Positions 1 to 49,421 of a stretch of DNA of 49,421 nucleotides are shown here, piece after piece. The position numbers and the translations under genes were made by a program. Numbering within the stretch: the stretch's first letter is position 1; each line of letters opens with the position of its first letter. Below the pieces are notes generated by a model, which was given only the letters and a program-made list of their open reading frames with translations, did not search any database and was not told the DNA's origin. The stretch lies in the NCBI GenBank assembly GCA_018333535.1, contig JAGXTA010000025.1, positions 1-49,421 of the forward strand, read 5' to 3'. Origin of the DNA: Deltaproteobacteria bacterium (GTDB lineage: Bacteria > Desulfobacterota > BSN033 > UBA1163).

Positions 1-2
1 CC

Positions 3-128
3 CTCCATACCCTGAAAAAACAAACTAAAACCGATGTCGCCTCTGCATTCAAAACAATCCTCGATCAACTCGCAACAGATCCCTCTCTGGACCCTTATAA
101 TCTGCTCTTTCCAAACGACACGTCTTGA
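3..128 (+). CDS. 3' end of a CDS cut by the window edge, unknown product
   Basis: An open frame enters from the left edge and ends at a TGA at 126-128, giving about 41 C-terminal residues that end in LLFPNDTS. The residue mix (DVASAFKTILDQLATDPSLD) looks like real coding sequence: an amphipathic helix followed by an acidic tail. I do not recognise the family. No start can be seen. It is followed by about 445 bases without a convincing gene. Confidence 0.4.
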   Translation, partial: LHTLKKQTKTDVASAFKTILDQLATDPSLDPYNLLFPNDTS

Positions 129-278
129 GAATGCTGAAAGCGGAACACCGTTGGAAAACCAGAGATTCTTCTGATCTGCTTCCTTAGAATCAGAAACGAT
201 AGCGCTATACCTTATTCTTGGCTGAACCAAAGCGCCCCCCCGCTTCAGTGACGCATTACTGACAACCCTCCTTTTTTG

Positions 279-307
279 TTGACAAAAACAGTAGTTTTTA
301 GGAAAAT
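279..307 (+). promoter_or_regulatory. Possible sigma70 promoter for the PAS kinase
   Basis: TTGACA at 279-284 is followed after 17 bases by GAAAAT at 302-307, a perfect -35 with a weak -10. It would give a leader of about 260 bases before the ATG at 574. The rest of 129-573 holds only the G/C-run repeat described separately; the 62-codon frame at 319-507 runs through that repeat and is not a credible gene. Confidence 0.35.
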
Positions 308-438
308 GTGAAACTTAAATGGGAGTCGAGAGACAAAATGGAACCAATGCTTTGGCCCAGAACTTGCGTCACTCACTCACTCACTTTACCCCATTTAGAA
401 AGCCTTCATATATTCTCACGAATTTTCTGTGGATATGT

Positions 439-513
439 CCCCCCTCTTGTAACCCCCTCTATTCCCCCCTTAAACTAAGGGGCCTGCCGCAGGAGAGGGG
501 GGGGTAGAGGGAG
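439..513. repeat. C-run/G-run imperfect inverted repeat
   Basis: C-rich runs on the left (from 439) face G-rich runs on the right (to 513) around a central GCCTGCCGCAGG palindrome. This is one of several dispersed CCCCCT/AGGGGG fold-back repeats in the window; see also 14389-14467, 44525-44645 and 49228-49272. It lies 60 bases upstream of the kinase start. Confidence 0.6.
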
Positions 514-573
514 TTATGAATTTCTTGTGGAATCCGACATTATAAGCAACAGTACCTTAAAAGGAGATGACAG

Positions 574-3500
574 ATGAAAGGTGATAAGAGAGGAAAGGGG
601 AAATCAGCTAAGCCTCCGGGGCCACGAAGTGCTTCCTCGTCTGAAGTCAAAAGCGTGAGCGGGACTTCATCCGGTCATGTCCATAGCATCAGCATACGGC
701 CTGAGGATGTAAGTTTCACCAGGATGCTTGAAACGCTCAAACCGCATGATCACCTCTGTCTTATTTATGAATCGCAGGAGGAGTGGCGGGCTGCTGCGGC
801 GCCTTTCATTTCCATCGGACTGAAACAGGGTGAGAAATGTATTTATATCGTCGATACCAGCACGGCCGAAGAAATCCGCAAATATCTTCTTGAGGAAGGG
901 GTTGACGTAGCCTCAGCCGAGAAGTCCGGACAGCTTTCAATCCTGCATGAGACCGAGGCCTATACCAGGGAGGGCTCCTTTGACCCTGATAGGATGATTG
1001 CCCTGCTGATATCGGAAACGGAAAAAGCTGTTTCTGAGGGCTATCCAGCCCTTCGGACCACAGGTGAAATGACCTGGGTGCTGCGTGGCTATCCTGGGTC
1101 AGCAAAACTCTTGGAATATGAGGCAAAACTCAATAGAGATTTATTTCCCCAATATCCCTGCCTGGCTATCTGTCAGTATGACCGCTGGAAATTCGACCCT
1201 GAGATCATTAAGGGTGTAATCATGACGCATCCGCTGCTGGTGCGTGGTAGCCGCGTTTATCGCAACTTCTATTATGTCGAACCGAAAGAGTTTCTTCATG
1301 AAAAGCATGCTGAGGCACAAGTTCAACACTGGTTGAATAATATTGAGAGAGAGCGCCTGATATGGAAAGAACTTCGGGAAAGCGAGGAGAGTTTCAAGGC
1401 TGTCACAGAAAACGCCAATGATGGGATAGTCGTTGCGGCAAGTGATGGAACCCACCTCTATGCAAATAAACGTGCATCCGAGATAACAGGTTACGGCATC
1501 GAGGAGCTTCTTAAGATAGGGATGAAGGATCTTGCCCATCCAGATGAGATTCCAAAACTCTCTGAGAGGCTCAAGAAGAGAATTGCCGGAGAAGAGGTTG
1601 CGAGACAGTATGAGACGGCTATCGTACATAAAGAGGGAACGGCAGTGTCGATTGAGATAACGGGAGCAAAAGGTTTCTGGCATGGTCGGGTTGCAGATAT
1701 AGTCGTCTTCCGTGACATCACCGAGCGCAAGCGGGCGGAAATCTTGCTTCGACAGTCTCTGGATCAGATCGACCTTCTTCTCAATGCGAGTTCTTATATT
1801 CTCTATCGTTCCGAAGTCTTTGGTGATTTTGACGCAACATACATCAGTAGCAATACTGAACCTATTCTTGGCTACAAACCGGATGATTTCTTACAGAAAG
1901 GCTTTTGGGCAAGCAAAATCCATCCCGAAGATGCACCACGCATTTTTACAGAACTTAATCAACTCTTCGAGCATGGCTTCTATAAGCACGAATACCGATT
2001 TCAGCACAAAAATGGATCCTGGCGTTGGATGTTTGACGAGTTGAGACTGAATAGGGATGAACAGGGTAATCCCAAGGACATCCTCGGTAGCATGGTGGAC
2101 ATCACCGAGCGCAAGCGGGTGGAGGGGGTGCTGAGGGAGAATGAAAAACGGCAACAGAAATATTCAACTTTGCTTTCGGAATTGATTAATAGGGGAGAAT
2201 TCTTTTCCGGTGAACCGGGAGAAAACCTTCGGAGTATTACGACAATATCTGCCCGCTTAATGAATACCGAGAGAGTTAGCATTTGGACCTACAATAAGGA
2301 TTATTCACAGATTCGCTGTGAGGACTTGTTTGAGCTGAGTAAAGGCGCTCACAGCGAAGGTGAGGTATTGCAATCTTCTGAGTTTCCCGATTATACCTCC
2401 AACCACAAAATCGGCAGGGTCATTGCGGCAGAAGATGTTTTCACCGACCCTCGCACGTCAAAAATTCCCGCTTCTTATTATAATGCCTACGGCATCAAAT
2501 CATTGCTGGGCGCACCCGTCTGGGTTCATGACAGGCTTGTGGGTCTTTTAAGCTTCGAGCATGTCGGGGAGATTCGGCAATGGCAACCTGAAGAGGAACA
2601 ATTGGCACAGACACTTGCGACTTATGTGTCTATCTGTTTCGAAGCCTCTGAGCGCAAGCGGGCGGAGGATGCATTACAACAGAATGAGGAACGATACCGA
2701 ACCTTGGTCGAAGAAAGCTTTGATGGAATCTTTATCCAAAAAGGGCCTAAGATTATTTTTGTTAATCGACGTCTGTCTGAGATGCTCGGTTATGATAAGA
2801 GTGAATTAGAGGGAATGGATCACTGGTTGGTTTATCATCCTGATTATCAGGAATTAACACGAGAACGGGCAAAGGCGAGAATGCGGGGAGAGAAGGTTCC
2901 CGCCCAGTATGAGGTCAAATTACAGCGCAAAGATGGTTCTGCCTTTGATGGAGAGATTCTGGCCCGAAGGATCATGTTTGGAGATGAACCAGGGATCCAA
3001 GTCTGGATTAGGGACATCACCGAGCGAAAGAAAGCCGAGGAGACCATTAAACCCTCAGAAGAAAAGTTCTCAAAGGCTTTTAGGGCCAGCCCGGCCTGGG
3101 TGATCATCAGTTCCCTTGAAGAAGGCCGCTATATTGAAGTGAACGATGCTTTTCTTAAAAGCATGGGATTTAGACGTGATGAAGTGATTGGCCGAACAGT
3201 TTTTGAACTAAAGACTTGGGTAAACCCCAAAGCTCGTACCCGTCTCATCTCTGAATTGAAGGAGAGGGGGTCTGTAAGAAATATGGAGGTGAAGGTTCGT
3301 AAAAAGTCGGGTGAACTCCTCGATATCCTACTTTCGGCAGAGGTTGTCGAGATAGCAGGAGAGCAGTGTATGCTTTCGGCCTCAATCGACATCACCGAGC
3401 GGAAGCAGTTAGAAGAAGGGCGGAGGAAAAGCGAGGAGTTTCAGCGGGCGATGGTCGTTTGCTCGCCCGTAGCGCTCTACAGCCTCGACCCGGATGGAAA

Positions 3501-5331
3501 CGTGCTGACTTGGAACGCGTCGGCTGAGCGGGTGTTCGGCTGGGCGGCCGAGGAGGTAGTGGGCAAACCGCTGCCGATCGTGCCGGGAGACAAACAGGAG
3601 GAATTCCGCGAAATCTGTCGGCGCGTGATGTTGGGTCAGACCTTTTCGAACCTGGAGACCATCCGCCGGAAAAAGGATGGCACACGCCTTAACGTCAGCC
3701 TTTCCACTGCCCCCATTCTCGACGCCGAGGGCAATGTCATAGGCATTATGAGCGGCCTGGTGGACATCACCGAGAGCAAGCGTGCCGACGAGAAACTAAA
3801 AGAAAGTGAAGAGAGATACCGTAAATTCTTTGACGAGGATCTAACCGGAGATTTTATCTCTACACCAGAAGGCAAAATCTTATTATGCAATCCCGCTTTT
3901 GCCAACATTCTCGGATTCAAATCTGTTGATGAAGCTTTAGAGACCTCGGGTTCTTCCCTTTATTTCAAAGAAAGCGAATGGCATAAATTCCTTCAGTTAT
4001 TAGGTGAAAATAAAAGACTGGTAAATTATGAAGAAAAGCTCATTAGGAATGATGGGGAAAAGATTAATGTTATAGAAAATGTGATCGGTACATTTGATGG
4101 TCAAGGTAAGTTAATTGAAATAAAGGGCTACATATTTGACATCACCGAGCGCAAGCGGGCTGAAGAAGAGAGGAAAACCCTCGAGGGACAGCTTCATCAA
4201 TCCCAGAAGATGGAGGGGATTGGTCGCCTCGCAGGCGGGATCGCCCATGACTTCAACAATGTGCTCACCATCATCAAGGGTTACAGCCAGCTCTCCTTGA
4301 TAGACCTGAAGAAAGGAGATCCTTTGATAGATAATATTGAGCAAATCCAGAAAGCCACAGACCGGGCGGTGGATCTGACCCGTCAGCTCCTCGCCTTCAG
4401 CCGTCGGCAGGTCATGGAGATGAAGGTGGTTGATCTCAACACCATCATCAGAGACCTGGGGAAGATGCTCTTAAGGATTATTGGTGAGGATATAGAGCTG
4501 GTCACTTTCCTTGCCGATAGTTTGGGAAGGGTCAAGGTGGACCCAGGTCAAATGGAGCAGGTGATTGTTAATCTGACTGTTAATGCAAGGGATGCCATGC
4601 CCTCCGGTGGAAAACTGACCATAGAGACAGCCAATGTGGAGCTGGATGAGAAATATGCTCGCAACCATGTGGCAGTGAAGACGGGTCGGTATGTGATGCT
4701 TTCGGTAAGCGATACAGGAACGGGAATAACTCCGGAGGTGAAAGAACGGATCTTTGAACCTTTCTATACGACAAAAGAGAAAGGAAAGGGCACAGGTTTA
4801 GGCTTATCCACGGTCTATGGAATTGTGAAGCAGAGCGGCGGGAATATCTGGGTATATAGCGAGCCGGGAAAGGGAACTACCTTTAAGATTTATCTTCCCC
4901 GTGTGGATGAACCTCTTGAAGAGATAAAGGGAAAAGAGGAGTTAGAAGAGATTCCTCATGGTCATGAAACAGTCCTTGTTGTGGAGGATGAGGAAGAAGT
5001 CCGAAAATTAGCGGTCAAGGTCTTACAGAAACAGGGATATCAGGTTTTAGATGCGCCCAATGCCGGGATTGCTTTACTTCTTTTCAAACAGCATGTGGGA
5101 GAGATTCATCTCATATTAACCGATGTGGTCATGCCTCAGATGAGCGGACCTGATTTAGTCAAACATCTCGCCCCCCTCCCTCCCGTGACCAAAGTCCTTT
5201 ACATGTCGGGATATACGGATAATGCGATTGTCCACCATGGAGTTTTAGAAGAGGGGATGAATTTCATCCAGAAGCCTTTCTCGCCCGATATTCTCGCCAG
5301 AAAGGTGAGGGAGGCGCTGGATAAAGCTTAG
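574..5331 (+). CDS. Soluble MEDS/multi-PAS/GAF hybrid sensor histidine kinase
   Basis: A 1585-residue cytoplasmic sensor with no membrane segment. Domain order with rough residues: MEDS/DcmR-type sensory domain 45-235 (DHLCLIYES start); PAS 265-385; PAS 390-513; GAF 525-690; four more PAS domains ending near 818, 943, 1068 and 1195; HisKA with phospho-acceptor His1225 (GGIAHDFNN); HATPase (N box NLTVNARDAM, GTGLGLS); and a C-terminal receiver with Asp1517 (LTDVVMPQ). Each PAS ends in DITERKRAE or a close variant. It should autophosphorylate and pass phosphate to its own receiver; no separate output gene is adjacent. MEDS domains occur in sensors of small organic or one-carbon compounds, but the ligand here is unknown. 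The start has the RBS AAAGGAG 8 bases upstream. PAS5 and PAS6 differ strongly in base composition (see findings). Confidence 0.9.
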   Translation: MKGDKRGKGKSAKPPGPRSASSSEVKSVSGTSSGHVHSISIRPEDVSFTRMLETLKPHDHLCLIYESQEEWRAAAAPFISIGLKQGEKCIYIVDTSTAEEIRKYLLEEGVDVASAEKSGQLSILHETEAYTREGSFDPDRMIALLISETEKAVSEGYPALRTTGEMTWVLRGYPGSAKLLEYEAKLNRDLFPQYPCLAICQYDRWKFDPEIIKGVIMTHPLLVRGSRVYRNFYYVEPKEFLHEKHAEAQVQHWLNNIERERLIWKELRESEESFKAVTENANDGIVVAASDGTHLYANKRASEITGYGIEELLKIGMKDLAHPDEIPKLSERLKKRIAGEEVARQYETAIVHKEGTAVSIEITGAKGFWHGRVADIVVFRDITERKRAEILLRQSLDQIDLLLNASSYILYRSEVFGDFDATYISSNTEPILGYKPDDFLQKGFWASKIHPEDAPRIFTELNQLFEHGFYKHEYRFQHKNGSWRWMFDELRLNRDEQGNPKDILGSMVDITERKRVEGVLRENEKRQQKYSTLLSELINRGEFFSGEPGENLRSITTISARLMNTERVSIWTYNKDYSQIRCEDLFELSKGAHSEGEVLQSSEFPDYTSNHKIGRVIAAEDVFTDPRTSKIPASYYNAYGIKSLLGAPVWVHDRLVGLLSFEHVGEIRQWQPEEEQLAQTLATYVSICFEASERKRAEDALQQNEERYRTLVEESFDGIFIQKGPKIIFVNRRLSEMLGYDKSELEGMDHWLVYHPDYQELTRERAKARMRGEKVPAQYEVKLQRKDGSAFDGEILARRIMFGDEPGIQVWIRDITERKKAEETIKPSEEKFSKAFRASPAWVIISSLEEGRYIEVNDAFLKSMGFRRDEVIGRTVFELKTWVNPKARTRLISELKERGSVRNMEVKVRKKSGELLDILLSAEVVEIAGEQCMLSASIDITERKQLEEGRRKSEEFQRAMVVCSPVALYSLDPDGNVLTWNASAERVFGWAAEEVVGKPLPIVPGDKQEEFREICRRVMLGQTFSNLETIRRKKDGTRLNVSLSTAPILDAEGNVIGIMSGLVDITESKRADEKLKESEERYRKFFDEDLTGDFISTPEGKILLCNPAFANILGFKSVDEALETSGSSLYFKESEWHKFLQLLGENKRLVNYEEKLIRNDGEKINVIENVIGTFDGQGKLIEIKGYIFDITERKRAEEERKTLEGQLHQSQKMEGIGRLAGGIAHDFNNVLTIIKGYSQLSLIDLKKGDPLIDNIEQIQKATDRAVDLTRQLLAFSRRQVMEMKVVDLNTIIRDLGKMLLRIIGEDIELVTFLADSLGRVKVDPGQMEQVIVNLTVNARDAMPSGGKLTIETANVELDEKYARNHVAVKTGRYVMLSVSDTGTGITPEVKERIFEPFYTTKEKGKGTGLGLSTVYGIVKQSGGNIWVYSEPGKGTTFKIYLPRVDEPLEEIKGKEELEEIPHGHETVLVVEDEEEVRKLAVKVLQKQGYQVLDAPNAGIALLLFKQHVGEIHLILTDVVMPQMSGPDLVKHLAPLPPVTKVLYMSGYTDNAIVHHGVLEEGMNFIQKPFSPDILARKVREALDKA

Positions 5332-5400
5332 TTCGGAGTGATGAGTTCGGAGCTTGGAGACAAGGGATATAGAATAAGTTCGGAATTCGGAACAGGGAAC
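5332..5400. repeat. TTCGGAGT-type dispersed repeat
   Basis: Four copies of (A)GTTCGGA in 70 bases directly after the kinase stop. The same word recurs at 9346-9425, 13231-13260 and 41893-41920, always between genes. The rest of the stretch to 5578 shows no gene and no clear terminator. Confidence 0.65.
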
Positions 5401-5578
5401 TCGCCTGCCTGCCCCTCCCTACCGAAAGCAGGGGGTTCGAAGCACAGAGGTCGGAGGAGAAAAAAGCAATATGCAATCGATGGGGAATGGTGGATATGGA
5501 GGAATCGGGGATGTTTTCCTATTTTACCGAAACGGGCTTTCCAATAATGATAGCGCTTATCTCATCTAAGACATCCTT

Positions 5579-5914
5579 TTAATAAGGTTCTCTTGCCAGG
5601 ATAACATTGTCAGAGATATGTTTGTGATGCGGATGGGAGGTTACTTCAGGATGGTGAGGGGCATTATCGTAGCGGAACAACATCTGCCCAATAGGGTTCA
5701 TATAATGGAATCTGTATTTTCCAATTGTTAAAGCATAATGGGTTTCAATAACAAAGATCGCTATTTCCAGGACGGATGAATCTAAAAATAGGAGGGATCC
5801 TCTTAAATAGAGGGTTTTCCCATCCGGCGAAAAGTGTTTTTGGATATTTGAAGAGAGAACAATTGGAGAGAATGAAATGGTTTTATCAATATTATCTATA
5901 AAAGCTTTGATCAC
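5579..5914 (-). CDS. tumE: TumE/DUF6516-family toxin of a type II TA pair
   Basis: About 111 residues from the GTG at 5914, whose first bases overlap the antitoxin stop as GTGA, a classic coupled start. An upstream in-frame ATG at 5953 would give 124 residues but overlap the antitoxin by 43 bases. The protein carries the features I associate with TumE-family (DUF6516) toxins: KTLYLRGSLLFLDSSVLEIAIF in the core, a YRFHYMN strand, and the C-terminal FRYDNAPHHPEV followed by HPHHKH, which look like catalytic or metal-binding residues. The family is known as the toxin half of a small TA module. It appears intact. Confidence 0.75.
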   Translation of the reverse strand: MIKAFIDNIDKTISFSPIVLSSNIQKHFSPDGKTLYLRGSLLFLDSSVLEIAIFVIETHYALTIGKYRFHYMNPIGQMLFRYDNAPHHPEVTSHPHHKHISDNVILAREPY

Positions 5915-6162
5915 TGAAGGACTGACCGAAGAACAGATTGGGTTTTCTCCCACTGCTCGAGGAGTTTAGCAAAAGCATACCAGTCAAAAAAATCAGCATC
6001 GTCACCCATCTTGCCCGATTCAAATTGTTTTAAAAATGTGTCGGTTGGGGAATGATATTTTTGCTCAAAATCTTTGATCGCCTTTTCATAAAAAGCCATT
6101 GCATTTGAACAAAGAGTATATTCACGCTTTAGGGAGATTTTGATTTCTTCAGTTAATTCCAT
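5911..6162 (-). CDS. Antitoxin partner of the TumE-like toxin
   Basis: 83 residues, acidic and helical, with a C-terminal DDADFFDWYAFAKLLEQWEK segment of the kind found in small proteins beside DUF6516 toxins. It is upstream of the toxin and overlaps it by four bases (GTGA), so the antitoxin is made first. The ATG at 6162 lies only six bases after a TATAAA -10 box and has no ribosome binding site, so the message is probably leaderless. The assignment rests mainly on position and pairing. Confidence 0.65.
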   Translation of the reverse strand: MELTEEIKISLKREYTLCSNAMAFYEKAIKDFEQKYHSPTDTFLKQFESGKMGDDADFFDWYAFAKLLEQWEKTQSVLRSVLQ

Positions 6163-6168
6163 GGGTTC

Positions 6169-6197
6169 TTTATAACCAAATGGTTTTTGAAAGTCAA
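6169..6197 (-). promoter_or_regulatory. Leaderless sigma70 promoter of the TA operon
   Basis: On the minus strand TTGACT (6197-6192), 17 bases, TATAAA (6174-6169), then six bases and the ATG at 6162. The predicted transcription start falls on or next to the A of the start codon. Confidence 0.7.
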
Positions 6198-6261
6198 GAT
6201 ATTTCCTCTTCCGAGGGTATCCCCTCAGTTATGGGGGAGATTTTTATAAAATATGTAGAGC

Positions 6262-6420
6262 TTTCCTGCCTTCGTCCCGCAGAGCGGGACTTCGTGCAGG
6301 CAGGCATTTATTGAGGGTTTCCGGCTCGTAGAGCCTACGGATCGGAGGGCGGAGTTCGTCCCGACTAAATCGGGCCGCCTGCCCAGAAGGGCCTCTGGCC
6401 CGGAGGGACGCTACGAGAAA
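6262..6420. repeat. Cluster of small perfect hairpins
   Basis: Successive short palindromes with 3-5 base loops: GTCCCGCAGAGCGGGAC, GGCTCGTAGAGCC, CCCGACTAAATCGGG, GCCCAGAAGGGC and GGCCTCTGGCC. No open frame is supported. It fills the gap between the TA promoter and the 3' end of glnD. A cluster of the same style lies at 40953-41108. Confidence 0.6.
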
Positions 6421-6442
6421 AAAGCCACTCCAAAATCAAAAC

Positions 6443-9425
<2,983 letters not shown>

Positions 9426-9427
9426 TT

Positions 9428-10738
9428 TTAGAATGAGTACCCTGCTTCCCCATGTTGACTTAAATCCAGACCATTGATTTCGTGCTCTTCGCTCACCCTC
9501 AAGCCCATGGTCCAGTCGAGGATTTTCAGCAAAATGAGGGTTACGACAAAAGAATATATCCATGCGACTAACACTGTCAATGCCTGTATTCCCAAGAGGG
9601 ATGGATTGCCAAAAAAGAGGCCGTCGTTTCCAGCCGGGTTAATCGCCTTGGAGGCAAAGAGGCCTGTTGCCAAAGCTCCCCATGTTCCACCCACTCCATG
9701 GACTCCGACGACATCAAGAGAGTCGTCGTATCGAAGCTTCGTTTTGAGATTGATCGCAAAATAACATAACACGCCGGCGACAAACCCGATGAGGATGGCG
9801 GACATGGGCCCCACAAAACCGGAAGCTGGGGTGATGGCCACCAATCCTGCCACGGCACCCGAGGCCGCGCCAAGGGCTGTGGGATTGCCACGATATCGCC
9901 ATTCAGCGATCATCCAGGAAAGGGCGGCAGAAGCGGTTGAGATGTGAGTCACAACGAATGCAGAGGTTGCGAGGGAACCTGAGGCGATCGCGCTGCCACC
10001 GTTAAAGCCGAACCATCCGAACCAGAGCAAGGCCGCGCCCAGAAGGGTCATGGTCAAATTGTGAGGCGGCATTGATTCTTCCCCATAACCTTTTCTCTTT
10101 CCGACCACAAAGGTTGCAGCAAGAGCTGCAATTCCGGAACTGATATGAACGACCAGTCCCCCTGCAAAGTCAAGGGCGCCGAGTTCTCTGATCCACCCGC
10201 CCACTCCCCAGACCCAGTGGGCCAGGGGGTCGTAGACGAAGGTTGCCCAGAGGATGAGGAAGACCAGATAGGTCTTGAATTTAAAGCGCTCGGCGAAGGC
10301 TCCTGTAATCAAAGCGGGGGTGATAACGGCAAACATCATCTGAAAAATCATAAATGCCTGATGGGGAACGGTTGCACAATAGTCGGGATGAGGATCGAGC
10401 CCGACTCCTCTCAACCCGATCCAGTCGAGGCTTCCGATCACTCCTCCGATATCAGGGCCGAAGGCGAGGCTGTATCCATAAAGAACCCACTGGATGGTGA
10501 TGACACCAAGAGCGATAAAGCTCTGCATGATCGTCCCCAGCACATTTTTTCTCCTGACCATGCCGCCGTAGAAGAGGGCCAGGCCGGGCGTCATCAGCAT
10601 GACCAGGGCCGAAGAAATCAAGATCCAGGTAGTATCTCCCGTGTCCACTTTGAGTGGGTTGTTCCCTGTTGTCTCAGCAAAGGCAATACCTGCCATTAAA
10701 AGGATGAACATCAGCAATGAGCTTAAAAATATTTTCAT
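9428..10738 (-). CDS. amtB: Ammonium transporter AmtB
   Basis: 436 residues: a cleavable N-terminal signal ending near AGIAFA, then the Amt/Rh fold with about eleven membrane helices. The pore twin histidines lie in GGLVVHISSGIAAL and VVGVHGVGGTWGAL. It conducts ammonium and is blocked by unmodified PII, encoded next door. The ATG is preceded by AGGAG. A sigma54 promoter lies about 95 bases upstream, so the operon should be switched on by an NtrC-type activator under nitrogen limitation. Confidence 0.97.
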   Translation of the reverse strand: MKIFLSSLLMFILLMAGIAFAETTGNNPLKVDTGDTTWILISSALVMLMTPGLALFYGGMVRRKNVLGTIMQSFIALGVITIQWVLYGYSLAFGPDIGGVIGSLDWIGLRGVGLDPHPDYCATVPHQAFMIFQMMFAVITPALITGAFAERFKFKTYLVFLILWATFVYDPLAHWVWGVGGWIRELGALDFAGGLVVHISSGIAALAATFVVGKRKGYGEESMPPHNLTMTLLGAALLWFGWFGFNGGSAIASGSLATSAFVVTHISTASAALSWMIAEWRYRGNPTALGAASGAVAGLVAITPASGFVGPMSAILIGFVAGVLCYFAINLKTKLRYDDSLDVVGVHGVGGTWGALATGLFASKAINPAGNDGLFFGNPSLLGIQALTVLVAWIYSFVVTLILLKILDWTMGLRVSEEHEINGLDLSQHGEAGYSF

Positions 10739-10831
10739 CTCGACTCTCCTCTCCCCTAACTTCTTTGCAGTCTCCGACCCGGAGGGAAAAAAGGGGGCAT
10801 TTGAAAACTGTTTTTTATGTCATTCCTAAGT

Positions 10832-10847
10832 AGCAATCCCTGTGCCA
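10832..10847 (-). promoter_or_regulatory. Sigma54 (-24/-12) promoter of amtB-glnB-glnD
   Basis: On the minus strand TGGCACAGGGATTGCT matches the TGGCAC-N5-TTGC consensus with exact GG-GC spacing. The predicted leader of roughly 80 bases contains a small CTCCG/CGGAG hairpin and a strong RBS before the ATG at 10738. The stretch 10850-11019 shows no convincing gene. Confidence 0.85.
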
Positions 10848-11019
10848 GCGAATTAACCAAAAAATTCAATTTAGTTTTTATAGAAACAATTCAGTGGCTT
10901 GAAGATATTCACTTGAGAAGATTTTCGATTGAAACCGAATTACACGAAATGCACTGCTTGTTGAATTTTAGGCATCCTGTTGAAAAACAGACAAATGAAA
11001 CTTGGGGTTTATTGCGGGA

Positions 11020-11313
11020 ATGCGTACCAATGCATCCCGATCTCAAAAGGCTAAGATCACGGTTACCTTAAGCAATGATCTAGTTCATCAAATCGATAAG
11101 CTGCTCGATTCTCCGGAAGCAAGCTCCCGAAGCCAAATGGTAGAGGAGGCGGTGCGCCGATGGTTGCGCGACCAAGCTCAAAAAGAACTTGAGCGCGAAA
11201 CAGAAGAATATTACCTTTCCCTCTCTAAAACAGAACGCAATGATGATCAGGAGTGGTCCAGGATAGCTGCACGTTCAGCCAGACGCTTATGGGGTAAGTG
11301 GATCCTAAATTGA
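11020..11313 (+). CDS. Ribbon-helix-helix antitoxin-like protein, C-terminus altered
   Basis: 97 residues from the ATG at 11020. The N-terminal half is a CopG/RHH_1 DNA-binding domain (KITVTLSNDLVHQIDKLLD... SRSQMVEEAVRRWL), the usual form of MazE-like or ParD-like antitoxins. The second half is charged and helical and would bind a toxin. The stop codon TGA lies inside the left terminal repeat of the 11304-11449 element (WILN then stop), so the natural C-terminus has probably been replaced and any downstream toxin lost. No strong RBS is seen. Confidence 0.6.
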   Translation: MRTNASRSQKAKITVTLSNDLVHQIDKLLDSPEASSRSQMVEEAVRRWLRDQAQKELERETEEYYLSLSKTERNDDQEWSRIAARSARRLWGKWILN

Positions 11314-11449
11314 GCGATTCTTTTTCCAATGCAAGATTTTTGGGTCAGGAGACCCGAATCTACCCTCTTATTAAACAACCCAAAGGGTAGGGTGCAGGTC
11401 TCCTGACCTGCACTAATAAGGGTGGCCTTACAAAACCGCTCAATTTAGG
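11304..11449. mobile_element. 146-bp fold-back/MITE-like element
   Basis: Perfect 13-bp terminal inverted repeats CCTAAATTGAGCG (11304-11316) and CGCTCAATTTAGG (11437-11449). Nested inside is a second perfect inverted pair, GGTCAGGAGACC at 11343-11354 and GGTCTCCTGACC at 11397-11408. No coding capacity. I could not find a clear target duplication. The TIR core AATTGAGCG is shared with the larger element at 23041-23408. Confidence 0.7.
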
Positions 11450-11475
11450 TAGATCTTTATTGAGGGGAAGAGGCC

Positions 11476-13212
11476 CTAAAAATTTCGATATTTGTTCGTG
11501 ACCGGGAGTCTCCGGTCCTTTCCCAGGGCGCGGTGGGTGATCTTTACGCCCGGAGGGCTCTGCCTTCGTTTGTATTCATTCCGATCCACCATCCGGATCA
11601 CTTCTTTGATCATACTCTCCTTAAATCCCATCTCTGAAATCTCTTCAACTCCCTTATCCTCTTCGACATAGGCCTGAAGAATCGGATCGAGGACAGGGTA
11701 GGGCGGCAAGGAATCCTCATCCTTCTGATTCGGCCTCAATTCGGCGGAAGGTGGTTTAACAAAAACATTTCTGGGAATGGCGGCCTTTCCTTCTTTCTTG
11801 TTTTTGAATTTCGCCAGTTCATAGACCAACATTTTCGGAACATCTTTTAGAACCGCAAACCCTCCAGCCATATCTCCGTAGAGTGTGCAGTATCCCACAC
11901 TCATCTCACTTTTGTTTCCAGTAGTCAGGACCAACCAGCCAAATTTATTGGAGAGGGCCATCAGAATGTTTCCCCGGATCCGGGCCTGAACGTTTTCCTC
12001 GGTCACATCGGGCTTTGATCCCTTGAAAGAGGGAGAGAGGGTGTTTAAATAGGCCTGGAAGATTTCTGTGATGGGAATAGTGAGAAATTGAATGCCGAGA
12101 TTATTTGCCAGGAGTTTTGCATCCTCCAGGGACTCCCTGGAAGAATATTGGGAGGGCATGGCCACTCCCACCACTCCCTTCCTGCCCAGTCCATCCACCG
12201 CGATGGAAGCGGTTAACGCGGAATCGATGCCTCCGCTCAAACCGATCAGGACTCTTTGAAAGCCATTTTTCCGGATATAGTCTCCCGTGCCAAGGACCAA
12301 TGCAGCATATGTTTCAGAAAGGCGATCCAGGGGTTTTGAATCCCGCCGGGGGAGGGAAGGCCTCTTTTGGGTCGGATGGTTTTTACTGGACAGGTCAATC
12401 CTCCTCAAACCTTTCTCTTCTTCGGATAATCTCTCTCTTCTGACCCTGGGATCATGAAGCCGCATTCGAAAGACGGCTTCCATATCAAGATCCGCCAGAA
12501 CCAGGTCCTCCTCGAACTGTTTCCCCCGGACCATCAACTCCCCTCTTTGATCAAAGATCAGACTTCCTCCGTCGAAGACCAGTTCGTCCTGGCCTCCGAC
12601 AAGATTACAGTAGGCAACGATTGCTACATTGTCGGAGGCCCGTGTTGAGATCATCTTCTCACGGAAGGCTGTCTTACCGGCCTGATAGGGTGAAGAGGAG
12701 ATATTAACAATCAACTCTGCTCCTCCACAGAGGGCCTGGGTCCGAATCGGATCTCCAGGGTACCAGAGGTCTTCACAGATGCTGATGCCGACGGGGGTTG
12801 ATTTAAGGGTGAAGATGAAATTCTCTTCTCCAGCCTGAAAATAACGGTCCTCATCAAAGACACCATAATTGGGAAGATAGGTTTTGGAGTAGACACCCAT
12901 CAGCTTCCCATGGTGAAGAAGGGCAGCGGAATTGAAGATGTTTCCTTTTTTATGGACGAAACCTACGATGGCGGTGATGGAGGAAGTGGCCTGGCCGATT
13001 TTTTTGATGGCTTTTAAATTGGCCTCGATAAATTTTGGCATGAACAGGAGATCCTCGGGAGGGTAGCCAGTGACCGCCAACTCGGGAAAGACGAGCAGGT
13101 CGGCCCCCATCTTCTTTCCTCTGGCCATATAGTCCAGGATCTTTTTGGTATTGCCTTCGATATCCCCTACGGTCGTATTGATCTGACAGAGGCCAATTCG
13201 GAGTGTCCGCAT
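11476..13212 (-). CDS. nadE: Glutamine-dependent NAD+ synthetase
   Basis: 578 residues. The N-terminal nitrilase-type glutaminase domain has the catalytic triad Glu44 (FPELAVTGYP), Lys110 (SKTYLPNYGVFDE) and Cys146 (ISICEDLW). The C-terminal ATP-pyrophosphatase domain has the P-loop GLSGGIDSALT and TTGNKSEMSVGY. It converts nicotinate adenine dinucleotide to NAD+ using glutamine. It appears monocistronic, with TTCGGAGT repeats just upstream of its start. Glutamine use fits the surrounding nitrogen genes, but nadE is a housekeeping gene. Confidence 0.96.
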   Translation of the reverse strand: MRTLRIGLCQINTTVGDIEGNTKKILDYMARGKKMGADLLVFPELAVTGYPPEDLLFMPKFIEANLKAIKKIGQATSSITAIVGFVHKKGNIFNSAALLHHGKLMGVYSKTYLPNYGVFDEDRYFQAGEENFIFTLKSTPVGISICEDLWYPGDPIRTQALCGGAELIVNISSSPYQAGKTAFREKMISTRASDNVAIVAYCNLVGGQDELVFDGGSLIFDQRGELMVRGKQFEEDLVLADLDMEAVFRMRLHDPRVRRERLSEEEKGLRRIDLSSKNHPTQKRPSLPRRDSKPLDRLSETYAALVLGTGDYIRKNGFQRVLIGLSGGIDSALTASIAVDGLGRKGVVGVAMPSQYSSRESLEDAKLLANNLGIQFLTIPITEIFQAYLNTLSPSFKGSKPDVTEENVQARIRGNILMALSNKFGWLVLTTGNKSEMSVGYCTLYGDMAGGFAVLKDVPKMLVYELAKFKNKKEGKAAIPRNVFVKPPSAELRPNQKDEDSLPPYPVLDPILQAYVEEDKGVEEISEMGFKESMIKEVIRMVDRNEYKRRQSPPGVKITHRALGKDRRLPVTNKYRNF

Positions 13213-13230
13213 GTGTTATCCCCAAAAGAA

Positions 13231-13260
13231 GTTCGGAGTGTTTAGTTCGGAGTTCGGAGT
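13231..13260. repeat. TTCGGAGT repeat upstream of nadE
   Basis: Three GTTCGGAGT copies in 30 bases, in the 5' region of nadE. Same family as 5332-5400, 9346-9425 and 41893-41920. Confidence 0.6.
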
Positions 13261-13292
13261 CAAAAAAAGTTTATATTTCTTCTTGCCATTTC

Positions 13293-13425
13293 TTAACCCT
13301 TTTCTATTGATCCAGACAGACCAAGTTGGACTTTAACAGCATGCTCAACTTTTTGGATATCTTCTTCGGAGAGTTTGCCAATCTGGTCTATGAGTCGCAA
13401 TTTGCTCACTATTGTTGATGAATTT
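13293..13425 (-). pseudogene. MazF/PemK-type toxin, C-terminal remnant
   Basis: The frame ending at 13293 encodes SKLRLIDQIGKLSEEDIQKV followed by EHAVKVQLGL. This strongly resembles the conserved C-terminal helix of MazF-family endoribonucleases (typically SKERLI.KIG.L....... EEAL...LGL). The N-terminal RNase core is missing: the homology stops exactly at the edge of the fold-back element at 13426. A dead toxin. Confidence 0.6.
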
Positions 13426-13564
13426 GTAAAAAGTCCAAAAAGAGAGAAAAAGTCATGCTGAACTTGGTTCAGCATCTAATAAAATCGAGAACTTACGAGA
13501 CCCCGGAACAATCCGTGAAAGGAGTTCAGGGCATGGTTCAGGGTGACAAATAAGGACTTTTTAC
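13426..13564. mobile_element. 139-bp fold-back element
   Basis: Perfect 11-bp terminal inverted repeats GTAAAAAGTCC (13426-13436) and GGACTTTTTAC (13554-13564). Inside is an ATGCTGAACTTGGTTCAGCAT hairpin-forming stretch, and 19 bases at 13468-13486 recur inverted at 23141-23159 inside the larger MITE. It sits at the break point of the mazF remnant. Confidence 0.6.
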
Positions 13565-13574
13565 GAGATCATTA

Positions 13575-14000
13575 TTATTGTCTTTTATTCTTTGTGGACG
13601 TCATTGTTGTGTTAAGATATTCCTTCACGGCTTTTACAAACCGGTTCGCTTTATTCAAGCTTTCCTCAGCCTTGTCTGGCGAAGTTGGTTTCATTATCTT
13701 GTAGTCAAAGTTTTGTCTGAATTCGAAAGCTTTATGGAAGTCCTTGGACAAATCTTTAGGGAAAAGCCCTCTTGAGACGAATTCAGTGTCAAAGAGGCTT
13801 ATCACACCAGCATGTTTAGAAGGAACTTTACCGATTCTCTGTAATAAAGCAAGAGCCGCATAAAACATGGCATAGTATGATCGATTGATGATGCTTTGCG
13901 GGCTTCATTTTCCTTCTAAAAGGAATTTTGCATCATTAAGGGCAATTTGGGCCTGGTCTAAACGATATTTGATGAGATTTAAAATCTCCTCGTCTTTCAA
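13575..14000 (-). pseudogene. hepT: HepT-like HEPN toxin with an in-frame TGA
   Basis: The natural start is a TTG at 14000 that overlaps the MntA stop, with GGAGG upstream. Reading from it gives 31 residues of a normal HEPN N-terminus, then TGA (codon 32, 13905-13907), then an uninterrupted frame containing INRSYYAMFYAALALL and KHAGVISLF, the conserved HEPN segments, down to 13575. Full length would be 141 residues, normal for HepT. A single base change removes the stop, so this is a young nonsense allele that disarms the toxin. The ATG at 13868 would give only a 97-residue fragment lacking the first helices. Confidence 0.8.
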
Positions 14001-14317
14001 AAAGGAACTCCCTCCATTTCTACCGCTTTAACGAATAAAGAATAGCGCTCTGGACCATTATTCCATTCGTTTTTATTGAAAACAAACGGAACAACAACAA
14101 TGCCATATTCAAAACCTGCCTCCCAGGCACAATCGCTGACATAGTCTCTTGTTTCATCGTCCACTGGGTCGTCTAAAATTACAATAAGGTCCATATCAGA
14201 GGAAAGGGCAGCGTCACCTCTGGCCCGGGAACCGAAAAGAATTATCTTGTCCAGCTTGACTTGTTGAGAGAGCAGCATTTTGAATCTTTTAAGAATTGCT
14301 TTTTCAACCTTATCCAT
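13997..14317 (-). CDS. mntA: MntA-type minimal nucleotidyltransferase antitoxin
   Basis: 106 residues with the nucleotidyltransferase signature FGSRARGDA followed by SDMDLIV (GSX10DXD). In MntA/HepT systems this enzyme AMPylates the HEPN toxin and silences it. It precedes and overlaps hepT by two bases. The gene is intact while its toxin carries a stop codon, the order of decay expected when the toxin is lost first. Confidence 0.85.
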   Translation of the reverse strand: MDKVEKAILKRFKMLLSQQVKLDKIILFGSRARGDAALSSDMDLIVILDDPVDDETRDYVSDCAWEAGFEYGIVVVPFVFNKNEWNNGPERYSLFVKAVEMEGVPF

Positions 14318-14343
14318 AAAAAAATATCCTTACTTCATAACAC

Positions 14344-14492
14344 TTTAGTTTTTTGAAAAAGAGGCCTGATAAGATATCGTAAAACCCTAAATCCCCCTCA
14401 ATCCCCCTTTTTCAAAGGGGGAAAAGTAGCTCTCCTCCCTTTGGCAAAGGGAGGTAGGGAGGGATTTTATGAAGCTTTTTCAAAGCGCTAAA
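14344..14492. repeat. 149-bp fold-back repeat with TTTAG...TTTGAAAAAG ends
   Basis: The ends read TTTAGTTTTTTGAAAAAG on the left and, inverted, TTTAGCGCTTTGAAAAAG on the right (15 of 18 matching). Inside are CCCCCTTT...AAAGGGGG and CTCCCTTTGGCAAAGGGAG hairpins. Related ends occur at 16163-16316, so this is probably a small non-coding repeat family. Confidence 0.5.
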
Positions 14493-14500
14493 TTATTACC

Positions 14501-14716
14501 TTATTTCATATATTCATCGCCTATATCTCTGAGAGTGGCTTCTGACCATTCTAAAGCTTCTGTTTCACGTGCCTCATCTTGAGCCATCTTGCGGTATGCT
14601 GCTTCAAAGCTTGGTTCGTAAACAGGGATAATTGGTAATTTCTTCACCTTCGCCCACTCTTCTATTGGAAAAGATGATCCTTTTGTAAAAATAATCAACT
14701 TTACCAATAATGTCAA
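14501..14716 (-). CDS. Small ORF of unknown function after the response regulator
   Basis: 71 codons from a TTG that overlaps the response-regulator stop as TTGA. The last 55 residues (PIEEWAKVKKLPIIPVYEP; MAQDEARETEALEWSEATL) look protein-like and resemble the acidic tails of small antitoxins, but I do not recognise a family. The first residues are less convincing, so it could be the 3' remnant of a longer gene. Translational coupling to the regulator is possible. Confidence 0.4.
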   Translation of the reverse strand: MTLLVKLIIFTKGSSFPIEEWAKVKKLPIIPVYEPSFEAAYRKMAQDEARETEALEWSEATLRDIGDEYMK

Positions 14717-16146
14717 TCTTCTTCTGAGACGAGCACTTCTTTTTTGATATGGTACCGATCCATCTTGCCCCGGAGGGTGCTCCGATTGATTCCGAGCAGT
14801 GAGGCGGTCTGGACCTGGTTTCCATTTGTCTTTTGAAGGGCGCGAATAATCAGCCCTTTTTCTATGGCCGAGACCATATCCAGGCTTTCCTGGGCTAAAG
14901 GATTCCCTGTTAATTCCTCAAAGAGGGAATCGACAAGCTTCTCGAATGTTCTCCTGTCCCGAACCTCACCGGACTCCCGTCTCTCTTCTACTTCAAGAAG
15001 GAGCTGATCGTCAAGTATCCATTCTCCCTGACACAACAACATTGCCCTTTTCAAAACATTTTCAAGTTGCCTCACATTGCCCGGCCATCCATAGGAGGAA
15101 ATCTTTCCCATTGCTCCGGGGGTAATTCCAACCACTCTCTTTTTCAACTCGTGGTTGAACTTCCTCAAGAAGTAGGAGACGAGAGCGGGAATGTCCTCCT
15201 TTCTTTCCCTCAAGGGCGGAATCTTGATAGAGACCACATTGAGCCGGTAGTAGAGGTCTTCACGGAATTCCCCCTTTGCGATCGCTTCTTCCAGGTCTTT
15301 ATTCGTTGCCACGATCAATCGGATATCGACCCTGATCGTTTCCCTCCCTCCCAATCTCTCAAAGTTTTTCTCCTGAAGGACCCTGAGCAGTTTGGCCTGA
15401 GTCGAGAGGGACATGTCGCCGATCTCATCGAGGAAAATAGTCCCTCCGTGGCACTGTTCCAGTTTTCCAATACGCCGGGACGAAGCGCCGGTGAAGGCAC
15501 CTTTCTCGTGGCCGAAGAGTTCGCTCTCGAGAAGGGTATCCGGTATGGCGGCGCAATTGACCGGAAGAAAGAGTTGCTCAGAGCGAAGGCTGTGTTGATA
15601 GATGGCCCTCGCCATTAACTCCTTTCCCGTTCCGCTTTCACCCCTGAGAAGGACCGTGACATCGCTGGGAGCCACCTGTCCGATGACTTTGTAAATCTCC
15701 TGCATCCTGGGAGAAGACCCGATGATCTGTTCCTCCTCTTTTTGTTGATCCGGTTCGAAAGCATAGGAGACCCCATCCTTCATCAGTTTCCGTAATGTGA
15801 TCGCCTTTTGCACCAGCTCTTTCATCTGCGGAATCGGGAAGGGTTTCAGGATGTAATCGAAAGCCCCATATTTCATCGCTTCAATCGCCGTCTCTGTGGT
15901 GCCATAGGCTGTCATCAGAATGACAAGGGACTTCGGGTCGACCAACTTTATCTCCTTCAACACCTCGATTCCGCTTCGGCCCGGCATCTTGATATCCATG
16001 ATGATGAGGTCGGGGAGTGATTCTTTCAACCATGACAGCGCTTCATCCCCATTCTGGGCGGTGAGGACGGAGAAGTTCTCCTCTAACATCCTCTTCAGGG
16101 AGTAGCGGATCGATTTGTCATCGTCAACAATCAGGATCGTCTGCAT
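14713..16146 (-). CDS. NtrC-family sigma54 response regulator
   Basis: 477 residues. Receiver domain with Asp51 ([13 protein letters not shown]); AAA+ domain with Walker A GESGTGKE (169-176), the sigma54-contacting loop GAFTGA (216-221) and Walker [11 protein letters not shown]-terminal Fis-type helix-turn-helix ([19 protein letters not shown]). It activates sigma54 promoters after phosphorylation. Its partner kinase lies 182 bases upstream on the same strand, separated by a fold-back repeat. The amtB sigma54 promoter in this window is a candidate target, but the pair could equally control another process. Confidence 0.93.
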
Positions 16147-16162
16147 GTTACCTCACCGTATC

Positions 16163-16316
16163 AATTTAGCGTTTAAAAAAAACAGTAAAATAGAATGGTA
16201 AAACAAGTTTGTCATTCCTGCAGAAGCAGGAATCCAGTCAATTTCAAAACCCTCTTCCTGGATTCCTGCCTGCGCGGGAATGACAGTAAAAGGGAACTTT
16301 TTCAAAGAGCTGAATT
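16163..16316. repeat. Fold-back repeat between kinase and regulator
   Basis: GTCATTCCTGCAGAAGCAGG... (16211-16237) is inverted at 16258-16284, a familiar repeat type whose spurious translation reads VIPAQAGIQ. The flanks carry TTTAGCG-like and CAAAGAGCTGAATT ends similar to those of 14344-14492. It lies within the kinase-regulator transcript. Confidence 0.6.
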
Positions 16317-16328
16317 GACACCTCTTCC

Positions 16329-18041
16329 CTAATTTATGGGAAGCCACACAGTGAACAGAGTTCCATTGCCCGGCGAGCTTTCCACCTCGATCTTTCCGTG
16401 GTGCTGGTCGATGATGCGATGGGTGATGGAGAGACCGAGGCCAATTCCTCCTTCTTTTGTGGAGAAGAAGGGGTCGAAGAGTTTATCGATGTCTTCTCCG
16501 GAGATTCCCATGCCGGAGTCCTGGATGGAGAGGTGGATCCATTGACCATCTTCCGAATTTCTCCCCTTCAGGGTCAATAGACCGCCCTCCGGCATGGCCT
16601 GAATGGCATTGAGCAGAAGGTTGAGCATCGCCTGTTTCATCTGCTCAGGGTCGATCAGGATCATGGGCAGGGTTTGGAACTCCCTTTCAACAGCGATGCG
16701 TTGTTTCTCGGCCTGAAGCCTGAGCAATTGAAGAGTCTCTTCGACAATGGAGAGAACGTCGGTTTTTTCAAAGAAAGGGGGGGCAGGTTTTGCGAACCGG
16801 AGGAACTGGTCGACAATCTCATTCATCCGATGGATTTCCTCTTCGATGACTTTCAGGTCTTCCTGCTGAGAATTTTCAGATGGCAGTCTCTCCCTCAAAG
16901 AATGGATGAGGATGTTAATGCTGGTCAGAGGATTTCGGATTTCATGAGCAATTCCTGCGGCTAATTGACCCAGGGCCGCCAATTTTTCGGACCGGATCAG
17001 CTGAGCCTCTGTTTTCCTGAGATCGGCCGTCGTCTTTTGAATCTTCTCTTCCATCTGCCGGCTGAAATTTTTGAGCTCCTGATACATGGAGGCATTCTGA
17101 ATGGCCAGGCCTGCCTGTTGAGCAAACGTCATGACCGAATCGAGCGTCTCCTTCGTCAACCTTCTTCCGGGTTCGGTGTGGTCTGCGGCAATCGCTCCCA
17201 GGACCCTTTCCTTCGTGAAGAGGGGGATGACCACAAGAGAGTGAAGATTGAATTTCTCTTTCAGGACGGGGTTGACCCTTGGGTCCATCCTCGCATCGGG
17301 GATGATATAGGGTTTCTTTTCCATTACGGATCTGGATACAATGCTTGCTTCAGGATCTAAGGGAAGCTCGATCCCCTTGATCTTCTCCACATCGACTCCC
17401 ACAGCCATTTTGCATTCGAGGAGATCCCTCTTTTCGTTGACCAGATAGAGCCGTGCCCGGTCGAATCCGATATTCTTGATCACCCCTTCCAATACGAGTC
17501 TGAGGATTTCGTCGATATCGAGCGTTTCCATCAGGCCGGAGTTTTCAATGCAGATCGCGGCCTGATTGGCCACGGTTGAGAGCATTTCCTCTTCGGACTT
17601 CGAAAAGGTCCGGGGATAGGAGGTGTAACAGTTGATCACGCCGATCACTTTTTCCTTGATGCACATCGGCACGCTGAGCATGGAAACCAGCCCTTCTCTC
17701 CTTGCCAGTTCCTTCTCTTTATAAAGAGGCTCTTTGAGGACATCGACAATAGCCATTGGCTGATTATGAAGGGCGACATGACCCACTACCCCCTCTCCGA
17801 GCCCCAGGCTTCTCTCTTTCAGATATTCCTCGCTGATGCTCTGGGTGGCCTTGAGTTTAAGTTTTTGTTCTCTTTCATCGAGGATCCAGAGAGAACAGAT
17901 CTTCGAATCCATCACATTAGCCGTCACCGTCACAATCAGGCGAAGCACGTCCTCAAGGTAGAGGCCGGAAGTGATCGCCTTGCTGATTTCCAGAAGGGCG
18001 TTGATCTCCCTCGCATCAGAAGTCATTTTCGTCTCCGGCAA
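16329..18041 (-). CDS. GAF-GAF sensor histidine kinase
   Basis: 570 residues, soluble. GAF 1 at about 12-165, GAF 2 at 172-325, coiled coil, HisKA with His366 (AAGIAHEIRNPLTS) and a C-terminal HATPase (LLNAIQAMPEGG, GIGLGLSITHRI). It likely phosphorylates the adjacent NtrC-type regulator. The start may be the TTG at 18041 or the ATG at 18026; both have a plausible RBS. A TATAAT box lies at 18072-18067 on the minus strand. GAF 1 is strikingly similar to the GAF of the ANTAR protein at 36322-37026 (shared runs such as IVTVTANVM.SKICSLW and VIGVINCYTSYP), so both may sense the same signal. Confidence 0.93.
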   Translation of the reverse strand: MPETKMTSDAREINALLEISKAITSGLYLEDVLRLIVTVTANVMDSKICSLWILDEREQKLKLKATQSISEEYLKERSLGLGEGVVGHVALHNQPMAIVDVLKEPLYKEKELARREGLVSMLSVPMCIKEKVIGVINCYTSYPRTFSKSEEEMLSTVANQAAICIENSGLMETLDIDEILRLVLEGVIKNIGFDRARLYLVNEKRDLLECKMAVGVDVEKIKGIELPLDPEASIVSRSVMEKKPYIIPDARMDPRVNPVLKEKFNLHSLVVIPLFTKERVLGAIAADHTEPGRRLTKETLDSVMTFAQQAGLAIQNASMYQELKNFSRQMEEKIQKTTADLRKTEAQLIRSEKLAALGQLAAGIAHEIRNPLTSINILIHSLRERLPSENSQQEDLKVIEEEIHRMNEIVDQFLRFAKPAPPFFEKTDVLSIVEETLQLLRLQAEKQRIAVEREFQTLPMILIDPEQMKQAMLNLLLNAIQAMPEGGLLTLKGRNSEDGQWIHLSIQDSGMGISGEDIDKLFDPFFSTKEGGIGLGLSITHRIIDQHHGKIEVESSPGNGTLFTVWLPIN

Positions 18042-18100
18042 ACGTTTTTTCCTCCTCTATCCTTATATTATAGTGCATCTAACACTTCTCTTTACATACT

Positions 18101-18263
18101 TCCGTTCGCCCTGAGGTTCTCGAAGGGTGAACGATATCGAGAGGTTCCGTTCATGGTTCGACATGGCCTGTCCTGAGCAAACCGTTCGTCCCTTCGAGAG
18201 CCTCAGGACGAACGGTTTTTCCCGAATGTCCTGAGCGAAGTCGAAGGAAGGGCTCACCACGAA
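18101..18263. repeat. CGTTCGTCCTGAG-type REP-like repeat
   Basis: Several inverted copies of a CCGTTCG..CCTGAG..TCGAAGG..CGAACGG module, including a perfect stem CCGTTCGTCC / GGACGAACGG around 18185-18219. Related copies lie at 37114-37212. The intergenic stretch 18042-18400 holds only this repeat and the gdhA terminator. Confidence 0.7.
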
Positions 18264-18333
18264 CGGATTGTATAGGGATTTCTGACGCACTACACCATCA
18301 TATACAAAACCTGTCTTTTTGCAAAATAAAAAA

Positions 18334-18362
18334 GGAGATATCAAATCCCTCCTGATATCCCC
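18334..18362 (-). terminator. Rho-independent terminator of gdhA
   Basis: On the minus strand GGGGATATCA pairs with TGATATCTCC around a nine-base loop and is followed by TTTTTTATTTT. It lies about 40 bases after the gdhA stop. Confidence 0.8.
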
Positions 18363-18400
18363 TTTTAAAAGTGGCGCAACGTTAAAGTTTCTTTCGTATC

Positions 18401-19648
18401 TTAAACCCAGCCCCTCAGCTTGCAGGCTTCCGCCACACGGGCCACAGAAACGAGGTAGGCGGCCTGTCTCATATTGACCTTCTCCCTTAAATACATCTGG
18501 TAAACTCCATGAAAACCCCGGGTCATCTTTTCATCCAACCTTTGGTGGATCTCCTCTAATGGCCAATAAAAGTTGTAAGTATTCTGAACCTGCTCAAAAT
18601 AGGATACCGTCACCCCCCCCGCATTGGCGAGGAAATCGGGAAGAACAAAGACATTATTCTGATGGAGGATATCATCGGCTTCGGGTGTCATTGGTCCGTT
18701 GGCCAGCTCACAAGAAATCTTGCACTTGATCCGACCTGCGTTTGCCGCTGTGATCACATTTTCAAGGGCGGATGGGAAAAGAACAGTGACATCCAGTTCG
18801 AGGAGCTCTTCGTTGGTAATGCTCTCGGCTCCCGGGAATCCATGGAGGCTGCCGGACTTAAGCTTATAATCCACCACCTGTTTCGGATCTATCCCTTTCG
18901 CGTTATAAATTCCTCCTCTGGAATCCGAAGCGGCAACCAATTTAAGTCCGAGGAGTTCACTGCCCAACAGAGCGGCGTATTGGCCGGCATTGCCAAAGCC
19001 CTGTATCGCCATGGTTTTGCCCCGGAGATCGATGTTTAGTTGTTTGGCGGCTTCACGCGTGACATAGACGCCACCCCGCGCCGTCGCATCTCCCCGGCCC
19101 TCTGATCCTCCAAGGGGAATCGGTTTCCCCGTGATGACACCGGGATGATGATGCCCAACCATCGTTTCGTACTCGTCCATCATCCAGGCCATAATCTGAG
19201 GAGTCGTATAAACATCCGGAGCGGGCACATCTTTCGAAACCGATATCGTCCAGGCGATGGCCCGAATATAGGCGCGAGCCAGCCGCTGCTTCTCAGCCTC
19301 TGACATCGATTTCGGATTGCAGGTGACCCCTCCCTTTCCTCCTCCCAGGGGAATATCGACCACCGCTGTCTTCCAGGTCATCCAGGCGGCGAGAGCCCGG
19401 ACCGTGTCGATGGTCTCTTCGGGGTGCCATCGGAGGCCGCCTTTTGCAGGCCCCCGGGCGGTGTTATACTGGATTCGATAGGCGTGAAAAATTTGCACCT
19501 TTCCGTCATCCATTTGGACGGGAAGCGTTACCCGCAGTTCCTGCTGAGGCCAACGGAGCAGGTCATGGGTGGCTTGATCTAACCCTAATCTTTCCGCCGC
19601 AGCATCGAGTTGTCTCTGTGCAATCGTAAAAGGGTTCATCTCTAACAT
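18401..19648 (-). CDS. gdhA: Glu/Leu/Phe/Val-type glutamate dehydrogenase
   Basis: 415 residues from the ATG at 19648 (RBS AAGGAG, eight bases). It interconverts glutamate with 2-oxoglutarate plus ammonia. The substrate domain has KGGLRWHPE and the catalytic lysine in PLGGGKGGV, followed by the proton-relay motif PAPDV. The Rossmann domain has [13 protein letters not shown]. Cofactor preference cannot be read with confidence. An upstream in-frame start at 19690 would fall in the terminator hairpin of the leader and is rejected. The gene has its own TTGACA promoter and a hairpin-terminator leader matching the ANTAR antitermination layout, shared with the upstream KaiC/PPDK gene. Confidence 0.95.
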
Positions 19649-19682
19649 ATCTTTTTCTCCTTTTTTGGGATGAATAAAAAAA

Positions 19683-19730
19683 GGCGCCAAATTTCTTTGA
19701 CGCCTTTGTCCTCAATACCCCGTTGTATTG
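19683..19730 (-). promoter_or_regulatory. ANTAR-type dual-hexaloop antiterminator/terminator in the gdhA leader
   Basis: Minus strand, 5' to 3'. Hairpin P1 is CAATAC-AACGGG-GTATTG (19730-19713), then two bases, then P2 GAC-AAAGGC-GTC. The 3' half of P2 is also the start of the terminator GGCGTCAAA-GAAA-TTTGGCGCC (19704-19683), followed by seven Ts. Both loops are six bases with A at position 1 and G at 4, the signature bound by ANTAR proteins. P2 and the terminator cannot form together. The leader ends 34 bases before the start codon. Confidence 0.75.
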
Positions 19731-19740
19731 ATTGATTCAG

Positions 19741-19769
19741 TTTTTAATATAATAACCGTTTTTTGTCAA
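19741..19769 (-). promoter_or_regulatory. Promoter of gdhA
   Basis: TTGACA on the minus strand (19769-19764), followed after 17 bases by an A/T-rich -10 region (TAAAAA; the exact hexamer is uncertain). Transcription would begin close to hairpin P1. Confidence 0.6.
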
Positions 19770-19833
19770 GAAAATAAAATGAGATAAAATGAGATTTCTG
19801 AAAAAGCCCAGAAATCTCTCAATCATCTTTTTT

Positions 19834-22473
19834 TCAGAATGTCGTGGCAACATCCTTATCCAAAAAACATATTGCGTCGTTTAGTTGCGGATCGGCAACC
19901 ACCTGAGCAAACGCGCCTCCCGTTGTTTTAGGCACATCAATCAAGCGCAGGATGGATTCATATTCACCTGCGTGCGGCAATAACTCCAAGAAAATATTCG
20001 GGGCTGTTTTAAAGAATTTTACCTGAAATTCCGAAGCGGTATCATCCGGATAGACAGGCAGATAAATGACCTGCCCCTCCACCAGGTCATTGAAAAAATG
20101 AGTGCCATAAGAGACTTCGGGCACATGGCCGGCTTCTTCCAGGGCTAATTCTACCAATACAGAAGCGTTATCAATGTCGGCGTAGCTTACGTTGACTCCC
20201 AGGGCGATATTGCTTGTGCCCCAACGCCCGGGTCCCATCATCATGATCTTGTTGCCCTGTATTGCAGGATGCCGGTTGATTTGCCCCACTAAACGTCCCA
20301 GAGATTTTTTTGCCTCTGAGGATAGACGGTGGTAACGTTGAGGGTCAATATAAAGAATGTACCGGATTTGCTCCACGAAACCACCACAGATCATGCGGTG
20401 GGCCCGAAAGAGAATCTGGTGCGGTTCCAGGGAGGTCGGCATGGATACATCTTCCATGGAACCCGGAAGAAAGAGCGGACGGCATTGAACCAGGTTGATA
20501 CGAACACGCTCGTCCGAACCCACAAAGGCGGTAAACTCAATATCCACCGGCTGCCCGTAGGCTTCTTCCAGGGTGACTAAAATCTCCCCCATGACCCGGA
20601 CAAAATCAGTTTGGTGGATCAAGTTATTAAAGGTGAGGACCCATTGATTTGTTATCCCTTCTACTTTCCCGGAGACGGGATCGTATGGGTAATGATCGTG
20701 CATCACCGAAACAAAGAGGCGAAGATTGGGATAATGGTTGTCCACCAGGATATCGCTCAAGAATCGGCTGTCAAACCGGTTGGTTTTTAAATCAAGCAGA
20801 TCCACCTGGCGCTGGGAATACTTGGCGACCATGGCTCCCACTTCCGGGCGCAAATTGGGATGGCTAATCGCTACCATGCGGGGGTAATCTGAACCGACCC
20901 TCTCCACTGCGCGCGTTCCCAAACCGAAAACCAGACGGATGATTCCCTGCCGGGTATCAATACGGTCATTCCATGCATAAAGATTTCGAGAGAAGGCTAC
21001 CCCGGCAAGCGTTGGAAAGAAATACTGCCGATAAGGCATGCCCGAAACGCGTTGAACCAGGATCGCCATTTGTTCGTCGGATTCGCCGAGACCCCGCCTG
21101 CTACGGTAGCACAGGGCATCGGGGTTAAGGGCGCTGGCATAAACCAATTTGACAGCTTTCATGAACTCAGCAAGGCGGGTTTCGGGATTTCCCTGGTTTG
21201 CACAAAATATGCTTCGGTATTTTCCGGCGAATGCGTTGCCAAAACTGTCTTCCAATAAACTGCTGGAGCGCACGATGATGGGCGCTTGCCCGTAGTAATC
21301 GAGCATGGCGCGAAATTGTTCTTCAATGGTTGCCGGAAAACGGCCGGCCAAGAAGCGATCTTCGATCTCTTTAAACTCTTCATCGGAGGTGGCTGAATTG
21401 CAGGTCAAGTGCAGCCGTAGCCGGAAGAGGTCGTTATGGACCAGAAAGGTGAAAAAGACATCCGAACCGATATAAAACGAGTCATGGTCCTCCAGCCGTT
21501 CTGTGAGGTTCACCCCGTTTTTTTTCTTTTCTGTCAAGAGAATGCGCCGCGCTAACAACATGCCAGCAGCCTTCCCGCCAATGCGCCCGGCCCCGATTAA
21601 GCGGTTTCGAATGGCAAACAGATCGTCCAACGTGAAATATCTGTCGGCAAGTTGATTAAAGATCGGATGATGGCCAATGAGCATACGGCCCAATTCTTGT
21701 TTTAAGGCCATCTGCTCAGGGTCTGTTTCGTCAAGACCTGACGGATGTTCACGGTAGTGGACGAGTTTTTGATAGACGCTTTCCCAGGGAGCTAATGGTC
21801 TGGTGGTTTCGATGAGTGGAGTGGGATGGGCTGAGGTCAATACCTCTACAGCTTCACTACTGTGGGAGAGGGGCAACCAACTTTCGCCGGCGACGAGATG
21901 AGGTAAAAACATCTGTGGTGAATAACGGTCCCAAACCTTGATAGGGTGAATATGCATCCGGCCTTTGGCTTGGTAGACGTCAACAAGAATTTGGGTCGTG
22001 TCCCGAATGCGGGCTACGGCGGAATGTGCATGTTGACCACGCGTCAGGGCAAAGTAGGCGATCGTGTTCAACTCAAACAAGAAGGGACAGGTGATTTGAA
22101 AAAAATTGGCTAATAGCTCATCCGTCGCCCATTCCACCACCAGGGCCGACAGGTTGTCAAATACATACATGGCTCCGGGGCCGTGGCCTTCAATGAGACG
22201 GTGGACTTCCCGCGTAAAGCTATCGAAACCCAGGCTGGGGTTTAATTCAATCGTTTCCAGACCAGGGCGAGGCGCCAGCACGCACGGGTGAGATGCGAAG
22301 CGTAGATACACAAGGCGCAGGTGGTTAGCGATTGCGGCCTCGGCAAACGGTTCGGCAAAGTAACGGTAATCCTCGAGGCAGTCAACCTGCCAGACGACAT
22401 TGTCGCCTGACCGGATTCCCTGCAACACTTCATCTAAGGCTTGAATGCCACTATGGGTCGTAGTGTGATCCAT
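19834..22473 (-). CDS. KaiC-like (degenerate)/PEP-synthase ATP-binding domain fusion protein
   Basis: 879 residues with two parts. Residues 1-210 resemble a KaiC/RadA-type ATPase (GIQALDEVLQGIRSGDNVVW; Walker-B-like AMYVFDNLSALV), but the Walker A P-loop is gone: DCLEDYRYF stands in its place. The rest is a PPDK N-terminal (PF01326-type) nucleotide-binding domain with GRIGGKAAGMLLARR, PIIVRSSSLLEDSFGNAFAGK, a GLGTRAVERVGSDYPR segment and the closing IEFTA..RINLVQCRPL. The swivelling phosphohistidine domain and the PEP/pyruvate barrel of true PPDK or PEP synthase are absent, so it cannot run the complete reaction alone. It may act as a kinase or nucleotide sensor. The gene has its own promoter and tandem ANTAR-type leader and precedes gdhA. 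Confidence 0.8.
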   Translation of the reverse strand: MDHTTTHSGIQALDEVLQGIRSGDNVVWQVDCLEDYRYFAEPFAEAAIANHLRLVYLRFASHPCVLAPRPGLETIELNPSLGFDSFTREVHRLIEGHGPGAMYVFDNLSALVVEWATDELLANFFQITCPFLFELNTIAYFALTRGQHAHSAVARIRDTTQILVDVYQAKGRMHIHPIKVWDRYSPQMFLPHLVAGESWLPLSHSSEAVEVLTSAHPTPLIETTRPLAPWESVYQKLVHYREHPSGLDETDPEQMALKQELGRMLIGHHPIFNQLADRYFTLDDLFAIRNRLIGAGRIGGKAAGMLLARRILLTEKKKNGVNLTERLEDHDSFYIGSDVFFTFLVHNDLFRLRLHLTCNSATSDEEFKEIEDRFLAGRFPATIEEQFRAMLDYYGQAPIIVRSSSLLEDSFGNAFAGKYRSIFCANQGNPETRLAEFMKAVKLVYASALNPDALCYRSRRGLGESDEQMAILVQRVSGMPYRQYFFPTLAGVAFSRNLYAWNDRIDTRQGIIRLVFGLGTRAVERVGSDYPRMVAISHPNLRPEVGAMVAKYSQRQVDLLDLKTNRFDSRFLSDILVDNHYPNLRLFVSVMHDHYPYDPVSGKVEGITNQWVLTFNNLIHQTDFVRVMGEILVTLEEAYGQPVDIEFTAFVGSDERVRINLVQCRPLFLPGSMEDVSMPTSLEPHQILFRAHRMICGGFVEQIRYILYIDPQRYHRLSSEAKKSLGRLVGQINRHPAIQGNKIMMMGPGRWGTSNIALGVNVSYADIDNASVLVELALEEAGHVPEVSYGTHFFNDLVEGQVIYLPVYPDDTASEFQVKFFKTAPNIFLELLPHAGEYESILRLIDVPKTTGGAFAQVVADPQLNDAICFLDKDVATTF

Positions 22474-22498
22474 TTGGAGTATCCTCTTTATATCTTAC

Positions 22499-22550
22499 AA
22501 AAAAGCATCACATGAGCTCGACGCCTAAGTCTATTTTACCTCTTTGTATC
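22499..22550 (-). promoter_or_regulatory. Second, decayed ANTAR-type hairpin/terminator unit in the KaiC/PPDK leader
   Basis: Downstream of the intact terminator, minus strand: TAC-AAAGAG-GTA (22548-22537, same loop as intact P1), then GAC-TTAGGC-GTC (22531-22520), whose GCGTC can pair with GATGC (22509-22505) ahead of six Ts. This repeats the P1-P2-terminator order in weakened form; the loop A1 of P2 has become T. Confidence 0.5.
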
Positions 22551-22554
22551 AAAC

Positions 22555-22609
22555 GAAAAAAGGGGTCAAATTTCTTTGACCCCTCTGTCTCCAATACCTC
22601 TTTGTATTG
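22555..22609 (-). promoter_or_regulatory. ANTAR-type dual-hexaloop antiterminator/terminator in the KaiC/PPDK leader
   Basis: Minus strand, 5' to 3'. P1 is CAATAC-AAAGAG-GTATTG (22609-22592), two bases, P2 GAC-AGAGGG-GTC. The terminator is GGGGTCAAA-GAAA-TTTGACCCC (22583-22562) with six Ts. Loops have A1 and G4. The terminator stem differs from that of gdhA at two positions yet keeps pairing (GGCG/CGCC versus GGGG/CCCC), evidence of a conserved structure. Confidence 0.78.
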
Positions 22610-22617
22610 ACAAATAA

Positions 22618-22646
22618 AATCTACTATAAAAGGGAGCCTTTGTCAA
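22618..22646 (-). promoter_or_regulatory. Sigma70 promoter of the KaiC/PPDK gene
   Basis: TTGACA (22646-22641), 17 bases, TAGATT (22623-22618) on the minus strand. The predicted start is just before hairpin P1, so the leader RNA begins with the ANTAR target. Confidence 0.75.
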
Positions 22647-22657
22647 ACAAAATGAAT

Positions 22658-22745
22658 GCTATCCTCCCATTTTGTCGGTGAGGAGAATGGCCTCAGCAAT
22701 CTCCCGCATGGTCTTACGGCTGTCCATGCTGGCTTTGCGGATCCG
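22658..22745 (-). pseudogene. 88-bp copy of the 3' end of the GAF-ANTAR gene
   Basis: Identical base for base to 36321-36408, covering the last 28 or so codons and the stop of the GAF-ANTAR antiterminator gene (ASMDSRKTMREIAEAILL...). Homology begins one base beyond the stop codon and ends abruptly in GGATCCG, where KaiC/PPDK-like sequence starts. Directly downstream is the promoter of the intact KaiC/PPDK gene. Confidence 0.9.
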
Positions 22746-23020
22746 CCGCCACCTGAGTATAGGTGCCCCCCATTGTTTTAGGCACGTCAATCAAGGGCAA
22801 GATGGATTCATATTCGCCGGCAACGAGATGGGGCAAAAACATCTGCGGTGAATAAGGGTCACAAACCTTATCGGGATGAATCTACATCCGGCCTTTGACA
22901 TGATATACGTCAACCAGAATTTGTGTGATGTCCAGAATTCGGGCTACTGTGGAATGGCTATGTTGACCACGCGTCAAGGCAAAATCGGCGACCGTGTTCA
23001 ATTCATACAGAAATTGTGAC
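22746..23020 (-). pseudogene. Degenerate, internally deleted second copy of the KaiC/PPDK gene
   Basis: 22746-22818 matches the 3' part of the intact gene (about 19898-19970). 22819-23020 matches a 5' part (about 21886-22080). Both are diverged by several substitutions and no frame stays open. The join falls at a shared CGCCGGC-like word (intact copies TTCACCTGC and TTCGCCGGC), pointing to a deletion of roughly 1.9 kb between short homologies. It shows that a tandem second gene once stood upstream of the present one. Confidence 0.8.
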
Positions 23021-23033
23021 ATCTATGCGCACA

Positions 23034-23415
23034 ATATAACCCCAATTGAGCGAAAAAAATAGTTCCTCCCCCCATGGAGACTGTGTCGTAATTACTGTTT
23101 TGTCACCCTTCTGAATTTATTTCAGGGTCTCTAAGCCGTTGATTTTATTAGATGCTGAAACAATACTGAATTAAGTTCAGCACAAGGTTCAGAAGCATGA
23201 CATTTTTTACTATTTCCCCATTACGACACAGTCTAATGGGGGAGGATTCAGGTGGGGGGGGGGAGGTCTCAGAGATCCACCCCCATCCCTCCCTTCCCCC
23301 ATCATAAGGGGGAAGGAGATGAGATAAGAAACAGCCAGGTGAATATATAAAACCATTGTTGAACAACATCGCGACAAGAAATTGTAATAATCTTTTCGCT
23401 CAATTGGGATATAAC
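23034..23415. mobile_element. 368-bp MITE with 16-bp TIRs and 7-bp target duplication
   Basis: The element spans 23041-23408. TIRs CCCAATTGAGCGAAAA (23041-23056) and TTTTCGCTCAATTGGG (23393-23408) are perfect. It is flanked on both sides by ATATAAC (23034-23040 and 23409-23415). A second inverted pair, AGACTGTGTCGTAAT and its complement, lies inside, together with a G/C-run region. No transposase is encoded. The TIR core AATTGAGCG matches the ends of 11304-11449, and 23141-23159 matches part of 13426-13564. Confidence 0.88.
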
Positions 23416-23425
23416 TCTTACGGGA

Positions 23426-23640
23426 CTAAAGAGACAGATTCCTTTCCCTTATCCTCATCAATGTGGGTGATGGATTGGGCAATTTAAAAATAACCTTGCC
23501 CTCTTTTGATCGCTGGAGGGTTACTTTTTTCACCTTTTCGCTCACCCCACCTTTTCTAATTCCTTTTCAGGGTCCGTTTCCATGTAGCAGTCACAAAACT
23601 CCTGCAGCCTCTGGTGGTAATTTCGGTCATTTTTGATCAT
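23426..23640 (-). pseudogene. Small hypothetical gene, split by a frameshift
   Basis: ATG at 23640 with a strong RBS (GAGGAGG, five bases) opens a 32-residue frame, MIKNDRNYHQRLQEFCDCYM and on to ELEKVG, ending in TGA at 23542. A second frame starts at the overlapping GTG (23545) and runs to 23426 with VSEKVKKVTLQRSKEGKVIF then KLPNPSP. Joined, they make a plausible protein of about 70 residues, so one frameshift may have split it; coupled translation of two peptides is also possible. Family not recognised. The rest of 23641-23771 shows nothing. Confidence 0.45.
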
Positions 23641-23759
23641 TTAAGCCTCCTCTACGTCTCCCCCCCAATCTTCGTGGTTTAATTTCATTAGTCCGAAGTT
23701 CCTCGCTTCCTAATAGAATAACTTCTTGATTTAAGAACTGTTTCTAAGAAATTGAATTC

Positions 23760-23776
23760 ATATTTACATGGCTACA
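23760..23776. repeat. Left copy of the ATATTTACATGGNTACA direct repeat
   Basis: ATATTTACATGGCTACA overlaps the stop region of the transposase gene. The same 17-base word (with G for C) occurs in the same orientation at 25522-25538 beyond the other end of the gene. IS ends would be expected in inverse orientation, so this may be a duplicated target or a regulatory word rather than a TIR. Confidence 0.45.
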
Positions 23777-25475
23777 GTCCAAGGAGTTGAAAGGCCCTGT
23801 TCTGTAGCGGAGTCATTTCTGTCACTTGATAAAAAGTGGATCCCTTGGGACCAGATTTGATTTGGCAATGGTTTCGGCATCGTGTTCCAAATTCTTTTAA
23901 GAGGGTATTGAAGCTCTGGACAGCCAAACCTTCTGGAGTAAGACGTTGTGTCTTCTTCTTTTTGGCCGATGCAGATACTTGGGCGGGTTTCACCGGGTCT
24001 CGCTTCTTGCGATTCTCATCCAGATCTTCATCGTCAAACAAAAGCGGGGAGAGTGCTTTTCGCATATGCCATTCCACATAATAAGCCAGCATGCAGATAA
24101 AGATGTGGGCCCGCACATGGTCCTCCGTATGATGCCAGATCGGACGGATCAACAGATCGATCCCCTTAAAACTTCTAAAAGCACGCTCCACTTGTGCAAG
24201 ATTCTTATAGCTCCGTACGGTATCTTCGGCAGATAGACACTCGGCTGATTCGCTGGTGCGAATCACATAAATCCCATCCAATGCTTCTTCACGTTGAATC
24301 TGTGCTTCATTACGAACGAATGAAAAGCTCCCCTCTCCGATGGTTACCATAAAGTGCTTTCCTACTTTAAAACGGCCGATCACCTTGCCCACTTTTTTAC
24401 CTATCTCGTCTTTGCCAAAAGGGGTTCTGCTCCGACCCGCAACTTGCTTGGCAATTCGTCCCAACTCCTTTTCGGTCGCCCTCAATAACTCTTGCCGCTT
24501 GCGCCCTCTCTGCTCGGCCAACAACGGATTAAAACAGGCCACTAATCGCTCCGAAGGAAACTCGGGAGATCGAATCTCGGCAAGGTCCTTCTGATCAAAT
24601 AACGACATCTGCAGATACCCGTTCTCCACTAAGTCTCGGATCGCATGGGAACGTAATGCCGAAATCCATCCGAGTCCCGAATACTCTTTGAGCTTCTCTA
24701 TCTGTGTCTGCGTCAACATCCCCCGATCTCCTACCAAAACCAGACGGCTCAACCCAAATCCCTTCCGCAGTTTCTCCGCCTGATCTGACACGGTACTCGG
24801 ATCTCCTGTGTCTCCCGGATAAACCTCCACAGCCACCGGACACCCCTGGCCATTGGTCATCAACCCATAAACAATAATCGGCCTCCCCTTCTTCCCATCC
24901 CGATCATGACCAAAACGAGCCAATGGACAACTCCGCCCCTCATAATAACTGCTCGTCACATCATAAAGCACCAACGACCCCTCCGAGAGATGACGAGACG
25001 CCAACTTCTTCTCGATCCGTTGCTGCCTGCCCAATAACCAGTCCATTGCCTCATAAAGATCATCCTCATCGGCATCGCTCACCCCCAGTTCTTCTGATAG
25101 CGTCGTCATGTGCCACAACCGTGTTGTCGCTAACTTCGAACAAGGATGAATCAACCGCTCAGCAATCATGGCCATAACCAGATCCCGCTCACGGCAATGC
25201 GTGGAGGCGATGAGTCCATCCAACCCAAGTTTCTTAATCGTTCCTAGTACTGCTTCCACATGACCATGAGGGATAGATCGTTCAATCACGAAAGCCTCTT
25301 TGGAGGCTACCAGGGTCTCATTCTTCAGAACACACCGCAGGGCTTCCACTTTTTCTGAGGGCCAATGGGTAAGATTGGCAATGGTTCGTTTGCGAATCTT
25401 CTTTCCTTCACGCCATGCTTCGCGCAGCAGGACGGCAGGTGGGGAGTTACGATTGGGGATGCGCTCAATAAACAT
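23772..25475 (-). CDS. IS1634-type (IS4 group) DDE transposase
   Basis: 567 residues and apparently intact. N-terminal signature VLLREAWREGKKIRKRTIANL; catalytic core with LVLYDVTSSYYEGR (first Asp), LVLVGDRGML (second Asp) and YKNLAQVERAFRSFKG (Glu), followed by VRAHIFICMLAYYVEWHM. It cuts and joins the IS ends. The ATG at 25475 follows an A/T-rich leader. I could not define inverted repeat ends. The element separates the decayed KaiC/PPDK region from the exported-protein operon. Confidence 0.93.
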   Translation of the reverse strand: MFIERIPNRNSPPAVLLREAWREGKKIRKRTIANLTHWPSEKVEALRCVLKNETLVASKEAFVIERSIPHGHVEAVLGTIKKLGLDGLIASTHCRERDLVMAMIAERLIHPCSKLATTRLWHMTTLSEELGVSDADEDDLYEAMDWLLGRQQRIEKKLASRHLSEGSLVLYDVTSSYYEGRSCPLARFGHDRDGKKGRPIIVYGLMTNGQGCPVAVEVYPGDTGDPSTVSDQAEKLRKGFGLSRLVLVGDRGMLTQTQIEKLKEYSGLGWISALRSHAIRDLVENGYLQMSLFDQKDLAEIRSPEFPSERLVACFNPLLAEQRGRKRQELLRATEKELGRIAKQVAGRSRTPFGKDEIGKKVGKVIGRFKVGKHFMVTIGEGSFSFVRNEAQIQREEALDGIYVIRTSESAECLSAEDTVRSYKNLAQVERAFRSFKGIDLLIRPIWHHTEDHVRAHIFICMLAYYVEWHMRKALSPLLFDDEDLDENRKKRDPVKPAQVSASAKKKKTQRLTPEGLAVQSFNTLLKEFGTRCRNHCQIKSGPKGSTFYQVTEMTPLQNRAFQLLGL

Positions 25476-25521
25476 GGGAACATAATTATCATATATTTAC
25501 CTATATGTCAAGCATTATTTT

Positions 25522-25538
25522 ATATTTACATGGGTACA
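25522..25538. repeat. Right copy of the ATATTTACATGGNTACA direct repeat
   Basis: ATATTTACATGGGTACA, same orientation as 23760-23776, about 45 bases upstream of the transposase start codon. It may mark the IS edge. The remaining bases up to 25684 are A/T-rich with no gene. Confidence 0.45.
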
Positions 25539-25684
25539 ATATAAAATATATCTTTCTGCTTTTTTAATGACATTTCAATAGGATAACCCTATTTAGAAGA
25601 TATTTTTATGGGGGAACTTCGGATTAGTCCTGTTTCTAATTGAAAGATGGACCATACATACAATGGAGATTATTTAAAAATAAC

Positions 25685-25727
25685 TTGACTTAAGTCAAAC
25701 ACATCTTCAGAGACCTTACTTTATGAT
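25685..25727 (+). promoter_or_regulatory. FNR/HcpR-like operator and promoter of the exported-protein operon
   Basis: Perfect palindrome TTGACTTAAGTCAA at 25685-25698, then TATGAT at 25722-25727. The palindrome centre lies about 41.5 bases before the expected start near 25733, the class II activator position of CRP/FNR-family regulators. There is no separate -35 box, as expected for an activator-dependent promoter. The leader to the ATG at 25803 is about 70 bases with RBS AAAGGAGG. Confidence 0.7.
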
Positions 25728-25802
25728 TTAAACGGAGGGAAAGGGCGGCGATTCAAATAGGCTTATAAAAGACTCAATCGATGATCTTAAAGGAGGGCTC
25801 CT

Positions 25803-26762
25803 ATGAATGGCATTAAATTAACACGAATCATATTAGTTGCTCTGATCGCACTGACTGTTGTCGGATTTTCCTCATGGGTTCAGGCTGGCATAGAGTTTTC
25901 GGTTACCGGGCCAAATGTCAACGTGACGAAGGACGGCAAGGCAATTAACAAAGAACCCCAGGAGGGGGATAAGTTATACATCTCCTGCAAATTTACACCC
26001 ACCGGGAGTGATATTGGCCCGTATCAGCCGGTCACCTTTCAATTCAAGGTAAATGGGCAAGTGACAAGGAATGTGCTTGCCCCGGTGACTCCTGGTAAGA
26101 CGATTTCGATGGGTAATGACTGGACTCCAGGGAAGGCAGGTAAGTATCTCGTCTCATGCGAGGTCAATCCGGATAAAGCATACAAGGAAGCCAACTATGG
26201 AGACAATAAAAAAGAGATCTGGGTGACCGTTGCAGAAAAGACACCCATGGTCACCTTAGGTAAAAGCCCAGTCGGTCAGGTAGGAGAGGTTGTTGCCGCG
26301 AAGCCCCCAATTTCTTCAGGCACACAGGTGACGACGAGATCTCCCAAGGAAATCGTGGTTGACACGGGAAAACCATTCTTGCCCTTACCCTTACCCGATT
26401 TGAAAATCGACACGGTTTGGACGGCGTCAACAACATGTAATCCTGCAGCCTATACTTTGGCTGTAAACGTAGGAATAACGAATGTTGGGAATGCTGCTTC
26501 GATGGAAAACCCTGATAACATTGTAAGCATTAAGCCCGATTTTGGACTTGCCGGTAGTTGGAAAGCCATTCCGGCTCTAAGCCCTAAAGAGCATCGGACT
26601 GTTCAAGTGCAGCATAAAGCTTCCGGTCAACCCTCTGACCTTGCCGGGAAAAAGGTTGTACTGGATATTCAGCTCAACCCTAAAAAAGCAGTTCCGGAAG
26701 GCAACTATGACAACAATAGCACAAAGTTTTCGGTCGACTTTCCATCCAATTTTTGCAAGTGA
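25803..26762 (+). CDS. Exported protein with CARDB-like domains
   Basis: 319 residues. N-terminal signal peptide (hydrophobic VALIALTVVGF, cleavage near VQA). The first module, about 30-150, is a beta-rich Ig-like domain ending CEVNPDKAYKEANYGDNKKE. After a Pro-rich linker comes a second module, about 200-319, with PDLKIDTVWTAS, NVGITNVGNAA and VPEGNYDNNSTKFSVDFP, the typical CARDB (cell adhesion in bacteria) ending. The paired cysteines could form disulfides. First gene of the operon. Its C-terminal module is clearly related to that of the next gene. Confidence 0.75.
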   Translation: MNGIKLTRIILVALIALTVVGFSSWVQAGIEFSVTGPNVNVTKDGKAINKEPQEGDKLYISCKFTPTGSDIGPYQPVTFQFKVNGQVTRNVLAPVTPGKTISMGNDWTPGKAGKYLVSCEVNPDKAYKEANYGDNKKEIWVTVAEKTPMVTLGKSPVGQVGEVVAAKPPISSGTQVTTRSPKEIVVDTGKPFLPLPLPDLKIDTVWTASTTCNPAAYTLAVNVGITNVGNAASMENPDNIVSIKPDFGLAGSWKAIPALSPKEHRTVQVQHKASGQPSDLAGKKVVLDIQLNPKKAVPEGNYDNNSTKFSVDFPSNFCK

Positions 26763-26906
26763 TAGACTTTGGGCAAGAAAGAAGTGCCATATCCAGTTCA
26801 ACAGGGTCCTGACCAATAAGGAATGGGAATAAGATCAAGACGGGAGTGTAGTGGTCGCTAACAGATTTATCCGGCAGTGGCCGGATGAAAAAAACGGAGG
26901 TGAACC

Positions 26907-28022
26907 ATGAGATGGATTGTTAGGATGTCGGCAAGGGTGGTCATGTTAGCGATGTTGAGTATCGGGCCAATGCTATTCTTTGTCTCCCGCGTTGAGTCAG
27001 CGTCGCTTGTGAAAAAAAATATCATCGTGGCGGATGCAGAAACAGGAGATACAGCAAATCTCATCCAAGGCCGCAAGGTGAAGATCACCTGCTATTATGA
27101 ATTCAGCGACCCATTAGTAATTCTAAGTCCACAGAAGGTTCAAGTTTATTTAGATGGCAAATTGGTTGGAACCCAGGCCGTGGAGAGCAAAATATTTGAT
27201 GCAAATCCGGGGAAATATGTGAATCTCAATTATGCATTGACCAGCCTCCCTGTATTTTGGGACGCAAAAGCCATTGGCACAAACACAGTAAAGTGTAGCT
27301 TCGACCCTCACAGTTCGCTTGCGAGTGCGGCCACAACTGTTGAGAGAACATTTGTCGTAGAAGCAACCCCTGTCCTGAAGGTCGGCGATGTCGCCGCGCC
27401 AGCTTTGAAAAGCGACACGCCGGTCCTTCCACCTGGCGCAAGTGCGCCAAAGGGACCAGATCCTGTCGCAACGCCTGGACAGTCGATAGACAAGCGTCTG
27501 ATAGCAAAAATAGCAGAACCTGATCTGATCATCCTCACCGCAAACACAACCATCACGCCTAACTGCGGGATGGGGCAGACCGTTGCAACACTCAACGTGG
27601 AAGTGAAGAACATCGGTTTAGGTCCTGTCTTCACGACGCCTGACAAGCCTCTGAAACTCCGTGTGGATGCTGACGCAGGCCTGGTGGATCAGGAAGTGAC
27701 GGTCGGCGCGCTCAACCCCGGACAAACACTGCCGTTAACAGTGGGACTGAAACCTGTTGGAGCGCCGAAGTCGCTCGCTGGCGCTAAGCTCAAGTTGCAA
27801 GTCGCAGTTAATTCCAAATATCCCACCATTGAAGAGGCAAACCATAATAACAATGCGGTCACGATAGGGCTCAGTTTCCCGGCAAACTTCTGTTCGTCGC
27901 CCGCAGGGGCGGTCCGGGCGATTCCAACGCCGGCGCCAGGTTCCGGACAACCCGGCGCTCCATCAAGTCCGCAGTTGCCAGCAGTGCAAAAACCTGCCCG
28001 GCCTGGGGAACAGAAGCGATGA
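26907..28022 (+). CDS. Exported protein with a CARDB-like C-terminal domain
   Basis: 371 residues with a signal peptide (about 1-30, cleaved after VESA). The first domain (40-150) is beta-rich with VQVYLDGKLVGTQ. The second (200-330) is CARDB-like: EPDLIILTANTTITPNC, LNVEVKNIGLGP, EEANHNNNAVTIGLSFP. It shares the signature ...FPSNFCK / FPANFCS near the domain end with the preceding protein. The tail is Pro/Gly/Gln-rich and probably disordered. RBS GGAGGTG precedes the ATG. Function unknown; periplasmic or surface location inferred. Confidence 0.75.
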   Translation: MRWIVRMSARVVMLAMLSIGPMLFFVSRVESASLVKKNIIVADAETGDTANLIQGRKVKITCYYEFSDPLVILSPQKVQVYLDGKLVGTQAVESKIFDANPGKYVNLNYALTSLPVFWDAKAIGTNTVKCSFDPHSSLASAATTVERTFVVEATPVLKVGDVAAPALKSDTPVLPPGASAPKGPDPVATPGQSIDKRLIAKIAEPDLIILTANTTITPNCGMGQTVATLNVEVKNIGLGPVFTTPDKPLKLRVDADAGLVDQEVTVGALNPGQTLPLTVGLKPVGAPKSLAGAKLKLQVAVNSKYPTIEEANHNNNAVTIGLSFPANFCSSPAGAVRAIPTPAPGSGQPGAPSSPQLPAVQKPARPGEQKR

Positions 28023-28107
28023 GTTCGTATCAAGTGGAAAGGGATGATGGATGATTTGGGCCATCTTAATGGCAATTGCCAGTGATAGACAAAAAAGGAG
28101 GGTGATC

Positions 28108-28743
28108 ATGAACAGGAGCGCTATATCGAAAGGGTTTTTCCTGGCAGGGTTTGCTGCAATCGCTATAACCTTTCTGATGATTGACGCAGCATTCGTAGAA
28201 TCCGCCGTCGTGAAACACACACCCAATATGCGCATGACAGACCTGGCAGGGCGGCCAGACGCCGATGAAGTGGAATTCCCAGGGGGTGAGCGAGTGAGCG
28301 TGAGAACGATGCGCCGGCTCGAGACGGTAGCCCCGAAACTCCGTGCGCCCGGTGTTTACCGTATGCCTCCGACGCTTCAAACCAAACCCGCAGCCACCGG
28401 CACACGGATAAACAATGCGACAGATCTGGCAGCCGCGCTCAAACGTTCCGACAATCAGACCGTGCAACTTCCCTCCGGGCGGCTTGCGACTGTAGGTCAG
28501 ATCAAGTTCGTCCAGCCTCAGGTGGAGAAAAATCTGGGACGAAGCCTTTCTGCTGTTACTCAACGCCCATCCTTGTCGGGTACAGCCATAAAAATATCCC
28601 AAAATACGACAGAGGAAGAATGGAAGAGCATACTCCAGAAACCGGACAACACCGTTCTTGAGTCGCCTAACGGAACACGCATCACTGTCGGAGAGCTAAA
28701 GCAGGCATTTCGCACGACGCCACCGGCTGAAAGGGAGAAATGA
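28108..28743 (+). CDS. Exported protein of unknown function
   Basis: 211 residues from the ATG at 28108 (RBS AAGGAGG). A signal anchor or signal peptide spans about 8-32 (FFLAGFAAIAITFLMIDAAF). The mature part holds three similar short modules: VEFPGGERVSVRTMRRLE, VQLPSGRLATVGQIKFVQ and LESPNGTRITVGELKQAF. These are beta-hairpin motifs with a P-G/S-G/N-G/R turn followed by a V(R/G)x(M/I/L)K-like helix. I do not recognise the family. It overlaps the next gene by four bases (ATGA). Confidence 0.65.
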   Translation: MNRSAISKGFFLAGFAAIAITFLMIDAAFVESAVVKHTPNMRMTDLAGRPDADEVEFPGGERVSVRTMRRLETVAPKLRAPGVYRMPPTLQTKPAATGTRINNATDLAAALKRSDNQTVQLPSGRLATVGQIKFVQPQVEKNLGRSLSAVTQRPSLSGTAIKISQNTTEEEWKSILQKPDNTVLESPNGTRITVGELKQAFRTTPPAEREK

Positions 28744-30548
28744 ATATGAATAGCCCCTGCATTAAACGATTCTTCCTATTCTCGCTTGTTTTTGTGTTTA
28801 GCGGTCTTGTCGGCTGGGTTTCGCCTGCCCAGGCAAACATCGACGATTTCATCAAGGTGTATGAAAAGATTGAATCGGCTGCCCCACCGGGCACACTCCC
28901 TGTATCGAGCGGGGAGATTAAGACTTATAAATCCCTGTTTCAGTGTATCGCGGGTGGAGATGACATCATTGTCTGCACCTACAAATTTAAACAAACGGAG
29001 GCTGGTAAGAAGGCAACCGCCGACATCCCGGAGGCCGTCTGGAAGGTGATCGAAGCTTACATCGCATGGAAGGCCGGTGACACATGGGGTGTTGTGAAGC
29101 ATCTGGGCGCGGCAGCAATGTGTGCAGTTTTGCAGGTGATCGCCGGCGGTTTTGATGCCTGCGGACTGATAAAGGACCTGGTCGAGTTAGGGGAAAGCTT
29201 CCTTGATGCGGGGAAGGAGGTAGCAAAATTTTTCAAAGATCTGGGAGAGGGTACTTGGAAAGTTGCAAAGGGAATTTACTGCGGGATAGTCGGGTGTGAC
29301 GATGGTCCACCGCCGAAACCGAAGGCACAGATCATCTATGAGAAATTCTTCGCACCGAAGGTGCTACCCGACGGTCTGATCGCTATTAAGGCCAAGGATC
29401 CCTTTGCGTTTAATAATCTTAAAACCCAGTTGGGGGACCAGGCGAAGGCTCAAGGTTATTCAAAAGACGATATCCTTAAAGCATCGCTTATATACACCAA
29501 AGCGGTTGATGCACAATGGACTTCAGATATGGTCCAGAGTGTGTTGAAACAACTATCGGCTGAACGTGACAAGTTTAATACCCCTGGCTCCATCAGCCTG
29601 GCGGCCAAATATTCCTGGGATCATTATAATCAGGAATGGGATAAGTATCATAAGGGCGGAGGTTGGCCCAGTTGGCAAAGCTATCCGAATATAACCGTTC
29701 CTCGATACTGTAAAGAACGATTCGAAAATTTAGGCTTTGGGCATGTCGATCGCTGGATTGACACCCACAATGAGGCTAAGCAGCTCAATGTCCTTAGCAA
29801 TTATCAATGGTGCGAAAATGTTTTTTATAAGGGAAACCTGGCAAAGTTCGGTCAGGAGTTCAAAGAACGCGTAGAGACCAGATGCCCGGGCCTCGGTTGC
29901 CCCTCGAATGCCGACGAAGCGCTCTGTGATAATTTCTTGAAGCCCTTCGGATTGGGCTGCGTCATCCCAGTGATGGCTCTTAAAGAGCAACCCACACCCA
30001 AAATTGGTGGGAAGTTCGATGGTCCCTTTATTGCTGGAGAGCCAAAGAAAGAGACTTTACCGATCATCGTGACGAAACCCGGTCAACCACAAAGTTTACC
30101 CGATATCACCAGCGCCGCGCAGATAGTAATCGGCTCCATGGCCGTGCAATGGGGTGCGACGGTCAATGTGGACGCCAAGCAGGCATTCTCATCTCAGAAC
30201 GGTGTGTGCCAGTTCGTCATTCAATACACTGCGAGCAACATTGGGCTTATTCCGACGGGATCGTTCGACAGTATTTGGAAGAACAGCAACGCACCGGGAA
30301 GCTGGAACCGCACGTGGGGGTCCATTGCGTCCGGCGGACAGGACACGCAGAAAGATATGGTCACGCTAAAACCCGGCACAAACATCCTGAACCTCACGCT
30401 CGATCACACCGGCAAGGTGCAGGAATCAAATGAGAACAACAACCAGTTCCGGGTGATTGTTAATCTCACAGGAAGCTGCGGCCAGGTGCCGGGGATCGTC
30501 CCCCAGCCGCAAGGTGAGCGGAAACCAACTCAACCGCAGAGGCGATAA
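28740..30548 (+). CDS. Large exported protein, unknown N-terminal region plus CARDB-like C-terminus
   Basis: 602 residues; the start may also be the ATG at 28746. Signal peptide to about residue 30 (SPAQA). Residues 60-190 are helical with a small amphipathic region (AAAMCAVLQVIAGGFDACGLIKDLVELG) and several cysteines. The middle (200-430) is rich in Trp, Tyr and Cys (WSWDHYNQEWDKYHKGGGWP type). The C-terminal 130 residues form a CARDB-like domain (FVIQYTASNIGLIPTG, VQESNENNNQFRVIVN). It is coupled to the preceding gene through the ATGA overlap. No enzymatic signature is evident. Confidence 0.7.
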   Translation: MNMNSPCIKRFFLFSLVFVFSGLVGWVSPAQANIDDFIKVYEKIESAAPPGTLPVSSGEIKTYKSLFQCIAGGDDIIVCTYKFKQTEAGKKATADIPEAVWKVIEAYIAWKAGDTWGVVKHLGAAAMCAVLQVIAGGFDACGLIKDLVELGESFLDAGKEVAKFFKDLGEGTWKVAKGIYCGIVGCDDGPPPKPKAQIIYEKFFAPKVLPDGLIAIKAKDPFAFNNLKTQLGDQAKAQGYSKDDILKASLIYTKAVDAQWTSDMVQSVLKQLSAERDKFNTPGSISLAAKYSWDHYNQEWDKYHKGGGWPSWQSYPNITVPRYCKERFENLGFGHVDRWIDTHNEAKQLNVLSNYQWCENVFYKGNLAKFGQEFKERVETRCPGLGCPSNADEALCDNFLKPFGLGCVIPVMALKEQPTPKIGGKFDGPFIAGEPKKETLPIIVTKPGQPQSLPDITSAAQIVIGSMAVQWGATVNVDAKQAFSSQNGVCQFVIQYTASNIGLIPTGSFDSIWKNSNAPGSWNRTWGSIASGGQDTQKDMVTLKPGTNILNLTLDHTGKVQESNENNNQFRVIVNLTGSCGQVPGIVPQPQGERKPTQPQRR

Positions 30549-30642
30549 TTTTGGAGAAAGAGGCGAAAAAGGAAACAAGAATTATCCAGCCCAAAATTGA
30601 CATGAATACATCGATTGGGGGGAGAAAGAAGGTAGAAGTGCC

Positions 30643-31266
30643 ATGAAAAAAGCGACCAGAAAATTTCGACGAATTTTTACGACAGTTACCCCAGCTTTTG
30701 CTCACTTGCTGATCATTGTGGTGCTAACAATCGGCTCGACCACTGCAACGGCCCAGCCCAAGCCCAACGAACCTCTTATTCAAGGGTGGATCTATTCGCC
30801 CAAATTTAAAGCTCCCACGCCGTACCAGAAGTTTGATTTTAAGCCTGACCTGACAGTGAAGCTTGATCTTGAGATTCCGGTCTGGCAGGGTCCAACTGGT
30901 GGAAAGTTTGACTTGGTTGCCTACGCCAAGGCAAGCCCATTCACAGAGAAGTGGCATATTGAGGTCGTCAAACAGGGACCGAGCGGCAACGAAGTGGCGT
31001 TGCAGAAGTTCGAGGGCCTGGTCACAGGCTATCAGTTCTCGCTTCCCCTCAACGCCGACTGGTTCAAGAAGCATGGCCCCGGGAAGTACGGAGCCAAGGC
31101 CTATCTGAGTCAGACAACATCCCAGAGCAAGGTTACAGGAATGATTGCCGGCCGTGGTTTTGAAATTATCAATCCCCCATTAAAAATGTCAGACCAGAAG
31201 CTCGGGGATAATGTGGTGGTTGAACCGCACCAAGCGGCTCCACCGAAGCCACCAAAACGTCCATAA
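30643..31266 (+). CDS. Exported protein of unknown function
   Basis: 207 residues with an N-terminal hydrophobic segment and a signal cleavage near TATAQ. The mature protein is a single beta-rich domain (LTVKLDLEIPVWQG, WHIEVVKQGPSGNEV, GKYGAKAYLS) resembling an Ig-like or fibronectin-like fold, with a Pro/Lys-rich tail. It carries no cysteine pair. Third member type in the same operon; function not recognised. Confidence 0.65.
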   Translation: MKKATRKFRRIFTTVTPAFAHLLIIVVLTIGSTTATAQPKPNEPLIQGWIYSPKFKAPTPYQKFDFKPDLTVKLDLEIPVWQGPTGGKFDLVAYAKASPFTEKWHIEVVKQGPSGNEVALQKFEGLVTGYQFSLPLNADWFKKHGPGKYGAKAYLSQTTSQSKVTGMIAGRGFEIINPPLKMSDQKLGDNVVVEPHQAAPPKPPKRP

Positions 31267-31306
31267 CAGCCATGGGAAGAAAGGTGTTGAAATCGGAACG
31301 AAGGGT

Positions 31307-33271
31307 ATGAAAATAAATCTCATCTTCAGGGTGATTTATTGGTCTATCTTATTTTTTCCCCTTTACTCTTTCCCCGGTCACGTTTTTGCTAAATCCGACA
31401 TCACCACCGGACCTCCCATAAAACTTCTCCACCCTGCTGAAGGGACAGTAGTCATTGCCAAGAAACCTCTGATCAAATGCTCCATTCCAATCTCTTTCGA
31501 TCCGAAGCGGCTTCTTGTTCTCCTGGATGGGACGGACATCAGCGCTCTCCTCAAAATCCATTCTGAAGGATTTGATTATAAGCCGATCGCCGATTTGCCA
31601 CCCGGGCATCACTCCGTGAGCGTGACCGTCTTTACCCCTGATGGGCAGGAAATAAAACAGGAATTTACTTTTTCAACCCGCCATTCAAAGCCATTTGAGG
31701 AGGCTTACTCGAACAATCAAATTACAACCCTTTATGAAAAGTTAATAGATAAATCCGAAGAAGTCCAAAATGCGCCCTCATGGAAAACGGAGTCGAACCT
31801 TGCCAGTGAGTCGAAACTGAAAGAAAAGAATTGGGAACTTATGTTTAGAACAAACGTCCGGCACTTCGACCAGCAGCTACGGGCCATACCGCCGCAAGAA
31901 AAAGGGTTCGGCGTTGCCAATTACCTCTTTCAGGGAAAATATTCCGGGAGTCGATTCAATTTTCTTGGAGAATTGGGTGATGTTACGATCAATGAGACTG
32001 CAAATACCGTTCAAGCCCTTGCGAGAAGGGGAGGGGATTTAGTCTTCCAGTCTAAAGATCTCCATTTACAACTGAGAACTTTCGCAGTAAAAAGTGAACA
32101 GCTTATGGGGTTCAATGGTGGATTGGGCATTGGAACAACACCCGCCGACCACCTCATGGGATTTTCAGGGGATGTGGGCTTATTCTCAGACCGGTTAAAA
32201 TTCAAAACCATTTATGCGAGGGGAGGAGAGGAGGGCAATTCATTTGGGATCTCCACTTCCGAGGGCGCCAGGGAAGGGGATGTCCTCGGATTTCTAATCA
32301 CCTCAGATTTCTTTAAGCAGAAATTGATAACAGAGGCGGAGATTGACATCTCAAGGTTTGATGGGGATACCTCTGATGAGTTCTCCCGCGAGAAGGACAA
32401 AGCCTATCGGGTGAAGGCAGGGGGAACCCTGGGCAAGTTCAATTATGAGGGATTGTATGAATATATGGGCAGGGATTATGAGGTGATTGGCAACCCGGGG
32501 CTGCAGAAGAACAGGGAAGGGTTTGGACTGAAGGGAGGGGGCGATTTTAAGAATCATTTGATCAATCTCTCCGTGTCACGGTATCATGATAACGTGAAGA
32601 AAGAGGATCTTTTTCCCGTGGTCTATACGAGCCAGGGGACCCTGGATTATACTTTTAAAAAATACCAGAGCCTGCCCATGGGAATCAGTTATCAGAGAAC
32701 GATGATGAGAAGTGAAAACGAGCCCTTGAACATCGCTCACATCCGGACGGATACGGATACGATCATGGGGAGAATCAATTATGTCAAAATGCCTTGGAAT
32801 GTTGGGCTCACAGGCAGTTACTCCCACCAGAATGACCGGACAGAGGCTGCGAACGATACCACTGCCATCACTTTTACCTTTGCCTCCTCTGTCATTCTGG
32901 AGCGTCCCTCGATTTCCATCTCTCCAGGCTTTACATTCAACCGTTCTATCTCTCATCTTACGGATGTCCGCACCGATGTCTATACGACTACCCTCGACCT
33001 AAGGGGAGATTTATTCGATAAAAGACTGACTTATGGGTTCGGCGGAACTTATACCATATCCAAATCGAGCGATGGCTCCTCCAGTCAGGATACGGTCGGT
33101 TCAAATTTCAACCTTCTCTACCTCTTGGCTAATAACCTCGGGGGGTTTTTCAGCCCTTCCGTAGGTATTCGGGGCTTCTGTAATAGAACGAACAACCGGA
33201 TTCATGATCAAACAGTCAACGAATTTGCCTTCTTTCTGGTAATTCAGACAAAGATGGCATTTTCGTTTTAA
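31307..33271 (+). CDS. Probable outer-membrane beta-barrel protein with N-terminal Ig-like domain
   Basis: About 654 residues from the ATG at 31307. An N-terminal signal peptide (to about residue 30, HVFAKS) is followed by an Ig-like domain with LLVLLDGTDISALL and PPGHHSVSVTVF. From about 200 onward, alternating strands dominate (FRTNVRHFDQ, FNFLGELGDVTINET, YRVKAGGTLGKFNYEGLYEY). The last residues are TKMAFSF, ending in phenylalanine as outer-membrane barrels do for BAM recognition. It may be the surface anchor or export pore of the set. A longer reading from 31211 would overlap the previous gene by 56 bases and lacks a signal peptide at its start. Confidence 0.7.
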   Translation: MKINLIFRVIYWSILFFPLYSFPGHVFAKSDITTGPPIKLLHPAEGTVVIAKKPLIKCSIPISFDPKRLLVLLDGTDISALLKIHSEGFDYKPIADLPPGHHSVSVTVFTPDGQEIKQEFTFSTRHSKPFEEAYSNNQITTLYEKLIDKSEEVQNAPSWKTESNLASESKLKEKNWELMFRTNVRHFDQQLRAIPPQEKGFGVANYLFQGKYSGSRFNFLGELGDVTINETANTVQALARRGGDLVFQSKDLHLQLRTFAVKSEQLMGFNGGLGIGTTPADHLMGFSGDVGLFSDRLKFKTIYARGGEEGNSFGISTSEGAREGDVLGFLITSDFFKQKLITEAEIDISRFDGDTSDEFSREKDKAYRVKAGGTLGKFNYEGLYEYMGRDYEVIGNPGLQKNREGFGLKGGGDFKNHLINLSVSRYHDNVKKEDLFPVVYTSQGTLDYTFKKYQSLPMGISYQRTMMRSENEPLNIAHIRTDTDTIMGRINYVKMPWNVGLTGSYSHQNDRTEAANDTTAITFTFASSVILERPSISISPGFTFNRSISHLTDVRTDVYTTTLDLRGDLFDKRLTYGFGGTYTISKSSDGSSSQDTVGSNFNLLYLLANNLGGFFSPSVGIRGFCNRTNNRIHDQTVNEFAFFLVIQTKMAFSF

Positions 33272-33284
33272 GGGAGGAAGTGAA

Positions 33285-34346
33285 ATGGGAAATAGGGCCT
33301 TATATTGGATGCCTGTGCTGATTGTTTTGACTTTTGTTCAGATCGCGGAAGGTCTTGTGACGACCAGCCCGTCTGTCATCAGCATCCCCAGAGGACTCCA
33401 GACAGCGAGATCAATCGGTTACAATATCACCGGGGTTATCGATTGCACTCAGGCGAATTCAACGGGCGGGGTATTCGCAAGCGGACCGAATGTTTTAGGG
33501 AGCGTGAATACATTCGTTTCTATTCCTTTAAGTGGAGGTTCAGGGAGAACGACTGAAACGGTTGTTTTACCAATCAGGGTAATGAAGAAGGCTGAATCGT
33601 TGAGAGTAAACAGTTTCCAGTACAGAAGAACATTCAGTTACACCTGCGGAAGACCAGTCCCTCCTCCTGAGACGGGTATTGTTCAAATCGCCCTGAGCGG
33701 CGAAGCGGCTACCGAATTTGGGATCACGAGGCTTCAGCTCTACTTTGAAAATCGGAGGGCGGAGATTACAGTTAAAAGAAATCAACCCGCCCTGAGGGCT
33801 TTTGTGGACATCCGGTATGTGGGCTCCGGGCTTCTTCAAGGATTCTGGGAGGTGGATGGAAGGATCCTTCAGAACGTCAACAGACATCTTGTGTATGGGA
33901 GGAGCGTGACGCTCGAGAGCCCGGAAATCCCAAGCTTACCCACCTTTGCCGCTGGCACGCACGTTGTAAGGTTTGTCATCACCAGTCCCCCACCCACACT
34001 CCCTCTGCCCGAAGCGATCTATTTTGTTACGGCGGAGGAGTTCAGAGAGAGGCTTGCTATTCGTCTCACTCATCCCGAGAACAGGTCGGAGGTCAATTAT
34101 TCTCCTTTGACCTTTCAATGGAAAGGCAGGGATCGAGAGGTTGTTTATCTGCTTGAGTTCTTGGAGGAAGGGGGAGAAAAACCCATCTTTTCCGCCTACT
34201 CTAAAAACCTTGATTACAGCCTTCCCGCTCCCGTTTTAAAAAATCTATTCTCACAGGGGAAAACGTACCTCTGGAGAGTAAAGGGTTTTGATGCAGAAAA
34301 CAACAATACCGGAGAGAGCCCTCTTTTCCAGTTTACCTTTAAATAG
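33285..34346 (+). CDS. Exported protein with a C-terminal fibronectin-like domain
   Basis: 353 residues; RBS GGGAGG before the ATG, 13 bases after the previous stop. Signal peptide about 1-23. The central part is beta-rich with two cysteines (VIDCTQANS, FSYTCGRP). The C-terminal 100 residues (IRLTHPENRSEVNYSPLTFQW... GKTYLWRVKGFDAENN) look like a fibronectin-type III or carbohydrate-binding fold. Last gene of the exported-protein operon. Family not recognised. Confidence 0.65.
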   Translation: MGNRALYWMPVLIVLTFVQIAEGLVTTSPSVISIPRGLQTARSIGYNITGVIDCTQANSTGGVFASGPNVLGSVNTFVSIPLSGGSGRTTETVVLPIRVMKKAESLRVNSFQYRRTFSYTCGRPVPPPETGIVQIALSGEAATEFGITRLQLYFENRRAEITVKRNQPALRAFVDIRYVGSGLLQGFWEVDGRILQNVNRHLVYGRSVTLESPEIPSLPTFAAGTHVVRFVITSPPPTLPLPEAIYFVTAEEFRERLAIRLTHPENRSEVNYSPLTFQWKGRDREVVYLLEFLEEGGEKPIFSAYSKNLDYSLPAPVLKNLFSQGKTYLWRVKGFDAENNNTGESPLFQFTFK

Positions 34347-34424
34347 GATGATTGGGGTGCCAACCTGACTCTATATTTCAAAAGACCTTCCTTCCTCCCC
34401 TTTCATATCTTTGTTAGCTAAAAC

Positions 34425-34466
34425 TTGATCTAAGTCAATGAGATTCCTGACGATCGGGGTTATATT
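34425..34466 (+). promoter_or_regulatory. FNR/HcpR-like operator and promoter of the NnrS-like gene
   Basis: TTGATCTAAGTCAA at 34425-34438, then TATATT at 34461-34466. The centre lies 41.5 bases before a start at 34473. Geometry and half-sites match the site at 25685-25698, so one CRP/FNR-family activator probably controls both. Confidence 0.7.
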
Positions 34467-34494
34467 TTAACTGAATGAAGGGGGAGAAAGCGTT

Positions 34495-36240
34495 ATGGCA
34501 AAGCATATCGATCGTAACATGACGGTGAAAGAGGTTCTGGACCAATATCCGGAGACGGCGAAGGTTTTCCAGAAGTATAACCTTCTCATCGTCGGCAAAT
34601 CGTGTGGCCCCCATGAGCCTATGGCCTTTTTTACGAAGGCCCACGGGGTTGAATATGAACAGTTTGCCCAGGAGCTGGAAGCAGCCATCACTGCAAAGCC
34701 GGAGAAGATCGAAGCGATCGAGATCGATCCTTCCCTGATCGGCGATACGATCTATCAGAAGTTTATAAAAACCGCACTCATCGTCTCGGTTACCACAGGT
34801 TGTCTCTATGGGGCGATCAAACTCTTTGAAGCCGGGATGGGAGGCTCTTTCGACGTCCTATCCAAAAGAGCGATTCAGATGCACGGCTCCAGTCAACTGG
34901 TGGGATGGGTAGGTCTTTACATCATGGGCTTCTTCTATTTTATTCTCCCCAGATTGAAAGGGACGACCCTGGCGGGAAGGAGATGGGCCCATCTCAGTTT
35001 TTATCTCGTCCTGTCCGGATTGGTCATACGAGCGCTCTTCTATAATATTGAACAAACCGGCACCCCTCTCTATCCATTGGTGGCCGGACTTCTGGACACA
35101 GGGGCCGCGGCCATCTTTCTTGGAGTCTGTTTAAAAACACTCAAGCAGAGCGCGGAGCCAAAAGGGATTCAGGACAACTTTCTTCTGGCAGGGATGGTCT
35201 GGTTTCTGATCAGCGGGATCATTTACTCCATACTCAATCTTCAGCTCTATCTGGGCGCCTTTCCATCGGACAATCCTCTGATCGCAGGGTCGGTCCCTCC
35301 GTATCTTTTCAGCGCCTGGGTCCACCTCTTTTTGATGGGTTTTGTCTTCAACTTTATCTTTGGCATTTCCTCAAAGACGGTTCCCTCATTTCTGGATACG
35401 CCTCCTGTCCGTGAAGGAATGATTAAGAAATTTTTCTGGGTCTACAATATCTCGCTGATCGGTTATGTGGTCTCCGCGCTTACGAGGATACAGGCGATTT
35501 ACTTCCTCACCCTTCTTCTCATCGCCCATTTTACATGGTTTTTCATCTTGTCGTTAAGGATCTTTGAAAGGAGGGTGGGAGATTTGGATGATGTCCGGAT
35601 GGATCGCAACCATGAGCGGTTTATCCGTGTGGGCTATGGCTGGCTGGCCGTCTCCCTTGGAATCGCCCTCTTCCAACTGTTTACCGACGATCCTTATACT
35701 CAACATATGCTTCGTGGGGCGGCGAACCATGGCTATACGGTTGGTTTTGTGAGCATGCTCATGATCGGTTATTCGATGAAGATGCTCCCCGTCTTTACGG
35801 GGAACCGGATCTGGAGCAGCGCTCTGACAAAATGGACGTTCTGGCTTCTCAATATCGGCAACGGGTCCCGAATCGGATTTGAAATTCTCTCTGCAACGAA
35901 AGATCCGACCATCCATCAGATTGTGGGTTTTACGGGGTTTTTGGAGGTGGCGGCTCTCGTCCTCTTTGGAGTCAACATCTGGGTGACGATGACAAAAGAA
36001 GAGGCTTATGAAGAGAGGCCCATTGTGGAATTTACTGGAAATGAAACCGTCTATGCCCTGACCGAACAGTTCCCAAGGGTGATTCCGGTTTTAAAGGAGG
36101 CAGGGTTTGAGAAGATTACAAATCCACTTCTTCGAAAGACTCTTGGCAGGGCCATCACCATAAGGAAGGCTTGTGAGGAACAGAAGGTCGATTTTAAAGC
36201 CTTAAAACCGAAGATCGAATTGGCGATGGGAAAATCCTGA
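34495..36240 (+). CDS. NnrS-like haem-copper-oxidase-type membrane protein with DUF1858 ends
   Basis: 581 residues. An N-terminal DUF1858-type domain (NMTVKEVLDQYPETAKVFQKY, 1-65) is followed by about twelve membrane helices with histidines at helix ends (AIQMHGSSQLVGWVGLY, AWVHLFLMGFVFNF, GAANHGYTVGF, LIAHFTWFF), and a second DUF1858-like domain at the C-terminus. The membrane core resembles NnrS proteins, linked to nitric oxide stress and related to the haem-copper oxidase fold. The catalytic metal set cannot be confirmed. An FNR/HcpR-like promoter directly upstream fits a role in anaerobic nitrosative stress. Confidence 0.75.
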   Translation: MAKHIDRNMTVKEVLDQYPETAKVFQKYNLLIVGKSCGPHEPMAFFTKAHGVEYEQFAQELEAAITAKPEKIEAIEIDPSLIGDTIYQKFIKTALIVSVTTGCLYGAIKLFEAGMGGSFDVLSKRAIQMHGSSQLVGWVGLYIMGFFYFILPRLKGTTLAGRRWAHLSFYLVLSGLVIRALFYNIEQTGTPLYPLVAGLLDTGAAAIFLGVCLKTLKQSAEPKGIQDNFLLAGMVWFLISGIIYSILNLQLYLGAFPSDNPLIAGSVPPYLFSAWVHLFLMGFVFNFIFGISSKTVPSFLDTPPVREGMIKKFFWVYNISLIGYVVSALTRIQAIYFLTLLLIAHFTWFFILSLRIFERRVGDLDDVRMDRNHERFIRVGYGWLAVSLGIALFQLFTDDPYTQHMLRGAANHGYTVGFVSMLMIGYSMKMLPVFTGNRIWSSALTKWTFWLLNIGNGSRIGFEILSATKDPTIHQIVGFTGFLEVAALVLFGVNIWVTMTKEEAYEERPIVEFTGNETVYALTEQFPRVIPVLKEAGFEKITNPLLRKTLGRAITIRKACEEQKVDFKALKPKIELAMGKS

Positions 36241-36321
36241 TAAGAAAACCAGGAACTCAGGGAAAATCATAAATTGTTTTGAATGAATTCCTGCTTTCAT
36301 GGCTTCCTAATTCCTAAACGG

Positions 36322-37026
36322 CTATCCTCCCATTTTGTCGGTGAGGAGAATGGCCTCAGCAATCTCCCGCATGGTCTTACGGCTGTCCATGCTGGCTTTG
36401 CGGATCCGTTTGAAAGCCTCGTCTTCGCTCAATCCCTGCCGCTTCATCAGCACTCCTTTGGCCCTCTCAACCAGTTTCCGGATCTCTAACTCTTCCTGGA
36501 TCACTTTGGTCTTGACCATCAACTCCGTGCTTTCAATGCAGATAGCAGCCTGACTGGCAACAGCGGTGAGCATGTCCTTCTCCGCCTCGGTAAATTGATG
36601 GGGATAAGAGGTATAACAGTTGATCACCCCGACGACTTTGTCCTTTATGGCAAGGGGAACGCTGAGCATGGAGACCAGGCTTTCTTTTCTGGCCAGCTCT
36701 TTCTCCTTGTAGCGGGGCTCCTTCAGGACATCGAGAATGGTCAGGGGCTTTTTCGTCTGGGCCACATAACCCACCACTCCCTCCCCTAATTTTAGAATCC
36801 TCTCCTTCAGGTATTCTTCGCTCATGGTCTGGGTGGCCCGGATTTTCAGAACCTTCTCCTTCTCGTCGAGAAGCCAGAGGGAGCAGATCTTCGAACCCAT
36901 CACGTTGGCCGTCACCGTCACGATCAATTTGAGAATGTCATCCAGATACCGGTCAGAAGAGATGGCCTTGCTGATTTCCGTCAGGGCCTTGATCTGTTGT
37001 TTATAGGATGCTTTTTTATAGAGCAA
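36322..37026 (-). CDS. GAF-ANTAR transcription antiterminator
   Basis: 234 residues from the TTG at 37026 (RBS AAGGAG, eight bases). The longer frame to 37089 would start upstream of the mapped promoter -10 and is rejected. A GAF domain (15-165) is followed by an ANTAR RNA-binding domain (LEIRKLVERAKGVLMKRQGL...AFKRIRKASMDSRKTMREIA). ANTAR proteins bind paired hexaloop hairpins and prevent terminator formation. The GAF is a close relative of GAF 1 of the kinase at 16329-18041. Candidate targets in the same window are the gdhA and KaiC/PPDK leaders. The last 88 bases are duplicated at 22658-22745. It is convergent with the NnrS-like gene. Confidence 0.92.
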   Translation of the reverse strand: MLYKKASYKQQIKALTEISKAISSDRYLDDILKLIVTVTANVMGSKICSLWLLDEKEKVLKIRATQTMSEEYLKERILKLGEGVVGYVAQTKKPLTILDVLKEPRYKEKELARKESLVSMLSVPLAIKDKVVGVINCYTSYPHQFTEAEKDMLTAVASQAAICIESTELMVKTKVIQEELEIRKLVERAKGVLMKRQGLSEDEAFKRIRKASMDSRKTMREIAEAILLTDKMGG

Positions 37027-37057
37027 CGGGAAGACTCCTTTCTTCTTGGTAGGAATT

Positions 37058-37086
37058 AATTTACAAAAAAGGTGGACGATTGTCAA
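37058..37086 (-). promoter_or_regulatory. Sigma70 promoter of the GAF-ANTAR gene
   Basis: TTGACA (37086-37081), 17 bases, TAAATT (37063-37058) on the minus strand. It places the transcription start about 25 bases before the TTG start codon. Confidence 0.75.
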
Positions 37087-37113
37087 CACAACAAGGGAAC
37101 TATGTTGTAAGTC

Positions 37114-37212
37114 CCTTCATGGTTCGAGAGCCTCACCATGAACGGACTGGGGTATATAAAAAACAATTGGTTAGCCGTTCGTCCTGAGCGTGTCGAAGGG
37201 CGAGCGGCTAAT
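37114..37212. repeat. CCGTTCGTCCTGAG-type REP-like repeat
   Basis: Contains GTTCATGGTTCGAGAGCC / TCACCATGAAC and GCCGTTCGTCCTGAG / GTCGAAGGGCGAGCGGC inverted words, related to 18101-18263. It lies between the ANTAR gene promoter and the 3' end of mltG. Confidence 0.65.
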
Positions 37213-37275
37213 TGTGACACAGTCCCTTGGGGAGAGGAGATTAAGAGGTGTACACTTTTAAATTTTAGCTAACAG

Positions 37276-38331
37276 TCAATTTTTTCGAAGCGGGGTTTTC
37301 TGGTATTTCCCTACAGCGTGCTGATGTTCTTCATAACTTTCAGAGAAATGATGGGATCCATCATTTTTTGATACGAAATAGAGGTGGGGGACCGATGCGG
37401 GGTTGAGAGCGGCCATCATGGACTCCTTTCCCGGATTGCAAATGGGGGTCGGTGGGAGCCCCCAATTGAGATAGGTATTAAAAGGTGAGGGCGTTAAGAG
37501 ATGTTCTTTCGTCAGATTTCCGTCGAAATTGCTAATCCCATAGATGACCGTGGGGTCGCTCTGAAGGGGGATCCTCCGTTTTAAACGGTTGTGAAAGACG
37601 GCTGAAACAAGGGGTTTCTCTTCAGAGAGGGAAGCTTCTTTTTCGATGATGGAGGCAAGGATGACCGCTTCCCGTGGAGAAATCCCCAGCTGAGAGGCTT
37701 TTTCTATCAGATCAGGCCCGAAAATCTTCCGGAACTGATGGGTCATCATCCGGATCATCTCTTCCGGCTCCATCTCCTTGATGAAATGGTAGGTATCTGG
37801 GAAGAGGTAACCCTCCAGTGTCATTCCACCCTTTTTTTGAGGGGAATCTTCAGTCTGATTTGAGAAATGCTCCAAAAGGCCAAGAGAAGCAATGAATGCA
37901 GGGGAAGCAGCCTTTTGGAGAAAAGTGGTTTTTTCGGCGATACTCAGGTCTTCGAGGAGTTGCCCGATTTGGGAGAGCGTATAGCCCTCGGGAATGGTGA
38001 CGAGATGTCGCTTCACCTGTCCTTTGGCCAGGGAGCTGAGGACTTCGAAGGGAAGCATCCGGGTATGGAATTCATACTCCCCGGCCTTGATCTCCCTTTT
38101 TTTCCCAAGGAGAGTGACCATCCCGATAAAAAATTCCCTGTTCCGTATGATTCCCTCCTGTTCGAGTAAACCGGAGATTTTTCTAAGGGGCGTTCCTTTT
38201 TTAATCATGATGACCTTGGTCAGGGAAGTGTGGGAGGGTGGAATCAGGAGGAACCAGAAGAGGAGGGACGCAAAAAAGAGAATTGCAAAGAGGCAGACAA
38301 ACAGGGTTTTATGCCGGCGGGAGAGGTTCAT
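37276..38331 (-). CDS. mltG: Endolytic murein transglycosylase MltG
   Basis: 351 residues from the ATG at 38331 (GGAG, eight bases). One N-terminal membrane helix (TLFVCLFAILFFASLLFWFLL), a LysM-like region (IKKGTPLRKISGLLEQEGI), then the YceG catalytic domain with the conserved glutamate in LASIIEKEAS and the LPPTPICNPG motif. It cleaves nascent glycan strands and sets their length at the inner membrane. It overlaps ruvX by 23 bases, a common arrangement. Confidence 0.95.
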   Translation of the reverse strand: MNLSRRHKTLFVCLFAILFFASLLFWFLLIPPSHTSLTKVIMIKKGTPLRKISGLLEQEGIIRNREFFIGMVTLLGKKREIKAGEYEFHTRMLPFEVLSSLAKGQVKRHLVTIPEGYTLSQIGQLLEDLSIAEKTTFLQKAASPAFIASLGLLEHFSNQTEDSPQKKGGMTLEGYLFPDTYHFIKEMEPEEMIRMMTHQFRKIFGPDLIEKASQLGISPREAVILASIIEKEASLSEEKPLVSAVFHNRLKRRIPLQSDPTVIYGISNFDGNLTKEHLLTPSPFNTYLNWGLPPTPICNPGKESMMAALNPASVPHLYFVSKNDGSHHFSESYEEHQHAVGKYQKTPLRKN

Positions 38332-38767
38332 CTTTTCGGCTCCCGATCTGCTGGAGATACCCCTGTAGAATAAGTACAGCGGCCAATTTATCAATCACTC
38401 CCTTTCTTTTCTTCCGGGAGAGGTCGGCTTTTAGCAGGGTTCTTGAGGCCTCGACCGTGGATAGCCTTTCATCCCATGTGTCTACGGGCAGGTGTATCTT
38501 ATTTTTAAGGTCGTCAACCCAGGCCAAAACGAATTCTGCCTGTTTGCCCAGGGAACCGTCCATATTTTTTGGAAGTCCGACCACTATCTTCTCTATTTGG
38601 AATTGAGAGATGATGTCAACAAGCTCCCTGAGGTCATCTTCCGTGGCCTTCCGTTTGACCGTTTTGAGGCCCTGGGCAGTTATCCCAAGCTCATCACTGA
38701 TCGCCACCCCAATTGTTTTTGATCCGACATCCAGACCCATAATCCGCATTAACTTTTTATGACTCAT
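38309..38767 (-). CDS. ruvX: Holliday junction resolvase-like protein RuvX/YqgF
   Basis: About 152 residues from the ATG at 38767 (AAAGAG upstream). The alternative ATG at 38749 matches the usual MRIxGLDVG start of the family. RNase-H fold with GLDVGSKTIGVAISD, IVVGLPKNMDGS and WDERLSTVEA plus a late Asp, all typical active-site segments. It is implicated in 16S rRNA maturation and junction resolution. Divergent from the acyl-CoA dehydrogenase gene. Confidence 0.93.
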   Translation of the reverse strand: MSHKKLMRIMGLDVGSKTIGVAISDELGITAQGLKTVKRKATEDDLRELVDIISQFQIEKIVVGLPKNMDGSLGKQAEFVLAWVDDLKNKIHLPVDTWDERLSTVEASRTLLKADLSRKKRKGVIDKLAAVLILQGYLQQIGSRKDEPLPPA

Positions 38768-38870
38768 TTGACTCTTTGTTGTCAATACTTTTTTTTGAAT
38801 GGTTCAGGGCTGCCATTTAAAATTAAAAAATGTGCTAACTTATAGTTATCACAAGAAAAACAAAAATTTC

Positions 38871-38899
38871 TTGACAATAGATGGAGTGTTTGTTATAAA
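38871..38899 (+). promoter_or_regulatory. Strong sigma70 promoter of the acyl-CoA/benzoyl-CoA gene set
   Basis: TTGACA at 38871-38876, 17 bases, TATAAA at 38894-38899, one mismatch from consensus. The transcript would start near 38906, so the longer frame beginning at 38900 is not the protein start. Confidence 0.8.
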
Positions 38900-38932
38900 T
38901 TGCACAATCTAATCCGGAGGGAGGTTATTTTT

Positions 38933-40078
38933 ATGGATTTTTCATTGACAGAAGAACAAATAGCAATGCGTGATATGGCCAAAAACTTTGCGGAAAAGAA
39001 GATTGCTCCCACCATGGAAGAGGATGAGAAAGAGCACCGTTTCCGTAAAGAGATCGTTAAAGAGATGGCAAACCTGGGCTTCTTCGGCTGCATCGCTCCT
39101 GAGAAGTACGGCGGAAATGAGACAGGATATATTGCGGCTTCGATCATGGCAGAAGAGATCGCACGGATTTCTCCTTCCTGGGGGCTTCCCTTCAATCTTC
39201 AGATGAACTCGATTCAGTCCGTCCTTCTCAATTTCGGAACAGAGGAACAGCGTGAGAAATATATCCCCAAATTGATCAATGCTGACCTCTTCGGTTGTTT
39301 TGCCATCACCGAGGCGAATTCAGGCTCTGATGTGGCATCGATGAAGAGCCTTGCCGAGGAGAAGGAGGATGGGTTCATCCTCAACGGGAGCAAGATGTGG
39401 ATTTCAGGAGTTCCGGTTGCCGATCTCGGGATCGTCTACGCCTATACGGACCGGTCCTTGAAACATCGGGGAATCTCGGCTTTTCTTGTCGATATGCATT
39501 TGCCGGGGGTGACACAGAAAGCGATTGAGACAAAATTAGGGCTTCACTGCGCACCGACCGGAGAGATTTACTTCGACAATGTCAAACTCCCCAAGGACAG
39601 CCTGGTGGGCCAGAAAGGGGATGGGTTCAAGATCTGTATGTTCATGCTCGACAATACGAGACTCTCCTGCGCTTCAAGGGCGGTTGGTGTGGCAAGGGCC
39701 TGCAAGGAGCATTCTGTCCGTTACGCCAACGAGCGGGAGCAGTTCGGACAACCCATCGCCAATTTTCAGATGATCCAGGAGCAGATTGCGGAGATGGTTG
39801 TGGAGGAGGAAGCGGCAAGGCTTCTGGTCCACCGGGCCGCCTGGAACAGGGACCGGGGACAGAGAAATTCGGTTGAGATCTCCTGCGCCAAGTTTTATGC
39901 GGCAGAAGTGGCGGTCAGGGCAGCAAACGCCGCGGTGAAGATTTTTGGCTCCTACGGTTTTTCGAGCGAATATCCTGTGGAGAGACTTTACAGGGATGCC
40001 AAATCTTACCAGATCGTGGAAGGGACATCCAATATTCAGAAGATGATTATCGCAAGAAATGCATTGGGGCTTAAATGA
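38933..40078 (+). CDS. Acyl-CoA dehydrogenase, probably of the alicyclic/benzoyl-CoA pathway
   Basis: 381 residues; ATG at 38933 with GGAGGGAGG upstream. Full acyl-CoA dehydrogenase fold: FGCFAITEANSGSDVASMKS (FAD/substrate region), KMWISGVPVADLG, REQFGQPIANFQMIQEQIA, and the catalytic base Glu in QIVEGTSNIQK. By eye the segment aligned with the carboxylate-binding arginine of glutaryl-CoA dehydrogenase (YRSAMSVQSS) reads WGLPFNLQMNS here, with no Arg. That argues against glutaryl-CoA and fits a neutral cyclic or short-chain acyl-CoA. Context with had, oah and dch suggests cyclohexane- or cyclohexene-carboxyl-CoA. The substrate is not proven. Confidence 0.85.
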   Translation: MDFSLTEEQIAMRDMAKNFAEKKIAPTMEEDEKEHRFRKEIVKEMANLGFFGCIAPEKYGGNETGYIAASIMAEEIARISPSWGLPFNLQMNSIQSVLLNFGTEEQREKYIPKLINADLFGCFAITEANSGSDVASMKSLAEEKEDGFILNGSKMWISGVPVADLGIVYAYTDRSLKHRGISAFLVDMHLPGVTQKAIETKLGLHCAPTGEIYFDNVKLPKDSLVGQKGDGFKICMFMLDNTRLSCASRAVGVARACKEHSVRYANEREQFGQPIANFQMIQEQIAEMVVEEEAARLLVHRAAWNRDRGQRNSVEISCAKFYAAEVAVRAANAAVKIFGSYGFSSEYPVERLYRDAKSYQIVEGTSNIQKMIIARNALGLK

Positions 40079-40087
40079 GTTAACTTA

Positions 40088-40205
40088 GGTTACGGTTACG
40101 AAGCCCGTTTCGGTTAATGGTCACGGTTACGTGAAAAGAATTTAGAGACGATAAACGTAGCCTTTTATTAACAATACGGGCCTCGTTACCCTTACCGTTA
40201 GCCTT
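40088..40205. repeat. GGTTACG/CGTTACC imperfect fold-back repeat
   Basis: Left arm GGTTACGGTTACGAAGCCCG pairs imperfectly with the right arm near 40178-40205 (CGGGCCTCGTTACCCTTACC). It fills the gap between the acyl-CoA dehydrogenase and the biotin carrier and may attenuate readthrough. Confidence 0.5.
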
Positions 40206-40245
40206 TATTTTCTAACAAATTGGTATATAAGAGGAGGTTCGTATT

Positions 40246-40461
40246 ATGGGAACATCTGTAACAGTGCCAATGGTGGGTAAGATTGTTTCTGTTTCTGTGA
40301 AACCAGGAGATCAGATAAAAGAGGATGATCAGGTGGCTGTTCTGGAAGCAATGAAGATGGAGATGCCGATCGTTGCGCCGGTCACCGGAACCGTAAAAGA
40401 AATCAAGGTGACCCCGGGCCAGGAAGTCGAGGCTGAAGCAGTGATTGCAGTCATTGAGTAG
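40246..40461 (+). CDS. Small stand-alone biotin carrier protein
   Basis: 71 residues, a bare biotinyl/lipoyl domain. The biotinylated lysine is in EAMKMEMPIVAPVTG, and a matching VKPGDQIKEDDQVAVLE hairpin precedes it. RBS GAGGAGG. Such small carriers serve acyl-CoA decarboxylases or carboxylases. In a benzoyl-CoA degrader an obvious customer would be glutaconyl-CoA decarboxylase or an acetyl/propionyl-CoA carboxylase, but none is encoded in the window. Confidence 0.9.
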   Translation: MGTSVTVPMVGKIVSVSVKPGDQIKEDDQVAVLEAMKMEMPIVAPVTGTVKEIKVTPGQEVEAEAVIAVIE

Positions 40462-40492
40462 GAATTGAGGGGGACGGAATTAGCCGGTAGAT

Positions 40493-40942
40493 ATGGAATT
40501 TCTGTCTGAATTGAATATAAGGCCGATGACCGCTGGAGATGTAAATGCGATTGTTGAGATCGATCTCAAAGTCATTGGGAAGTCGCGGCCGGATTACTGG
40601 AAAAAGATGGTTCCTGAAAACCCGCAGCACCCTTTCCTCTCCCTGGTGGCTGAGGTTGAAGGAAAGGTGATCGGGTTTGTGCTCGGAGAGGTGAGCGGGT
40701 GGGAATTCGGGGTTCCTGATACAATCGGATGGCTCAGCATTATCGGGGTGGATCCGGACCACCAGCATAAAGGGGTTGCAAGAAGATTAAGCCAGGAATT
40801 TGTAAAAAATCTAAAGGCGATGAACGTTGGCGTCATTTATACATTGGTGAACTGGAATGACTGGGACCTCCTCAAGTTTTACAAAGCCATGGGTTTTACG
40901 AGAGGAGGAGATATGATCAATCTGGAGCTGAAGATCGATTGA
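40493..40942 (+). CDS. GNAT-family N-acyltransferase
   Basis: 149 residues. Acetyl-CoA binding motif A is seen as IGVDPDHQHKGVARRLSQEF, with motif B near YTLVNWNDWDLLKFYKAMGF. It is RimI-like in size. It transfers an acyl group from acyl-CoA to an amine, often a protein lysine or N-terminus. It sits 31 bases after the biotin carrier and ahead of the SDR, so it is probably co-transcribed with the acyl-CoA pathway. The substrate is unknown. Confidence 0.85.
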   Translation: MEFLSELNIRPMTAGDVNAIVEIDLKVIGKSRPDYWKKMVPENPQHPFLSLVAEVEGKVIGFVLGEVSGWEFGVPDTIGWLSIIGVDPDHQHKGVARRLSQEFVKNLKAMNVGVIYTLVNWNDWDLLKFYKAMGFTRGGDMINLELKID

Positions 40943-40952
40943 GCCTGGAGGA

Positions 40953-41108
40953 GCGCCCCGAAGGGGCTTAAGGAGCGGGGCTTTGCCCCTTGAGGAGTGT
41001 CCTGCTACGCAGGACTTGTGGGTGGAGGATAAAGGATTTTGCCTCTTACCTCAAGGTCCGAAGGACCGAACCTCAAGCCATTTATGGTGCTCCTCAAGCG
41101 GAGCGATC
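40953..41108. repeat. Cluster of small perfect hairpins
   Basis: Successive palindromes GCCCCGAAGGGGC, GGGGCTTTGCCCC, GTCCTGCTACGCAGGAC, GGTCCGAAGGACC and GCTCCTCAAGCGGAGC lie in about 150 bases between the GNAT and SDR genes. The style matches 6262-6420. No frame in it is supported. Confidence 0.65.
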
Positions 41109-41134
41109 TTCCTGCGAAATGAAAGGAGATATAG

Positions 41135-41890
41135 ATGGGGAGATTGGAAGGTAAAGCGGCTGTTGTAACGGGCGGAGGAAGAGGCATCGGAAGAGCGATC
41201 TGCCTTGCCTATGCCAAAGAAGGCGCGGATGTGATCGTCAATTATGCGTCTCAAGAGAAACCCGCGCAGGAAGTCGTTGAGAGGATCGGGAAGATGGGCC
41301 GGAAAGGTGTGGCCATCAAAGGCAATGTGGCCCTCAAGGCCGATGCGGAGAAGATCATTAACACCTGTATTGACCATTTCGGAAAGGTTGACATTCTGGT
41401 CAACAATGCAGGGGTATCCAAACCCAATATGCTTTACAAAATGTCAGAGGAACAGTGGGATGAGGTGATTGACATTCAACTTAAAGGTCCATTCCTTTGC
41501 ACTCAGATTGCCTCCAAATATATGATGGAGAGAAAATACGGAAGGATCATCAATGTGACCTCTTCAGCCGGATTGTGGGGAACAAAGGGGCAGATCAACT
41601 ACAGTGCGGCAAAGGGAGGGGTCGTTGCGCTGACCAAATCGGCTGCGCGGGAATTGGCGGGGCATGGAATTACGGTGAATGTGGTTCAGCCGGGATATGT
41701 GGGTACGGAGATGTTCGACAAGGTTAAGGCAGACCCTAAGCTGATGGAGATTTACACGGGAAGGATTTTGTTGGGCCGATTTGCGGAACCGGATGAGGTC
41801 GCCCATACCTTCGTCTTCCTGGCATCGGATGAGGCGAACTATATCACCGGCCAGCTCATCTGCGTGGATGGCGGGCTGGGAATGACCTGA
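41135..41890 (+). CDS. Short-chain dehydrogenase/reductase (FabG-like)
   Basis: 251 residues; RBS AAAGGAG before ATG. Rossmann motif TGGGRGIG (about 12-19), NNAG, catalytic Ser (TSSAG) and YSAAK, closing with ITGQLICVDGG. It oxidises or reduces a 3-hydroxy/3-oxoacyl thioester with NAD(P). Next to had and oah it could serve as a 3-hydroxypimelyl-CoA (or similar) dehydrogenase, but a fatty-acid FabG role cannot be excluded. Confidence 0.88.
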   Translation: MGRLEGKAAVVTGGGRGIGRAICLAYAKEGADVIVNYASQEKPAQEVVERIGKMGRKGVAIKGNVALKADAEKIINTCIDHFGKVDILVNNAGVSKPNMLYKMSEEQWDEVIDIQLKGPFLCTQIASKYMMERKYGRIINVTSSAGLWGTKGQINYSAAKGGVVALTKSAARELAGHGITVNVVQPGYVGTEMFDKVKADPKLMEIYTGRILLGRFAEPDEVAHTFVFLASDEANYITGQLICVDGGLGMT

Positions 41891-41892
41891 TA

Positions 41893-41920
41893 AAGTTCGG
41901 AGTTATGAGTTCGGAGTTTT
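41893..41920. repeat. TTCGGAGT repeat between SDR and had
   Basis: AGTTCGGAGTTATGAGTTCGG lies directly after the SDR stop; same family as 5332-5400. Confidence 0.55.
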
Positions 41921-41950
41921 AAATCAAAAACAGAAAGGGGGGTGAAATAA

Positions 41951-43063
41951 ATGTCAGCAATACCTGATAAGATTGAAACTTGGCAAATGGTTCAACCCAC
42001 AACCAAAAACAAGGAGACAGGAGAGGTCATCCCAGGGAAGTTGGCTAAAACTTCTATTCCAGTTCCAGCATTAGGGCCTGGGGACGTTTTGGTCAAAGTG
42101 GCAGGATGCGGTGTTTGTCATACGGATTTGGGATACTTTTATGATGGCGTCCCAACCGTATCCAAACCGCCATTAACCCTGGGACACGAAATCAGTGGAA
42201 CCGTCGTAGCAGGGGATGAAAAGTGGGTCGGAAAAGAGGTCATTATCCCTTCGGTGATGCCCTGCCGTCAATGTTTGCTCTGCAAAACCGGTCGTGGGAA
42301 TCGATGCTTAGCCCAGAAGATGCCTGGAAACAGCATCGGGATCTATGGAGGAAATTCAAGCTACATTCCGGTTCCTTCCATTGATCTCTGTGAGGTCAGG
42401 AATCGGGGAAGCATCCCTTTGGAACACCTTGCGGTGGTGGCTGATGCCGTGACCACACCATACCAGGCAGCCAAAAGGGCCGATCTCCAGCCAGGGGATA
42501 ATGTCATCATCGTCGGGGTGACCGGAGGAGTCGGTGTCTACATGGCTCAGACAGCGAAAGCTCTGGGAGCAAAAGCGGTCATCGGTATTGCAAGGAATCC
42601 TGAGAAATTGCAAAGGGCATTAAAGTATGGCGTTGACTTCACCATCAGTTCTCAGGATAAACAGGTTAAAGAAATCCGGACCGAATTTCGGGAAATCTGC
42701 AAGAAGAATGGGTTAGAGGCTGGTTTTGGCTGGAAAATATTTGAGGTGAGCGGAACCAAGGCGGGTCAGGATCTCGCCCTGGAATTCCTCTCTTTTACGG
42801 GTAAACTGGTTCTGATCGGCTTTGGGATGGCCAAAAATGAATACAGCATGTCAAGACTGATGGCCTTCGATGCGGATATCCTTGGAACCTGGGGATGCCT
42901 GCCCGAATATTATCCCATCGTGTTGGATATGGTTCTCACCAAGAAGATTGATATTGCACCTTTTGTCGAGGTGAGACCTATGAGCCAGATTGCATCGGTC
43001 TATGATGAGGTTCACAAAGCTGGCTCTCCAGCTAAGAGGATTGTGCTGACACCTGATTTTTAA
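41951..43063 (+). CDS. had: 6-hydroxycyclohex-1-ene-1-carboxyl-CoA dehydrogenase
   Basis: 370 residues, zinc-type alcohol dehydrogenase (BamQ/Had). Catalytic zinc region GCGVCHTDLGYFYDG and GHEISGTV; structural zinc cysteines in CRQCLLCKTGRGNRC; Rossmann GVTGGVGVYMAQ. It oxidises 6-hydroxycyclohex-1-ene-1-carboxyl-CoA with NAD+ to the 6-oxo compound. It is followed by oah and dch, the diagnostic order of the benzoyl-CoA lower ring pathway. RBS AAAGGGGGGTG. Confidence 0.93.
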   Translation: MSAIPDKIETWQMVQPTTKNKETGEVIPGKLAKTSIPVPALGPGDVLVKVAGCGVCHTDLGYFYDGVPTVSKPPLTLGHEISGTVVAGDEKWVGKEVIIPSVMPCRQCLLCKTGRGNRCLAQKMPGNSIGIYGGNSSYIPVPSIDLCEVRNRGSIPLEHLAVVADAVTTPYQAAKRADLQPGDNVIIVGVTGGVGVYMAQTAKALGAKAVIGIARNPEKLQRALKYGVDFTISSQDKQVKEIRTEFREICKKNGLEAGFGWKIFEVSGTKAGQDLALEFLSFTGKLVLIGFGMAKNEYSMSRLMAFDADILGTWGCLPEYYPIVLDMVLTKKIDIAPFVEVRPMSQIASVYDEVHKAGSPAKRIVLTPDF

Positions 43064-43069
43064 GATGGA

Positions 43070-43210
43070 AATTCTAAATCCGAAGCACGAATTTCGAAAC
43101 AATATCGAATGACCAAAATTCAAAAAAGAGAATAAGAAAGGTTTAGATCATTTGAAATTTGCGATTTCGGATTTGTTTCGGATTTCGATATTCGGATTTC
43201 GGATTTAATG
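43070..43210. repeat. ATTTCGGATTT-rich repeat between had and oah
   Basis: Many ATTTCGGATTT / TTCGAAAC words, with CTAAATCCGAAGC on the left and the inverse GGATTTCGGATTT on the right, give a long imperfect fold-back. No gene. Confidence 0.55.
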
Positions 43211-43274
43211 AGGAAGTAGCCATTTTTAAATTAACCTAAGCTTACTGATACCAAAAAAGAAAGGAGGAAATTTT

Positions 43275-44423
43275 ATGTCATTAAAGTGGATGCCACGAGA
43301 GCATGAGATGAAAAACCACAGCCGGTATGGATCAGAGCATTGGGGGACCGAGGCCCCATGCACGGTGTACGAGAAAAGACCTTTGAAGGATCCGAAGGGA
43401 AATGTCATCCCCGGGCTTTTCAATGCCTGGATCAGGCTCAATAATCCCGCTCAGTACAATTCCTACACCACAGAGATGGTGAAAGGGGTTATTGCGGGAT
43501 TTGAAAATGCCTCCACCGACCGCTCGGTGGTGGCCGTTGTATTTACGGGAACAGGCCCTTATTCCTTCTGCACCGGCGGCAACACCAGGGAGTATTCCGA
43601 ATATTACAGCATGCGGCCCGAAGAGTATGGGGCTTACATGGAGCTCTTCAATAACATGGTGGACTCCATTCTCATGTGCAAGAAACCCGTTATCTGCCGA
43701 GTGAATGGCATGAGAGTAGCAGGAGGGCAGGAAATAGGCACGGCCTGCGACCTGACCGTCGCCTCTGACCTTGCCGTTTTAGGACAGGCAGGTCCCCGGC
43801 ACGGCTCCGCTCCGGTGGGCGGCGCTTCTGACTTTCTTCCCTTCTTCCTTTCGATTGAAGATGCCATGTGGAGCTGCATCAGTTGCGAGATGTGGTCTGC
43901 GTATAAGATGTGGCGCAAGGGTCTCATCTCCAAGTGCGTTCCCGTTCTCAAAGATGAAAAAGGACAATGGGTTCGAAATCCACAGGTCATTACCGACACC
44001 TATGTGAAAGATGGCGACCTCGTCTATGGAGATTTAAAGACCGGAGACGAATTCAAGAAGGCTCGGGAATGGGTGAACAATAAGCTGAAGAACAATGAAT
44101 ATGACTTTGCCCTTCTCGATGCCGAGGTGGAGAAGATTTGCTGGACGTTTGCAAATCTCTTCCCCGGCTGTTTGATCATGTCCATTGACGGCATTCGGAA
44201 CAAGAAGAAGTTCTTCTGGGATCAGTCCAAGAACATTAACAGACACTGGTTGGCGGCCAACATGATGGGTGAGGCGTTCCTCGGATTTGGTGCTTTCAAC
44301 ACCAAAAAGATCACCGGCGCTGACACAATCGATTTCATCAAATACCGCCAGAATATTGCCGAAGGAAAACTCATGGATGAAACTTTCTATGAGGAAGTCC
44401 TGGGAAAACCCCAGAGCAAATAA
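43275..44423 (+). CDS. oah: 6-oxocyclohex-1-ene-1-carbonyl-CoA hydrolase (BamA/Oah)
   Basis: 382 residues, ring-opening hydrolase of the crotonase superfamily, the usual marker gene for anaerobic aromatic degradation. Diagnostic segments: HWGTEAPCTVYEKRPLKDP, FNAWIRLNNPAQYNSYTTEM, FCTGGNTREYSEYYSMRPEE, NGMRVAGGQEIGTACDL and GPRHGSAPVGGASDFLP. It hydrates and hydrolyses the 6-oxo ring to 3-hydroxypimelyl-CoA. RBS AAAGGAGG. A rho-independent terminator follows directly. Confidence 0.97.
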   Translation: MSLKWMPREHEMKNHSRYGSEHWGTEAPCTVYEKRPLKDPKGNVIPGLFNAWIRLNNPAQYNSYTTEMVKGVIAGFENASTDRSVVAVVFTGTGPYSFCTGGNTREYSEYYSMRPEEYGAYMELFNNMVDSILMCKKPVICRVNGMRVAGGQEIGTACDLTVASDLAVLGQAGPRHGSAPVGGASDFLPFFLSIEDAMWSCISCEMWSAYKMWRKGLISKCVPVLKDEKGQWVRNPQVITDTYVKDGDLVYGDLKTGDEFKKAREWVNNKLKNNEYDFALLDAEVEKICWTFANLFPGCLIMSIDGIRNKKKFFWDQSKNINRHWLAANMMGEAFLGFGAFNTKKITGADTIDFIKYRQNIAEGKLMDETFYEEVLGKPQSK

Positions 44424-44446
44424 GGTGAAAATGGTTTGTAAAACTG

Positions 44447-44492
44447 CACCCTTTGGGTCTGGAAATTTTCCCTGCCCAAAGGGTGTTTTTTT
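44447..44492 (+). terminator. Rho-independent terminator after oah
   Basis: CACCCTTTGGG (44447-44457) pairs with CCCAAAGGGTG (44475-44485), then seven Ts (44486-44492). It separates oah from dch, so dch needs readthrough or its own promoter, which I did not find. Confidence 0.88.
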
Positions 44493-44524
44493 AGGATTTT
44501 AAAATTTTAACATAATAATATTTA

Positions 44525-44645
44525 CCCTCTCCCTTGACGGGAGAGGGTGCGGGTGAGGGTGAACAGACTTTAATTCCCCCTCCCCTTCGTCCCCTCCCCT
44601 GCCTTCGCCGAAGCGGCTACGCGCAGGCAGGCGTCAAGGGAGGGG
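44525..44645. repeat. CTCTCCCTTGACGGGAGAG fold-back repeat upstream of dch
   Basis: CCCTCTCCCTTGACGGGAGA at the left is answered by GCGTCAAGGGAGGGG at the right, with CCTGCCTTCG...GCAGGCAGG inside. It lies directly before dch and supplies G-rich sequence that could act as an RBS for a start at 44651. Confidence 0.6.
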
Positions 44646-44671
44646 ATATAATGGGAATGGAGGCGAAACCG

Positions 44672-45439
44672 ATGGCATTCAAACATATCCAGATCGAATT
44701 CAAGGACGGGGTGGCTTTTATCACCTTAAACCGTCCCCCCCTTAATTGGTTGAACCTAGAAATGATGGAAGAGTTCAATGCCTATCTTGAGAACCTGATG
44801 AAAGAAAAGTCCCTGAAGCTCCTTGTCATTCAGGCGGTAGGGAAGGCCTTTTCCGTGGGTGTGGAGGTGGCGGATCATCTCGGGGATCTGGGACCGAAAA
44901 TGATTGAAACATTTCATAAGATGTTCAGGCTCATGGATAAACTGAAAGTCCCCTCTATTGCGGTGGTCAACGGAGCTGCACTCGGGGGAGGCTGTGAACT
45001 GGCTCTTTATTGTGACATGGTGATTGCTACGGAGAAGGCAAAGTTTGGGCAGCCTGAAATTCAGGTTGGCGTCTTTCCGCCCATTGCCGCTTTGATCTTT
45101 CCAAGGATGATCGGACGGAAGAAGGCGATGGAGTTAATCCTCACAGGCGATACGGTTGGAGCTCAGGAAGCCCTGACATTGGGGTTGGTCAATAAGGTTG
45201 TTCCCGAAGCCTCGCTCGGCGAAGAGGTGAATGGATTCATTGAGAAGTTTAAAAAATTGAGCGGAATCGTATTAAAACTGACAAAAGAAGCTGCGCTTGC
45301 AGGTCTTAACGACGACATGGATAAAGGGCTCAAAGCCATTGAGAAGATCTATCTCGATCGATTAATGAAGACGGATGATGCCACCGAAGGCCTCAAAGCC
45401 TTCATGGAAAAGCGAAAACCCACCTGGAAAGACATCTGA
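44672..45439 (+). CDS. dch: Cyclohexa-1,5-diene-1-carbonyl-CoA hydratase
   Basis: 255 residues from the ATG at 44672 (GGAGG, eight bases), the usual length and N-terminus (MAFKHIQIEF) of Dch/BamR. An alternative ATG at 44651 adds seven residues. Crotonase motifs: AFSVGVEVADHL and GAALGGGCELALYCDM. It adds water to the dienoyl-CoA made by benzoyl-CoA reductase and gives the substrate of Had. The last 20 codons and downstream bases are duplicated at 48963-49122, bracketing the TRAP cassette. No benzoyl-CoA reductase gene is in the window. Confidence 0.93.
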   Translation: MAFKHIQIEFKDGVAFITLNRPPLNWLNLEMMEEFNAYLENLMKEKSLKLLVIQAVGKAFSVGVEVADHLGDLGPKMIETFHKMFRLMDKLKVPSIAVVNGAALGGGCELALYCDMVIATEKAKFGQPEIQVGVFPPIAALIFPRMIGRKKAMELILTGDTVGAQEALTLGLVNKVVPEASLGEEVNGFIEKFKKLSGIVLKLTKEAALAGLNDDMDKGLKAIEKIYLDRLMKTDDATEGLKAFMEKRKPTWKDI

Positions 45440-45536
45440 TCGATAAGGGAGGCCTCCCTGGCCTCCAAAACCTATCTTCCCCTGTTTCAATAGCCTCAAA
45501 ATTCCAACCTGTTCCTCTCGAATTCCATAACCATTG
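45377..45536 (+). repeat. Direct repeat copy 1 (dch 3' end) flanking the TRAP cassette
   Basis: 160 bases identical to 48963-49122 except one C/T difference at 45532/49118. It covers the last 21 dch codons and about 97 bases after the stop, including a GGGAGGCCTCCC palindrome. Confidence 0.95.
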
Positions 45537-45555
45537 CACCTGTAATAAAATTCCC

Positions 45556-45584
45556 TTGACACACATTTCCCACCTTTGTATATT
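45556..45584 (+). promoter_or_regulatory. Sigma70 promoter of the TRAP operon
   Basis: TTGACA (45556-45561), 17 bases, TATATT (45579-45584). It lies immediately beyond repeat copy 1 and gives the cassette its own transcription start. Confidence 0.75.
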
Positions 45585-45630
45585 CAACCAACCCCAAAGC
45601 GAGTTCTTATCAAAGCCGTGAGAGGTGCCG

Positions 45631-46182
45631 ATGGCCGATTTTTCGCCAGGCTACTATAAGACGATCAAAGTGATCGACACGTTTAGCGAGCGGACCGGCA
45701 ATGTCTTCGCCTGGCTATGCGTCCCGCTCGCAATCGTCGTCTTCTACGAGGTCGTGTCGCGCTATTTCTTCGACGCCCCGACGATCTGGGCCTACGACCT
45801 TTCCTACATGCTGTACGGCGCGCTGTTCATGCTCGGCGCCGCCTTTGCGCTGCGCCGCGGCGCCCACATCCGCACCGACATGCTGTGGGAGAAATTCTCC
45901 GAAGCCACCAAAGGCAAGATCGATTTCTACGCCTACATCCTGTTCTTTTTCCCGGGCATGATCCTGTTGTTTGCCACCAGTATCGATGATGCCTGGCATG
46001 CCTTTAGGTTTGGCGAGCTGTCCGAGCAGACGCCCTGGCGCCCTTACTTGTGGCCGCTCAAATCGGTGGTGCCGCTGACCGCGCTGCTGCTGATGATCCA
46101 GGGCGTGTCGGAAATTCTGAAAAGCTGGTACATGATACGCACCGGCAGGGAATTCGAGCACAAGATCGGAGGTGAGATTTGA
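45631..46182 (+). CDS. dctQ: TRAP transporter small permease (DctQ-type)
   Basis: 183 residues from the ATG at 45631 (a GTG at 45625 is possible). Four membrane helices with the DctQ signatures FYEVVSRYFFDAPTIWAYDLS and LRRGAHIRTDM. The small membrane subunit of a tripartite transporter, paired with DctM. Codon use is markedly GC-rich against the benzoyl-CoA genes, which suggests transfer from another lineage. Overlaps dctM by four bases (TTGA). Confidence 0.92.
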   Translation: MADFSPGYYKTIKVIDTFSERTGNVFAWLCVPLAIVVFYEVVSRYFFDAPTIWAYDLSYMLYGALFMLGAAFALRRGAHIRTDMLWEKFSEATKGKIDFYAYILFFFPGMILLFATSIDDAWHAFRFGELSEQTPWRPYLWPLKSVVPLTALLLMIQGVSEILKSWYMIRTGREFEHKIGGEI

Positions 46183-47645
46183 GCGGCCTCGAGGGTCTCG
46201 GCTTGATCATGCTGATTATAATGATCGGGGTGATTTTCATCGGCTTCCCGATTTCGTTCACGTTGTTGATCCTGGCCCTGGTCTTCGGCTACGCGGGTCT
46301 TGGCCATATGGTGTTCGACCTCGCCTATCTGCAGACCATCGGCCTGATGAAAATGGAGGAGCTGGCGGCGGTGCCGTTGTTCATATTAATGGGTTATATC
46401 ACCGAACAGGCGGGCCTGATGGAGAGGCTGTTCCGCGCATTTCGCGACCTGCTCGCACCGGTGCGCGGGGCGCTTTACATCGGGGTGATCCTGACCGCGG
46501 CGGTGTTCGCCATGGCTACCGGGATTGTGGGCGCGGCGGTCACGGTGCTCGGCATCATGGCCGCGCCAATCATGATCAAGGCCGGTTACGACTCGCGCAT
46601 GGCTTCGGGTTCGATCGCCGCGGGCGGCACGCTCGGGATCCTGATTCCGCCCTCGGTGATGCTGATCGTCATGGGCCCTGTGCTGGGCGTGTCGGTTGCC
46701 GACCTGTACGCCGCGGCTTTCGGCCCGGGATTCCTGCTCGCCGGCATGTACATCATGTACACCCTGGTGCGCAGTTTTCTCAATCCCAAGCTCGGCCCTC
46801 CGGTGCCGCCGGACGAGCGGCCCACGTCCGGGGTAATCGTGATCAAGGAGATGTTCTTCGGCATGATTCCGCTCGGCATGCTGATCACCTGCACCCTGGG
46901 TTCGATCCTGCTGGGACTGGCCACGCCGACCGAAGCCGCCTCCGCTGGTTGTTTCGGCGCGTTTGTGCTTGCGCTCTCCTATCGGAAGTTTACTTTCGCG
47001 GGCCTTAAGAGCGCCTGCATCAGCACCATGAACACTTCGAGCATGGTCCTGTTCCTGGCGATGGCCTCGAATATTTTCGGCGCGGTGTTCGCGCGGCTGG
47101 GAACGGCCCAATGGATCACGAGATCGCTGCTGGCCCTGCCGCTGCCGCCGATGATGATGCTGCTGCTGGTCCTGGTGTTGATTTTCCTGCTCGGCTGGCC
47201 GTTCGAGTGGCCCGCCATCATCCTGGTGTTCCTGCCGATCTTCGCCCCGGTGGTACAGGCGCTCAATTTTAACCTGGTCTGGTTCGGCGCGCTGGTGGCG
47301 GTCACCATGCAGACGGCATTCCTGTCGCCGCCGGTCGCGATGTCGGCCTACTACCTGAAGCAGGTGGTGCCGCAATGGAGCCTGGGCACCATTTACAAGG
47401 GGATGTTCGATTTCATGTGGATCCAGTGCGCCTGCATCCTGATCGTATTTTACGCTCCCAGCGTCGCGCTGTGGTTGCCTACCACACTGACTGAGCGGGC
47501 TACGATCCAACGTATGGCGCCTTCAAGCGCGGAGGACACCGCCACCGAAAATGCGCAGGGAAAAGACTCGCTCGATGAGGAATACAGGAGCGAAATGCCA
47601 AGAGAGGAGGGAACGGAGGCAGAAAAAAGCAGGACCGAGAAGTAA
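46179..47645 (+). CDS. dctM: TRAP transporter large permease (DctM-type)
   Basis: 488 residues, start TTG overlapping the dctQ stop, RBS GGAGGTG. About twelve membrane helices: VPLFILMGYITEQAGLMERL, TGIVGAAVTVLGIMAAPIM, GGTLGILIPPSVMLIVMGP, WPFEWPAIILVFLPIFAPV and LSPPVAMSAYYLK. The channel subunit that moves substrate with sodium ions. The form resembles the mannitol/chloroaromatic (FcbT3-like) branch, so an aromatic or alicyclic acid is plausible. The C-terminal 45 residues are hydrophilic, with a change toward lower GC near the end. Confidence 0.92.
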   Translation: MSGLEGLGLIMLIIMIGVIFIGFPISFTLLILALVFGYAGLGHMVFDLAYLQTIGLMKMEELAAVPLFILMGYITEQAGLMERLFRAFRDLLAPVRGALYIGVILTAAVFAMATGIVGAAVTVLGIMAAPIMIKAGYDSRMASGSIAAGGTLGILIPPSVMLIVMGPVLGVSVADLYAAAFGPGFLLAGMYIMYTLVRSFLNPKLGPPVPPDERPTSGVIVIKEMFFGMIPLGMLITCTLGSILLGLATPTEAASAGCFGAFVLALSYRKFTFAGLKSACISTMNTSSMVLFLAMASNIFGAVFARLGTAQWITRSLLALPLPPMMMLLLVLVLIFLLGWPFEWPAIILVFLPIFAPVVQALNFNLVWFGALVAVTMQTAFLSPPVAMSAYYLKQVVPQWSLGTIYKGMFDFMWIQCACILIVFYAPSVALWLPTTLTERATIQRMAPSSAEDTATENAQGKDSLDEEYRSEMPREEGTEAEKSRTEK

Positions 47646-47703
47646 AGGCGTATGGGTTCTACACAACCGGGTTTATCTATTTTATTAACGAAAGGAGAAG
47701 ACA

Positions 47704-48873
47704 ATGAGATTATCAGCTTTGAAAACTCTTTTGCTTGTAACGGCGGTATCCCTGGGCTTAGGGATTAGCGGACTGGCGTTGGCGCAGCAGCCGGCTGCCC
47801 CGGCGCCGCGCGTGCTCAAAATGCAGTCGACCTGGCCGGCGGGCGGAACACTGCAGGAAAACTTCAAGTTGTTCGCCGAGCGCGTGGACAAGCTCACCGC
47901 CGGCGCCCTGAAGATCGAGACCATGGCGGGCGGACAGGTGGTGCCGCCATTCGAAGTGCTCGACGCCATCAACAAGAAGGTCCTTGACGGCGGGCAGGGG
48001 GTGACTTACTACTGGCACGGCAAGAACTCGGCAGCGACGCTATTCGCGTCCACGCCGGCCGGGCCTTTCGGCATGGACCATATGGATTTCCTGGGATGGA
48101 TGTATGAAGGCGGTGGGATGGAGATGTACTGGGATTGCTACCAGAACACGATCAAGATGAACGTGGTCGCCTTCCCGATCATGCCGGCCAGCCCGCAAGC
48201 CTTCGGCTGGTTCAAGCGGCCGATCAAGGACCTGAAGGACTTCAAGGGTATGAAATGCCGCCAAACGGGCATCGTCGCCGAGATCTTCCAGCGCATGGGC
48301 ATGAGCACAGTCAACATGCCCGGCGGTGAGATCGCAGCCGCGGCACAGCGCGGCGTGATCGACTGCGCAGAGTGGGTGACCCCCGTCGAGGACCTGAAGC
48401 TGGGCCTGCCGCAGATATACAAGTACTACTACACGCCGGGCATGCACGAGCCGAGCGTGGTCGCCGAGTTGATCATCAACGCCGACGTATGGAAGAGCCT
48501 GCCGGCGCAACAGCAGGAGGTGATCCGCTCCGCCACGATCGAAACCTACGTGCGCTGGTGGGTAAGGTGGCAGAAGCAGAATGCCGATGCGCTGGAGGAG
48601 ATGCGCACCAAATTCGGCACACAGGTCCTGCGCACGCCGCCCGAGATCCTGACTGCGTTCCTGAAGGCGTGGGACGAAATTGCCGTGGAGGAGTCGGCCA
48701 AGAACCCCGTATTCAAGAAGGTCTACGATTCACAGCGTGAATGGGCATCGAAAGTGGTTCCGGCCAAGCGCTTCTTGACCCCGCCCTACTCTTTCGCTGC
48801 CAATTACTACTGGCCGCCGGGAAAAGCGACACCGGCCAAGGCGGCTAAACCGGCTGCGCCGGCGAAGAAGTAG
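47704..48873 (+). CDS. dctP: TRAP transporter substrate-binding protein (DctP-type)
   Basis: 389 residues; RBS AAAGGAG, ATG at 47704. Signal peptide to ALAQQ. The DctP core has LKMQSTWPAGGTLQENFKLF, GQVVPPFEVLDAINKKVLDG, KGMKCRQTGIVAEIFQRMG and GVIDCAEWVTPVEDLKLGL; the arginine in KCRQTG is the usual carboxylate clamp. A Lys/Ala/Pro tail ends the protein. Captures a carboxylic acid in the periplasm. The first 60 bases are AT-rich like the host genes, then the sequence turns GC-rich, which suggests a hybrid 5' end. Confidence 0.93.
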   Translation: MRLSALKTLLLVTAVSLGLGISGLALAQQPAAPAPRVLKMQSTWPAGGTLQENFKLFAERVDKLTAGALKIETMAGGQVVPPFEVLDAINKKVLDGGQGVTYYWHGKNSAATLFASTPAGPFGMDHMDFLGWMYEGGGMEMYWDCYQNTIKMNVVAFPIMPASPQAFGWFKRPIKDLKDFKGMKCRQTGIVAEIFQRMGMSTVNMPGGEIAAAAQRGVIDCAEWVTPVEDLKLGLPQIYKYYYTPGMHEPSVVAELIINADVWKSLPAQQQEVIRSATIETYVRWWVRWQKQNADALEEMRTKFGTQVLRTPPEILTAFLKAWDEIAVEESAKNPVFKKVYDSQREWASKVVPAKRFLTPPYSFAANYYWPPGKATPAKAAKPAAPAKK

Positions 48874-48892
48874 CGTTTCCACTCAACCTCTG

Positions 48893-48930
48893 CAACGCCG
48901 GACCGGGCAGCAACGCCCGGCCCGGCGTTG
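48893..48930 (+). terminator. GC-rich hairpin after dctP
   Basis: CAACGCCGGACCGGGC pairs with GCCCGGCCCGGCGTTG around a six-base loop. No T-run follows, so it may act as a processing or stabilising hairpin. Its composition belongs to the foreign cassette. Confidence 0.7.
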
Positions 48931-48962
48931 TGCCAGAAAGTCAGGCGTCGGTCATTCCAGAC

Positions 48963-49122
48963 GATGCCACCGAAGGCCTCAAAGCCTTCATGGAAAAGCG
49001 AAAACCCACCTGGAAAGACATCTGATCGATAAGGGAGGCCTCCCTGGCCTCCAAAACCTATCTTCCCCTGTTTCAATAGCCTCAAAATTCCAACCTGTTC
49101 CTCTCGAATTCCATAACTATTG
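48963..49122 (+). repeat. Direct repeat copy 2 with dch 3' remnant
   Basis: Second copy of the 160-base repeat (one mismatch). 48963-49025 encodes DATEGLKAFMEKRKPTWKDI and stop, the dch tail without its gene. Left of it the sequence is GC-rich cassette DNA; right of it is host-like DNA. Confidence 0.95.
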
Positions 49123-49148
49123 TCATAGCATTCCTTTTTTGATATAGT
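49120..49148 (+). promoter_or_regulatory. Sigma70-like promoter beyond the repeat
   Basis: TTGTCA (49120-49125), 17 bases, TATAGT (49143-49148). It reads toward the partial gene at 49396, with a leader of about 240 bases that includes the repeat at 49228-49272. Confidence 0.55.
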
Positions 49149-49227
49149 GGGGCAAATTGCGATGGGAGATTCGGATATTGAAAAATTTTCAGATCGAACT
49201 TATTAATCAGTCAATCATTGAATTGAC

Positions 49228-49272
49228 AAAAATCTCCCCTCTTTGGCAAAGAGGGGTAGGGGGAGATTTTCA
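49228..49272. repeat. CTCCCCTCTTTGGCAAAGAGGGG fold-back repeat
   Basis: AAAATCTCCCC... faces ...GGGGGAGATTTT with a CTCTTTGGCAAAGAG centre. Same family as 14389-14467. Confidence 0.65.
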
Positions 49273-49357
49273 GAAGATATTGGACTTCTTAGTAAAACTA
49301 TTCTTGGAAGGGGATAGGTTTTTGTTTTCTGTGCGGCATTAGATATTTGATAAACCA

Positions 49358-49384
49358 AAGGTGGTCACAATTTGTGATCACCTT
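49358..49384. promoter_or_regulatory. 27-bp palindromic operator
   Basis: Half-sites AAGGTGGTCACAA and TTGTGATCACCTT are arranged around one central base, 12 of 13 positions symmetric. It lies 11 bases before the ATG at 49396, overlapping where a ribosome or polymerase would start. Probable binding site of a dimeric repressor; the family cannot be told. Confidence 0.7.
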
Positions 49385-49395
49385 GCAGAGGTGAA

Positions 49396-49421
49396 ATGAA
49401 AGCACTTGTTCCCTTAGGGGT
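49396..49421 (+). CDS. 5' start of a CDS cut by the window edge
   Basis: ATG at 49396 with AGAGGTGA upstream encodes MKALVPLG before the window ends. Too short to identify. The adjacent operator and promoter suggest a regulated gene. Confidence 0.4.

Follow-up and report, generated by a model that had tools for sequence, protein, structure and literature searches.

Two leaders upstream of gdhA and the KaiC/PPDK gene

The window, meaning the whole 49,421-nucleotide stretch of contig JAGXTA010000025.1 that was analysed, belongs to a 4.39 Mb, 97% complete genome (G000) of an uncultured Thermodesulfobacteriota lineage, with MAGs such as JASEHH01 and VGSS01 as its named neighbours. Its minus strand encodes a glutamate dehydrogenase and a KaiC/PPDK fusion protein, both behind a structured leader:

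18401-19648 (-), gdhA, glutamate dehydrogenase (PF00208/PF02812), ATG start at 19648
19680-19707 (-), 12-bp intrinsic terminator in the gdhA leader, capped by GAAA and overlapping P2 with its 5' arm (folding, covariation)
19699-19710 (-), P2 hairpin of the gdhA leader, loop AAAGGC at 19707-19702 (sequence, alignment, folding)
19712-19731 (-), P1 hairpin of the gdhA leader, loop AACGGG at 19724-19719 (sequence, scan, alignment, folding)
19764-19769 (-), -35 element TTGACA of the gdhA promoter, also kept before the gdhA leaders of relatives
19834-22473 (-), KaiC/PPDK gene, encoding a KaiC fold that lacks Walker A (residues 1-217), the ATP-binding domain PPDK_N (about 262-673) and a conserved C-terminal part
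22499-22552 (-), decayed second (tandem) ANTAR leader (28 bits; intact counterpart in the relative G007)
22559-22586 (-), 12-bp intrinsic terminator in the KaiC/PPDK leader, capped by GAAA (folding, covariation)
22578-22589 (-), P2 hairpin of the KaiC/PPDK leader, loop AGAGGG at 22586-22581 (sequence, alignment, folding)
22592-22610 (-), P1 hairpin of the KaiC/PPDK leader, loop AAAGAG at 22603-22598 (sequence, scan, alignment, folding)
22618-22646 (-), sigma-70 type promoter TTGACA-17-TAGATT upstream of the KaiC/PPDK leader (promoter listing)

Read from the window sequence, the gdhA leader spans 19731-19680 and consists of P1 TCAATAC(AACGGG)GTATTGA, P2 GAC[AAAGGC]GTC and the terminator AAAGGCGTCAAA-GAAA-TTTGGCGCCTTT-T run. 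The KaiC/PPDK leader (22610-22559) has the hairpins TCAATAC(AAAGAG)GTATTG-GA-GAC[AGAGGG]GTC and the terminator AGAGGGGTCAAA-GAAA-TTTGACCCCTTT. Both leaders thus contain two hairpins of at least 3 bp with a 6-nt loop, and all four hexaloops have A1 and G4. A window-wide search for pairs of adjacent A1/G4 hexaloop hairpins with a T-run behind them retrieved only these two elements and had no matches in 20 mononucleotide shuffles, which confirms the anatomy and the loop rule given in the preliminary description. An Rfam scan matched no family at the leaders or elsewhere in the window. The TTGACA promoter described before both leaders held in part: the hexamer is present at both, but a good -10 element only at the KaiC/PPDK leader, the gdhA promoter having a weak TAAAAA at 17 bp (19746-19741). 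The gdhA product scored 600 bits against NF040817, under that model's cut-off of 750. A TTG at 19690 was rejected as the gdhA start, since it falls within the terminator, and the ATG at 19648 is the likely start.

When folded at full length, both leaders formed P1 and the terminator (z of -6.0 for gdhA and -5.5 for KaiC/PPDK); when truncated after P2, they folded as P1 and P2, so that P2 and the terminator are mutually exclusive, as a switch for antitermination requires. Of the changes between the two terminators, one is a two-sided pair swap (C-G to G-C) and two are one-sided. The P1-P2 linker is 2 nt with a 6-bp P1, or 4 nt if only the conserved 4-bp core of P1 forms, and its length is mostly fixed among relatives. 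Folding of the tandem copy at 22552-22499 indicates that the leader fold has been lost.

Leaders, targets and the GAF-ANTAR protein in related genomes

A covariance model detected leaders in 16 out of 17 family genomes, with one to seven per genome, and an IUPAC pattern search returned 31 matches against one for the backward control. Loop positions were counted in 38 leaders aligned by script, 37 from the family and one from G068. Position 4 of the P1 loop is G in all 38 and that of the P2 loop in 36, the exceptions including leaders whose P2 the script had misplaced; position 1 is mostly A and sometimes G, and in the P1 loop it is one of these two in 37. In a 16-row gap-free alignment, P1 and the terminator contained 19 double-change cells against 5.1 in shuffles, none of 500 shuffles being as high, and slid controls dropped to about half of the paired cells or fewer. 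P2, with only 3 bp, is nearly invariant and therefore lacks covariation support of its own. The search of related genomes proposed in the preliminary description, which would have counted against it had the A1/G4 loops not been conserved, thus found them conserved and the stems of P1 and the terminators to covary.

Beyond the family, model R1 scored at most 31 bits, at a site that has no ANTAR leader, and R1 is therefore family-specific; scores of 25-31 bits were accepted only where the position recurs (before glnA-c19). With relaxed criteria, the regions 5' of 78 genes from other families, either nitrogen-related or KaiC/PPDK, yielded one good leader, at the GOGAT gene of G068, and those of 297 other genes yielded none. 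An imperfect ANTAR-like leader lies at about 1485-1570 of L191 (G140, another family), before a gdhA of a different 451-aa subfamily; it has one P1 mismatch and T at P2 loop position 1, and the contig also carries an ANTAR gene. The KaiC/PPDK-gdhA-ANTAR locus of G287 (L160) yielded no leader.

The targets in the family are gdhA, a glutamate-synthase-like gene (GOGAT; PF01645) and a glnA-led operon whose next gene encodes FAD, Fe-S and glutamate-synthase domains. Gene content thus points to nitrogen assimilation as the family's regulon, consistent with the link to glutamate metabolism first proposed from the window. Leaders before the glutamate-synthase-like gene often occur two or three in tandem; three are found at L087:14571-14735 and two at L089:13567-13679, each set before one such gene. 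Those of the glnA operon lie mostly 3' of a sigma-54-like TGGCA-N-TTGC element, and in the window's own genome the glnA-c19 leader, with a G-U in P2, is located behind the sigma-54-like element TGGCATGTGTTTTGC. Before glnA-led operons at L088:9159, L108:5272, L112:8739, L205:519, L207:360 and L208:4454, the ANTAR leader comes straight after a sigma-54-like promoter. Together, promoter and leader would place these operons under two layers of nitrogen control.

Nitrogen genes, including those for glutamate synthase and glutamine synthetase, are known ANTAR RNA targets (PMC3369931). The claim that ANTAR control of the KaiC/PPDK gene is undescribed must accordingly be narrowed: leaders of glutamate synthase and glutamine synthetase have been reported, the KaiC/PPDK leader is inherited from GOGAT (see below), and, as far as checked, gdhA and KaiC/PPDK alone may be targets not described before.

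The likely effector, a GAF-ANTAR protein, is encoded in the window, as originally described, together with a histidine kinase and a response regulator downstream of gdhA:

36322-37089 (-), GAF-ANTAR gene, the genome's only intact ANTAR gene (domain search)
16329-18041 (-), GAF-GAF-histidine kinase downstream of gdhA, first GAF 68% identical to that of the GAF-ANTAR protein
14713-16146 (-), NtrC-type response regulator adjoining the kinase (ORF; conserved gene-order cluster c3)

Exactly one intact ANTAR gene was detected in each of the 17 family genomes, often close to a leader. This provides a clean target set for a GAF-ANTAR protein, an architecture reported to lack a characterised example as of 2012 (PMC3369931), and a sole ANTAR per genome makes the pairing of protein and RNA unambiguous. 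The closest solved relatives of its GAF are the GAF domains of PtsP-type enzymes, and NifA matches too. Across 14 genomes, this GAF and the first GAF of the kinase are 68-75% identical, from which we infer that both proteins read a common nitrogen or carbon signal. That the antiterminator and a kinase encoded nearby have this GAF in common (~70% identity) suggests that a single signal is read at the RNA as well as the promoter level.

The KaiC/PPDK protein and its gene neighbourhood

An AlphaFold2 model of the KaiC/PPDK protein was built from 29 orthologues (mean pLDDT of 82.6). Residues 1-217 match the KaiC/RecA fold (Z of about 20-21 with KaiC, rmsd of about 3 A over about 200 residues), as in the superfamily ATPases 1tf7 and FlaH (4yds). 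However, identity to these is about 15%, and the Walker A GKT is absent, its position being occupied by GDNVVWQVD with an invariant GDN-V motif. The PPDK_N assignment is strong (Pfam, E 9e-47). In the model, the best structural match of the middle part is rifampin phosphotransferase (5hv1; Z of 25.1, rmsd of 2.9, 293 residues), and the ATP-binding domain of PEP synthase (2ols) matches with a Z of 23. The motifs GGKAAGM, VRSSSLLED and QCRP, which we take to be the ATP-binding residues of PPDK_N, are conserved and partly aligned to solved structures. In contrast to rifampin phosphotransferase and PEP synthase, no His swivel and no PEP-binding barrel were detected by Pfam beyond PPDK_N, and full-length NCBIfam models scored far under their cut-offs. 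The fusion, which had been described as PEP-synthase-like, is therefore not a PEP synthase, its ATP-binding domain being the only part detected. A 435-aa protein with a KaiC-like N-terminus (~31% identical to the KaiC part of KaiC/PPDK), an HTH and a cupin is encoded beside the ANTAR or GOGAT gene in relatives (L101:6571-7878 and L096:13596-14903).

Nor is the protein an orphan. In 21 of the 39 loci examined outside the family, the 21 being spread over 11 taxonomic families, gdhA is no more than 3 kb from KaiC/PPDK, and some nitrogen gene lies within 5 kb in 29 of the 39; a rough estimate from the size of the genomes puts the chance expectation for gdhA at such loci well under 1%. The neighbouring glutamate dehydrogenases belong to two subfamilies, 57-60% identical to GdhA of the window in one and about 32% in the other, and their orientation varies. 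At L139, NrpR genes are found alongside KaiC/PPDK. This gene order argues that KaiC/PPDK is nitrogen-linked. A literature search of open-licence papers for a link between KaiC/PPDK and glutamate dehydrogenase returned nothing relevant, and we consider this phylum-wide tie the stronger novelty, compared with leaders of a known type. Since the tie extends to at least 11 taxonomic families, the function of KaiC/PPDK is directly testable. As a tentative proposal, which we favour less than its opposite, it may be an unrecognised nitrogen-control protein that combines a P-loop-less KaiC fold with a PPDK-type ATP-binding domain to modify or regulate glutamate dehydrogenase or glutamate synthase. It would then be conserved next to the genes for these enzymes throughout Thermodesulfobacteriota and connected to the nitrogen regulator of each lineage (ANTAR, NrpR, NtrC or P-II).

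Origin of the KaiC/PPDK leader, proposed mechanism and alternatives

In the close relative G007, the gene order is GAF-ANTAR, two leaders, GOGAT, KaiC/PPDK, a further leader and gdhA, with KaiC/PPDK starting 40 bp after GOGAT. The G007 GOGAT had no match in the window genome. G006 has kept the leader, with GOGAT reduced to a 107-residue stub, and in G004 both are gone, ANTAR being directly followed by KaiC/PPDK. The G007 order, the absence of GOGAT, these two intermediates and the decayed second leader together indicate that the leader now before KaiC/PPDK once belonged to a GOGAT gene, whose deletion placed KaiC/PPDK behind its promoter and switch. The ANTAR leader before KaiC/PPDK is thus real as judged from sequence, but derived. 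The window also carries a relic upstream of this leader:

22683-23019 (-), two pieces of a KaiC/PPDK copy (84% nucleotide identity) joined to the final 88 nt of GAF-ANTAR, which are 100% identical to the intact gene

We are confident in an overall reading in which both leaders are ANTAR-dependent transcription attenuators of a nitrogen regulon, with KaiC/PPDK brought behind the switch by the GOGAT deletion; that the leaders are working ANTAR attenuators is very probable from their sequence. By default, the nascent RNA would form P1 and the strong terminator, and transcription would end before gdhA and KaiC/PPDK. Through its GAF domain, the single GAF-ANTAR protein would sense a nitrogen-status signal, perhaps 2-oxoglutarate or glutamine, and an ANTAR dimer would then bind the A1/G4 hexaloops and hold P2, which would block the terminator because its 5' arm contains P2. 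The mechanism is modelled on EutV (PMC3369931, PMC8934654); ANTAR binding, antitermination, the signal and the continued function of the KaiC/PPDK leader are predictions.

EutV and the eut leaders of Enterococcus faecalis, as well as the predicted regulons of Desulfotomaculum reducens and D. acetoxidans, share with our system dual A1/G4 hexaloop hairpins with P2 overlapping the terminator, several leaders per genome and nitrogen targets including glutamate synthase and glutamine synthetase (PMC3369931, PMC8934654). Here, however, the effector is a GAF-ANTAR protein, the linker is shorter, the targets include gdhA and KaiC/PPDK, and the lineage is Thermodesulfobacteriota. The linker counts against the attenuator reading: it is formally 2 nt, or 4 nt with the P1 core alone, compared with 5-12 nt in eut, where shortening to 3 reduced induction (PMC3369931). 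The short and nearly invariant P2 and the negative Rfam scan are further points against. In NasR/nasF and AmiR/amiE, an ANTAR protein likewise overrides a leader terminator through an A1/G4 hexaloop hairpin, but NasR has a NIT sensor, AmiR relies on a partner protein, and their targets are other genes.

Terminator-like hairpins are common in the region and the gdhA leader sits downstream of the KaiC/PPDK gene, as would be expected if the leaders were plain intrinsic terminators of upstream genes with a chance hairpin in front. Nevertheless, KaiC/PPDK has a separate terminator-like hairpin at 19818-19791, P1, both hexaloops and their spacing are conserved and covary in the 38 leaders, and the leaders lie, singly or in tandems of two or three, just 3' of promoters and 5' of nitrogen genes, so that we give this explanation almost no weight. 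Less easily set aside, although we still think it unlikely, is that only the gdhA leader works, the one before KaiC/PPDK being a leftover of the deleted GOGAT operon that plays no part in regulating KaiC/PPDK. GOGAT is missing from the window genome, the second tandem leader has decayed, and KaiC/PPDK has no leader directly in front in the relatives G002, G009, G013, G015 and G016. Against this, the first leader retains an intact promoter, P1, P2 and terminator, and in G007 the placement of KaiC/PPDK just past GOGAT, behind the same leaders, implies that operon control predates the deletion. Given the decayed copy behind it, the KaiC/PPDK leader may be drifting.

KaiC/PPDK could also owe its place beside the ANTAR gene to a role as partner or sensor of the GAF-ANTAR protein, as AmiC is for AmiR and NasS for NasT. 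The two genes are adjacent or near each other in G004, G006, G007, G009, G013 and G016, and are fused in the window's relic. However, 13 of the 23 genomes tested outside the family have no ANTAR protein at all, 11 of these 13 carry a full-length KaiC/PPDK, and in ANTAR-less genomes the gene is found mostly beside gdhA or other nitrogen genes. We regard such a role as improbable, and the version in which KaiC/PPDK is an obligate ANTAR partner was dropped, given the many KaiC/PPDK genomes without ANTAR.

The junction of the relic at 22683-23019 shows CGGATCCGCAA microhomology, and there is a slight chance of an assembly artefact at the relic. A DDE transposase gene (23772-25475), possibly involved in the rearrangement, lies between the relic and the intact GAF-ANTAR gene.
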